NCBI GenBank assembly: GCA_030765065.1
Contig: CM060988.1
Span: forward strand, 197,716,565-197,780,564
Direction: 5' to 3'
DNA: 64,000 nt
Origin: Deroplatys truncata
Taxonomy: Eukaryota; Arthropoda; Insecta; Mantodea; Mantidae
The notes under the pieces were generated by a model. The model did no database searches, had not been told where the DNA came from, and saw only the letters and a program-made list of their open reading frames with translations. Numbering within the stretch: position 1 is the first letter of the stretch; every line of letters starts with the position of its first letter. Of the stretch, positions 1-64,000 are shown piece by piece. The position numbers were made by a program, and so were the translations under genes.

Positions 1-210
1 TAAGTTATTAAGCCTGGAATGTTTTTGAGGGCATTCGTACTCAACAGTTTGACTGAAGCATGCTCCTGCATCCTATGTCTTACGCCTTTCATGGCTGGTT
101 TGGATCCTGCTGCCATGTACTGGTGGAGTGACAAAACTCTAACAAGCTACTTATTGGCAGGATTTCAAAATTTACAGCATTTTCTTCATTCTTGACAGTG
201 AATATTTTCT
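1..210. other. No recognisable feature
   Basis: I see no convincing coding frame, RNA gene or repeat here. It lies directly upstream of the Penelope-like fragment and may contain more of that element's decayed reverse transcriptase, but I could not align it by eye. Confidence 0.4.
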
Positions 211-1056
211 CCCAAAAGTCAGTCCTTTTTGGAACTCAAAATAATCAGAGACCAGGAGGAGTTTACTTTTGGAATCCACAGGAAATCAATACATATGGAT
301 AATTACATTAAAAAGAGGAATGCAATCCGGTCTCACACAGCTTGCAGTTATCAAAATTCTAATCCATGTCTGTCTAAGCAGGGAAGAATATTCAAAAGGA
401 TGCCAGTGCATACTGGAAATTGTAGCAGCAAATGGCTTCAAACCAGGTTCTATATTTAAGATGCTCAAACAAAGCAGTAAACTCAAAGAAATAACCCAAA
501 CTACTCTTGGTAGAATCAGTGATAGTAACTGGAAATCTAAAAAGTTCACTTGTCATCCGTGGACGTTTAGAAAATTTGAGAAAATATTCAATAACTTTGG
601 CATCCGATTAGGTCCTCAAAACAGATAACAACCTTAATAATTTGCTGAACAAACCACTTAAAAACACAATCGCAGATAACTCAAATCAGGAATCTACGAG
701 TTCAACTGTGAAAAATTCAACATATGCACAACCAAGAGAAATTTGAGCATCAGATTGAAAGAACACCAGCGAAATATAAGCAAAAAAACATACAAATCTG
801 CTGTATCACACCACTGTTGGTCTGAGAAACACAGCATTGGTTACAACATAAAATTACTGAACCTAGTTTCATCACTAGAAGTGACTATTTGGGAGAAAAT
901 ATTCATTGCCAAGAATGAAGAAAATATTATAAATTTTTATATCCCGCCAATAAGTAGGTTATTCAGCTTTGTCAGTCTACCAGTAGAAGATAACAGGATC
1001 CAACCCAGTCAGGAGTGGAGGAAGGATGCAGGAATGTGCTTGCCACCAAACTGCTG
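211..1056 (+). mobile_element. Penelope-like retroelement, 3' part (RT end plus GIY-YIG), decayed
   Basis: The first frame (from about 220) reads FLELKIIRDQEEFTFGIHRK followed by DNYI, the pattern of the C-terminal RT region of Penelope-like elements (FLDL.I.R...F.FGIYRKPT..D..I). After a frameshift the family's post-RT region follows, including LSREEYSKGCQCILEIVAANG. From 689 a third stretch starts with GIY and continues through RLKEHQRNISKK, SAVSHH, H-IGYNIKLL and WEKIFIAKNEENIIN, which fits the GIY-YIG endonuclease module at the end of Penelope-like elements; the YIG motif itself is eroded. At least two frameshifts separate the pieces and the 5' RT core is absent, so it cannot move on its own. 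Host domestication is unlikely given the breaks. Confidence 0.8.
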
Positions 1057-1670
1057 AAGATGGGGATGAATGCACTCGAAAACATTTCAGGTTTAGTAAC
1101 TCAGTAAGTGAAAGCTTTGTGTAAAAATAGTGTTACTCTTAATTCAGCATTTATAGACTTTACTTGTTTAATTGTTTAACCTACTTTCAGGCAGTATACT
1201 TCAATGCATGCTTTTTCCAATTGGATGGTTCTAAACAGAAACTTCTCAAGCATGTTTTCAAAATTGTGAAAAATTTCATATAAAGTGATTCTATCTAAAT
1301 GTGTTTAATAAACACCATTGCCAAGAGCAACGATTTTCAGTACAGTTTTTCTTAACCATGAATCACCTTTGTAGATTATCATTCTTTTTAAGTTGCTGGA
1401 AAAAAATACTGAGCTAGAGAAAGCTCATGTTGAAACAATGTTGTTCATATAACAAATATTGATTTCAATACAATCTTCCAACACAACTTGCTCCTTTTAT
1501 AACAGATATTGATTTAAATACTACCTTCTATCACAACTTTAATTTTATTCTTAATTACACAGAGTAGATCAGAGGACTTCATGATGAGAGACTCAATTTT
1601 TAAAAGAGTGCTAACATTACAATAAAGTCCAATAGTTTTCTTGCGTAATTAGATTTGTTAGTACATTTTA

Positions 1671-3425
1671 GAGTCTGGTGCTGACAGCAGTAGGAGAAGG
1701 TTGTGCAGAGTGAGAGCTGAAAAGTTGACAGAATGGAGGTGAAAACAGGAGCGGCAGAAACGGACCAACTAATGGAATCCAAGGAAAACTCAAGATTTGA
1801 AGAGGTTATGAAGAAGCAGAGAGAAGAGATGGTACAGCAGATAATGGATTACAAGAAAAAAATAGAAAATATAGAGAAAAGATTCGAAGCAGGACAGAGA
1901 AGAAAGACTTACATAATTTTCGGAGTGACAGAAGAATAAGAAAACCTAGAAGAAGTAGTGTACGCGATCATGGAAGGACTAGGTATAAAAACGTCTAGTT
2001 GGGAGATAGAGGACATGTACCGAATTGGAAAAAGAGGAAGAAAATCTAAACCCATTTGTATAAGAATAACAATGGAAAAAAAGAAGGAAATTTTAAGGAA
2101 CACCAGGAGGTTAAGAGGCTCAAAAATTTTTGTAGAGCATGACTATATGAAGAGAAACAAATTCTGAAAAAAGAACTAATTGCCAGGATGAGAGAAGCAA
2201 GAGCAGCCGGGAAAAAGGCAACTTTGAAAGGTTTAAAATTATTCGTGGAAGGAGAAGAATGGAGTATGAGTATGAGGAATGAACGAGAAAAAATGTGCAA
2301 ATGTCAGCAGAAACAATGGCCCAGGACACATACAAGTCAAAGAACCGAGAGAATAGCTGAGTTGACAGTTTGGAGAAAGGAGCAGAAAACAGCTGATGAA
2401 GTCACAAAATCAATAGATGCGAGAAACAACCATGAAAGGAGAACAAAAGAAATTACAGGAAGATCTAACAGCCATGGAGGGAGAAGCAGAGATAACATTG
2501 GTAGCAATGGCGGGGCCGGAAGAGATACAAAGGAGAAGTGGGGAGAAACTGACAGAAGAATACAGGGAGGAAGAAACAGCAGCTAGGGAGGGGTAGGAGC
2601 TAACATTGGTTGCAAAGGTGGGACGAGAAGAATTACAAAGAAGAAGCGGGGAGAAGCCGAGTGAATAGATGATCAGTGCAGCAAGAAATACGTATGCGGA
2701 GGAGGGAGGGGCATGAGTGAGAAGTGGGGAAATAATAAGAGAACGGTCAGTGAAGCAGAAGAAATTGCAAGAAGGAGGATATAAAATAATAGATTTGAGA
2801 GAAGGGAGGGTAACACTACAAGGGGAGGAAAGTGTTGACCCAGTATCCAGACGTACTAGACTCAGAAAAGCAATGGAGAAATTTATGTATCAGGATAAAA
2901 CAAAGAACAAATAGGGAAAGGGAATAAATTGATACAAAAGAAAATAGGAGCAAGGCAGGGATGTAAATTGAGTTCATATTAGTAATCTGTTCATAGATGA
3001 TATATTAGGGATAAAAATATGAAATTAGCATTATCCAGTAATAGGAGATTCCAGGTTCAGGATCATTATATCCAGATGAATTTATGGTAGGCACCATATC
3101 ATTAATAGGGTTACAAAAGCGATAAATGAAATTCAAGAAAGTATGAAAACTGGGGAATTAGGGTAAAAACCATAGAGATGAGGCTCTAAGAAACAAAACA
3201 AAGAACTTCAGAGAATAATAAGGAAGGTAAAGGGAAGAAAATGGTATAGAAAAGTAAGAGAAGTAAGGGCCGCTTAGTGAGCGAAAAGGCCAGGGAGCCA
3301 AGCAATCTGAGTGGCCCAATAAGAAAACAAGCAACAGACCAATTGTACAACAGATGTAGGGGTATAAATGAATATACATTGTATGTATTGTAAACATGTA
3401 CAACAAATTGTACAATAAATCTATC
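1671..3425 (+). mobile_element. Internally deleted LINE, copy 1
   Basis: The insertion is bounded by the 12-bp target-site duplication TAGTACATTTTA (1659-1670 and 3426-3437); copy 2 of the block has the near-intact empty site around 47568-47580. It begins GAGTCTGGTG, exactly as the LINE at 10011, so both reach the same 5' end rather than being 5'-truncated. It holds an ORF1 remnant, then jumps to the RT palm region (GARQGCK near 2950) and a short 3' end finishing ...TTGTACAATAAATC. Most of ORF2 is missing, and the ORF1-to-RT junction is the same as in the 10011 copy. A further deletion near 3160-3190 removes the thumb and C-terminus that the other copy retains. Confidence 0.88.
1733..2586 (+). 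pseudogene. LINE ORF1 protein remnant (coiled coil plus RRM-like)
   Basis: The reading frame starts MEVKTGAAETDQLMESKENS and runs through a charged, probably coiled-coil stretch into RRKTYIIFGVTEE, then an in-frame stop at about 1937. The same frame continues with YRIGKRGRKSKPICIRI, KKEILRN and LRGSKIFVEHDY, the RRM-like pattern common in LINE ORF1 proteins (IIFGxxE ... RxGK ... RPIxVxF ... KxxIL ... L+GxxI). A frameshift near 2170 moves the rest into another frame (2188-2586), which is rich in E, R and K. It would bind the element's RNA in an intact copy; this one is broken. Confidence 0.75.
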
Positions 3426-3437
3426 TAGTACATTTTA

Positions 3438-4500
3438 AAATAAACATTGCCAATGGCAGTTTCATTTCAAATACCTCAAGTTCTTCAATCTAGAGAAAAC
3501 TGTGTTTGTGACTAACAAATCGAGCCCTTTTAGTACCATGGGATAGAGTGGTCAACAGCCATTAAACTGCCAGATATGAACAGATTGGCTTTGAAAGTCC
3601 ATCCCACTGAGCATCAGAGCCAATCATGTCCATGTGCAACAATCATGGTAAAACAATTTTTGTGAAAATTTTGTGCTGAACTCACACCCTTGGAAACTTT
3701 CGAACTTTTTCCTTTCACTGCTAGGTTTATAATGGTACACCTTGGTTTCACTATAGTAAACAGCCCCTCAGTTTACAACTGTGTGTCGTGCACTTCGTTA
3801 TCACAATCAAGAATTATGTGCATCAGGTGTGATAAACAATTGCATACCAGGTGTGGAAACTAAATGTATATAAATTATTATATACTAATTTTTTGAGTCA
3901 CTTGTGTTGCTACATCATTTGTGGCCTAAATTTTAAAACAATCTTTCATTTGTTATACCTCAAACATTTTGAGTGGTGAGTTTTTAACTCATATTCTGAA
4001 AAGAGTATTTATACTATAAAAACATATTTTAGTATAACATATTACACCTCATATAAAATTAATATACATTACTACCATAATAAATGGGAATTACATTATC
4101 TGGGCCTTAAACATGTAACGTCCACCACTGTATCTATTAAACATAACTATTTTTACACAAATGTTTCATAATAGCTAATTCCTGCTTAAAATGGTTTGGC
4201 ATTTTACACCAGGTGGATGTAAGCCGCTTACTTTCTCAAGCGAATTAGATTGGCTCATGGCACTAAGAGGGTTAAATAATGAATTCATCACCGCATTTCT
4301 CCATATAAAATGACATTACTATAAAACAGATAGAACTTCATTGCATACCTACAGTTAATGATGCTGAACTGATAGTTCATGACATTCTAAAACTAATTCT
4401 ATGGATTTAATAACATTCACCACTCAGTGTTTTGATTACAATGCAGTCATCTGTGGCAGAGTAAACCTTTTAATGCAGACATAAGATTTGTGCGACTTTT
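3438..4500. other. Duplicated noncoding sequence downstream of the finger exon
   Basis: No coding frame is supported. The stretch matches the paralogous block (about 47580-47935 and 48595-49330), including shared tracts around CAAGTTCTTCAATCTAGAG. Copy 2 has about 650 extra bases, including a SINE, at the place corresponding to about 3790. It would be 3' untranslated or intergenic sequence for the minus-strand finger gene. Confidence 0.6.
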
Positions 4501-4509
4501 GCACTCACA

Positions 4510-4760
4510 ATGCAAACTATGTGCTTTAAATTAGATAGCCGAGTAAAGCTCTTATTGTAGTCATTATATCCATAAGCGTTCCATCCTCATGAATCAAACT
4601 GTGTATTTTCTTCTTGTAAAACATTAAATTTGTGTGGATTTTACTCCATGAATCAAAGTCTCTTTTCATTTGAATCATCTGAGTTAAGGCTCTTATTGCA
4701 AACATTACATTCATGAGACTATTTACCCTCATGAATTTAATCATGTGTTAATAAATGCAA
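4510..4760 (-). pseudogene. Degenerate C2H2 finger repeats beyond the stop codon
   Basis: On the minus strand the sequence repeats the finger-coding DNA in shifted frames: MFAIRAL is the out-of-frame reading of the CNVCNKSF codons, and HSLIHEDGT and IRALLGY recur at finger spacing. No zinc-coordinating set is complete. These look like two or three former fingers beyond the present stop at 4781, lost by frameshift. The same kind of debris lies below 49736 in copy 2. Confidence 0.6.
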
Positions 4761-4780
4761 TTTTGGACTAACCTCTTATT

Positions 4781-6308
4781 TCAAACATGTTTATGTGGCG
4801 TTTTACTCTCATGAACCAACCCATGTCTTTTCAAATGTGATAGCCGTGCAAAACTCTTACTGCAAACATTACATTTGTGTGGCTTTTTGCCCTCATGAAT
4901 CAAACTATGTATCTTCAAATTCCCTAGCTGAGTAAAACTCTTATTGCAAAAATTACATTTGTGAGGCTTTTTACCCTCATGAATTAAACTGTGTCTTTTC
5001 AAACTCCCATGCTCAGTAAAAAGCTTATTGCAAGCATTACATTTGTGTGGCTTTTTACCATCATGAATCAAACTGTGTCTCTTCAAATCTGATATCCGAG
5101 AAAAGCTCTTATTGCAAACATTACATTTGTGTGGTTTTCTACCCTCATGAATCAAATTGTGTTTTTTTAAATATCCTAGCAAAGCAAAGGTCTTATTGCA
5201 AACATTACATTGGTGTGGCTTTTTGCCCTCATGAATCAAACTGTGTGTTTTCATATGCCGTAGCTCAGTAAAGCCCTTACTGCAAACATTACATTTGTGT
5301 GGTTTTCTAACCTCATGAATCCAATTGTGTTTTTTTAAATATCTTAGCAAAGCAAAGCTCTTATTGCAAACATTACATTTGTGTGGCTTTTTGCCCTCGT
5401 GAATCAAACTGTGTGTTTTCAAATGCCGTAGCTCAGTAAAGCCCTTACTGCAAACATTACATTTGTGTGGCATTGTGCCCTGATGAATCCAAATGTGCAT
5501 TTTTAATTGTGATAGCCAAACAAAGCTCATATTGCAAACACTGCATTTGTATGGCTTTTTGCCTTCATGAATCACACTGTGTGTTTTCAAATTCCCTAAA
5601 TGAGTAAAGCTCTTATTGCAAACAGTGCATTTGTGTGGCCTTCTGCCCTCATGAATCAAACTATGTGTTTTCAAATTTGATAACCTAGGAAAGCGCTTAT
5701 TGCAAACATTACATTTGTGTGGTTTTCTACCCTCATGAATCAAATTGTGTTTTTTTAAATATCCTAGCAAAGCAAAGGTCTTATTGCAAACATTACATTG
5801 GTGTGGCTTTTTGCCCTCATGAATCAAACTGTGTGTTTTCATATGCCGTAGCTCAGTAAAGCCCTTACTGCAAACATTACATTTGTGTGGTTTTCTAACC
5901 TCATGAATCCAATTGTGTTTTTTTAAATATCTTAGCAAAGCAAAGCTCTTATTGCAAACATTACATTTGTGTGGCTTTTTGCCCTCATGAATCAACCTGT
6001 GTCTCTTCAGTGTTTGTTGCAGAGTGAAGCTCTTCTGGCAAATGTCACAGTTGTGTATCTTCTTTTCTTCATGAATCAAATCAGGCACTTTCATTGCTGA
6101 TTTGCCAGGAAATATTTTTCCTAAAGGCTTGCATTGTATTTCTGCATCCCTAATCAGAACTTGCTTTTTTGAAGGTAATACTGATATACAAATTTTACCA
6201 TTATCAACATCCTTCTTAGATCTGTGGGAAAAAACATTTTTAGCTGTTTGGGATGGGCCCATAGCTTCTACTCCAGGAGTTTCAGAGCAAACTGTATCTG
6301 CAATTAAC
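4781..6308 (-). CDS. C2H2 zinc-finger protein, terminal exon (15 fingers)
   Basis: The open frame is 493 codons from an internal ATG at 6262. It stays open back to 6308, where a clean 3' splice site (pyrimidine-rich tract then TTTTTCAG) precedes GTTAATTGCA, so this is probably a last exon and not an intronless gene. After about 70 residues without fingers come 15 tandem C-X2-C-X12-H-X3-H fingers of 28 residues, joined by HEGKKPHK-type linkers in place of the usual TGEKP. The protein ends HESKTPHKHV. Many fingers have Leu at helix position -1 (e.g. FALLRYLKKH), atypical for base contacts. Fingers 2-4 and 9-11 are identical. Such arrays generally bind DNA in the nucleus; the target is unknown. 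Upstream exons are not identified: splicing from 14709 directly would be out of phase. Copy 2 (49736-51429) is broken. Confidence 0.85.
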
Positions 6309-6814
6309 CTGAAAAATTATAAAAAAAATGTCATTAATTTGAGATATGAGTGTATACATAATTCACTAATAACCCTGAAAGGAAATTGGTATTCAGTTAC
6401 TAAAAGAGAAAATATAATGTCCTTGAAATCTATTCTGGATTATACTTCTGAAGGTTGTATGAATTAGTTATTTATTCATAAGTAGTTCCATCAAATACTA
6501 TTATTTGACACTGATCATACAGTTTAAATTTATCAATTGAAGGCAGTTATTTTGATGTGTGCTAGATTTTAAATTTCAGAAATTCCAGAACTTTAAAAAC
6601 AGGAAAACCTTTAGTTACACACTTTTAGGGAATACTTTTAAAAGGTTTCAAATCATAATATACCACTATTAGCAGTAGAAGTAATTTGTAAGAGTGCCAC
6701 AACCAAGTAACACAGTCACCCACTAGGCAGACCTTCTACCAGCATCACATGGCTCACCATATGTTTGACTTCTGACCGGAGGACAGCACAACTGTATACA
6801 CCCTGCAGTAGTCA
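6309..6814 (-). other. Intron sequence upstream of the finger exon, with 3' splice acceptor
   Basis: The acceptor AG is at 6310-6309 on the minus strand, preceded by a T-rich tract. The same acceptor, with the same first exon bases, is present in copy 2 (AG at 51431-51430). Conservation in both copies supports real splicing. The rest matches copy 2 intron sequence and shows no coding frame. Confidence 0.65.
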
Positions 6815-7114
6815 AAGGTTAAATTAAATTGAGTTATATTTATGGACTCCCTTTAACTGTTGTGGCCCTTAGTGCCCCATTCTATATTGGGCATGAAAGA
6901 CTGGTAATTTTGTTCACAGGTCTCTATATCAGGCTTGAGGTTCTTTTACATGCTGTAAATCTACGACAAGGGACCACTGGCTTTACTTCCCTTCCAAAGG
7001 AAGCCATGCTAAAGATTTTTATGCCCAAAAAAATCCATCACCCTCTGCCAGGTTTGAACCCACGACCTTGGGAACTAGAGGTTAGCATGGTAACCACTAC
7101 ACCACGGATGACGA
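6815..7114 (-). mobile_element. tRNA-derived SINE, family B
   Basis: This is a ~300-bp element flanked by the 9-bp target duplication CAGTAGTCA (6806-6814 and 7115-7123) and absent from the matching place in copy 2 (about 52500). On the minus strand it starts with a tRNA-like head containing an A box (GGTGTAGTGGTTACC) and a B box (GGGTTCAAACC). A ~200-bp body follows, ending near an A/T-rich tail (CTCAATTTAATTTAA). At least five other copies occur in this window. It is non-autonomous and would rely on a LINE. Confidence 0.85.
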
Positions 7115-9589
7115 CAGTAGTCATAGATGGACTGACAGTCCAAACAAAAGTATTTTTTTTCATTCTCTTGATCTTCCTTGGACCTAGGAATCATATGATC
7201 CAGCATCTTCCTGTAATCAGTAGTATCCTGTTATTCCTTTGTTTCATTCGGACTTGTATAATGGTTATTGAGTGGTCAACAATTCTGGACTGACAGTCCT
7301 GCCCGAACAACAACATTGGAAATTATCTGCATTGTTGCTGTTAGCAGAAATAGTAAGAGCTGTTGCAATCATATAATACCTTATTCTCAACAGTTTTCTT
7401 ATTATTAAAGTTTCAGTTTCTATTAGCCACGTCATCTTGTTATGTTCAGGTCCAGTGAATCTTTTTTGTTTTTCCAGAATAGACCCTTATGAAATGGACT
7501 CTGAAAGGATCAGGAATATTGAATCCTGGTGGGAGTGGTCTTGAAAATTTAAGCCTGTGACTGACTTGTATCACTCAAAGCACTGCAGCACCAATGTGTG
7601 CGTTTCATTCTGTTTACATTATTATACAGTGTCTGTGAACTCGAAACACAAGTAATATATTAAGAAACTTATAATTTCAGTAGAAATGGGCAGGATTTAT
7701 TCCTTTATAGAACCTATGAACTTAGTAAATTAATACTGAAACATAGTAAATTGTATATTTCCCATTATTTGCTTGCTATTTAGTTATAAATCATATGTTT
7801 TCCCAAGCAGACTCAAAATCCACTTCGACAACTACTAGTAGAAAACTTTGCATTACTATTGCAGGATTAAGAAGATAACCAAGTTCTTAAGTTTACCATG
7901 GGAGAGTTTCAATATCCTCATATGCATTTCTCCACAAATACCTTTAAATACTATATTCAGTACAAACATTTGATGCATTGAAATGAATTAAATTAAGAAA
8001 AAGAAAATTTCTGATTGAAATGAATGTAATCAAAGGAATCATTTGCTCAATGAGCTGATTTGAATCAAAATACAATATTTATTCAAACACTGATGTTTTA
8101 CTGACATTTTGTGCTTCAAAAATGATGTGAAACAAAACAAACTTTTCTCAATCTTACTTTGCCTTTTCATTATAGTTGATTTGGTGTCATTGCTACCAAT
8201 GAATAAAAGAATTGTATCACTAAACTCCAATGAAAGGTAACTAATCAGGGCAATGCATCCATCACTCCTTCAGATGTTGATACACACCACTGTTGAAAAG
8301 GTGTCTTTTCTGAAATGCTAGTATTCTCAGCTTAGGATCCACAGTTAGTGCAGAATAAATCCCAAAATGTACACATCCATTTATGGAAAATAAAAAAAAT
8401 AATACATTGTATATATTTCTTGTTAACAATTGAGCTACAACATCTAAATTTGATTGTATAAACAGAGATATGTGTAAAGCTTGATGGCATACTATACTAT
8501 TAACGTTTAATGAAGCTTGCAACAGGAGCAACATCCTGCTTTATTATCTGTACAAAACAAGAAAGAATCTGAGGCAGAGCTAGATAACACTGGTGACAGT
8601 TGCTCAACCAATAGCACCAGAGAGAGATTGCCTATTTCAAGTGCCATCCGGTCTCACTATAGGCTACGGTTTTTACTTATCAATTGTGCTGTTAAAATTT
8701 GTTAAGTACTCATCATTTATAGTATTACAGCTGAGCAGGACTAAAAATTTTGCATGAGACTGTCCAAAAGCCATCTCTCTGTGATGTTTCGTTGTTTAGT
8801 TTTGTGCTAAAGCAGATATTTATAAGAGTTACTGAATGACGACCATTGTACACCACCATCAGTAGTGTTGTGTTTATGTTTGGTCTGTTTGCAAGAGCTA
8901 GACCAGCTGAGTTCTGAGATTAGCAAAGTGACGATGTGTCAACCCCAGTTCTTAATTTGTTGCTTGCAATTTACCTTTAAGACAGTGTATTTACACGCAA
9001 AAGTATTCTTTATATAAGCTTAAACTTTCAAAGCTAGTGTTGTAAGTGTAGTGGTTTTAATTAAGTGTTTAACAATGATGAAAGCATGCCAGCTGGAATT
9101 GGCGCCAAGTGATTGGGGTGAATGTGTATGCTACATGGCCGTATCTTGCTTCACACGGTGTGTCTCATCTGCCAACGCAGTGCTCCTGTTGGCTCTCCAT
9201 TGGCTTGCTTCACATTTCTTCTCATTTTGCACGGATTATAGAACAGGTATGTTGTGACTGTTGAAGTATTATTAGCTTTGTTCTGTTTTGTGATGACAGG
9301 GATTCTTATGGAATAAAAGTACATTTTCTTTCTTTTGAACTGATGCAGGAGGTTTTACAAACTTCTAGACATGTTGCTAATTCTTCTTATGTTAATGAGA
9401 GCCAATTGTCATAAGGCTTTTATCCTTATAGATATTGAAATGTTGGTTCAAACCTTCTTGACATGCTAGATTAAGGTGCTTTTAAACATAAAAGACAGCA
9501 GTCTTAAAACTGCATAATGATGTCAAATTAAGCTTATTGCTTTCAGTGATTCACAAATTCATATTGCTGACAGTTATTTTACAACTGGA
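7115..9589. other. Duplicated intronic or intergenic sequence with a copy-1-only stretch
   Basis: No coding exon is supported. Up to about 8545 and again from about 9246 it matches copy 2 (52520-53890 and 53900-54200). About 8545-9245 has no counterpart there; it is less AT-rich, has a TATA-like TATATAAG near 9011, and ends at ACAG|GTATGT, which could be a plus-strand 5' splice site. It may be an insertion in copy 1 or a deletion in copy 2. A promoter plus first exon is only a possibility. Confidence 0.45.
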
Positions 9590-10000
9590 TAATTAAGTCC
9601 ATAGAGTATATTTGCTATTTTGAGGTGCTATATTTTTACTGTTGTTGGTTCTAGCACAATATATTGCCAGCAGACATTTTACAATGGTGGAGTATTTTTC
9701 CATGGAGTAGAGCTGTTGTTCTAAGCTGTTATACTCCCATTAGTCCTAGTTCAATATATTGCCAACAAACATTTTACAGCTCTGAACTATCTATCCATGG
9801 AGTACAATTATTGCCTTAAGCTGTTATATTTGTTATTGTCATTAGTCTCAGTTCAGCATGTCGTCAACTATATTTTACAATTGCGAAGTATCTATCTGTA
9901 GAGTGCATTTTTTGTTTGGAGTTGTTATATTGTTAATGTAATTAGCCCTAGCTCAGCAAATTGTCAACAGAAATTTTTCAACCCTCATCTTAGTTACTTC
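9590..10000. repeat. ~95-100-bp tandem repeat, about 4 units
   Basis: A core like ATCCATGGAGTAGAG followed by CTAAGCTGTTATA and then ATTTTACAA recurs at about 9598, 9700, 9793 and 9895. The same unit occurs about nine times in copy 2 (54230-55040). The units are diverged, so this is an old array that existed before the block duplication. LINE 10011-12283 inserted immediately to its right. Confidence 0.75.
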
Positions 10001-10069
10001 TTATATAAGAGAGTCTGGTGGTGACAGCGGTAGGAGAAGCTTGTGCAGAGCGAGAGTTGATGCGACAAT

Positions 10070-11100
10070 GGGTATAGACACGGAAGCATACAGAATGCAG
10101 ATATGCAGCTTAGGGAGAAGAAAAATTACAAAAACAGGAAAGATATTGATAGATTTCCAAGTATGGGTGATGGCAGTAATCCTGATGCTGACAAGTTAAT
10201 GGAATCTTTAAAGGCACTTGGAAAAGAATTAGGCAAAAAAAAATTGATAAAAATACAAGACAACTCAAGGAGGTAATGAAGATGCACAGAGAAGAGATGG
10301 AACAGATAGATTGCAGGAGAAAAATTGAAGAAACAGAGAAAAGATTCGAAGCAGGACAGAGAAGAAAAACTGTAATTTTCGGAGTGACAGAAGAAAACAG
10401 AAGCTTAGAAGAAATAGTATACGAGATCATGGAAGAAGGACTAGGTATAAAAATATTTCACTGGGAGATATGAGGACGTGTTCTGAATTGGAAAAAGAGG
10501 AAGAACATCTAGACCCATTGTTATACAAATAACGACAATGGGAAAAAAGAAGGAACTTTTAAGGAATGGCAGGAGGTTAAGAGGCACAAGAATGTTTATA
10601 GAGCAAGACTTCATGAGGAATAAATTTTGAAAAAAGAACTAATATTCAGAATGAAGGAAGTAAGAGAAGCTGGGAAAAAGGCATTTTTGAAAGCTTTAAA
10701 ATTATTCATGGAAGGCAAAGAATAGAGTATGAGTATATAGAGGATTGAACGAGAACAAATGTGCAAACGTCAACAAAAGCAATGGCCCAGGGTACATTTA
10801 AGTCAAAGAACTGAGGGAATAGCTGAGATGGTAGTTTGGGGAAATGAGGAGAAAACAGCTGATCAAACTACAGACTCGACAGGCACGGGAAACAGTCATG
10901 GAAGGAGTGCAGAAGAAAATAGGGAGGAAGAACCAGCAGCACGGAAGGGGAAGGAGGAGCTAACATTGGTTGCAGCGGTGAGTGGGGAAGAGATGCAAGT
11001 AGGGAGAAATGGAGAGAACCCAAGAGGACAGAAGACTACCAGTGCAGTAAGAAATGCGTGTGTGGAGGACAGAGTGATGCAAGTGATAGTGGGGAAGTAA
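10070..11100 (+). pseudogene. LINE ORF1 remnant of the 10011 copy
   Basis: The clearest part is 10276-10473, ending in RRKTVIFGVTEENRSLEEIV, the same RRM-like start as in the 1733 copy. Before it is a charged stretch with REEMEQIDCRRKIEETEKRF, a probable coiled coil. Stops and frameshifts break the frame near 10471 and 10720. A later fragment (10759-11100) corresponds to the Glu/Arg/Lys-rich C-terminal region (2290-2586) of the other copy. Confidence 0.7.
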
Positions 11101-11284
11101 CAAGAGTGAAAAGTGTTAGCGAAGTGGAAGAAATTGCAAGGAGCAATAATAGAGTTGAGGGAAGTGCCACAGACGGAGGAAAGTGTCGACCCGGTAACCA
11201 GACTTACTAGACTTAGAAAAGCAATGGAGAAATATACATATCATGATAAAACAAAGAACAAATAGGGAAAGAGGATAAATTTGA

Positions 11285-12141
11285 TACTCAACAAAAAATA
11301 GGATTAAGACAGGGATGTAAGCTGAGTCCAATATAATTTAACCTATTCATAGATGATATATTAAAAGGAGTAAAAATAAGAAATCAGCATTGTTCAGTAA
11401 TAAGGGATAAAGAGATTCCAGGTTTATTATATCCAGATGATCTTATGGTAGAAGCCATATCAATAATAGGGTTACGAAAAGCAATAAATGAAATTCAAGA
11501 ATTTTGTGAAAAATGGGAAATTAAGATAAATATAAATAAATACAAAGTGATAGTGTTTAAAAAAGGAAATAAACTGAGGAAGAAAGATAAGTGGTTTCTA
11601 GGTGGTCAAGAACTGGAGGTAGTCAAAGAATGACTATTTAGGAGTTAAGGTTCAGTAATGGCAGGGAATGGGGAGAACATGGCAGGAAGATGTTAGCTAA
11701 AGGGAAGGCAGCTAGGACAGGAATAAGAATATGCAAATATAAATTAGTGATGTTGAGAAAATGGTTGTATAGAATGTACGAGGCATCGGTAGAATAAAAA
11801 AATGCTCTATGCAGTGGTAATATGGCAGGGAAGGAGAATTAAGTAAGAAAATTGACCAAATGCATAGAATTTTTTATAAAGAACTAATTGGATTACCAAA
11901 AGCAGCACCAGGAGAGGTTGCATTAGTAGAACTAGGAAGAACGAGGAGGAAAGGTATAATAGTAGAAAGAATTTTAAAAGTTTGGTTTAGATGTATGAAA
12001 ATGGAGAAAGGTGAAATCTTAAAGATATGCCTGAGTCAACAAAAGGTTCTAAGAAACAAAATCAAGGGCATGGGAGAATTTTTAAGCAAGGTAAAGGAAA
12101 AATGGTGCAGAAAAGGAAGAGAAGCAAGGGCTGCTCAGTGA
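11285..12141 (+). pseudogene. LINE reverse transcriptase C-terminal remnant
   Basis: Readable pieces are GLRQGCKLSP, FNLFIDDIL, IPGLLYPDDLMVEA, EFCEKWEIKININKYKVIVF and KWFLGGQELEVVKE, which are RT palm and thumb motifs of non-LTR elements. 11860-12141 (HRIFYKELIGLPKAAPGEVA) matches the region after RT. An internal stop within the LSP-FNLF motif, Asp-to-Pro-Asp-Asp changes at the active site and later frameshifts make it inactive. The LINE at 61640-64000 has related motifs (NPGLLYAGDLMV). Confidence 0.75.
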
Positions 12142-12430
12142 GTGATAAGGCCAGGGAGCCAATTAATCTGAGTGGCCCAATAAGAAAACAAGCACCAGAC
12201 AAATTGTACAAAAGATGTAGGGGTACTGTGATATATGAATATACATTGTAAACCAAATTGTACAATAAATTTAAATTCAATCCTATATAAGAAAATCATT
12301 TATGTGCTTTCAAAAATTTAAGTAGGGCAGTTGTTTTAGACACAATTTAGAATATTAGCATAAAATTTTCCAGCAAACATATCAGAAAAATGAATGTCTT
12401 TCATATTCTTAAAAACAATTTAAAGTACAG

Positions 12431-13674
12431 CTGCAGAAGGAGAAAGGAATTAAATTTGAAAATAATAATATCATACCCAAGTAGTCTAAGATGACTGTAT
12501 TTTAAAAACCCAATGGTTATGATAACCACTATACAAAATATTGCCTGAAGGTATCCTCACATGTGTCTGTGTTAACTTATCCAGAACTGAAGTTCCCTAT
12601 CTTTATATGACAAGATTGTTGAATCAGAAAGGAAAATTTCTTAGTCCTGTGATCATTTATTCATATTATTAGTGCCACACATCTTTTGCAGAATCCCAGC
12701 TTACTGCAGGAACTGGGGCTATCAAATTTCCCTATGCTAGATAGTGGGAAGAGTTACTGTCTTTTTATTTTTTAGTTTAGTGTCAATTAACTGGTTAGGT
12801 TACATTGGATAAGTTATTAATTGTCTGGCAACTGAAGAGAAATACTAATCTTGTGACGAAGGAAATCACCTAAAGCTTAGCTAGAATTATAGGTATAGAC
12901 TGGAGCAAATGAGGTCTTTTAGCATCGCAGCCAGTAGTTTGTCTAAAGCACATACATGGCTTCTCTTAGCAAGGGAGTACAGAGAATGGCCGGATTAGGA
13001 ACAGCAAATGCAATTAGGCGGATCCTAATATTTGCAGATGTAGCATTATAATACTGGTGTGATTCTCTCAATGCTCCTCCTATCTGCAAATAGAGGTCAA
13101 GACAGGAGCTTTCCCTTAAAGCATGGACCATCCACATCAAGTCTGAACAGAAGGTTCTATGCTAGACACCAAGGTAGATAATATTTCTCAAAGTTTGTCT
13201 ACCATAACTAAAACTGATGTTAAAGAAATTAAATACATAACAGCCATTGTTATTCCATTTTATCTACTACTCTGGTTTCTGAATGCTGTAAGCAGTTGTT
13301 GTAGCAGCAGTAGTTGTAATATTTAAATTATCTGCTACCCTCAATAAAAACACAATGGCTGTCATAGTACTGAGATATTAACCTTATGAACACTTGAGCA
13401 TATATCTTATGTTGGGCATCATCTTAGACTCTTTGTGAGGATTACAGTAAGCTTATAATTTTATAAGAAAATCAGTATAATTGTGAATGAAAACTAAGGT
13501 TTACTATAATCCCTCTTCTTGTTAATAGGAACATAGTTGTCACTGATGTTTCATGAGAAAATGCAACAATTTTATAACAAGCTTTAATCAATCACTTGGA
13601 AAGGTTGTAAGCAGTAAGAGATATAAGATGAAGAATTAAAGTTAAAAAGTCAGCTGGAGAATTTAATGGGGTGC
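12431..13674. other. No recognisable feature
   Basis: Similarity to copy 2 stops at about 12430. Beyond this I find only AT-rich unique-looking sequence with short, unconvincing open frames (e.g. 12943-13140 minus). No tRNA, known repeat or splice-bounded exon was recognised. Confidence 0.4.
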
Positions 13675-13834
13675 CGGCATGTTGCCATGGTAGCTCAGTG
13701 GTTAGAGCAACCAGACGGAGACCGGGAGATCCGTGGTTCAAATCCCGGCTATGGCATTGAATTTTTCAGTCATCTGATTCTACCTTTCCAACCCTGTCCA
13801 ACATACGGCTTGTGTGAAGGAACAATTAATTCCA
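13675..13834 (+). mobile_element. tRNA-derived SINE, family A
   Basis: The head at 13684-13755 folds as a tRNA: acceptor GCCATGG pairs with CTATGGC, the D arm is GCTC/GAGC, the anticodon stem is CCGG-type, and the B box is GGTTCAAATCC. The T stem is poorly paired, so it is a SINE head and not a working tRNA gene. A tail of about 80 bases follows (ATTGAATTTTTCAGTC..., then ACCTTTCCAACCCTGTCC), also found in the inverted pair at 47024-47253. Confidence 0.8.
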
Positions 13835-14708
13835 TTAAAAAGGCAAGCTGTAATATTCTGTATTGTGAACCCTTACCTATATGAATCTGCTGATTCCAAG
13901 TCCTCTGTCTTCCCAACCTGTAACAAAGTAACTCCTGTTTTATTTTTGAAAAAAATTATTTGGATAATCATGCAGTATTATTACAATTCTTCTCCAATAC
14001 ACAGAATAAAATACTCCTTTCTTACAAGAAATATTAGGTATATTAAAGGTTCTCTTAAAAAATGTGTTACAAATGTATTAAGAAAATTATTTCAAAAACT
14101 GACATTTATACTGTAATTTTGTTGAGTTGGACAGTTAATTAAATGATGTACATAAGGAGATGTGTAAATGGTTTGAATTAAACACTTGGTCTTAAATGTA
14201 CAACTAATATAACAATATTCTTCACTTATGGTTCCCAAGGTTCAAACATAAACTCAGAAAATAACGAAAATGCTAATGTAGATTGCTTGTTCATAGACAA
14301 CCACTTAAACTGGAAATTGCACATTACATTATGTATTTAACTTGCTCAACTTGACGAAGTTTAACAAAACAAAGAATAACATAATGAAGAGAAAACAAAT
14401 GTGATGGAGTAAGAACAATGGAACAGAAATAACATACATAAAAGTTAATATAGGATACACACATTATGTAGAAGAATACTTAGTTTTAAAATTAAGGAGT
14501 AGAGACATGTCTTAAAAACAATTGACTTTTAACAACATTAGCATGATTGTATTTAGTTATTATTATTATTATTACCTGCTATGGATCACAGTATTGAGTT
14601 ACATCATTATAAATTCTATCATAAACTGATCTTTGAAGACAGGAATTAACAATCACTCTTTATAATGGACATTTAAATTGTAGCTATAATTTATTCTGGA
14701 TAACTTAC
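13835..14708. other. Intron sequence downstream of the acidic exon
   Basis: The sequence is AT-rich and shows no supported exon or repeat apart from a short (ATT)n run at about 14556-14576. If the minus-strand gene at 14709-15583 is spliced as proposed, this is the start of its next intron. Confidence 0.4.
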
Positions 14709-15583
14709 CTCGTTTTCATTCTGCAACAAAATGTGTGAAACGGTCGCTTCTGATTGGCAATGTTTTTTGGTTGATAGTCTTTGAACACTTGCTTCACCAT
14801 TTTCATTGTAGTTGACAAATTCTTTCTTTAGCTCCTTTACAATATCTGAAGAAAAACACATCTCTTTGTGAAAACTAATAACTGAAACAGGAGCCCATTG
14901 TTTTGATTCTGTATTATTACCCAATTCAAAATCACTACCACAGGTGGCAGCATCATCCTTAAGTCTATTTCCAAAATCTTGTAAGCAGCAGATTCTGTCA
15001 ATTGGCAAGACTGTCTCTAAAATATTAACTTCTTCTTTGATGTTTATTTTGTGGTCCATTTCAAAATCCTTTCTTCTTGTTATAGTATCATTTCTATAAT
15101 TCCTCTTATAATCCTCCATTGAGCAAAGTTCACTGTCATGTGGTAAGCCTGTGCCTAAAATATTAACTTCTCCTTTGACATTTATTTTATGATCCATTTC
15201 AAAATCATTTCTATAATTCCTCTCATGATCCATGGAGCAAAATTCACTGTCATGTGGTAAGCCTGAATCTAAAATATCAACTTCTTCTTTTATATTTATT
15301 TTATGATCCATTTCAAAATCATTACTCGTTATAGTATCATTTCTATAATTCCTTTCATGATCCATGGAGCAAAGTTCACTCTCATTTGGTAAGTCTGGGT
15401 CTAAAATATCAATCTTTGTAATGTTTATTTTCTTAACCATTTTAAAGCCATACTGACTTGCGGCAGCATCAATTTCAAATATTCTTTCAGAATTTGAGGA
15501 TGAAAACTCTTTCTTAACTGATATCTCTTCTTCTAGAAGATCAACTTCTTCTTTAACTTTTGTTTTGCTTTCCATTTTACAGC
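14709..15583 (-). CDS. Acidic repeat protein, internal exon with SUMO-type motifs
   Basis: The exon has a 3' splice site upstream (TTTTTCTACAG, AG at 15585-15584), an ATG at 15575 and a strong donor (GAG|GTAAGT, GT at 14708-14707); read-through would reach a stop five codons later. It codes for 289 residues, rich in Asp and Glu. Four diverged repeats of about 38-46 residues contain NDFEMDHKINIKEEV, ILxxxLPHDSE and CSMDHERNYR. VKEE, IKEE and VKKE fit the sumoylation consensus (hydrophobic-K-x-E), as is common in N-terminal regions of arthropod zinc-finger proteins. It may be a 5' exon of the finger gene at 4781-6308 on the same strand 8.4 kb downstream, but the phases do not join directly (this exon ends in phase 0; the finger exon needs two carried bases), so a middle exon would be needed. 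No enzyme domain is recognised. Confidence 0.65.
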
Positions 15584-16948
15584 CTGTAGAAAAACAAAAC
15601 TAATTACTATTATCAATATTTAGTTTATACTAAAAGACACACAAAGACCACTTCTGTATAACTACAAGAGCAATTATGTTGACAATAATAACTGAAAATT
15701 ATAACTCCTGAAATGTTCCAAGTAACAATTACAATTTCTGTTCCAAAATGTGATTGAAACAGTCTCCTCTCAAATGCATTACATTCTTTAAAATGGAGTT
15801 TGTATTAATTGCCAATAGAGGTAAGCATTTATTCTTATGAGAAAGCATAGATTGGGTTTTTAAGGTTGTTATGGCTTAGATACACGAAGGAAGTTCCGCA
15901 ATTCAAATCCTGCATAAACATTCTCCCTGAGGTTTTCTCCAGCCCTGGGATCAGAGCGTGGGTAAATATCAGGAGGTACACTATACTTACTTACCCTATA
16001 CAAATTCTCTGTCTCAATTATTTTATTTTATACATCATCAGTAGACTTTGGATATTTAGATTTTTACCTATTGTTTTCCTTTACAGCCTATTGAGCCTAA
16101 CATAGATAATTACACATATAATTGACCTAAAAAGGTATTAACCAACTTTCATAGAGACTATAGGCACTTATTTCAGCATAAATGCCTATTTCTGCCCTTT
16201 TTTAAAATGACAATGAATTTATTCACTACACTGTTGTATTTAATAAATAATTATTTAACCAACAACAAGCCTTTCATTGCCGGATACTTATTTGATTTCT
16301 GTTTGATAAAATGTGGCGTTATATCTTTTTAAATGGCTTAGCATAACAATAAATAATGCAACTATGAGTGAAATCTTAAGGTACCACATGCGAAATCTGA
16401 ACTTTGGCAATGGAATACCATAACAATTGGCCCATGTCTGGTTCTCGGAAAGTTATTTGAAAATAAGGCAAAGTGTCGGTTCGTGTTCATATTATAACTA
16501 TATATTTTTGGTTGCTGTGATAATTTTTCTGCTAGTGCTGCAAAATGCCTAAGAACAAACCTACCTAAAGTGCATTAATAAGAACATGGATTTCAGATTT
16601 CCAGTCTCATACAACAGATGGGAGAATAACATGTTATTGTATTTTTTGTTATTTTTATTATTCATTTGAGACCATGTGTGTTAACTACCATGATTAATTG
16701 TACCGTATGATTTTTTTGTTCTATCTGAAAATAATCTCAAATTTGTTTGATGAATTTTATTAAGTCCAATACTGCGGTCTAACAGTACAACAAATTAAGA
16801 CAACACTAATTTTGTAAAAGACAATTTTTTTTAAGTTATATTAATTTTTATGTAAATTATACTGGTTATTCATTTAAAATTTTAATTATATTAACAAAAT
16901 ATGATTTACCGACATTAAAATATATTTATAAATATATTCTTCTATTTA
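15584..16948. other. Unassigned sequence, in part probably hAT 5' end
   Basis: No exon is supported. From about 16130 the sequence may be the noncoding 5' end of the hAT relic: it contains a short hairpin (ATAGGCA ... TGCCTAT, about 16164-16193). Blocks resembling CCTAAAAA occur at about 16125 and, inverted, at about 18605, possible worn terminal repeats. A tRNA-like stretch (TTCAAATCCTGC near 15902) is too short to call a SINE. Confidence 0.35.
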
Positions 16949-18316
16949 AGATTTCTGCCGAAAAAAGGAGTCACTTGGTACAACATGAGAAAACTTCAAT
17001 GCATCAAGCAAATTCTAAAAACAAAGATTCTCAAAAGCAAACTTTACTTATACAGTATGTGCTCTCAAAAATAAAATCCCAGTTCTATTTTGATATGTGT
17101 AAAGCATTCACTGCAGTCAACATTCCTTGAAATGTAGTTGAGAATATAACAATGAAGTCATTTTTAGAAAAGTATTGCAGAGAAAGCATACCCTCTGAAT
17201 CGACACTTATAAAAAGTTATCTTGAAATGGTGTAAGAATCACAGCTGAATGAAATAAGATCACAAATAGGAGATTCCTACATCTGGATTTCTGTAGATGA
17301 AACCACAGATGCCCTGGGGCGAAGTATATCAAATTTAATTGTAGGGAAATTAGATGAAGAAAATTATGGAAATTCGCATTTGATTTGTTTGAAGGTGTTG
17401 CAGAAAACTAATGCTCAATTAGTTGCCTACTTCGATAACTCCGGACTAAAAGTACTGTATTCGAGTGGTGTAAAGGATGAAAGGGTCTTGTTACTATACA
17501 CTGATGCAGCAACATATATGATAGCAGCTGGGAAACTTTTGAAGGTATTTTTTCAGCATTTAACACATGTTACTTGTCTGGCTAATGCACTTCATCAAGT
17601 AGCAGAGGAGGTTCGAAACCAGTGCCCCAAAATCAATGATTTAATATCCTCCAAAAAGAAAGCATTTTTAAAATCAAATTCTAGAATTGCAGCTTTCAAA
17701 GAAAGATGTCCCAATCTGCCTTTGTCACCAGCACCTATTATGATAAGATGGGGTACATGGCTGCAGGCTGTGAAGTATAACAGTGAGAACATTGACAGTG
17801 TTGAAGAGGTTGTAAATAGTTTTTCAGAAGAAGAATCGTAGTGTATTAAGGTTGCTCAGAATGTCCTACGAGAGAAAGGTTTGAGACAGGATCTGTCATA
17901 TATTCAAGCTAATTTCACAGTTTTAGCAGATACTATAGAGCAATTAAAATCATCAAAGCTCTGTACCACTGAATCAATCACATTGTTTACAAGAACAGAA
18001 AGTCGGTTAAAGCTGTTGGTAAGGTTGGGAAAATTTTTTCCAAAAAAAACCACAAATGGTGCTCACCAAAAATCCTGGATATACGGTTCTGAAAGAAGTA
18101 TCAGATATTTTAAGTGGATGTGAGGCAATCTCCCTACAGGATATAATCCGCATATGGTTTCTCATTTCAAATATGTTCCAGTCACCACCGCAGACGTTGA
18201 GAGATCTTTTTCAGCATTTAAGCTAATTCTGACAGACAAAAGAAATAAACTTACCCCACATCATCTGGAAATGCTTCTTGTTATTTATTGTAGACAAAAT
18301 TACAGCCAAAAGTGAA
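16949..18316 (+). pseudogene. hAT-type transposase relic (CGGBP1-like group)
   Basis: Translated pieces align along one hAT-type protein: KISAEKRSHLVQHEKTSMHQ, SIPSESTLIKSYL, WISVDETTDALGR, then an open stretch 17380-17841 with LLLYTDAATYMIAAGKLLKV and HVTCLANALHQVAEEVR, and GTWLQAVKY. After a stop come DLSYIQANF, NPGYTVLKEVSDILSG and, in another frame, ADVERSFSAFKLILTDKRNK with HHLEMLLVIYC, the hAT C-terminal dimerisation signature. I see in-frame stops near 17128, 17233 and 17839 and frameshifts near 18050 and 18130, so it is dead. The family is often annotated as CGG-repeat-binding-protein-like in insects. Terminal repeats and an 8-bp target duplication could not be fixed by eye. Confidence 0.8.
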
Positions 18317-18619
18317 ATTGAAGAATCTGTCATTTAAAAAATAACAATGTTGCATTAATTTTTAAAATTCATGTAAGACATAATTCTATCTTTTATATTT
18401 TAATTAACTGACGGTGACACAGGGTTTTTATAGAATGATTGTTCAATTACTATATTATCTTATCTATCCTACTGTATTTAAGTGTGTTTTGAAATAAAAC
18501 GTTAATCACTGTGTTTTGCATGTCGTGATACATAAAATTTGTTTACTTATTGTGCCTATTAAAGACCTATTTCCCTACTTCTTAGCAACCTAAAATCACA
18601 TTTTTTAGGACCTAAAGAT

Positions 18620-19945
18620 CTGAAGTCTAATCATCAGTGTCAACAGCCAAGTATTAATATATGCAATTAACGATTGCAACATGTAAATGGTAACACCGAT
18701 GAGAATTCCCTTAACCATTTTCTATTAAGACTTAACAGATATGAACATTATGAGATGCCCAGAACATCTGCACAACAAAAGCATGTTCTGTGTGTAAACA
18801 GCATTACTCAAAAATGAAAAGCAGGAAAAATACAAAATTCTATACTTAAGTTACATACTGTTAAGAATGCAACGCAGAGATTTTAGAGAAAATTCCCTCA
18901 CCCCAAAAACCCTTTTACACCAATACAGTTTTGTTCCCTTTATTTTTACCAAAATTAGCTCAAATTTTTATCAAAGCTCATTTTGGTTTTCTCATAAAGT
19001 ATTTTGATTAAAGAACTACTGAATTAATATATTTACATAAATAGTGAAACATGGGTTTCAAATTATTTATAAATTGTACATACACTCCACTTCAAATTCC
19101 GCCTTTTAAATGATAACTTTTAATCACTTTTTATTTTCTCAACAAACAGCTTTTAACAATTTGGATTCAAATGCTGGCTGTTTAATACATTTTTACGCAT
19201 ATTCTGTAAATAGACTGTGAAGTCCACTTCATTTTCACTAAATTTTGTATCATTTAAGATTTAGTTTCAGAAATATTCACTTTAATACCTGTAGAGATAT
19301 ATCATTGAAAAGTGATGTTGCATCTAAGAGGAACCTTTGAAAACATGCAAGTTAAGTCATTTTAAGATTTATTTTAAGTATTTCCTCATGTTGAAGATGG
19401 AAACAAGGCCACCAGATTGTAAAATGGTGGCTGATTTTATTTTGTTATGCAAGTACTAAAGACATACATAATTAGAAAAATGTGATTCATTTATCATTAA
19501 AATGTTTATGTTATTCTGCAGTATACAAACAGGTTTAATAATGTTGTTAGTAAGCTTATAAATTGTTTACAGTTATTAATCCAAAAACACTTAATCCCAT
19601 CCACTGGGCAGGAAAATACGATGTTGTGCATGCTCAAATCAGGATTTACTACTGTTCTGAAAGTGTTATCTCTTATAATACTGAGCAACAAAAATCTGAA
19701 GGAAAGAAATGAAGCTGTTATTCTGAAGAAGCCCTAAATCCTTTGGATTTGTTTTACACTTGGTCACTCAATGTAAGGTAAATATTGCCTCCAAATCACA
19801 ACACAAGCAGAATCACTTAATATAAATGCTACCTTTAGGATAGTGCATGTTTACACATAAACGATCTTTGAGGATCTTTCCATGTATTAGTTGTAGCGGC
19901 AGTGAAAATCTATCCAAAATTACTTAAGTTTTTAAACAAGGGACT
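18620..19945. other. No recognisable feature
   Basis: The sequence is AT-rich with no supported coding frame, RNA gene or repeat. It separates two unrelated hAT-type relics. Confidence 0.4.
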
Positions 19946-20490
19946 CATTAAAGTAAAATGTCACTTTGATGAACTTTATGAAGATCAAAGACTCACTGAC
20001 CCATACCAAGTTTTAAAGTAACAATCAATTACCCCATGATTGATACCATATGCTCACAGCTTGACAATTGGTTCAAGGGCATTCAGTTTATAGTACACGC
20101 ATACACGATAATTCAACCCCTCTTTTTGACTTTTCTAACGATGATGAACCAGAAAGATACCTGAAAATTTTGCAGAAACCCTTTCTGACAATGCAATATG
20201 TTGTTTACATGACAAATATTGTCAATTATATGTTCCTTAAGATCTAACATTAAAAATATCACTGAAGTTAAACAGCTTGCTAATCCACTGTTGACTCAAC
20301 TTCTGCCTATTCTGATGTATGCACTGCTTGTTGTAGCTATGTTGCAGTGCCCAAAGCTGAAAGATGATTTTCTAAATTAAATCTGATCAAAACCTACCTT
20401 AGTAGACCTGACTGAAGAATGCCTAAGAGTTTTGGCTGTACTGTTAACAGAAACTTATAGAGCATGAGAAAAGTCTTCAAATCTAGGGTT
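19946..20490 (+). pseudogene. hAT-type (ZMYM1-like) transposase C-terminal relic
   Basis: Readable pieces in order are VKCHFDELYEDQRLTDPYQV, then IDTICSQLDNWFKGIQFI, then VAVPKAER, a stop, and FSKLNLIKTYL. These match the C-terminal part of zinc-finger-MYM-type-1-like hAT transposases, where the last motif reads (S/A)ERSFSKLKLIKTYLRS. Several stops and frameshifts are present and the N-terminal domains are absent. It is a different hAT lineage from 16949-18316. Confidence 0.7.
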
Positions 20491-20642
20491 TAGTCATGGT
20501 TTTACTGATGAGAATAAATTTCTTATTTTACAGTTATGAAGAAAGTTTTGACTTTAAGCTTAAGCATATTTTAGTCTTTGTATTTTATTACTTGAAATTG
20601 TCCTTTTAAAATTGTTTTAACATTTATACTACAATAATGCTT

Positions 20643-20680
20643 ACTACTGTGTTTTTCAAATGGGATGATGTTTGTCCTTG
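20643..20680 (+). repeat. Left terminal inverted repeat of the DD82E element
   Basis: It pairs with 24871-24907 in inverted orientation. The common core is GTTT(TT)CAAATGGGA followed by GA and GTT, with a few mismatches and one-base gaps. The outermost ACTACT is also shared. Confidence 0.7.
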
Positions 20681-21267
20681 AGCGCGGCCAGAGCGGCAAC
20701 CAATCGAAGTTCCGCTGTGTTGTCATATTGCATTCGCCGTAAGCTAAGCGTGATGCGTGCTAAGCGAATGTGTTTCTAATACATATAATTTGCACTAAGA
20801 CAAAAATTCAAATTTTGCAAAAAGTAACCCACTAGAAGGTAGAGAGTAATTTTCGTAGCACAACCGTAAAAACCACATATTTTTAGCTCAAATAGTTTTC
20901 ATAATACAAACAAATAAACATTCCCATATGTTATAATATAACCACGTAAGCACTGTAATGGTCACATTATTTGTATGTATGCATTATTGTATACATTATG
21001 TATATATATTTGTAATTATACAGAACTACAGACTTGATGGTGATAAAGAATTATGTTGTAAAACCAAGGCGTTTGTTAAAGCTGAGAGAGAGCAAACAGC
21101 CCACCAAGCTCACTTGTGTTACTTGTAGAATCTGCAGAACGTGAGCCGTTACATGTTTATGATTGTGTGTTATTTTTAAATCTGGGTTGCAGTTTATTTA
21201 CCCTACACAGTTAATATCAGTATTCAGTTGTTGTTCAGAGAGCAAGCAGCAAGAGTAAAATAGTGTA

Positions 21268-22682
21268 ATGGCTTATTGTGGTGAATTTAGTGGCGAGTCA
21301 AACAGGCAGGTATTGCGAAGTCAGGCTCGAAGTATTATATTTAGGGTCTACTCGTTTTTTAAAAAATGTAACAATGAGGAACACAGAAATCAACTTGATT
21401 TCAAAAATCCTCAACAGCTTACTGCTAAAGCGTGTGGTGTCGGTAAAGCAAGTGTGTCTCGCATTTGCGGAGAGGCAAGAAAATCTGTTCCCAATGATAC
21501 TCCAGTGTTTGTATCGCCCAGAAAGCACATTGGACCTCCGAAGAGGATTACAAATTTAACTGACTTTGAGAAGGACGTTGTACGCAGAACTGTGTTCGAG
21601 TTTTATGACCAAGGTGAATTCCCAACAATACAGAAAATAACTTGTGCCCTTAGAACTAAAATATCATACACTGGTTCAAATTCATCTACTTATAGAATTT
21701 TGAGAGGATTAGGGTTCAGGTACAGAAAGACAATGATGGGCGACAATTTTTAATGGAGAGGAGTGACATTGTTGCGGCAAGAATAAAATTCTTACGCAAA
21801 ATGCACGAAATTCGGAATTCTTGCGATACGAGACCTATATTTTACTTAGATGAGACATGGGTAAATAAAAACCACACTCAAAATTCAATCTGGCAAGATT
21901 CCTCAAAAAAGGGTGGCCTGAAGGTACCTGTTGGAAAAGGCAGTCGACTTATCATTTGTCATGTAGGGTCCGCTAAGACAGGATTTGTACCTGAAAGCAA
22001 ATGGATTTTTCTGTCCAAAACCACCTCAGATTATCACGAAGAGATGACAGCTGATACGCTTAAGGAATGGTTTTTGAACAGATTCCCAAATTATTTAGAA
22101 GAGGGAAGCATAATTATAATGGATAATGCACCATATCATTCGGTTATTGAAAACAAAGTACCGAATACTGCCAGTAGAAAGAACGAAATTGTTGAATGGT
22201 TGCAAAAAAAGGGGGTTGAATTTTCGGCAACAGAAACTAAAAATGAGTTACTGCAACGAGTACTTCCATTTAAAAACCAGGGAAAAGTGTATCAGCTGGA
22301 TCAACTTGCAATGGAAATGGGACACGAGGTAATCCGCCTCCCCCCTTATCACTGCCAGTATAATCCAATTGAGTTAGTATGGGCTCAAATAAAACGAGGG
22401 GTTGCAAACAGAAAAAACACTTTTAAACTGACTGACGTTGAACGTCTTATTCACGAAGAAATTGACAAGGTAACTCAACAAGACTGGGAAGCTTGCATGA
22501 GACATGCAGAAAAACTACAAGAAGACGACTTTTGGAAAGAAATAGGCCGTGACGATATTTTGGAACCTATCATCATAAATTTGCAAGACTCAGACGATGA
22601 AGACAGTGTCAGTGACAAATTGCCTCTTCACGTAACTGATGACAGTGATACGGATGAGCCACTGGCAGTTCCATTGGATTAA
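21268..22682 (+). pseudogene. DD82E transposase, broken by one frameshift
   Basis: The first open part (161 codons) carries a helix-turn-helix region (about residues 60-85: ...LTAKACGVGKASVSRICGEA). The second (309 codons, from 21753) carries the DDE core: FYLDETW (first Asp, residue 33 of this part), IIMDNAPYH (second Asp, 124) and QYNPIELVW (Glu, 207), with 82 residues between second Asp and Glu. The tail is acidic (DSDDEDSVSD). The parts overlap at TAATGG; the frame change lies near 21732, where one missing base would explain it. Everything else is open, so the copy is young. In an intact copy it would cut and paste at the element ends. A programmed shift is possible but no slippery site is evident. 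Confidence 0.85.
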
Positions 22683-22730
22683 AAGCACAGGTAATTCATA
22701 ACCTATAATTATATAACACTTAAAAAAAAA

Positions 22731-23415
22731 TCTGATGTGTTACACTCGCATGACTTTCTCTACTCTTGTACAAACTATTTTTAAAAACGCATATTCTCCA
22801 TATGCTTCAGGTTAATCGAGATGTCAATCTTATTGGTAATTTTCTTGTAGATGCAAGGTGAATATGGTAGGCTTTAAGCAATAGTAAAATATTTTAAGAG
22901 CTTGTTGCTATGTAGCGCCTTCCATTCTCTTTGCATGTCCAGGACATAAAAAAATCTGATGTGTTACACTCACATGACTTTCTCTACTCTTGTACAAACT
23001 ATTTTTACAAACGCTTATTCTCCATATGCTTCATGTTAATGGAGATATCAAGATGTCAATTTTATTGATAATTTTCTTGTAGATGCAAGGGGAATATGGT
23101 AGGTTTTAAGCGAGAGTCAAATATTTTAACGCTGGTTGCTATGTGGCGCATTCCATTCTCTTTGCATGTCCAGGACATAAAAAAATCTGATGTGTTACAC
23201 TCACATGACTTTCTCTACTCTTGTACAATCTATTTTTACAAACGCCTATTCTCCATATGCTTCATATCAATCGAGATATCGAGATGTCAATCTTATTTGT
23301 AATTTTCTTGTAGATGCAAGGGGAATATGGTAGCTTTTAAGCGATAGTCAAATATTTTATCGCTGGTTGCTATGTGGCGCATTCCATTCTCTTTGCATGT
23401 CCAGGACATAAAAAA
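22731..23415. repeat. Tandem array of three ~224-231-bp units
   Basis: Units begin TCTGATGTGTTACACTC at 22731, 22955 and 23186 (periods 224 and 231) and share ACTTTCTCTACTCTTGTACA and CTCTTTGCATGTCCAGGACA. They are highly similar and start about 48 bp after the transposase stop. ACTTTCTCTACT is the inverse of AGTAGAGAAAGT, found at the end of the next array, so the two may be the left and right ends of one inserted element. Confidence 0.85.
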
Positions 23416-24664
23416 ATGAATAACGAATTTGAGAAAAAGTATAAGTATTGGAAAATTTAAGGAAATAACAAGCAATATCTCGAAAACGGTTCACTCAACA
23501 AAAAAAATGTATATGATATAAGTTGTGTATTTTAACGCGATCTACATTTTTTGTGCAGTAAAATTTTGTCTATCTCTTATGGTTTACCAGTTATGCAAAA
23601 GTCGTTCATAATGAAGAATACTTTTGGAGACATTCCCAGAAATTTCGAGATATACATTTCATTTCTCATGACATTATCTTAAACATATGATATTTTCATC
23701 AAAATCGTTAGAGCCATTTTTGAGAAAATTAAAATTTTCGAAAAATGTTCCATGTAAAGGGTAGTCTGGGGTGGGGGGATTTTCTTGAAAATCTTCGTGT
23801 CGCATCTCTGGAAGATACTGAACGTAAATACCAAGTTTGGTGTTTATCCGACTGTTAGTTTTTGAGTTATGCTGTTCACAGACACACAGACAGACAGACA
23901 CACAGACACACACACACAGACATGTTTCCAAAAATGCTTTTTTTGGATTCAGGAGGTCTCAAAACATGTATTTCCGGTGAAATCTCGGTATCGAATTTTT
24001 GGGTGGAATGCAATACTTCCCCTACTTACTATACGTAGTAGAGAAAGTAAAAAATGAATAACGAATTTGAGAAAAAATATAAGTATTGGAAAATTTAAGG
24101 GAATAACAAGCAATATCTCGCAAACGGTTCACTCAACAAAAGAAATGTATATGACATAAATTGTGTATTTTAATGCGATCTACATTTTTTGTGTAGTAAA
24201 ATTTTGTCTATCTCTTATGGTTTACCAGTTATGAAAAAGTCGTTCATAATGAAGAATACTTTTGGAGACATTCCCAGAAAATTCGAAATATACATTTTAT
24301 TTGTCATGACAATATCTTAAACATATGATATCTTAATCAAAATTGTTAGAGCCGTTTTTGAGAAAATTAAAATTTTCGAAAAATGTTCCATGTAAAGGGT
24401 AGTCTGGGGTGGGGGGATTTTCTTGAAAACCTTCGTGTCGCATCTCTGAAAGATACTGAACCTAAATACCAAGTTTGGTGTTTATCCGACTCTTCGTTTT
24501 TGAGTTATGCTGTTCACAGACACACAGACAGACACACACACGGACATGTTTCCAAAAATGCTTTTTTTGGATTCAGTGAGTCTCAAAACATGTATTTCCG
24601 GTGAAATCTCGGTATCGAAATTTTGGGTGGAATACAATACCTTCCCCTACTTACTATACGTAGT
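23416..24664. repeat. Tandem duplication of a ~638-bp unit
   Basis: Units start ATGAATAACGAATTTGAG at 23416 and 24054. Both contain a (CAGA/CACA)n microsatellite (23877-23922 and 24517-24544) and a block with TTCCATGTAAAGGGTAGTCT, and both end near CTTACTATACGTAGTA. The two copies are near-identical. The pattern looks like the 3' end of a non-autonomous repeat duplicated within the larger transposon. The small open frames across it are not genes. Confidence 0.85.
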
Positions 24665-24870
24665 AAAGTAATACGTACGTAGCATGCGAGTATATTCCCA
24701 ATTATGAATTTAAACACCAGGAGAATTATAAAAGTTTAGATAATTCAGTTTGGGTTGCTTTACGTCGACCATTCTAGCGACAGGCAAATGTGAGAGTGAG
24801 AGGGAAATATGAAAAGAGTGGGGGTAACGAGGTGGCAACGCTGTGCACGCAAATGCACCTCATTCGCTGT

Positions 24871-24907
24871 AGCTCAGAACTCTTCCCATTTGAAACTAAT
24901 AGTAGTG
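24871..24907 (-). repeat. Right terminal inverted repeat of the DD82E element
   Basis: This is the inverted partner of 20643-20680; see that entry for the shared core. Sequence beyond 24907 (TTGTAGTTCAATTAATTT) is taken as flank. Confidence 0.7.
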
Positions 24908-25289
24908 TTGTAGTTCAATTAATTTAACCATGAAAGACCAAGTTTATATTTATTTTGAAAGGCGTATTGGGTAATGGTCACATATACACTCAATGTTAAG
25001 AAACTAAAGATTGCTAATTTAAGGAACAAAAATGCTAATAAGGGTGAATTCAACAGGTGAACTGAATGCTTACACAGCCCCATAAAACATCCCTGTTTAA
25101 CAGTTTCTTATACACTAAATACAATGCAATAAGTAAACAAAGTACTCCATTTTGTTAACACTGTAAATGCACAGAGGAAACTGTCAACATAACTGCATAG
25201 TGTAATCTGCAAAAATAGCAATGTTTCTACTTCTTTTTTAGCACACTCATTAGGAATTCAACTGTATGCATCATCATTAAGCTGAAATT
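24908..25289. other. No recognisable feature
   Basis: AT-rich flank between the DD82E element and a truncated SINE. No coding frame or repeat was recognised. Confidence 0.4.
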
Positions 25290-25422
25290 AAAATTAAATT
25301 GAGTTTTATTTATGGACGCTCTTTAACTACGATGGTCCATAGCGTCCCATTCTATATTGGCCTCTTTATCAGGCTTGAGGTTCTTTTACATGCCGTAAAT
25401 CTACGACACGGGACCACCAGCT
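25290..25422 (-). mobile_element. SINE family B, truncated copy
   Basis: The tail half of the family matches (TTTATTTATGGACGCTCTTT ... GACACGGGACCACCAGCT). It lacks about 50 bp internally around 25358 and stops before the tRNA-like head. On the minus strand this is a 5'-truncated copy. Confidence 0.75.
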
Positions 25423-26302
25423 ACTCACACTAACTTAGCCCTAACCTAGGGTAAATCTCAAAACCAGAAGACTGTGCCTGCTACAGCGTCACACCCTGCA
25501 CTCGCGACATACTCATTTTGATCTCACTGTGTTTGGTGGCTATTGAGGATCAACTGCATAGCAAAGCGCCAACTAATGGCCAAAGCATGAACTAATCAGT
25601 TAAGTGGACCAGCAACACAGTCTGCATTTTGCCATTTTAGTTACATTAAGACCCAAGTTCATAATAGCACCTGTTCCAATCTTATCTTGAATAATAAGAG
25701 AGTGCCTAACGTTTTAGACAAATACAAAGCTAAATCGAACAATTCACATTTCATTATCTGACTCGTTTTTATTGAAATTTGTACAACCATGCATAAAATA
25801 CGCCTAATAAGATTAAATATAATTTATAATTTAATGCCTATATAAATCAGATATAAAACTACTGAAATCACATTTGGCAATTACAGTTAGAGATCCCCAT
25901 TGGAATCTTCTGCACTGGAACTCCAAGAAGATAGGTATGCCACTGTTTGGAATGTGGTAAAACTGAGTATATTAAACTACTCTGCTAAAGTGAAAATTTA
26001 TCCTCCAAACAAATTAAAACCTGATTTTATAAACAATATAACACTCAAAACAACTTTAATGTAATCTTGAGATGCATACAATGTTTACTATCAAGCTAAA
26101 TTTTAAAACATTCTAAAATAATGTATTTATCAGGAGCGGCTGTTGAGCCTGAACTTTGGTGGTTCACAAACTTATAGGTAGCTCAATTTCAATTTGTTAA
26201 AATAATATACACTCTTATCTTCAATTTTGCTTTATAAACGTTAGTAACAATTACACGCCTTCAAATGTCATCAGCATCTTCATTTTAAATGTATCTGCAA
26301 AG
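25423..26302. other. No recognisable feature
   Basis: AT-rich unique-looking sequence. No supported exon, RNA gene or repeat. Confidence 0.4.
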
Positions 26303-27083
26303 GCTGGTTCACAACCAATGAGAACGGTAACCAGAACGAGAATGAGAAAGTTGAAATACATGTATTCAAATGGGAATGTTCACAACCGATGGGAAGATTC
26401 CTGGGCCCCGGAAACGGGAAAGAAGAGTTGCCCAACTTTTAACTTTCTCGTTCTCGGACATGGCATATTAGATCCCTATTGTGCATATTAGACTCTTCAC
26501 CCTAGAGGTTATTCTAAGCGGCTGTGACATGAAACAGCCACTAATGCTCTCTATAGTTGCAAGCTGGAAACATGAAACTGGAAGGAATTAGTAGTAAATG
26601 TGCTTCCTAATCTCATCGCGACACCCGCAAATCTAAACAACGTTGATTCATCTGGTGAAGGGATCATTTGTAGTTTGTTTATATGCAACTCAAAACTGGC
26701 TATTACCTAAAAAACAATGGCAAAAGCTACAAAGAACTACTAAAACCAGTGGAAATGAAAAAAGAATAAACAATTTTGATGTATGCCATTAAATAAAGGA
26801 ATGAAAGTCTGGCATAAGTAGAGGGATCAGAAATGTAATGAATATGCATTTACATAATGTTTACTCTATCGAATTTTGACGTTGGCTTGGCTAAATTCGA
26901 AATGGGTGAAAAAATGTCATTGGTCAGTTAAAAACAAATGAAATCCCAATGCACAAAATCGGCTTTCACTTTGTGATTGATATGCATTCCCGTTCTCGTT
27001 ACCGGGCTGTTGTGAATCAAAATTTCTTGCTTCCCATTCTCGTTTCCGTTCTGGTTACTGTTACCGGGTGGTTGTGAACCAGC
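26303..27083. mobile_element. MITE-like element with imperfect terminal inverted repeats
   Basis: The left end GGCTGGTTCACAACCAATGA is answered at the right end, on the minus strand, by GCTGGTTCACAACCACCCGG; the pairing continues through GTAACCAGAACG and GAGAATG for about 50 bp with a few gaps. A second inner copy of the motif (GTTCACAACCGATGGGAAG at 26377; TTGTGAATC near 27010, inverted) gives subterminal repeats. No transposase is encoded in the ~780 bp. A target duplication is not clear, so the superfamily is not assigned. Confidence 0.65.
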
Positions 27084-27844
27084 ATTAAGTGTGCTATTAT
27101 TATAAACCATGATTTTGGGGAAGCCATGAAGATGCTACAAATAATTCAAACCATGTTTCATCCATAGCTCTTCAGCACCAAATAACACTCAAGGAAAACA
27201 AACTAGGGCACTTTAAACATTCCATCCTGTGAAATTCTCATATACATTGCTGTTTAAATACCCATTAAAACTACCTATTTTTGTTTCAAAAGTTGCTTTA
27301 AATTTAGTGTAGGTCTTCCAAGATGTTTAATACTCTTTTCCTGTTGAAAAATGTGGTGCTAAAAGAGACTGAATTCACTATTTCTCAATAAATCACCGTT
27401 TACCTGCATTTTACTGTGATTCAGTAACGGAAACATGGTACAGCCATGTGAAATGTAAAGGCAATGCAACGTTCAGTATATGGATGACTGGAAGTGAGCC
27501 AAATATTTACCATAAAACCAATTGATGGCACTGTTTATACAAAGAAAGTTAAAGCAATCAAACTACTCCATGCTCTCTGACTGTTAGGTTAACAAATAAC
27601 ATGTAGTCTTATGCCCCGCCTCACACTTCTGCGCCCCATTGGTTTGTCATGCCCTATATGACTATGGGTAGAGTGCACAATTTGACACCTGCAAACAATA
27701 TACCGCTTGCTGAGAACCAATACACAAGATCAGGTTGGAATGAAACCAAAATGCTCACATAAACAATATAGTTGTTTACATGAAAGAGAAAGCAAGGATG
27801 TGGTTGCAGCACAAAAATGCTACCATATTAAGTAGCCGACCCTC
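27084..27844. other. No recognisable feature
   Basis: No supported gene. It includes a locally GC-richer stretch (about 27610-27670, CCCCGCCTCACACTTCTGCG) of unknown meaning. Confidence 0.35.
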
Positions 27845-28085
27845 ACATTCACTATGCTAGTCTCTGGTTCCCGAGGTGGCGGGTTCAAACTCGGCTGAGG
27901 GCGATGGAACTTTTCTGGCATAAAAATCCTTAGCATGGCTAAGGTGGACACGTTGCGTAGATTTACGGCACGTAAATAAACCTCAACTTGATAAAGAAGC
28001 CTTTCAGCAAAATTTCCAGTCTTTCACGCCCAATATAGAATGGGACACTAAGAGCCATAGCAGTACACAAATAAAACCCAATTTT
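27845..28085 (+). mobile_element. SINE family B, plus-strand copy
   Basis: This copy is in the opposite orientation to the others. It begins in the worn tRNA-like head (CTAGTCTCTGGTTCCCGAGG, B box GCGGGTTCAAACTC), continues through the body (GGCGATGGAACTTTTCTGGC ... CGTAGATTTACGGCACGTAA) and ends at AATAAAACCCAATTTTT. The A-box part is degraded. Confidence 0.8.
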
Positions 28086-28214
28086 TGGTATCCATCATAG
28101 GGTTTCATATTCATCCATTATAATTCTCATCGGTTAATGTTTAGGTGCCTACTTAAACAAGCGCGAATACCAATATTCTTCTGAGGTAACAGACTCGCTA
28201 CATGAAGAAATTAA

Positions 28215-28936
28215 GGTAATGTTGCTCCAGAGGTCGACGTGTCATGGCGGACGATGTAAATGCGCAATGCCTGGTACCAACTACTAAACGGAAAAAGCAC
28301 TGCAGTGTTAGTAAAAATGGAAACAGTTTGGTATTGTTACAAACTGTTATACACTGTCATAATAAAAAAGCGCAAAATAGTGAATAAATGCAATAAAACT
28401 GAATATTAACTGTGAAAAAGCAAATAAATGCAATAAAACTGAATAATAACCACGAAGCAGTAAAAAAACTTGTTATTGTCTAATGCTTGGTATTTAGTGA
28501 TGAAGCCATTAGCGCTCATGCACTAGTAAACAAATGTAATAGAACTGAATAATTACCGCGCAACAGTAAACAAATGTAATAGAACTACATAATTACCGCG
28601 ACGCAGTAAGCAAGCACGACGACGTGCTAACCACCGCATTGATAGCTTTCGAGTTGCTAGCTCTTCTGCAAGTTGTTCTATGTCGCAATTTTCCATTAGG
28701 ACAGCGTCATTATTTAAGATCTCATTCTTCGCAACGATGCGTAAGTTGACTATGTTGATTGTTGACAAAATCGCGCCAGAATACATAATCTGAAGTGCTT
28801 AAAGAACTTTGGGGCATTTAAAAGGCCAAATGCTACACATTCGCGGAATTTTAGCGATGTTTTTTTTCTACAGGGTAGCCTACCTGACGTTGCGCGGCAC
28901 CCGCCATGACACGTCGACCTCTGGAGCAACATTACC
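28215..28936. mobile_element. 722-bp DNA transposon with perfect 36-bp TIRs and 8-bp target duplication
   Basis: The left end (28215-28250, GGTAATGTTGCTCCAGAGGT...) is the exact reverse complement of the right end (28901-28936). Both are flanked by the same eight bases, GAAATTAA (28207-28214 and 28937-28944). The perfect ends show a recent insertion. The interior has a ~41-bp tandem repeat and a minus-strand open stretch (28553-28786) containing MENCDIEQLAEELATRKLSM, unlike any transposase I recognise but possibly left from a parent element. An 8-bp target duplication fits hAT, P or Merlin; the GG terminus is less usual for hAT. It is non-autonomous. Confidence 0.88.
28381..28612. repeat. ~41-bp minisatellite inside the TIR element
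   Basis: Units resembling AATAAATGCAATAAAACTGA and, further on, AACAAATGTAATAGAACTGA, then AATTACCGCG and a CAG-like end, repeat about four times (near 28383, 28423, 28530 and 28570). An interruption separates the first pair from the second. Confidence 0.75.
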
Positions 28937-28944
28937 GAAATTAA

Positions 28945-31002
28945 CATTTACCTGAAACTGTAATCATCTGTATACTCACTATAGTTCCATGTCGTTGTAC
29001 TAAATGAAGGAATCCGGCACTTATGCTTTAAAGCGGGGCCGTCCAGGTATAATAACCCTTCTCTTACCGAAAGATAATTTGTTGCAAAATATTGCGATTG
29101 AAAACCAGAACCACACACTTCAGATAACTAACACCCACCATTTTAGATCAAGACTCGGGTTTTAATCTTTGTGGTCGTGTGTAGTCAGAACCTCCATTTT
29201 CTACTGATGTGTTGTATATTGAAATCGGTTCTCTCACTACAGTACAGCACAGAACAGCAAACTATTAGAAGTGAAACTCTCGTGTTAAACGTTGGAAACA
29301 TGAGGGCGATCGCAGCGTGAGTAGTGATCTGGGATGGAACTAAACTATGAAAAATCGTGCTCTCGGATGATGACGTCACTCGTAGCTACTACAGCTGTAT
29401 TTTTCATACCTGCCTAGCTGTCTGCTCAGCTGATCATATGTTCCAATATTGTATCACTACTGACGACGTACAAAGTTAATTACGTGAGCTTCAATAATCG
29501 TGATTGCACTTGGAGTTATTCATATTTCTTTTTAAAGGAGTCGATTAAAGCTCACATAAAATAACTTGTTACTGTCATCTGTAGCAATACAATATTAGAA
29601 CACAATTATGATCAGTTGAACACCTCACAGCTAGGCTAGTATGAAAAACACAACTGTTTATTCCTGTGTAACTTATTAAATTATCCAATAGTCGGCACAT
29701 ACATTGCTTTTTATATAATATTATCAGGGTTAATAGTGGTTGCTGAATGTTTCTATGTCATAATACATAATGGTCACATTTAAATTTTTGAGAGTGAATG
29801 AGATCCAGCACCTTGCAATAATTTCTTCTGCATGCTTCATAGTAAAATCTTTTGCACTTAAACTGCCTCCATGGTTTGTTTGAACTTCCAACCAACAGTA
29901 GGATGTGGAATTTGACAGGAAAATTGGAAGAATAACACATGTTTGACACTTGTTATTTTATTCTACTCTAGATAGCGCAATACAATTTGACATAACTTAA
30001 ATCCATTTCCTACAAAGAAACTTCTGCACACATTATATGCAATAGTGTAGCTATTGTTTGTCATTCACTAAATTGCTATTAGCAGTGCAATAAATGTCAT
30101 TAGCAAGCTTCACCACACCATTTAACACTATTAATGTCATTGACACTCTTTGTGCTCTGACTTGAAGCACCATCACTGGACACAAATAGCCACAACTTAA
30201 CTCCAGCTTTCTATTGTGTATATCCTAGAATTAAATAGAACACACACGTTTAAACTACCCTTAAAAGTAGGTTTCTGAAAAGAGAAATTGCTTACATTAA
30301 GGAAACATTTGTGGTTACAAACACCTTGTTATTATATTACACACTATCCACTGTAAACCAGAGTTCTCTCTGATGTAAACAAAGCATATGCTTCCTCTTG
30401 TCTTGAAACTAAGCACTACGCTTATGCCAATGTAAATAGTTCCTTAAACGTATTGTGTCATGAAACATTGGAGTAGGAAAGGTATAGAACTACACATTTT
30501 ATTGTGATTATCGTAAGAACTCATTGTTAAAGGTTATGGATATATAGTAACTGTTAGGAGATTACAAAATATGATTTTCTTAATTCTACCTGCTATTGCA
30601 TTAACAATCAAAGAGTATCTTTTTGTTAATTACCAACTGTATGGATGACTGCTATTCTCTTGCCTATATGAGAAATGCAGCAATGAATTCGCAGCGGTGC
30701 TATCTGAGTACCAAAAAAACTCTTTGCATAACACAGGAAATATGATAAGCAAACAGTCATTCATAATACGCTCGCACTCATATGCTCAGCTCAGGTCAAA
30801 TCATCGATTTTATCAGTTAGTGTTTGAGTTGCCATGACAAAGGAAGAAGTGCATAGTGTGAATAATCTGTTTTAACACAAAACTGGGAAAAAGTTAAAAA
30901 GTTGCAAAAAAGTTTGGTTGATAAAGTGCTAAATGAGAAGGAAATAACACTTGTTATTGTAAAACCACCACCACTTTGTGTTACTTGAACAAAATAAAAT
31001 TC
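28945..31002. other. Unassigned region, possibly holding a promoter
   Basis: I see no convincing coding exon. The stretch 28980-29460 is less AT-rich than its surroundings and contains a full CRE palindrome, so a promoter or first noncoding exon is possible. The rest (29460-31002) is AT-rich and featureless to me. Confidence 0.35.
29371..29378. promoter_or_regulatory. CRE-type palindrome TGACGTCA
   Basis: An exact TGACGTCA, the CREB/ATF consensus, sits in a locally GC-richer stretch. One exact 8-mer can arise by chance in 64 kb, and no adjacent gene start is proven. Confidence 0.3.
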
Positions 31003-31400
31003 AGTATATGCAAAGGATCCATGGATCTTTTCATTGAAGGTTCAATGAATCAGATCTTTTGAAGGATCCTTCGAACTGTTATTTATAGTGAAATTTTAAA
31101 CACTTTTCATTAAAAAAAATTACTAACCTTCTGTGAATTCGGAAAACTAAGCTTATATATATATATAAACAAACCTAATGCTAACCTTCCATAAATTCAG
31201 AAACCTAAGCTTATATAAAAAAACCTAACCTCCCATAGTAACTTGGATGCAATGTGCTGTATATGAAAAGCGTTTAAAATACTCAATGTGTTAAAATGTT
31301 CACTATAAATAACAGATCAAAGGATCATTCAGAAGATTCAGTTCATTGAAAAGATTCATGGAACCTTCACTGAAAAGAGCCATGGGTTGTTTGCATATAC
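31003..31400. mobile_element. Foldback element
   Basis: The arms at 31003-31115 and 31262-31400 are inverted copies with mismatches: the left begins GTATATGCAAAGGATCCATG, and the right, read on the minus strand, begins GTATATGCAAACAACCCATG. Both then run through TCTTTTCA, GAAGGTTC, GATCCTT and CTGTTATTTATAGTGAA. The middle (31120-31250) has an imperfect direct duplication of about 60 bp around AAGCTTATATA. No coding sequence or clear target duplication. Confidence 0.7.
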
Positions 31401-31510
31401 ACAATAGTGGATGAGTATACACAATCAGACAAAAAATTCAATGCCATGCCTGGGATTCAAACCAGCAATCTTTAACTTGCCATACCACTGCTCTGCCATC
31501 TAAGACTTTC
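31401..31510 (-). mobile_element. SINE family A, degenerate copy
   Basis: On the minus strand a tRNA-like head (TAGATGGCAGAGCAGTGGTA ... GGTTTGAATCCCAGGC) is followed by ATGGCATTGAATTTTTTGTC, as in the family A copies at 13675 and 47024. It is strongly diverged and directly abuts the foldback element. Confidence 0.6.
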
Positions 31511-31773
31511 TCTACTCACAGTAAGCTATTTTCATAAGTATTCTACAAATGATTCATCATATATCGTGATCAACTTCATGTTTATCATATGTGTTAACTT
31601 AAAAGGCTTCAATACATTTCAAAAATATTAAATGCCCATTACTTCAAAACCTTTGATTTTTGCACAAAAACAACACGATCATTTAAATGCCTATACATTT
31701 CTTATAATATCCTGCAACTTAATTACTACTGCACAATGTATCTTTAAGGGAAGGATTTTGTATCATCAAAATT

Positions 31774-34700
31774 GCTCTATGACTTGAGCAGGTCAAAACA
31801 TGAGTACTTTATAAACTGAGCAGTTCAAAACACGATTACTCTATGACTTGAGCAGTTCAAAACTTGAGCACTCCATGAGCTGAGCAGTTCAAAACATGAA
31901 TAGTCTATGACTTGAGCAGTTCAGAACATGAGTACTCTATGAGCTGAGCAGTTCAAAACATGAATACTCTATGACTTGAGCCGTTCAGAACATGAGTACT
32001 TTATAAACTGAGCAGTTCAAAACATGATTACTCTATGAGCTGAGCAATTCAATACATGAATACTCTATGAGTTGAGCAGTTCAAAACTTGAGTACTCTAT
32101 GAGCTGAGCAGTTCAAAACATCAATACTCTATGACTTGAGCAGTTCAGAACATGAGTACTCTATGAGCTGAGCAGTTCAAATAATGAATACTCTATGACT
32201 TGAGCAGTTCAGAACATGAGTACTTTATAAACTGAGCAGTTCAAAACATGGTTACTCTATGAGCTGAGGAGTTCAAAACATGAATACCCTATGACTTGAG
32301 CAGTTCAAAACTTGAGTACTCTATGAGCTGAGCAGTTCAAAACATGAATACTCTATGACTTGAGCAGTTAAGATAATGAGTACTTTATAAACTGTGCAGT
32401 TCAAAACATAAGTACTGTATGAGCTGAGCAGTTCAAAACATAAATACTCTATGAACTGAGCAGTTCAAAACATGAATACTCTATGACTTGAGCAGTTCAG
32501 AACATGAGTACTCTATGACCTGAGCAGTTCAAAACATGAATACTCTATGACTTGAGCCGTTCAGAACATGAGTACTTTATAAACTGAGCAGTTCAAAACA
32601 AGATTACTCTATGAGCTGAGCAATTCAATACATGAATACTCTATGAGTTGAGCAGTTCAAAACTTGAGTACTCTATGAGCTTAGCAGTTCAAAACATGAG
32701 TACTCTATTACTTGAGCAGTTCAGAACATGAGTACTCTATGAGCTGAGCAGTTCAAAACATGAATACTCTATGACTTGAGCAGTACCGAACATGAGTACT
32801 TTATGAGCTGATCATTTCAAAACATGAGTACTCTATGAGCTGAGAAGTTCAAATCATGAATACTCTATGACTTTAGCAGCTCAGAACATGAATACTTTAT
32901 GAGCTGAGCACTTCAGAACATAAATACACTATGAGCTGAGCAGTTCAAAACATGAATACTCTATGAGCTGAGGCAGTTCAAAACATGAGTACTCTATGAG
33001 CCGAGTAGTTCAAAACATGAATACCGTATGCGCTGAGCAGTTCAAAACATGATAACTCTATGAGCTGAGCAGTTCAACACATGAATACTGTATGCGCTAA
33101 ACAGTTCAGAACATGAATACTCTATGAGCAGAGCAGTTCAAAACATAAATACCCTAAGAGCTGAGCAGTTCAGAACATGAGTACTCTAAGTGTTGAGCAG
33201 TTCAAACATGATTACTCTATGAGCTGAGCAGTTCAAAACATGAACACTCTACAAGCCGAGCAGTTCAAAACATGAATACTCTATGACTTGAGCAGTTCAA
33301 GACATGAATACACTATGAGCTGAGCAGTTCAAAACTTGAGTACTCTATGAGCTGAGCAGTTCAAAACATGAATAGTCTATGACTTGACCAGTTCAGAACA
33401 TGAGTACTCTATGAGCTGAGCAGTTCAAAACATAAATACTCTATGACTTGAGCAGGTCAAAACATGAGTACTTTATAAACTGAGCAGTTCAAAACACGAT
33501 TACTCTATGAGCTGAGCCGTTCAAAACATGAATACTCCATGACTTGAGCAGTTCAAAACTTGAGCACTCTATGAGCTGAGCAGTACAAAACATGAATAGT
33601 CTATGACTTGACCAATTCAGAACATGAGTACCCTATGAGCTGAGCAGTTCCAAACATGAATACTCTATGACTTGAGCCGTTCAGAACATGAGTACTTTAT
33701 AAACTGAGCAGTTCAAAACATGATTACTCAATAAGCTGAGCAATTCAATACATGAATACTCTATGAGTTGAGCAGTTCAAAACTTGAGTGCTCTATGAGC
33801 TGAGCAGTTCAAAACATGAATACTCTATGACTTGAGCAGTTCAGAACATGAGTACTCTATGAGCTGAGCAGTTCAAATAATGAATACTCTATGACTTGAG
33901 CAGTTCAGAACATGAGTACTTTATAAAGTGAGCAGTTCAAAACAAGGTAATTCTATGAGCTGAGCAGTTCAAAACATGAACACCCTATGACTTGAGCAGG
34001 TCAAAACTTGAGTACTCTATGAGCTGAGCAGATCAAAACATGAATACTCTATGACCTGAGCGGCTCAGAACATGAGTGCTCTATGAGCAGAGCAGTTCAA
34101 AACATGAATACTCTATGACTTGAGCAGTTCAGATAATGAGTACGTTATAAACTGAGCAGTTCAATACATAAGTACTGTATGAGCTGAGCAGTTCAAAACA
34201 TGAATACTCTATGAACTGAGCAGTTCAAAACATGAATACTCTATGACTTGAGCAGTTCAGAACATGAGTACTCTATGAGCTGAGCAGTTCAAAACATGAA
34301 TACTCTATGACTTGAGCCGTTCAGAACATGAGAACTTTATAAACTGAGCAGTTCAAAACATGATTACTCTATGAGCTGAGCAATTCAATACATGAATACT
34401 CTATGAGTTGAGCAGTTCAAAACTTGAGTACTCTATGAGCTTAGCAATGCAAAACATGAGTACTCTATGACTTGAGCAGTTCAGAACATGAATACTCTAC
34501 AAGCCGAGCACTTCAAAACATGAATACTCTATGACTTGAGCAGTTCAGAACGTGAGTTCTTAATAAACTGAGGAGTTCAAAACATGATTACTCTATGAGC
34601 TGAGCTGTTCAAAACATGATTACTCGATGACTTCAGCTGTTCAAAAACTGAGCAACCTATGAGCTGAGCAGTTCAAAACATGAATACTCTATGAGCTGAG

Positions 34701-37700
34701 CACTTCAAAACATGAATACTCTATGACTTGAGCAGTTCAGAACGTGAATACCCTATGAGTTGAGTAGTTCAGAACATAAATACTCTATGAGCTGAGGAGT
34801 TCAAAACATGAATACCCTATTAGTAGAGCAGTTCAAAACATGAGTAGTCTATGAGCTGAGCAGTTCAAAACATGATTACTCTATTAGCTAAACAGTTCAA
34901 AACATGGTTACTCAATGAGCTAAGCCGTTCAAAACATGAATACTCTATGACTTGAGCAGTTCAGAACATGAATACTCTATAACCTGAGCAGTTCAGAACA
35001 TGAATACTCTATGAGCTGAGCAGTTCAAAACATGAATACACTAAGAGCTGAGCAGTTCAACACATGAGTACTCTATGAATTGAGCAGTTCAAAACATGAG
35101 TATTCTATGAATTGAGCAGTTCAAAACATGAATACTCTACGAGCCGAGCAGTTCAAAAAATGAGTACTCTATGACTTGAGCAGTTCACAACATGAACACT
35201 CTACGAGCTGGACAGCTCAAAACATGAATACCCATGAGCCGAGCCGATCAAAACATGAATACCCTACGAGCCAAATAGTTCAAAACATGAATGTTCTTTG
35301 AGAAAAAAAGTTCAAAACATGAAAACTCTCAGAGCCAGGTAGTTCAAAACATGAGTACGCTATGAGCTTAGCAGTTCAAAACATGAATCCTCTTTGAGCG
35401 AAGTAGTTCAAGACGTGAATCCTCTTTGAGCCAAGTAGTTCAAAACATGAGCACTCTATGAGGTGAGCAGTTCAAAACATGAATCCTCTTTGAGCGAATT
35501 AGTTCAAAACATGAATCCTCTTTGAGCCAAGCAGTTCAAAACATGAGTACTCTATGACCTGAGCAGTTCAAAACATGAATCCTCTTTGAGCGAAGTAGTT
35601 CACAACATGAATCCTCTTTGAGCCAAGCAGTTCAAAACAAGATTATTCTATGAGCTGAGCAGTTCAAAACATGAATCCTCTTTGAGCGAAATAGTTCAAA
35701 ACATGAATCCTCTTTGAGCCAAACAGTTCAAAACAGAAGTACTCTACAAGCTGAGCATTTCAAAACATGAGTACTCTACAAGCTGAGCAGTTCAAAACAT
35801 GAGTGCTCTACTAGCTGAGCAGTTCAAAACATGGGTACTCTACAAGCAGAGCAGTTCAAAACATGAGTACTCTATGAGCTGAGCAGTTCAAAAGATGAAT
35901 ACTCTAAGAGCCGAGCAGTTCAAAACATGAGTACTCTATGAGCTGAGCAGTTCAAAACATGAATACTCTACCAGCCGATCAGTTCAAAACATGAGTACCC
36001 TTTGAGCCAAGCAGTTCAAAACATGAATACTGTACAAGCTGAGTAGTTCAAAACATGAGTACTCTATGAACTGAAAAGTTCAAAACATGAATACTCTACA
36101 AGCTGAGCAGTTCAAAACATGAATACTCTACAAGCTGAGCAGTTCAAAACATGAATACTCTATGAGCTGAGCAGTTCAAAACATGAATACTCTACAAGCC
36201 GAGCAGTTCAAAACATGAGTACCCTTTGAGCCAAGCTATTCAAAACATGAATACTCTACAAGCTGAGCAGTTCATAACATGAGTACTCTATGGGCTGAGC
36301 AGTTCAAAACATGGGTACCCTATGAGCTGAGCAGTTCAAAACATGAATACTCTACAAGCCGAGCAGTTCAAAACATGAGTACACTATGAGCTGAGCCGTT
36401 CAAAACATGAATACTCTACAAGCCGAGCAGTTCAGAACATGAGGACCCTTTGAGCCACACGGTTCAAAACATGAATACTCTACAAGCTGAGCAGTTCAAA
36501 ACATGAATACTCATTGAGCCAAGTGGTTCAAAACATTATTACTGTTGAGCTGAGCAGTTCAAAACATGAATACTCTACAAGCCGAGCAGTACAAAACATG
36601 ATTACTCTGTGAGATGAGCAGTTCAAAACATGAGTACTCTATGAGCTGAGCAGTTCAGATAATGAGTGCTGTGTGAGCTGAGCTGTTCAAAAATGAGCAC
36701 TCTGTGAGCTGAGGAGTTCAAAACATGAATACTCTACAAGCTGAGCAGTTCAAAACATGAGTACTCTATGAGCTGATCAGTTCAAAACATGAGTACTCTA
36801 TGAGCTGAGCAGTTCAAAACATGAATATTCTACAAGCCGAGCAGTTCAAAACATGAGTACTCTATGAACTGAGCAGTTCAGAACATGAATACTCTACAAT
36901 CCGAGCAGTTCAAAACATGAGTACTCTATGAGCATAGCAGTTCAAAACATGAATAATCTACAAGCCGAGCAGTTCAAAACATGAGTACTCTACAAGCTGA
37001 GCAGTTCAAAACATGAGGACTCTATGAGCTGAGCAGTTCAAAACGTGAGTACTCTATGAGCTGAGCAGTTCAAAACTTGAATATTCTACAAGCCGAGCAG
37101 TTCAAAACATGAGACTCTATGAGCTGAGCAGTTCAAAACATGAATATTCTACAAGCCGAGCATTTCAAAACATGAGTACTCTATGAGCTGAGCAGTTCAA
37201 AACATGAATACTCTACAAGCCGAGCAGTTAAAAGCATGAGTACTCTTTAAGCTGAGCAGTTCAAAACATGAATACTCTACAAGTCGAGCGTTCAAAACAT
37301 GAGTACTCTTTAAGCTGAGCAGTTCAAAACATGAATACTCTACAAGCCGAGCAGATCAAAACATGAGTACTCTATGAGCTGAGCAGTTCAAACCATGAAT
37401 ACTCTACAAGCTGAACAGTTCAAAACATGAATACTGTACAAGCTGATCAGTTCAACACATGAGTACTCTTTGAGCTAAGCAGTTCAAAACATGAATACTC
37501 TACAAGCTGAGCAGTTCAAAACATGAGTACCCTTTGAGCCAAACAGTACAAAACATGATTACTCTACAAGCTGAGCAGTTCAAGACATGAGTAGTGTTTG
37601 AGCCAAGCAGTTCAAAACATGATTACTCTACAAGCTGAGCAGTTCAAAACATGAGTGCTGTGTGAGCTGAGCAGTTAAAGCATGTGTACTCTGTGAGCTG

Positions 37701-39435
37701 AGCAGTTCAAAACATGAATACTCTACAAGCCGAGCAGTTCAAAACATGAGTACTCTCTGAGCCAAGCAGTTCAAAACATGAATACTCTACAAGCCGAGCA
37801 GATCAAAACATGAGTACTCTATGAGCTGAGCAGTTCAAAACATGAATACTCTACAAGCTGAACAGTTCAAAACACGAATACTGTACAAGCTGATCAGTTC
37901 AAAACACGAGTACTCTTTGAGCCAAGCAGTGCAAAACATGAATACTCTACAAGCTGAGCAGTTCAAAGCATGAGTACTCTTTGAGCCAGACAGTACAAAA
38001 CATGATTACTCTACAAGCTGAGCAGTTCAAAACATGAGTACTGTTTGAGCCAAGCAGTTCAAAACATGATTACTCTACAAGCTGAGCAGTTCAAAACATG
38101 ATTACTCTACAAGCTGAGCAGTTCAAAACATGAGTGCTGTGTGAGCTGAGCAGTTAAAGCATGTGTACTCTGTGAGCTGAGCAGTTAAAGCATGTGTACT
38201 CTGTGAGCTGAGCAGTTCAAAACATGAATACTCTACAAGCTGAGCAGTTCAAAACATGAGTGCTGTGTGAGCTGAGCAGTTAAAGCATGTGTACTCTGTG
38301 AGCTGAGCAGTTAAAGCATGTGTACTCTGTGAGCCGAGCAGTTCAAAACATGAGTACTCTTTGAGCCAAGCAGTTCAAAACATGAATACTCTATAAGCCG
38401 AGCAGTTCAAAACATGAGTACTCTATGAGCTGAGCAGTTCAAAACATGAATACTCTACAATGCTGAGCAGTTCAAAACATGAATACTCTATAAGCTGAGC
38501 AGTTCAAAACATGAGTACTCTACAAGCCGAGCAGTTTAAAACATGATTACTCTGTGAGCTGAGCAGTTCAAAACATGAGAACTCTATGAGCTGAGCAGTT
38601 CAAAACATGAGTGCTGTGTGAGCTGAGCAGTTGAAAATATCAGTACTCTTTGAGCCAAGCAGTTCAAAACATGAATACTCAACAAGCTGAGCAGTTCAAA
38701 ACATGAGTACTCTTTGAACCAAGCAGTTCAAAACATGATTACTCTACAAGCTGAGCAGTTCAAAACATGAATACTCTACAAGCTGAGCAGTTCGAAACAT
38801 GAGTACTCTTTGAGCCAAGCAGTTCAAAACATGATTACTCCACAAGCTGAGCAGTTCAAAACATGAGTACTCTTTGAGCCAAGGAGTTCATAACATGAAT
38901 ACTCTACAAGCCGAGCAGTTCAAAACATGAGTACTCTTTGAGCCAAGCAGTTCAAAACATGAATACTCTACAAGCCGAGCAGTTCAAAACATGATTACTC
39001 TGTGAGCTGAGCAGTTCAAAACATGAGTACTCTATGAGCTCAGCAGTTCAGAACATGAGTGCTGTGTGAGCTGAGCAGTTCAAAACGTGAATACTCTGTG
39101 AGCTGAGCAGTTCAAAACATGAGTGCTGTGTGAGCTGAGCAGTTCAAAACATGAGTACTCTGTGAGCTGAGCAGTTCAAAACATGAGTACTCTGTGAGCT
39201 GAGCTGTTCAAAACATGAACACTCTTTGAGCCGAGCGGTTCAAAACATGAGTGCTGTGTGAGCTGAGCACTTCAAAACACGAGTACACTGTGGGTTAGGT
39301 AGTTCAAAACATGAGTACTCTATAAGCTGGGCACATGAAGACAGGAGTACCCTATGAGCTGAACAGTTGAAAATAATGAGAGCTTTGTGAACTGGATAGT
39401 TCAAAATGTGAGTTCTGTCAGCTGGACATTGCAGT
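31774..39435. repeat. 32-bp satellite array, ~240 units, with higher-order structure
   Basis: The unit is 32 bp, with core GAGCAGTTCAAAACATGAGT followed by ACTCTATGAGCT. About 7.66 kb gives roughly 240 copies. The left half (to about 35200) mixes variants (CTTGAGCAGTTCAGAAC, TTTATAAACTG) in a higher-order pattern: the rare variant GAGCCGTTCAGAAC recurs at 31981, 32557, 33677 and 34317, separated by 576, 1120 and 640 bp (18, 35 and 20 units). The middle (35280-35720) has TCCTCTTTGAGC variants. The right half is dominated by a 64-bp dimer alternating CTACAAGCCGAGCAG with CTATGAGCTGAGCAG. Units decay at the right edge. Since 32 is not a multiple of 3, no long frames arise. Confidence 0.97.
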
Positions 39436-40599
39436 TCAAACTCGGCTTATTGTCAAGGATGGTTTAAGCTATCTTTCTGACTTTCGTTGAAAGAAAGTTA
39501 GTAGATGAATCAGGCAATGTGTTACTGGTGGATTATGTGTTTGTTAATGAGATGTTGGAATTAAATACACATGAAAGCAGCAATCAACACACTGAAACTG
39601 AAAATATCATCATTGCAATCATTACCATTATTATTAAGTCAGTATTTTTTCCTAAGTGTGAACAGAAAAGGAGAACTTCCAGTCTGCCCTGAATATTTTT
39701 CCAAACATTTTGGCAAAACTTGAAAAGACTTTAGTTCATTGCTACTATTAATGTGTAATAAGGTACGGTTTTTGAGGAAAACAGAAAGGTCAAACGAGAA
39801 AAGTGTTTGAGGACCATTTTTCTTAAGTTGATTTGAAGCATGTCTATTTTTCAGGAAGCACACCTTTTTAAATATCAAACTGAAACACTTATTGTATTAA
39901 CAAAGTAACTGAACATTAACACTATGTTTTAAAGCATGTGTTTGACACTTCCAACATTTTCGTTGATAAAATTGAAAATGTAAGATCAAATTTCCAAGAT
40001 TCCCAACAAATGATGCAAAGCTGGAAAGCTAAAGTTTATTAATATACACTTTCAAAATATAACTTTTTTCTTTTCCTGTATTTTTTTAAAGATATTGTAA
40101 AGAAGGCAACTTTATTGTACTTGTTACTATTTAGTATGACATTGTTTTATAAGAGTTTGATAAACATAAGTAAAAAATAATAACATATGATGATCAGAAT
40201 ATAATAAAAACAATACAAATTCAAGTAATACAAATCCAGAAACCTAATGGTGACTTTAAATAGATGCCGTTTTAAAATGCTTTACAAGCTTTAAGACATC
40301 CTTTCACTTATTCTTACTGACCATGTTCCTTTTTTACAAAGTGGCTTGTTTACTTGCTTACTGCAGTTATTGGACTTCCAATATAAGTGTTGTGGAAAGC
40401 CTGGACACCTAAGCTGCAAGAGATCAACATATCTGCTAAGACTAACTTGAAGAGGACCACATTGGCACCGCAATTGCCTTCCCTTCGCTTCATCTCTGAA
40501 GACCTAGGGAGAAGATGCCATTTTAACTTAAAATCCCAATCCTGAAGACAATGCCAAGCAAGACTATGCCTGAAGGTCAAGGCGACCTTACACCTGACC
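39436..40599. other. Mostly unassigned, with possible upstream Gypsy sequence
   Basis: No intact gene. From about 40360 to 40599 there may be more decayed Gypsy pol, but I could not anchor it with a motif. A CCGKPGHL-like string near 40388 is too incomplete to call a zinc knuckle. 39436-40360 shows nothing I recognise. Confidence 0.35.
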
Positions 40600-41530
40600 A
40601 AGGAACCACCGGCAATAATTGGGATGAGACCTTGAGAAAGGAGCAACAGGAAGATCGATTCATCAGGCAGATCCTGCAGGATAAATAATCTGTCATATGA
40701 CCAGCATGGGAGAATGTCGCTCCCGGAGGCCTAACCTATAAGAGTTATTGGGTCCAGTGGGACTCCCTTGGTGTCAGGAAAAGTGTGCTTAAGAGAGTTT
40801 GGGAGTCAGAAAACCAGGTGGAACAGCCGGTGTTCCTGAGGACTAAGATGAACCAGGTCCTCAAAAAACCCATGCTGGTACTATCAGAGGGCACATGAGT
40901 GTAAATCAAACCATGAAGAAACTATGTCATGATTCAAATGTGAAGCCATGTGGAAAGGTGGTGCCAGCACTGCAACACCTGCTCAGCAATTCGGAAAAAA
41001 ATAGACTGAGGTTTATTTACGGATGCTCAATTACTATGATTCTTAGCGTCCCATTCCATATATTAGAAGTTAAAGACCACAAAGTTTGCTCAGAGGCCTC
41101 TTTATCAGGCTTGATGTTCTTTTACGTGTCATAAATATACAACATAGGACCACCAGCTTTACTTCCCTTCTGAATGAAGCCATGTTAAGGACTTTTATGT
41201 CTGAAAAAGATTCCATCGCCCTCTGCTGGTTTTGAACCTCGATCTTGGAAACCAGAAGTTAGCATTCCTCAAGTCGAGGGTCTCCATCATATAGTCAGGG
41301 ACAAGGTGGCAACATGAAGTTCGTGGGCCAAATGCAGGCTAGGAATCGTCATGGCAAGTGGCCGGATAAAGGCATATTATGACCGTGTGGAAAACAGTGC
41401 CTGATTTCAGGAATGTGACCTCCTATAGCTCTATCATCCCGTGAGCACTAAGGGGAGGTCGATGAAGAAGCAATGTTCCTAGGACGCCCCTACAAAGTAG
41501 TCACTCGTACCAACCAGGTTGCATACTACA
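40600..41530 (+). pseudogene. Ty3/Gypsy-type pol relic: integrase N- and C-terminal pieces
   Basis: Pieces in order: NWDETLRKEQQEDRFIRQIL (about 40617), YKSYWVQWDSLGVRK and LKRVWES (about 40740-40815), the region before the integrase; GHMSVNQTMKKL (about 40890), then in another frame WCQHCNTCSA (about 40961-40990), the HHCC zinc-binding module. After a SINE insertion and loss of the catalytic core come GRIKAYYDRVENSA (about 41352-41393), FQECDLL, LYHP and PYKVVTRTNQVAYY (about 41490-41531), the C-terminal GPY-like module. Stops and frameshifts are frequent. No LTRs are recognised. The frame then runs on into the first unit of the 78-bp satellite. Confidence 0.8.
41004..41268 (-). mobile_element. 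SINE family B inside the Gypsy relic
   Basis: The family body is clear (TTTATTTACGGATGCTCAAT ... GGACCACCAGCTTTACTTCC ... TTTTGAACCTCGATCTTGG). It inserted between the integrase zinc module and its C-terminal module. The outer end of the tRNA-like head is lost and no clear target duplication is seen. Confidence 0.8.
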
Positions 41531-41544
41531 ATCAGAATAAACAC

Positions 41545-44500
41545 TGAGAGATGCTGATGGTGATTCATCTTGATCGCCTTGCTGCATATTGTAGAATGAT
41601 GAACAGCTCTGAGAAGAGAGCTATATGATGCTGATGGAGATTCAACTGGATTGCCTTCCTGCATAGCATGATGAACAGCTCTGAGAAGGGAGCTGTGTGA
41701 CACTGGTGGTTGTTCATCTTGATCGCCTTCCTGCATATCACAAAATGATGAACAGCTCTGAGAGGGAACTGTGTGACTCTAATGGTAGTTAATCTTCATT
41801 GCCTTCCTGAATATCATGAAACAATGAACAGCTCTGAGAAGGGAGTTGTGTGACGCTGAGGTTGGTTTATCTTGATAGCATTGCTGCATATCGCAAAATG
41901 ATGAAAAGCTGCGAGGGGGAGCTGTGTGATGCTGATAGTGGTTCATCTTCATTCCTTTCCTGGATATTATGAAACAATGAGCAGCTCTGAGAAGGGAGTT
42001 GTGTGACGCTGATGGTGGTTCATCTTAATAATCTTGCTGCATATTGTGGAATGACGAACAGTGCTGAAAAGGGAACTGTCTGATGGTAATGGTGTGTTTA
42101 TCTTCATAGCCTTGCTGCATTCTGTAGAATGACAAACAGCTCTGAGAACAGATCTACATGATGCTGATAGTGGTTCATCTTAATGGCCTTGCTGCATATT
42201 GTGGAACGATGAACAGCTCTAGAAGGAAGGTGTGTGGCGCTGATGGTGGTTCATCTTGAGAGCATTGCTGCATATTGTGGAATGACTAACAGCTTTGAGA
42301 AGGGAGCTGTGTGACTATGATGGTGGTTCATCTTGATAGCTTTGCTGCATATTGTGGAACAATGAACAGCTCTGAGAAGGGAGCTGTGTGACACTGATGG
42401 TGTGTTCATCTTGATAGCTTTGCTGCATATTGTGGAATGACGAATAGCTCTGAGAAGGGAGCAGTGTGACACTGATGGTGTGTTCATCTTGATAGCTTTG
42501 CTCCATATTGTGGAACAACAAACAGCTCTGAGAAGGGAGCTGTGTGACACTGATGGTGTGTTCATCTTGATAGCTTTTCTGCATATTGTGGAATGACGAA
42601 TAGCTCTGAGAAGGGAGCAGTGTGACACTGATGGTGTGTTCATTTTGATAGCTTTGCTGCATATTGTGGAACAACAAACAGCTCTGAGAAGAGAGCTGTG
42701 TGGCACTGATGGTGTGTTCATCTTGATAGCTTTGCTGCATATTGTGGAATGACGAATGGCTCTGAGAAGGGAGCAGTGTGACACTGATGGTGTGTTCATC
42801 TTGATAGCTTTGCTGCATATTGTGGAACAATGAACAGCTCTGAGAAGGGAGCAGTGTGACACTGATGGTGTGTTCATCTTGATAGCTTTGCTGCATATTG
42901 TGGGACAACAAACAGCTCTGAGAAGGAACATGTGTGGCGCTGATGGTGTTTCATCTTGATAGCTTTGCTGCATATTGTGGAACAACAAACAGCTCTGAGA
43001 AGGGAGCTGTGTGACACTGATGGTGTGTTCATCTTGATAGCTTTGCTGCATATGGTGGGACAACAAACAGCTCTGAGAAGGAACATGTGTGGCGCTGATG
43101 GTGTTTCATCTTGAGAGCATTGCTGCATATTGCGGAATGAGTAACAGCTTTGAGAAGGGAGCTGTGTGACACTGATGGTGGTTCATCTTGATAGCTTTGC
43201 TGCATATTATGGGACAACAAACAGCTCTGAGAAGGGAGCTGTGTGACACTGATGGTGTGTTCATCTTGATAGCTTTGCTGCATATTGTGGAACAACAAAC
43301 CGCTCTGAGAAGGGAGCTGTGTGACACTGATGGTGTGTTCATTTTGATAGCTTTGCTGCATATTGTGGAATGACGAATAGCTCTGAGAACGGAGCTGTGT
43401 GACACTGATGGTGTGTTCATTTTGATAGCTTTGCTGCATATTGTGGAATGACGAATAGCTCTGAGAAGGGAGCTGTGTGACACTGATGGTGTGTTCATCT
43501 TGATAGCTTTGCTGCATATTGTGGATTGACGAATAGCTCTGAGAAGGGAGCTGTGTGACTCTGATGGTGTGTTCATTTTGATAGCTTTGCTGCATATTGT
43601 GGAATGACGAATAGCTCTGAGAACGGAGCTGTGTGACACTGATGGTGGTTCATCTTGATAGCTTTGCTGCATATTGTGGAATGACGAATAGCTCTGAGAA
43701 GGGAGCTGTGTGACACTGATGGTGTGTTTATCTTGATAGCTTTGCTGGATACTGTGGAATGACGAATAGCTCTGAGAAGGGAGCTGTGTGACACTGATGG
43801 TGTGTTCATCTTGATAGCATTGCTGCATATTGTGGAACAACAAACAGCTCTGAGAAGGGAGCTGTGTGACACTGATGGTGTGTTCATTTTGATAGCTTTG
43901 CTGCATATTGTGGAACAATGAACAGCTCTGAGAAGGGAGCTGTGTGACACTGATGGTGTGTTCATCTTGATAGCATTGCTGCATATTGTGGAACAACAAA
44001 CAGCTCTGAGAAGGGAGCTGTGTGGCACTGATGGTGTGTTCATCTTGATAGCATTGCTGCATATTGTGGAACAACAAACAGCTCTGAGAAGGGAGCTGTG
44101 TGACACTGATGGTGTGTTCATTTTGATAGCTTTGCTGCATATTGTGGAACAATGAACAGCTCTGAGAAGGGAGCTGTGTGACACTGATGGTGTGTTCATC
44201 TTGATAGCTTTGCTGCATATTGTGGAACAACAAACAGCTCTGAGAAGGGAGCTGTGTGACACTGATGGTGTGTTCATTTTGATAGCTTTGCTGCATATTG
44301 TGGAATGACGAATAGCTCTGAGAAGGGAGCTGTGTGACACTGATGGTGTGTTCATTTTGATAGCTTTGCTGCATATTGTGGAACAACAAACAGCTCTGAG
44401 AAGGGAGCTGTGTGACACTGATGGTGTGTTCATTTTGATAGCTTTGCTGCATATTGTGGAACAATGAACAGCTCTGAGAAGGGAGCTGTGTGACACTGAT

Positions 44501-46115
44501 GGTGTGTTCATCTTGATAGCATTGCTGCATATTGTGGAACAACAAACAGCTCTGAGAAGGGAGCTGTGTGACACTGATGGTGTGTTCATTTTGATAGCTT
44601 TGCTGCATATTGTGGAACAATGAACAGCTCTGAGAAGGGAGCTGTGTGACACTGATGGTGTGTTCATCTTGATAGCATTGCTGCATATTGTGGAACAACA
44701 AACAGCTCTGAGAAGGGAGCTGTGTGACACTGATGGTGTGTTCATTTTGATAGCTTTGCTGCATATTGTGGAACAATGAACAGCTCTGAGAAGGGAGCTG
44801 TGTGACACTGATGGTGTGTTCATCTTGATAGCTTTGCTGCATATTGTGGAACAACAAACAGCTCTGAGAAGGGAGCTGTGTGACACTGATGGTGTGTTCA
44901 TTTTGATAGCTTTGCTGCATATTGTGGAATGACGAATAGCTCTGAGAAGGGAGCTGTGTGACACTGATGGTGTGTTCATTTTGATAGCTTTGCTGCATAT
45001 TGTGGAACAACAAACAGCTCTGAGAAGGGAGCTGTGTGACACTGATGGTGTGTTCATTTTGATAGCTTTGCTGCATATTGTGGAACAACAAACAGCTCTG
45101 AGATGGGAGCTGTGTGACACTGATGGTGTGTTCATTTTGATAGCTTTGCTGCATATTGTGTAACAACAAACAGCTCTGAGAAGGGAGCTGTGTGACACTG
45201 ATGGTGTGTTCATTTTGATAGCTTTGCTGGATACTGTGGAATGACGAATAGTTCTGAGAAGGGAGCAGTGTGACACTGATGGTGGTTCATCTTGATAGCT
45301 TTGCTACATACTGTGGAATGACGAATAGCTCTGAGAAGGGAGCTGTGTGACACTGATGGTGGTTCATCTTGATAGCTTTGCTACATACTGTGGAATGACG
45401 AATAGCTCTGAGAAGGGACAGTGTGATGCTGATGGTGGTTGATCTTGATAGCTTTGCTACATACTGTGGAATGACGAATAGCTCTGAGAAGGGACAGTGT
45501 GATGCTGATGGTGGTTCATCTTGATAGCTTTGCTGCATATTGTGGAACAATGAACAGCTCTGAGAAGGGAGCTGTGTGACACTGATGGTGGTTCATCTTA
45601 ATAGCTTTGCTACATACTGTGGAATGACGAATAGCTCTGAGAAGGGACAGTGTGATGCTGATGGTGGTTCATCTTGATAGCTTTGCTGCATATTGTGGAA
45701 CAATGAACAGCTCTGAAAAGGGAGCTGTGTGACACTGATGGTGTGTTTATCTTGATAGCTTTGCTGGATACTGTGGAATGACGAATAGCTCTGAGAAGGG
45801 AGCTGTGTGACACTGATGGTGTGTTCATCTTGATAGCATTGCTACATATTGTGGAACGATGACCAGCTCTGAGAAGGGAGCTATTTGACAATGATGATGG
45901 TTCATCTTCATCACCTTTCTGCATATCCTGAAATGATGAACAACGCTGAAAATGGAACTGTGCCGCTGATGGTATGTTGATCTTACTAACTTTGCTGCAT
46001 ATTGTGGAACGATGAACTGCTCTGAGAAGGGAATTGTGTGGCACTGATGGTGTGTTCAGTTTGATAGCCTTGCTGCATACTGTGGAATGACTAACAGTTC
46101 TTTGAAGGGAGCTGT
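41545..46115. repeat. 78-bp satellite array, ~58 units, derived from Gypsy integrase 3' end
   Basis: The unit is 78 bp (a few are 77), with core CAGCTCTGAGAAGGGAGCTG, then TGTGACACTGATGGTG, TTCATCTTGATAGC and TGCTGCATATTGTGGAA. The first unit reads, in the integrase frame, MLMVIHLDRLAAYC, the usual end of Gypsy integrases (MMVVHLDRLAPY-like); degraded versions of those codons recur in every unit. The edges (41545-42250 and 45900-46115) are most diverged and the centre most uniform. A variant set repeats every 624 bp (8 units), e.g. TGGAATGACGAATAG at 44301 and 44925. As 78 is a multiple of 3, frames of up to 687 codons stay open on the minus strand; 77-bp units break them. Confidence 0.95.
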
Positions 46116-46874
46116 GTGATGCTACAGCTGTAGATCAAGTGTAATTGGAGGTCGACAGTTGGAGACATTAACAGAGTTGAGTGACGCGGTAGTGCTCTTG
46201 CCCAGCCTAACATCAAAATGATTATCAATATATAATCAGAACTTTGTAAAGCTCCTCTTCCGCTTCCTCTCTGCTTCCAGAATGTGTGTAAGAATGTTCT
46301 GCAGAAACTTCCATCGGCTATTTAGACAGAGGATTCGCCAGTCCATTGATTAGTTAGTGAGTGCATTTCTGCTGCAACATCAAATGCGGTTCTACAAGCA
46401 AGTTTATGACGATAGTGAGTGCTGCTAATGAGGGAGACTAAGAGATGTATTGTGTTTGATTTTCCAGTGAGTGAAGTAGAGGCTGCTTGGGGAGTAATTT
46501 TACTGCCTGACAGGAAACTGAAGTTGTTCACATTAGTGAAAAGAGGGTGTGAATTAAGTGAGTAACAGTGAAGGTTGAGCTAGATCAAAACACTGAAGTG
46601 GCAGAGAGTACCTGTAAAGTGACAGTGATAACTGGACAGTTACAATATTGAGAGACAAGAAATTTGAACAAGTTTTGAAAATAAAAGTTCTTTGAGGTTG
46701 TAGATAGGAAGGTTTGTAACCTTATTTTTAAAGCATACAGAAATTATAATAACAAGGAACTTTCGAATGTACCTGCTCATTATATTCTGATGTATATGGT
46801 TATCTTTGCGTTAATTGTGTTTCTCAGGGTGCTTCTCGTCGTAAGAGTTACTTATGAGTATTTTTGGTTTCTAA
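46116..46874. other. No recognisable feature
   Basis: Sequence between the 78-bp array and the second duplicated block. No supported exon, RNA gene or repeat. Confidence 0.4.
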
Positions 46875-47023
46875 TAGTATTTATAGAGCTCACTTGTTTA
46901 TTTTGGTTAACCTACTTTTGGGCAGTATATTTTAAAGCATTATTTTTCCAATAGGGTGGTTTTAAACAGAACTCCTCAAACATATTTTTAAAATTTCATA
47001 TAAAGTGATTATATGTAAATGTG

Positions 47024-47253
47024 AAATTAATTGTTCTTTCACACAAGCCGTGTGTTGGACAGGGTTGGAAAGGTAGAATCAGGTGACTGAAAAATTCAAT
47101 GCCATAGCCGGGATTTGAACCACGGATCTCCCGGTGTCGTGTCGGCATGTTGCCATGGTAGCTCAGTGGTTAGAGCAACCGGACGGAGACCGGGAGATCC
47201 GTGGTTCAAATCCCGGCTATGGCATTGAATTTTTCAGTCACCTGATTCTACCT
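47024..47253. mobile_element. SINE family A inserted as an inverted (head-to-head) pair
   Basis: Arms 47071-47135 and 47189-47253 are perfect 65-bp inverted repeats, each with the 3' part of the tRNA-like head and the start of the SINE tail. The minus-strand arm extends further into the tail (to about 47024); the plus-strand arm holds the fuller head (from about 47144) and stops at CTACCT. The whole insertion is flanked by ATATGTAAATGTG (47011-47023 and 47254-47266), and copy 1 has the empty site near 1296-1303. One duplication around both arms means they arrived in a single event. Confidence 0.9.
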
Positions 47254-47266
47254 ATATGTAAATGTG

Positions 47267-49735
47267 TTTAATAAATAGCATTTCCGAGAGTAACAATTGC
47301 CATTGCAGTTTTCCTCATTCATGAATCGCCCTTGTAGGTTAACATTCTTTTTAGCTTCCTGGAAAAAATGAAATACAGAAAACCCGTGCTGAAATGATGT
47401 ACAGATACTGATTTGAATACAATCTTCTCTCACAACTTTAATTCTATTCTTAGTTATACAGATTAATTGACATGATCAAGGGACTTGATGAGGAGAGACT
47501 GCCACTTTTTAAAAGGATGCTAACATTACACTGAAGTCCACCAATTTTCTTGCATAATTAAATGACTTAGTTCATTTTAAATAAAACATTGCCAGTGACA
47601 GCTTCATTTCAAATATCTCACAAGTTCTTCAATCTAGAGAAAACTGTATTTGTGATTACCAAGAACCATGCAATAGAGTGGCTATCAGCCCTTAAACTGC
47701 CGGATACAACCAGATTGGCTTTGAAGGTCTACCCACTGAGTGCCAGATTCAATCATGTCAACCTGCAGCAACTTTCGTGGTAAAAACAATTTCTGAAATA
47801 TCCTATACTGAGGAATACACATGCTTGGAAAGGTTCAACCTTTTTCCTTTTACTGCTTGGTTTATAACAATATACCATGGTTTCATAGTAAACAGCCCAT
47901 CAATTTACAGCTGTAAGTTGTGCACCTTGTTTATAAATGACAAGCAGCTCTTAAATTTTTACAGCTAGTGTCCATGATGAGAACCTGTAGTAATATTTTA
48001 TGCAATGCGAGGTTAATGATGATGAGGTGATTTTAATAGTGATTCTGATAATGATATGATAAGACAAACCCTCTGGTTCTCCAGCGTGAAAAAGCTAGTG
48101 TTTCATAAAGCCACTTGGAGATGATCATTGGTAACAGCTTTAATGTTGCATTGCAGACTCCTTAAACAAGGAATGGTTGTCTACAGGAAATAGCATTCAC
48201 TGTTCTAATTAACGAGGATAGTGCCTGCAAACAAGTCTGCAGTGTCAGGTTGTTACCTGAACAGTGCATTGTTTTCCATTCACCACAATAAATACCACCA
48301 TCAAGTTGAGTTTCTTCTTTATGGACACCCTTTAACTGCTGTGGTCCTTAGTGTCCCATTCTGCATTGGGCATGAAAGAACGGTAATTTTGCTCAGAGGC
48401 CTCTTTATCGGACTTGAGGTTCTTTTATGTGTCGTAAATCTATGACATGGGACCACCAACTTTACTTCACTTCCGAAGGAAGCCATGCTAAGGACCTTTA
48501 TGCTCAAAAAATATCCATCGCCCTCCACCGGGTTTGAACCTCCGACCTCCGAAACTAAAGGCCAGCATGGTAACCACTACACCATGGAGAACGATTTCAC
48601 AATCTATGCACACAGATGTGATAAGAGATTGCAGAGCAGGTGTGCAAAATAAGTATGTGTAAATAATTATATAGGTATTAATTTCCTAAACCATTTGTGT
48701 GGGTATGTTTCTGGCCTAAATTTTTGATACAATGAAATGATTTTGAATAGTGATAAATATTTCATTGTTTATCACTCTTTCATTTCCTATACTCCAAAGA
48801 GTTCTTAATGGATTTAGTGGTGGATGTTTTAACTTATATTCTGAAAAAATAATAAATACTACAAAAGCAAGTTTTACTGTAATGTATTACACTTTATGTA
48901 AAACTAATATAGATTATTACTACAACAAATGGAAATCATATTACCTGGGCATTATGCCTGAAAAGTTTCCACCATTGCAAGTATTAAACATAGCTATTGT
49001 TATAGAATTTTTCATAATAGCTAACTCCTAATTAAAATACTGTGGTGCTTTACAACAGCTGGACATGGCACGTCTGTGAATTTCTCGAGCTAGTTTCAGA
49101 AAGCTGATCAAATTGGCTTGTGGATCTAAGAGGGTTAAATAATGAATCCATCACTGCATTTCTTCATCTAAAACCAATTACTATAAAAAGTACACAACTT
49201 CATTGCATACTTGCAGTTAATTAAGCTGAAATGATAAATTCATGATATAAAATAATTCTACATATTCAAAAACATCATCACTCAGTATGTTTTGGTTATA
49301 ATGTAATCATCAGTGATAGCAGAGTGAACATTTTATTGCAAACTTTACACTTGTAAGCTTATTGCGCTCATGAGTATATATATTTATTAATTTTTTTGGT
49401 GGGGGGTTGGCAGCTGAATACAGCTCTTATTGGAATCATTCTATTCATAAACCTTTTCACCTTAGTACACCGCACTGTGCATTTTCTTCTTGTAAGCATT
49501 ACATTTTTATGGACTATTACCATCATGAATCAAAGTGTCTATCACATAAAAAATATGAATAAGGCTCTTAATGCACACATTACCTTTGCATGGCATTTTA
49601 ATGTCAAGAATTAAATTGTGTTTTAAAAGCAATAGCAAACTAAGGCTTTTTTTGGAAACTTACAGTGATGAAACTTTTTACCCTTATGAATTTAATCCTG
49701 TGTTAATAATGCAATAGCAGAGTAATCCTCTCATT
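47267..49735. other. Duplicated noncoding sequence downstream of the finger pseudogene
   Basis: It matches 1303-1658 and 3438-4780 of copy 1, apart from the extra 47937-48590. No exon is supported. 49330-49735 contains out-of-frame finger debris like 4510-4760. Confidence 0.5.
48304..48590 (-). mobile_element. SINE family B
   Basis: This is a near-full copy: on the minus strand CCATGGTGTAGTGGTTACCA leads into a tRNA-like head with B box GAGGTTCAAACCCG, the common body and a TTCAACTT-type end. It lies in a ~650-bp stretch absent from copy 1. Confidence 0.85.
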
Positions 49736-51429
<1,694 letters not shown>

Positions 51430-54229
51430 CTAAAAAATTGCAAAAATATCATTATTAATTTGAGAAATGAATGTAGAGCTAATTAACTAATAAATCTAGA
51501 GGATACTGGTGTTCAATTACCAAAAGGAAAATGCAATGTTTTCTGAAATTTATCCTGGGTTATACTTCCAAACGCTGTATGAATTAGTTGTTTATTCAAA
51601 AGGAGTTCCATCAAATACTATTAGTCGATACTGATATAAAGTTTAAATTTATCAGTCGAAGGCAGTAGTTTTATGTGTGCTAAATTTTTAAGTTCAGAAA
51701 TTCATGTACTTTAAATACAAGAAAACCTTTACCTTATACCCCTACGGAAACCTTTAAGAAAGTATTAAATTAGAACATAACACTGTTATTGGAGCATGCA
51801 AAACAAGCTTGCCATTTCACCAAATGTACAGAAGGCCACTCTTGTGCCGTTATACCCATTGCATGGTGACATCATGCCCTTTTGGAGCTCAATATCAGTC
51901 AACTCCTCAGGTAGGCAAAGAGATTAGTGGAGAGAGAGGATCTATTGTTTGGTGGTTTCACAGGTGGTTTTATTTATTGAAGTGGAATATATTGTAAAGA
52001 AAACATACCTCCATTAAAATCTAAATTAGGAAGTGGCAAAACATTGCACAGTCAAATAAAAAATTATTTACAACAAATATAAATATATGAAAAATGTTTA
52101 CATGCTAGCCTATGTTTCCAGTGTTTTGTTTTCTGTCCTAAAGATTACTTAAATGCATTAACTTCCTTTTTTTGTTTTAATAAACGTACTTGGAGATGCA
52201 TTATAATGTTTTAATGACATTTTCCAACTGCGCTGTCTGACACAGGAATGTGTAGCTAGCTGATCTTCAAGCTAGTGCAAGTGCGAGGTGAGGCAAGTCA
52301 ACTTCATCCGAGCAGTGCCGAAGTTTTGCACATCTTCAGCTGGCAAGCAAGTTTTGATCCCCTCTAGTAATTTGCAAGAGCATCACAACCAAGAAAAACA
52401 GTCGCCCGCTAGAGAGACTTTCCATCAGCATATGGCTCATCGTATGTTTGACATCTGAATGGAAGGCAGAACAGTTTGTAGACATCCTTAACCCTGCAGT
52501 AGTTGCATGCACCAAAGTATCCCTTTCATTCCCATTTAACTTCTATGAACTTAAGAATCACGTGACTAAGTATCTTCCTATAATCAGCAGTACTGATATT
52601 TCTTTGTTTGATTTGGACTTGTGCAGTGGTTATTAAATGATCAACAATTGCAGACTGACCGTCCTATTTGGGCAACAACATTGGAAATTATCTGTATGGA
52701 TGCCATTAGCAATAAAGTGAGCTGTTGTAATCATACAATAGCTTATTCTCAAGGGTTTTCTTATTTATAAAGTTTCAATTGCTATTAGTCACGCCAGTTT
52801 GTTACGTTCAGTTAAGTGAACTGTTTTTTATTCACCTATAATTTTGCAGATTGGACCCTTATGAAACCAAGTTGAGAAAATGAGGAATACTGTTCATGAG
52901 ATCTTGGTGAGAGTGACTATGAAAGTTGAAGTATCATCTGAAGCACTGCAGAACCAATGTCTACATTTCATCCTGTTTATGACATTATTATTCGATATTT
53001 GTGAATTTGAAGCACATGTTAGATACTAACGAACTTACAATTTTAATGGAACTGGACGGGGTTTATTCTTTAATAGAACCTATGTATTTAGTAAATTGAA
53101 ATTCAAACATAGTAGATTTTACACTTTGTCACTAAGTTATAAATCTATACCTTTCCTCATTTGGACTCACAGTGAGCACTACTACAGTACAAAACTTTGT
53201 GCATCTTCTACAAGGTTAAGATGATGCTGAAAGTCTGCCATGGGACAATTTTAATATCCTCATATGCATTTGCCCAGAAAGAGGTTTAAATGCTAAATTC
53301 AATACAGTAATTGATGGTTTGAAATTATTTAAATTAAGAGAAGCAATTTCAAATTGACATGAATGTCATCAAGGGAATCATTCCCTTAATGAGCTTATTT
53401 GAATCAAGACACACTATTTCTTCAAATACTAATGCTTCTAGTGACATTTTGTGCTTGAAAAACCATAAAAAACTGAACACACTTTTCTCATTCTTACTTT
53501 GCTTTTTCACTATAGTGGATTTGGTGGCATTACTAGCACTGGATAAAGAATATAATCACTAAACTGGGTCCAATAAAGGCAACTGATAACGGCAATGTAC
53601 TGATCACTCCTTGAGATGTTAATAAACACCACTGGTTGGAAAGATCTTTTCTGAAATGCTAGTAGTTTCAGCTTAGATCCACATTTGGTACAGAATAAAC
53701 CCCAAAATGTACATTTAAGGTGAAAAAAATTAATACATCCTATATTTTTCTCATGAACAACTGAGCTGCAACATGCAAGTTTCACCGTATAAACAGGGAT
53801 ATGTGCAGATCATGAGGCACACTACACTATTATTATTTAATGAATCCACTAGAAGGGGTAGTAAGAGGAGCAACATCCTGCTTTCTTCATTAGAAAAACC
53901 GTTATGTCTTTGATGTTGAAGTATTATTAGCTTTATTCTCTTTTGTGATGACAGGGTTTCTTACAGAATAACATTACATATTCTCACTTTTTAACTGAAG
54001 CTGGAGGATTTTCAAACTTCTAGACATGCTGCTAATTCTTCTCATGTGAATCATGAGAATGAGAAGAATTAATGATTGTATCCTTTTTAAAGATATTGGA
54101 ATGATGGTTCAAACCTTCTTGACATTCTAGAATAAGGTCTTGTTAAAAGTAGTAGTGTTAAAACTCCTCATTATATCAAATTAAGCTTGCTACTTTAAGT
54201 GATTTGCGAATTCATATTGCCAAAGAACA
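51430..54229. other. Duplicated intronic or intergenic sequence, copy 2
   Basis: It matches 6309-9580 of copy 1, minus the SINE at 6815-7114 and the 8545-9245 stretch. No exon or promoter is supported. Confidence 0.5.
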
Positions 54230-55040
54230 TTTTACCACTGTGATGTTATCTGTCCATTGAGTAGAGTTGTTGTTGTAAGCTGTTATATTGTTATTAGTAG
54301 TAGTTCAACATATTACTAAAAGTTATTTTATACCTGTGTGTATCTGTTCATGGAGTAGAGTTGTTCTAAGCTGAAATATTGTTATTAGTCCTAGTTCAAC
54401 ATATTGCCAAAAGATATTTTACGCCTGTGTGTATCTGTCCATGGAGTACAGTTGTTGTTCCAAACTGTAATACTCTTTCTGTCATTAGTTTAACAGACAA
54501 TTTACACCTGTGTTGTATTTGTCCATGGAGTAGAGTTGTTCTAAGCTGTTATATTGTTACTACTATCGTCCTAGTTTAACATTTTGGCAACAGATGTTTT
54601 ACAACTGTCATGTATCTGTCCATGGAGTAGGGTTCTTGTTCTAAGCTGTTATATTGTTATTGCTATTAATCCTAGTTCAATATATTACCATCAGATATTT
54701 TACAACTGTGATGTATCTGTCCATACAGTATATTAAGGTTCTAAGGTATCATATAGTTACTGTTATTAATCCTAGTTTAGATTACGCCAACAGACATTTT
54801 ACAACTGTAGAGTATCTGTCCATGGAGTAGGGTTCTTGTTCTAAGCTGTTATATTGTTATTGCTATTAATCCTAGTTTAATATATTGCCATCAGATATTT
54901 TACAACTGTGATGTATTTGTCCATACAGTATATTAAGGTTGTAATGTGTTATATAGTTACTGTTATTAGTCCTAGTTTAAGATACCGCAAACAAGCATTT
55001 TACAACTGTGGAGTATTTTTCCAAAAATTAAGTGGAACAG
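54230..55040. repeat. ~95-103-bp tandem repeat, about 9 units
   Basis: The core CTGTCCATGGAGTAG recurs at about 54250, 54345, 54435, 54520, 54615, 54715, 54815, 54918 and 55018. The last four form two near-identical ~200-bp dimers (54600-54800 and 54800-55000), showing recent local expansion. Copy 1 has only about four units. Confidence 0.85.
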
Positions 55041-55117
55041 TTGTTCTAAAAAATATAGATGGTGTCTCACAAGTAATGTTGGTTTTTAAGCAAAACTTTA
55101 TTTGGAACATTTTCTGA

Positions 55118-56400
55118 CAAGAAATTAAACTACTCTTCAAAGTAGAGACCATCAGATTCTATGGTTCTTAGCCAACTTTCAGTGAGGTTTATTATACTGT
55201 GGCAGTAGCAGTCTCTGGTTTATGATGCGAAGAATTCAGTCAGACCCACTTTCACAGCTTCAATGTTTATGAATTTTTTTCCATGCAAGAAATGGGTCAT
55301 GGATTAAAACAGATGGTAATCCGAAGGTGCGAGATCAGGCTGTATGCTGGGTGTGGTAGCAAAATGAAATGGAATTTTATTTATGGACAGTCTTTAACTA
55401 CTGTAGTCCTTAGCATCCCACTCAATATTGGGCATAAAGACCTGTAATTTTGCTCAGAGGCCTGTTTATTAGGTTTGAGATTCTTTTATGTGCCACAAAT
55501 CTAAGACACGGGACCACCAGCTTTACTTCCTTTCTGAAGGAAGCCATGCTCAGGATTGTTACGCCAAAAAAATCTATCCCTCTGCCGGGTTTGAACCCGC
55601 GACCTTGGGAACTAGAGGCTAGCACTAGACCATGGAGGATAAGAGGTGTGGTAGCAATTTGACTCTTTCCAATTCCTGAACTTTTGTCATGGTTGTTTGT
55701 GCAGCATGGGGTATTGCATTGTCCTGCTACAAGAGAACTCTGTGTCGGTTAACTAATACTGGATATCTCCATCTCAAAATTTTATGAACTTGTTCCAGTT
55801 GAGAATAAAGGTACGCGTTGACTGCACGCTCATTTGGAACAAACTTCCAGTAAATCACTCTTTCAAAATTCTACCAGACACGCATTACTTTGGGATGAAA
55901 CTGATTTTTTTTAATAATGATTCTGGCAGGTTGGCAGGGAATGAGCCACTGTTTCAAGGCACCAGGGTTGTGGTAATAAACCCAATTTTCATCACAAGTG
56001 ACAATTCTCCTGATAAATCTATCATCCACAGAATTACCAATAAGCTGAAGACAGATATCCACTTTATGTTTTGCCTGATGAGGTGTCAGTTCATGAGGTA
56101 CACTTCTACAGCTTCTGTTTGAATTTCCAAGTTTCTTAATCTGGTGATGTATGGTATGTTTTGGTGCTCCAAGTTCTTCTGACAGCTGACGAGTGCCTTT
56201 TTCCAGATTTTCTTCCAAAACTCTGCATGTATTCTTAATATTCCATAATTAAGTCTTTCAGAACCTGGTAAATCTTTCTCCAGTGTTGAAACGTTGGAAC
56301 CATCATTGTGCCACACGCTCACTAAGGACACCTTCTCCTTCCACTTCACATATTTTTTGAGCTGCAGCAGAATCTCGTTTCCAGGAGTGCTTTAAAAGGA
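55118..56400 (-). pseudogene. mariner transposase, inactivated
   Basis: On the minus strand, N-terminal pieces (about 56400-56230) give way to an open stretch 56218-55871 with GTRQLSEELGAPKHTIHHQI (helix-turn-helix), RSVPHELTPHQAKHKVDICL and RRIVTCDENWVYYHN, where the first catalytic Asp is in TCDE. The second (QDNA) is at about 55725, next to an in-frame stop. After the SINE (55363-55644) the frame resumes with AYSPDLAPSDYHLF (third catalytic Asp of DD34D) and ends SDGLYFEE. Several stops (e.g. after DYHLF and FFAS) and frameshifts make it inactive. It resembles mariners found in many insects. Confidence 0.88.
55363..55644 (-). mobile_element. SINE family B nested in mariner
   Basis: A 13-bp target duplication GGTGTGGTAGCAA (55350-55362 and 55645-55657) brackets the element and lies within the mariner coding sequence. 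The body matches the other copies and the tRNA-like head is shortened (GGTTTGAACCCGCG; part of the A-box region deleted). The order of events is block duplication, then mariner insertion, then this SINE. Confidence 0.9.
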
Positions 56401-56650
56401 CTGTAATCTCAAACTTTGTAAATTCTATTTTGTGATTGTGTATTAACAACAGACTATCACACTCTCACAATACTAGCCATGGCATCCTGTAAATGGCATT
56501 GCAAACCAAAGAAAACCAATTCTATCTTGTAAAACACCAAACTTAAAAACTGACATTACTTATGAGACAACCTAATATTTATATTATCAGACAAAACTTT
56601 CGGGTGATCAAGTAAATAATATGAATGACTTTCATATTCTTAATATATTT

Positions 56651-56859
56651 GTAAATATTTATTTTGTGCTAAGTCCATTACATAATGGAGTCTAGAGCAG
56701 CTGTCCCTGGCCAATTATCCCACAGAAATTACGGTTTATTTTATACTTTTCTCATATCTATATGCTGTTTTCAATAACCTCCTATTTGCAGTAATGGGAT
56801 AGTCAAATTAACTTTTTCTTTTGTAGATTGGACCAGTCTGCAAAGGCTTCAGTTGCACT
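56651..56859. other. Short spacer, nothing recognised
   Basis: AT-rich sequence between the end of the duplicated block and the LINE 3' end. The boundary with the LINE is uncertain. Confidence 0.35.
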
Positions 56860-57061
56860 GCAGCCTGACGGCTTATTATATTAATCCTATAATGATTGCT
56901 ACCCCTTCACAGTAGTCCTGTGTCTGTCACAGGCCCAATAGTGTGTTGGGTTAATAGTCCTCTGGTTCCATAGAAGGTTTACCAAAGATTTTATATCTCC
57001 TTGATGCTAACGCTTCACAGGAGCCTAATATATGATAGGCTGTTTCAGTTTCAGACCCACA

Positions 57062-60000
57062 CTATCTACAGCCTGTGTTGCCCTGAAACCTTCCTATTAT
57101 GTGTAGGTGTTTTCTCACTGGTGCATACTCAGTAGCAAAGCCTACTGTTGCTTTTAACTGAGACTTACTACATTTAAACAGTCTGTTAGTTAAAGATTTG
57201 CATGGTTCTTTGATAAACAATTCCCCATGATGAATTCCTGGAATCCTCTTCCAGGCCAAAGAACATTGTTTTTTACACCAGTTTGTTATAGCGACTGTAA
57301 TGGAAAACTTAGGTGTGCCAAGAGGTGGCTCTGGTTTGGATTTCAGCTGTGTTGAGCCTTGGTTTACAAGTTCATCAGCTTTCTCGCTGGCTTCAATTCC
57401 TTTATGCCCTGGCACACATAACAAACATGCTTTGTAATGTTTTGCCAGGTTGGATAAGGCAGTAATACATTCACCTACCAGTCTAGATAGCATTGAAGGA
57501 TTGTTTAAAGCCTTTAGTGCTTCCTGGCTGTATGAAATAATGAAGATCTATTTATTTTTATACTCTCTACTAAAATTTCCTTTTGCGCATTGTAAAATGG
57601 CAAATAGTTTGGCTTGAAATACCATCGTTACCAGCCCAGTGAATTACTAAAGCTACACCTGGGTCTTACACAAAATACCCCAGAACCTGTCCCTGAGTTT
57701 GTTTTTGAGATCAAAGAACGCTCAGGTACTTTGATAGGGTTCTTGCCATAAGTCCTCTTCAATTATTGTTACGTTGAATTTCTTATGGAGGTGTACAGCT
57801 TTTCCAAGGTAGTCGGTTTCGTTCTCAAAAATCTGATCTACACTTCCTTCGTTATGGCTAAGATTCCTGATATAAATCTTGGAATCTTAGTTGTTTTGGT
57901 TTGCTTCAGTCTGTGGAAAGCCATTCTGCCCTCCCCCTTTATCAAAATATCTAAAGTGGTCAGGCTCAAGAGTGTTTCCATTGCTACAACAGGGGACGTG
58001 CCCACTGCCCCAGTTATTGCTAGATAGGCCATCCTTTGGATCCTGCTTAACTTTGTTTTGGTGCTTAATTCTCGTGTCTTAGACCACCAGACTATTTCAC
58101 ATACAATAAAAGGGTCTGACTACCCTAGGGTAGAGCCAGTGTAGCAATCTAAGCATTAGTCCCCATCTCTTACCGTACATTCATTTCACCTCAAAAAAGG
58201 TAGTAATGGCTTTTTATATTTTTTTTCCATATGTTGGTTCCAGGTCAGCTTGGAGTCGAGAATTACTCCCAAGTACTTAACCTCGCCCGAAATTTTCTCA
58301 CCATTGAGAAACAGAGGCCCAAGTTGTTCTTAGTTTTTCTTCTGGTGAAAGGGACCAAAGGCTGTTTTCTGGGGACTAATTGTTAGTTCCTCAGAATTTA
58401 TCTATTCTACTACCTTATTTAGTGTTCTCTGATGAGTTCTTTAATAGTGTTGAATAATTTTCTACAAATTATAAAGACAATTTCAGCAGTATAGTTGTAG
58501 ATTGTGTAGCAATGACCGCTGACCATATCCAGCAATTTCTCTACAACCAGATTTCACAGGAGAGGAAATATAACTCCTCCCTGTGTACATACCCCATGGG
58601 CTATTGCAGCAAAACTGCCATCCACAAGGGATGCATGTACCGCTCTGTTTTTGAGCACGGATTGTATTCACCTACAAGGGGTTTCATCAACTCCAAACTC
58701 TCTAACAGCCATGGGAAATTTGCTCTGAAGGAAGTATTGTCAAAAGCGTCCTCAATGTCCACAAGGGCACTCAATACCACTGCTCCCAGTCCCATAGTTT
58801 TTTACCAGATTGTGAGCATTCTGAAAAAGTGCAGCTTCTGTGGAGTATCCTAGTCTATGAGCAAACTGGTTCTGATGGAAACTTCTGGTACCAAAACAAA
58901 TCCCCTGATCCACCTATCCAGTAGTCTCTCAAATTTTTGCCATCAGACTGATTCGTCTGTAGAACTTAGCCCGAGTCTTAGGTTTCCTGGATTTTGGTAT
59001 CAATACCACCGTAATATGCCTCCAATCTGATGGAATGTATTCCAGGGCCAAACTTGCTCTGAGAATTTCTATTAAGTTCACTGCCAACAGTTCAAAGCTG
59101 TGGATCATGACAGGCATAATGCCATCTCTGCCAAGGGATTTGTAAGGTTCAAGTGAGAACACCGCCCATTTTGGTATTTCATAACAGATTACCTTCTTTT
59201 CCTTAAGGTCTGCGATGGGAATTCAAGTCCTAGATTGCTCCAGGAGGATCTGTTATAGATTATGAGCTGGGGAAATGAGTTCTTAGAAGTTCCTCCATAG
59301 TTTCCTCAACAGAGTTACTGAACTCTTCATCACCTTTTTGAAGAGTTGAGATTGGGGCTGATCCTTTCTTAAGACAAAATTCTTTGGAGTCTGTTCATTC
59401 TCCTTACAATGGACCTTATTTAAATCTTTATTATATTCAGTAAAAGCTTTTCTGTATTCAGCCATGAGCCTGAATATTTTGCTATATTGAAGAGTCTTCT
59501 TACCTCTTCCCTCTTATGTGCTAAATCATTATTCTGCCAGGGAACATACCTGCATGAACGTCCATCCATATGAGGACAGCTACTATTTAAGGCTTCAGTT
59601 ATTGCCTTCTAAAAACCTAGATGCTATCTCTATGTCTGCATAACTGTCTGCTTTAATGTCAATTTTGATCAGATTCTGAGCTAAGTGTCTCTGTAGGAAT
59701 TCTAGTCAGTTTTATAGGATATCTATATGGTTGTAATTGTTCGGAAAAACCAGACAACTTAAAGCATATGCATATGTGGTCTGAACTCACTTCATCAGAT
59801 ACGTGCTATGATTTAACAAAGTTACGAATATAATTGCTGGCCAATGTTATATCTAAAACTTCCTTCCCATTGATTGTAACAAAGATTGGCCTGTTCCCGA
59901 CGTTTAATATATCTAACTTACTATACATAATAAAGTTGAAGAGATACTCATCTTTTGATTGATATTAGTGCTTGCCCATGCCGTATGATGGGAGTTTGCA

Positions 60001-60230
60001 TCATATCCAATAATGAGGTGGCAGCCGTCCTTTATGCATCCCTTTAACTTCCTTTGTGGGGGAGGTTGTAAATCATTGTATGGAAGATATGCTGATCTGA
60101 GGATAACCTCCCTCGGTCGTTCCATATTTGATGATTGTAGTTGTGCTACTGTCAGGTGCCTTGAACAGAGCTAAGCAGCAGTATCTTCCCTTCTTTTAAA
60201 GGATACAGGTCCTTTGAGTCTGGCTAGACC
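57062..60230 (-). pseudogene. LINE ORF2 remnant: endonuclease, RT, RNase H
   Basis: Minus-strand order: endonuclease REVILRSAYLPYNDLQPPPQ and HLIIGYDANSHHTAWASTNI (60125-59950); a region with FVLRKDQPQSQ near 59380; RT start SLEPYKSLGRDGI, EIPSDW-like YIPSDWRHITVVLIPKSRKP and YRRISL (59162-58930); RT palm LVDIEDAFDNTSF (about 58750); and RNase H plus tail LLCVPGHKGIEASEKADELV (57440-57370), with KPEPPLGTPK beyond. The RT active-site region near 58300 is too worn to read. Multiple stops and frameshifts. Confidence 0.8.
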
Positions 60231-60492
60231 TCCTACAAATTAGTTCTCCTCCTACCTCTTTCAGACCTATAATATCCCCTTGGAAAACCAAGGTTCCTGT
60301 ATGAGGGCCAAATAAAAACTCCTCGTTAGTACACAAAGACAGCTAAAGCAGCCCTGCTGTGCTGGAGGTTAATCTGCAGCACCTTCATCTTGACCTGAAG
60401 TCATCTTTTCCTCAAGGGTCGAAAGTTTAATCTTATGGATGCCCAGAAAGCCTTAAAATTACAACTTTCCAAGCATTGAAACAAGTTGCAGT

Positions 60493-61354
60493 CTATGATA
60501 AGGCTAGCATATACCACTTATAAGTCACCGTGCAACTCATGGCATGCCAATCTTCCATGGTGAGGCCTGTGTTTTGATTTTTTATCCTCAACTGAATGGT
60601 TGGAATGTCAACAGTGGCAGGACCCATACAATTGCCCTTAGTCTTTTCGGCAAGCCCTTGGCATGCACAACTTGCAATGCCATTCCCTCCAAAGGTCCAC
60701 AAGTTCGCCAACAGTGCATACAAGCCACTGCTTTGTTTCTTTGTTTACATAAGTTATCCAAAGGATCCCATGTGAAAAACTAGCTTTTAGAAATTGTGGT
60801 GTTACCTCCTCCGGAAACTTGGTGTCCACAGCTTCCAAGACTTTTGACTGGATCAGTTCTGACTGTGCCTGATCCAAATTGATTTCATGGTCCACAAAAA
60901 TCATGGCCATTTTTATTGCAGTCAACGCTTCCTTAAAACACATAGTAGTCTGGTGTTATGAGCCCCTAGGTTGCTGCTGTGTAGGGATGCTCGAGTCCGA
61001 GTGATATGTTTTCTTCCCTTCAGTAGGTTCAGATCCCTCCACTTTAATAGAGGTCTTCTTGGCTGGGTTCACAAAAGTCCAGGTTCCCTCTTTCATTTTC
61101 CTTTCTTTTAGCAAATTTTTACATGGAGCACCTGAGGGTGTCTTAGTTTATAGCCTCATCTGGTTGACACCTGACACTAAGACCTCCTTGGACTGTTCAG
61201 CTTCACTGATTGATGGGCCTGTAGAGTGAACCACTTCCTTTACAACCTCTGTCTCCGGATTCGAAAATTCCACTGACAAGTCTGATGAAATTATCTCTCC
61301 TTGTTGGGATAGTTTTAAATTTAAGTCTTGTTCCATATTTATCCAAGTAGCCAA
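60493..61354 (-). pseudogene. LINE ORF1 remnant
   Basis: The N-terminal part (61354-61148) starts MATWINMEQDLNLKLSQQGE and is rich in Ser and Glu. A later part (60943-60640) has AIKMAMIFVDHEINLDQAQS, TPQFLKASFSHGILWITYV and KETKQWLVCTVGEL, which resembles ORF1 proteins of RNase-H LINEs (KMAV..E.YP...L..EQ ... GV.WI.C....S..WL). No CCHC knuckles are seen. It is broken between the parts. Confidence 0.65.
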
Positions 61355-61639
61355 GAAATGTAAGGTCGACTGAGGCAGAGACCTGCTGTGATACTCAGGG
61401 AGGTCACCCTAAGGTTCTGCTAGAGGAACAATACCCTAGTGTCATTTATCACTTTGGCATGGACTAAAGCTTAGGTCACAAATTACACCTTGCGATTGGG
61501 GAGTTGCTTCACAGTCTCTGAGAGGTAAACCAATAGTCAGCTCCCAGGAATAGGCATCGGCAATGCGCCTGGTTGCTGCTCAAGCTATACCACCAGTCAC
61601 ACTAAAACATTCCAAGGGGACTGGACAAATTAACATTTG

Positions 61640-64000
61640 CCAACAGACAATTTCCATTTCATTCTGCTTTACAAAGAAATTCTCCTAATTGCCTTATCTG
61701 CAACTGATCTGTCAACATTTTTAATCACTACAGCTTTATTACGTCTAAGCCATTTATCTTTGATTAGTTTTTTTCCTCTACTTATTGGTTGCTCTACATT
61801 CCATCAAAATATGCACTCCAGCCTCGTTATCCCCACAGATTGGGTACATACTTTCCATAACATTGCCCCTTTGCCCCCTTAATTTCCACACTCCTAGCCA
61901 GAACCGTGGAATGGCTTTCCCCTCCTTTTGTTGCATATATCTCAATAGTTTTCTTTGTTTGCTTATGTCTTAGTCATTTTATAAAAGGCTAATGGCCACT
62001 TATCAATTATCTCAGACCAAATGTTTTCCCCATCAATATCTTCAAACCTAGATCGGCCATATTTCCAACAACTCTGTATCATTCTGTCTTTTTTACCCCG
62101 CCCCCATATCTCCTGATCTATCTTTCACCAAATCGTCCTTAATTTTATTTTGTTAGTTATCATTATTTTAATGCTTTTCCTGGTAATTAAGATAACACTA
62201 GTATTTTCTTCTGATAATTGGTTTATCTGGTACCAATATTTCAGTACTCTTTCCATAACAATCCCATTCCATTCCCATTAGTTTTCCCCATTTTAAAAGT
62301 GATCCTATATTAGGAGTGTTCTGAGAAACTCCCTACATAAATTTGCAGAATGATCTTAATATCAAGTCTATTTTCTCTAGCCAGTTTTCTATCTCCCATA
62401 TTTCAACTCCATATGACCATCTTCATTTCACTAGTGCTGCATAAAGTCTTTCAAATCACATCACTGGAGTATGTATAAACATTTTTTCAGTTATCAAATT
62501 GCTGATCAGTAGTCAGAGCTACTGCCCATTTCTCATGTTTTTTCCAGTCTCCTTTTGGGTTTACTTTGATGCCCAAATAAATTAAGTTCTCTGCTGTTTA
62601 AATCTTTTTACTCCTCCCCAAGGTATTTTTTGATTTTTCAGTTTCTTTCCTTCTTTAAACACTATGATTTCTGTCATGCTTTGGTTCACTTTAAAATCCT
62701 TCACCTTACAATATTTCTCTATTTCAGATAGGACATGACTTAATTAAATTTCAGATATTGACCCCACCATTAAATCACCAGCATACAATAGACCTGGGTT
62801 TTCGCTATTCTCAATAGCTGGCTAGTGTATATTATCAAAACTAGAATTTCCATAATGTTGTCTATAGATAAATTAAACAGAATAGGGCTCAATATTTACA
62901 GTCTTGCCTGAGTGTTCGTTACTGTATAACTACAGCTGTCACTTCTTCCTCCCTGCATATGATACAAAAATGATTCTGCTGAAGTAATTCAGTTAATAAC
63001 ACTACTATACCATTACACAGGCCTTTCAGGCTTAACTTGTACCATAATGCCTCCCTTATTATTCTATCATACACTTTCTCAAAATCTATAAGTATTGCAT
63101 ATATCCTGCCTCTTTGCACCTGCAGGTATTTGTCAGCTACAGTTTTAATGATCAATATGTTGTTTACTGTCTTCCTCCCCTTTTTGAATCATGATTGAAT
63201 TGGTGACAATCTTTGGTCCTCTTCTGCTCAGTTTTGTATTCTTTCTGTGAAAAATTCAAGTAAATATTTCCCCCAAAACTGACAGCAATTCTATTCCTGT
63301 GTAGTCATCTGGATCATCTACACTCCTCTTCCTTTATGAATAGGCTGAATTATTGCCACCTTCCAACTCTTAGGGATACATCTGTTATCCTTCATTCCAT
63401 TCAAAACTCTAGTTAAAAACTAAGCCTATCCCTATACTTGCACCATGCTTGAATAAATGCTGCTGGTAGGCCATCAACATTGACTGTTTTGTTCTTTTTA
63501 AGAACCTCAACCTGTCTCAAAATTTCGTCATTTGAGAAAGGTCTATCCAAATCTTCCATATAGCTGCAGGCCAACTCCAGCTCCCATCTCCCTACAACCC
63601 TGTCCTCCATTTCAAACAACTGCTCAAAATTTTGAAGCCATTTTGATAGCTTAATTGAGGTGCTTTTAGCCCAATTGCTTGTACATTTTCTAACCACCTG
63701 CCAAATTTGTGTATCCCCTCCTAAGATTACCTTAGCTTCGATTTCATGTGCTGTTTCTCTTCCACACTTATCTCGTTTCACCTTCAATATCAGCATAAAG
63801 GTCGTTTTTATTTGGATCATATTCTCTCGCTTCACTTCCATTACTCTCCCTCCACAGGATCACTGCCCTTTTCATGCATATTTCTACAGTCATCATAAAA
63901 CCAGTCATTAACCATACTAAGTTTCCTAATATTTCGCCTCGGTTCTTCCTGTCCACTTAAGTACAAATGTATATATCTCCAATGCTACACTTTCTTCAAG
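61640..64000 (-). mobile_element. Second LINE, 3' two-thirds, continues past the window
   Basis: Minus-strand order: post-endonuclease and linker region (63956-63413, with EILRQVEVLKKNKTVNVDGL); RT RRGRIYAILIDFEKVYDRII and EALWYKLSLKGL (63155-63000); QDCKY and LFCLIYL-type LSPILFNL (about 62895); NPGLLYAGDLMVG at the active site (about 62800; YADD changed to YAGD); KVKDFKVNQSMTEIIVFKEG (62650); IYLGIKVNPKGDWKKHEKWA (about 62590-62530); YGVEIWEIENWLEKIDLILR (about 62410); and a Cys/His end with CPVCGDNEAG and HILMEC-like readings (about 61830). Frames are broken repeatedly. RT motifs resemble the LINE copies at 1671 and 10011, but the 3' ends differ, so these are related families at most. Confidence 0.8.

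Follow-up and report, generated by a model that had tools for sequence, protein, structure and literature searches.

Tandem arrays derived from the integrase end of a dead Gypsy-type element in paralogous loci of Deroplatys truncata

The analysis confirms a tandem array that derives from the terminal codons of a decayed Gypsy-type element in the window (the whole 64,000-nucleotide stretch analysed; contig C14, 197716565-197780564, of the 4.29-Gb Deroplatys truncata genome). A preliminary description of this DNA had interpreted the array as having begun in place from the element's terminal coding segment, and the interpretation is supported: the genomic Gypsy-type copies it called for were found, with the unit present once between the same integrase segment and the long terminal repeat (LTR). 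Seven paralogous loci, clustered within 400 kb of C14, have 1, 1, 2, 2, 28, 59, and 223 units at the same place. We think it likely that the pol end was duplicated in tandem and then amplified within a duplicated segment beside a zinc-finger gene. The observations behind this explanation are the position of the array, the single-copy state elsewhere, the shared junction, the copy-number series, and the split between first and later units in four C14 loci. The features of the window are as follows.

40367..40447, plus strand: presumed gag zinc-knuckle relic (CCGKPGHLSCKR), from translation
40601..40996, plus strand: relic, presumably the RNase H-integrase linker and integrase zinc-binding region, from dispersed matches
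40997..41265, plus strand: dispersed-repeat insertion within the relic (70-88% window copies at 48339, 6868, 55376, 27854, and 25290)
41266..41549, plus strand: integrase C-terminal relic, abutting the array (67-82% matches, 19/20 loci; PF22938)
41550..46117, plus strand: 59-unit tandem array, founder 77 bp, core 78 bp (TRF, wrap-around alignment)
46118..46123, plus strand: GATGCT, array close, copy of the start of unit 1
46156..46876, plus strand: 3' LTR relic (start by homology; end uncertain, about 46700-46876)
49736..51482, minus strand: broken C2H2 zinc-finger gene, downstream, within the duplicated segment (ORFs)

Wrap-around alignment gave 59 full units at 41550-46117 on the plus strand, one more than the roughly 58 described, and TRF on the window gave 41554-46119 (period 78, 59 copies); the array closes on GATGCT at 46118-46123. 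Its edge units diverge most: mean differences from the majority unit are 14.1 in units 1-10, 4.3 in units 11-55, and 11.25 in units 56-59. Unit 1 has 77 bases and the core units reach 78 through a single additional T behind GGTG, so the founder was 77 bp and the extra T is derived; the 78-bp length given earlier applies to the core and not to the founder. CpG observed/expected in the array is 0.18, and several CG/TG/CA sites are among the most variable unit positions. Identical blocks occur (units 34-37 equal 42-45), and in the largest C14 array (T) 49 of the 147 unit pairs at an offset of 76 units are identical. The minus strand of the window array holds long open frames. As for the word satellite, the arrays of 59, 28, and 223 units are long, head to tail, and homogenised in the core, but across the genome three 77-bp-unit arrays were seen, all in one cluster, with unit searches that skip very common words, and the word may therefore claim too much. 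A 22-base array pattern had no match in viral contigs.

At the junction, PYKVVTRTNQVAYY (41488-41529) and MLMVIHLDRLAAYC (41551-41592) share a reading frame that a TGA at 41545-41547 interrupts; frame 0 reads LGRPYKVVTRTNQVAYYNQNKH, TGA at 41545, then EMLMVIHLDRLAAYCRMMNSSEKRAI, and TGA at 41626. Unit 1 extends the frame of the integrase relic across one stop codon, so that the same-frame run from integrase into array described earlier keeps its frame but is interrupted, and the terminal integrase codons, previously put at 41557-41598, move to 41551-41592. Pfam family PF22938 (Integrase_p58_C) spans the window junction at E=0.0085, below its curated cut-off. In the dispersed copy L028, the same stretch is an open 83-aa frame ending LMVVHLDRLAAYCGGVREEQL (PF22938, E=1.6e-8, above cut-off); the family also matches L039 (E=3.7e-8, above cut-off) and L040 (E=6.8e-5, below cut-off). 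Because the open integrase frame of L028 runs through the unit, unit 1 is clearly integrase-coding over its first 43 bases, as far as AAYC. After AAYC, L028 has seven extra bases that are absent from the window and from the other five of six aligned dispersed copies. The statement that the first unit consists of integrase codons therefore holds clearly for those 43 bases and may or may not extend to the remainder. A protein search with the junction piece found word-sharing with one candidate and returned no score, and a PDB search found no match.

The source is a Gypsy-type (Ty3/Gypsy) LTR retrotransposon, with an integrase C-terminal domain and paired LTRs. The sequence flanking the array on its 3' side forms direct-repeat pairs in L028 (70.6% alike), L023, L027, L030, and L031, and the 3' LTR sequence has 51 matches (best 40 of 1594 candidates scored); a 5' LTR of the window's own copy was looked for in the window and not found, only the 3' LTR. 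The integrase C-terminal segment is matched at 67-82% in 19/20 loci, the exception being L022. The region at 40601..40996, presumably the linker and zinc-binding region, gave no Pfam match above chance; the linker region has 42 matches on many contigs (best 40 of 490 candidates scored), and a 65-aa piece of 40601..40996 matches relics genome-wide (150 of 1763 candidates scored). Upstream, CCGKPGHLSCKR is presumably a gag zinc knuckle and had no Pfam match. A gag-like stretch adjoins the linker in L012, L021, L022, L025, L027, and L033; among the eight dispersed loci the gag knuckle does so in L025, L027, and L033, and no gag match was found in the other five.

With the window insertion at 40997-41265 set aside, the distance from linker to integrase C terminus is within 15 bases of the window's in 7/8 dispersed loci (L023-L028, L032, L033), so those seven are without an integrase core; in L026 the distance is longer by about 350 bases. 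From sequence, protease to RNase H also appear to be absent from the short element where this can be judged. Relatives L039-L041 have longer pol frames, L039 with an rve core (E=1.5e-10). The internal deletion is common to 7/8 dispersed copies, and the element is probably a shortened, non-autonomous LTR derivative. The retrotransposon origin proposed earlier thus stands as to its Gypsy-type source, although the source was not a full element.

Away from C14, the copies read have the unit at most once. Among the eight dispersed loci, six have one unit between integrase segment and LTR, L032 has part of it (a match over 39 bases), and L033 has none; L030 likewise gave no unit match and L031 a 22-base match only. 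On C1 (20.6-21.9 Mb), 9/9 loci read have a single unit in that same interval, the unit match in L019 and L022 being without its start. A genome search with the unit, in which the best 39 of 79 candidates were scored and very common words were skipped, gave a single match of 46-86 bases in 33/33 places off C14. No multi-unit array was seen in the eight dispersed loci or those 33 places, common words being skipped. The 223-unit array was missed by three unit searches, even with its own units, and was found via the LTR; since such searches skip very common words, arrays elsewhere may be missed.

Within C14 (197.76-198.12 Mb), several copies preserve the relic, the array site, the LTR, and the downstream segments in colinear order. 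Unit counts at the seven loci are as follows.

Window: 59 units
T (C14:197788363-197805277): 223 units, a 17-kb array
L009 (C14): 28 units
L011 (C14): 2 units
L013 (C14): 2 units
L010 (C14): 1 unit
L012 (C14): 1 unit

Finger repeats stand at the colinear place in L010 and L013; the compared stretches of L009, L011, and L012 end before it. An eighth C14 locus, L037, has gag and LTR pieces only, and linker, integrase, and unit were looked for there and not found. The first 12 kb of the window hold downstream segments without the element.

The LTR tree separated 14 cluster rows from four dispersed rows (support 100/99) and recovered, at 100, T with L009, L011, and L013 (group C14-a), L010 with L012, L030 with L031, and five C1 rows; the window joined none of these four groups with support. 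L012 was placed by the LTR tree, and its position in the integrase-segment tree was ignored (insertion there). A unit tree of 58 rows was built from 19/59 window units, 10/223 of T, 8/28 of L009, the four of L011 and L013, and 17 single copies; its bootstrap had not settled. In this subset T, L009, L011, and L013 have their first units together in one clade (98/95) and their later units in a second (99/96). Within the later-unit clade, the second units of L011 and L013 (L011_2, L013_2) group with the last units of L009 and T, so a two-unit locus may be a starting state or what a contraction has left. In the window array, 77 columns give a unit tree without resolution, and a position of unit 1 within the core is not rejected (AU p 0.256); a founder duplication shared by the window and C14-a is neither supported nor rejected (AU p 0.256 for LTRs, 0.233 for units).

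Diagnostic columns were defined as those with one state in at least 80% of the core, shared by at most 20% of the 17 single copies. The window has three; unit 1 is derived at 0/3, as are units 2, 4, and 9, and the median unit at 3/3. First units carry derived states at 5/12 columns in T and 3/9 in L009. As a means of rooting the array, mean identity to single copies proved uninformative, probably because edge units carry private decay; by that measure unit 1 ranks 17th, 5th, and 5th of 59. The preliminary description held that the integrase-adjacent unit is basal and oldest. The basal position is borne out in C14-a by the two clades and not in the window array; there, unit 1 keeps the single-copy state at 3/3 columns, but mean identity does not rank it first and the AU test does not reject its nesting in the core. 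An origin from the pol end holds, but the history belongs to all seven paralogous loci and growth may not have been one-way.

The window, T, and L009 arrays start and end on GATGCT or GATGCTG; in the dispersed copies the would-be direct repeat is weaker (GAAGCTG versus GACGCAG-like). The proposed course is this. A shortened Gypsy-type element with a gag knuckle and integrase ends would have lain beside a zinc-finger gene in a segment that went through many rounds of copying. Some of the resulting loci would then have undergone tandem duplication of the stretch that starts in the final integrase codons and stops shortly after the pol end, between two short GATGCTG-like direct repeats 77 bp apart, by slippage or end joining at those repeats. 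From two units, unequal exchange or slippage would have expanded the later units and homogenised the core, and the integrase-adjacent first unit would have stayed outside the core and decayed in place. We infer the founder step from the short direct repeats at the founder ends, which are compatible with slippage or microhomology-mediated duplication, and amplification by unequal exchange from the identical blocks within arrays, which are compatible with it.

Other routes to the same arrangement were weighed. The array might already have been present in a mobile element, as in the Ogre 3' UTR, and moved with it, the single-unit copies having lost it; its place, past the coding region and ahead of the 3' LTR, is that of Ogre arrays in the consulted parts of PMC7004042. 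More than one unit was nevertheless seen in 0/8 dispersed loci and 0/33 places off C14, and all the multi-unit loci found lie in one 400-kb cluster, which makes this route unlikely, although the skipping of common words weakens the case against it. Marginally less likely again is that selection maintained and enlarged the arrays, perhaps because they supply small RNAs or regulatory sequence for the zinc-finger cluster. Repeated births of arrays from the element and several of its segments would suit such a role, but the long minus-strand open frames are expected of a unit without stops in those frames. Insertion of an unrelated satellite into the relic, with a chance likeness of unit 1 to integrase, draws on the low-scoring match of the window by itself (E=0.0085, below cut-off); it is refuted in substance, and very improbable, given that the unit stands once at the same place in dispersed copies and that the open integrase frame of L028 runs through it (E=1.6e-8). 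Duplication in place at the pol end, followed by amplification, is the explanation we retain.

Tandem repeats of the Ogre (Ty3/gypsy) 3' UTR gave rise to satellites in Lathyrus and pea, according to the parts consulted of PMC7004042 and PMC9659126. In both cases a Gypsy-group element bears tandem repeats that follow its coding region and precede its 3' LTR, and these were amplified into long arrays. In the same parts, however, short arrays are found in many Ogre copies, whereas copies read elsewhere here have at most one unit (among the eight dispersed loci, six with one, L032 with part, and L033 with none), the arrays found stand at paralogous copies of a single locus, and the start of the unit is made of integrase codons. 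Satellites also come from coding parts of elements (gag of LTR elements, ORF2 of LINEs), a coding stretch likewise turning into a monomer (PMC9659126); the LTR-element rows consulted in Table 1 of that paper name 3' UTR, LTR, or gag, not integrase, and pol domains are named as a satellite source in the consulted parts of a 2025 review (PMC12628747). For arrays borne by MITEs, that review describes short direct repeats of at least 5 bp that flank the monomer as proposed drivers of duplication; the monomer here is similarly bounded, although those are DNA transposons with AT-rich repeats, and here the carrier is an LTR element and the repeats are GATGCT(G) and AGAAG. Satellite origins in LTR, gag, pol, or 3' UTR and direct-repeat triggers are already described (PMC12628747, PMC7004042, PMC9659126, as far as consulted). 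An integrase-derived unit in a graded paralog series was not found in the open-licence literature at title and abstract level. Satellites from LTR elements are known; new here are the graded paralogs and the repeated births. The start of a satellite is usually inferred long afterwards; here paralogs with 1, 2, 28, 59, and 223 units stand in one genome, the flanks of the loci supply an independent tree, and sister copies of one locus allow the origin of a satellite-like repeat to be traced. Growth, contraction, homogenisation, and the role of direct repeats are directly testable in the C14 series.

Other segments of the element made arrays of 93, 95, and 111 bp elsewhere. We lean towards the wider view that one short dead LTR element, spread by duplication of the zinc-finger cluster, was a repeated birthplace of tandem arrays, with at least three founder segments (77 bp, pol end; 93 bp, integrase zinc-binding region; 111 bp, pol end plus LTR start; and in a different cluster perhaps a 95-bp fourth) separately duplicated, each between short direct repeats, after which the arrays grew to widely differing lengths among the paralogous loci. 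On C1, 110-111-bp arrays occur in 8/9 loci read and 93-bp arrays in 5/9. The 111-bp unit starts at AGAAG within the end of the 77-bp unit, and L022, L010, and L012, which are free of the array, have AGAAG again in the LTR, at a distance of 110, 116, and 119 bases. The 93-bp arrays sit between ACGTCGTC-like and ACGTAGTC-like octamers.

The 77/78-bp unit family of the window array has a longer member on the same contig (C14), listed here with an array in a second C14 region.

C14:197788363-197805277 (L036:1664 to L029:2778), array T, 223 units, 17 kb, member of the window array's unit family
C14:204410000-204412948 (L038:1-2949), 95-bp array, at least about 32 copies

Units of array T were 71, 76, 77 or 78 bp long, with a length pattern that repeats blockwise along the array; the array was not recovered by unit-sequence searches of the genome. 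The 95-bp array arose from leader and LTR-start sequence belonging to a related element.

Other segments were tandemly arrayed among the nine loci of the shortened Gypsy-type element read at 20.6 to 21.9 Mb of contig C1: 110-111-bp arrays spanned the pol end and LTR start at eight (L014-L021), and 93-bp arrays derived from the integrase zinc-binding segment at five (L014, L015, L016, L018, and L020). Elsewhere on C1 (15.19 Mb; L034:2955-4001), a 145-bp tandem array directly follows an LTR copy and continues beyond the stretch read.

The window also contained the following features.

4781-6316, minus strand, first C2H2 zinc-finger gene, open frame of 511 aa
21259-22682, Tc1/mariner-like transposase, two overlapping frames
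49736-51482, minus strand, second C2H2 zinc-finger gene, broken

Both zinc-finger genes, assigned to the C2H2 type by their motif, carry 84-bp finger repeats. The second transposase frame had 72% identity to predicted protein P0001. A 32-bp minisatellite (about 238 copies; 31775-39373) ends about 1 kb upstream of the Gypsy relic, and a palindrome at 47071-47253 (68-bp arms, 99% complementary) has a match at 13671-13834.
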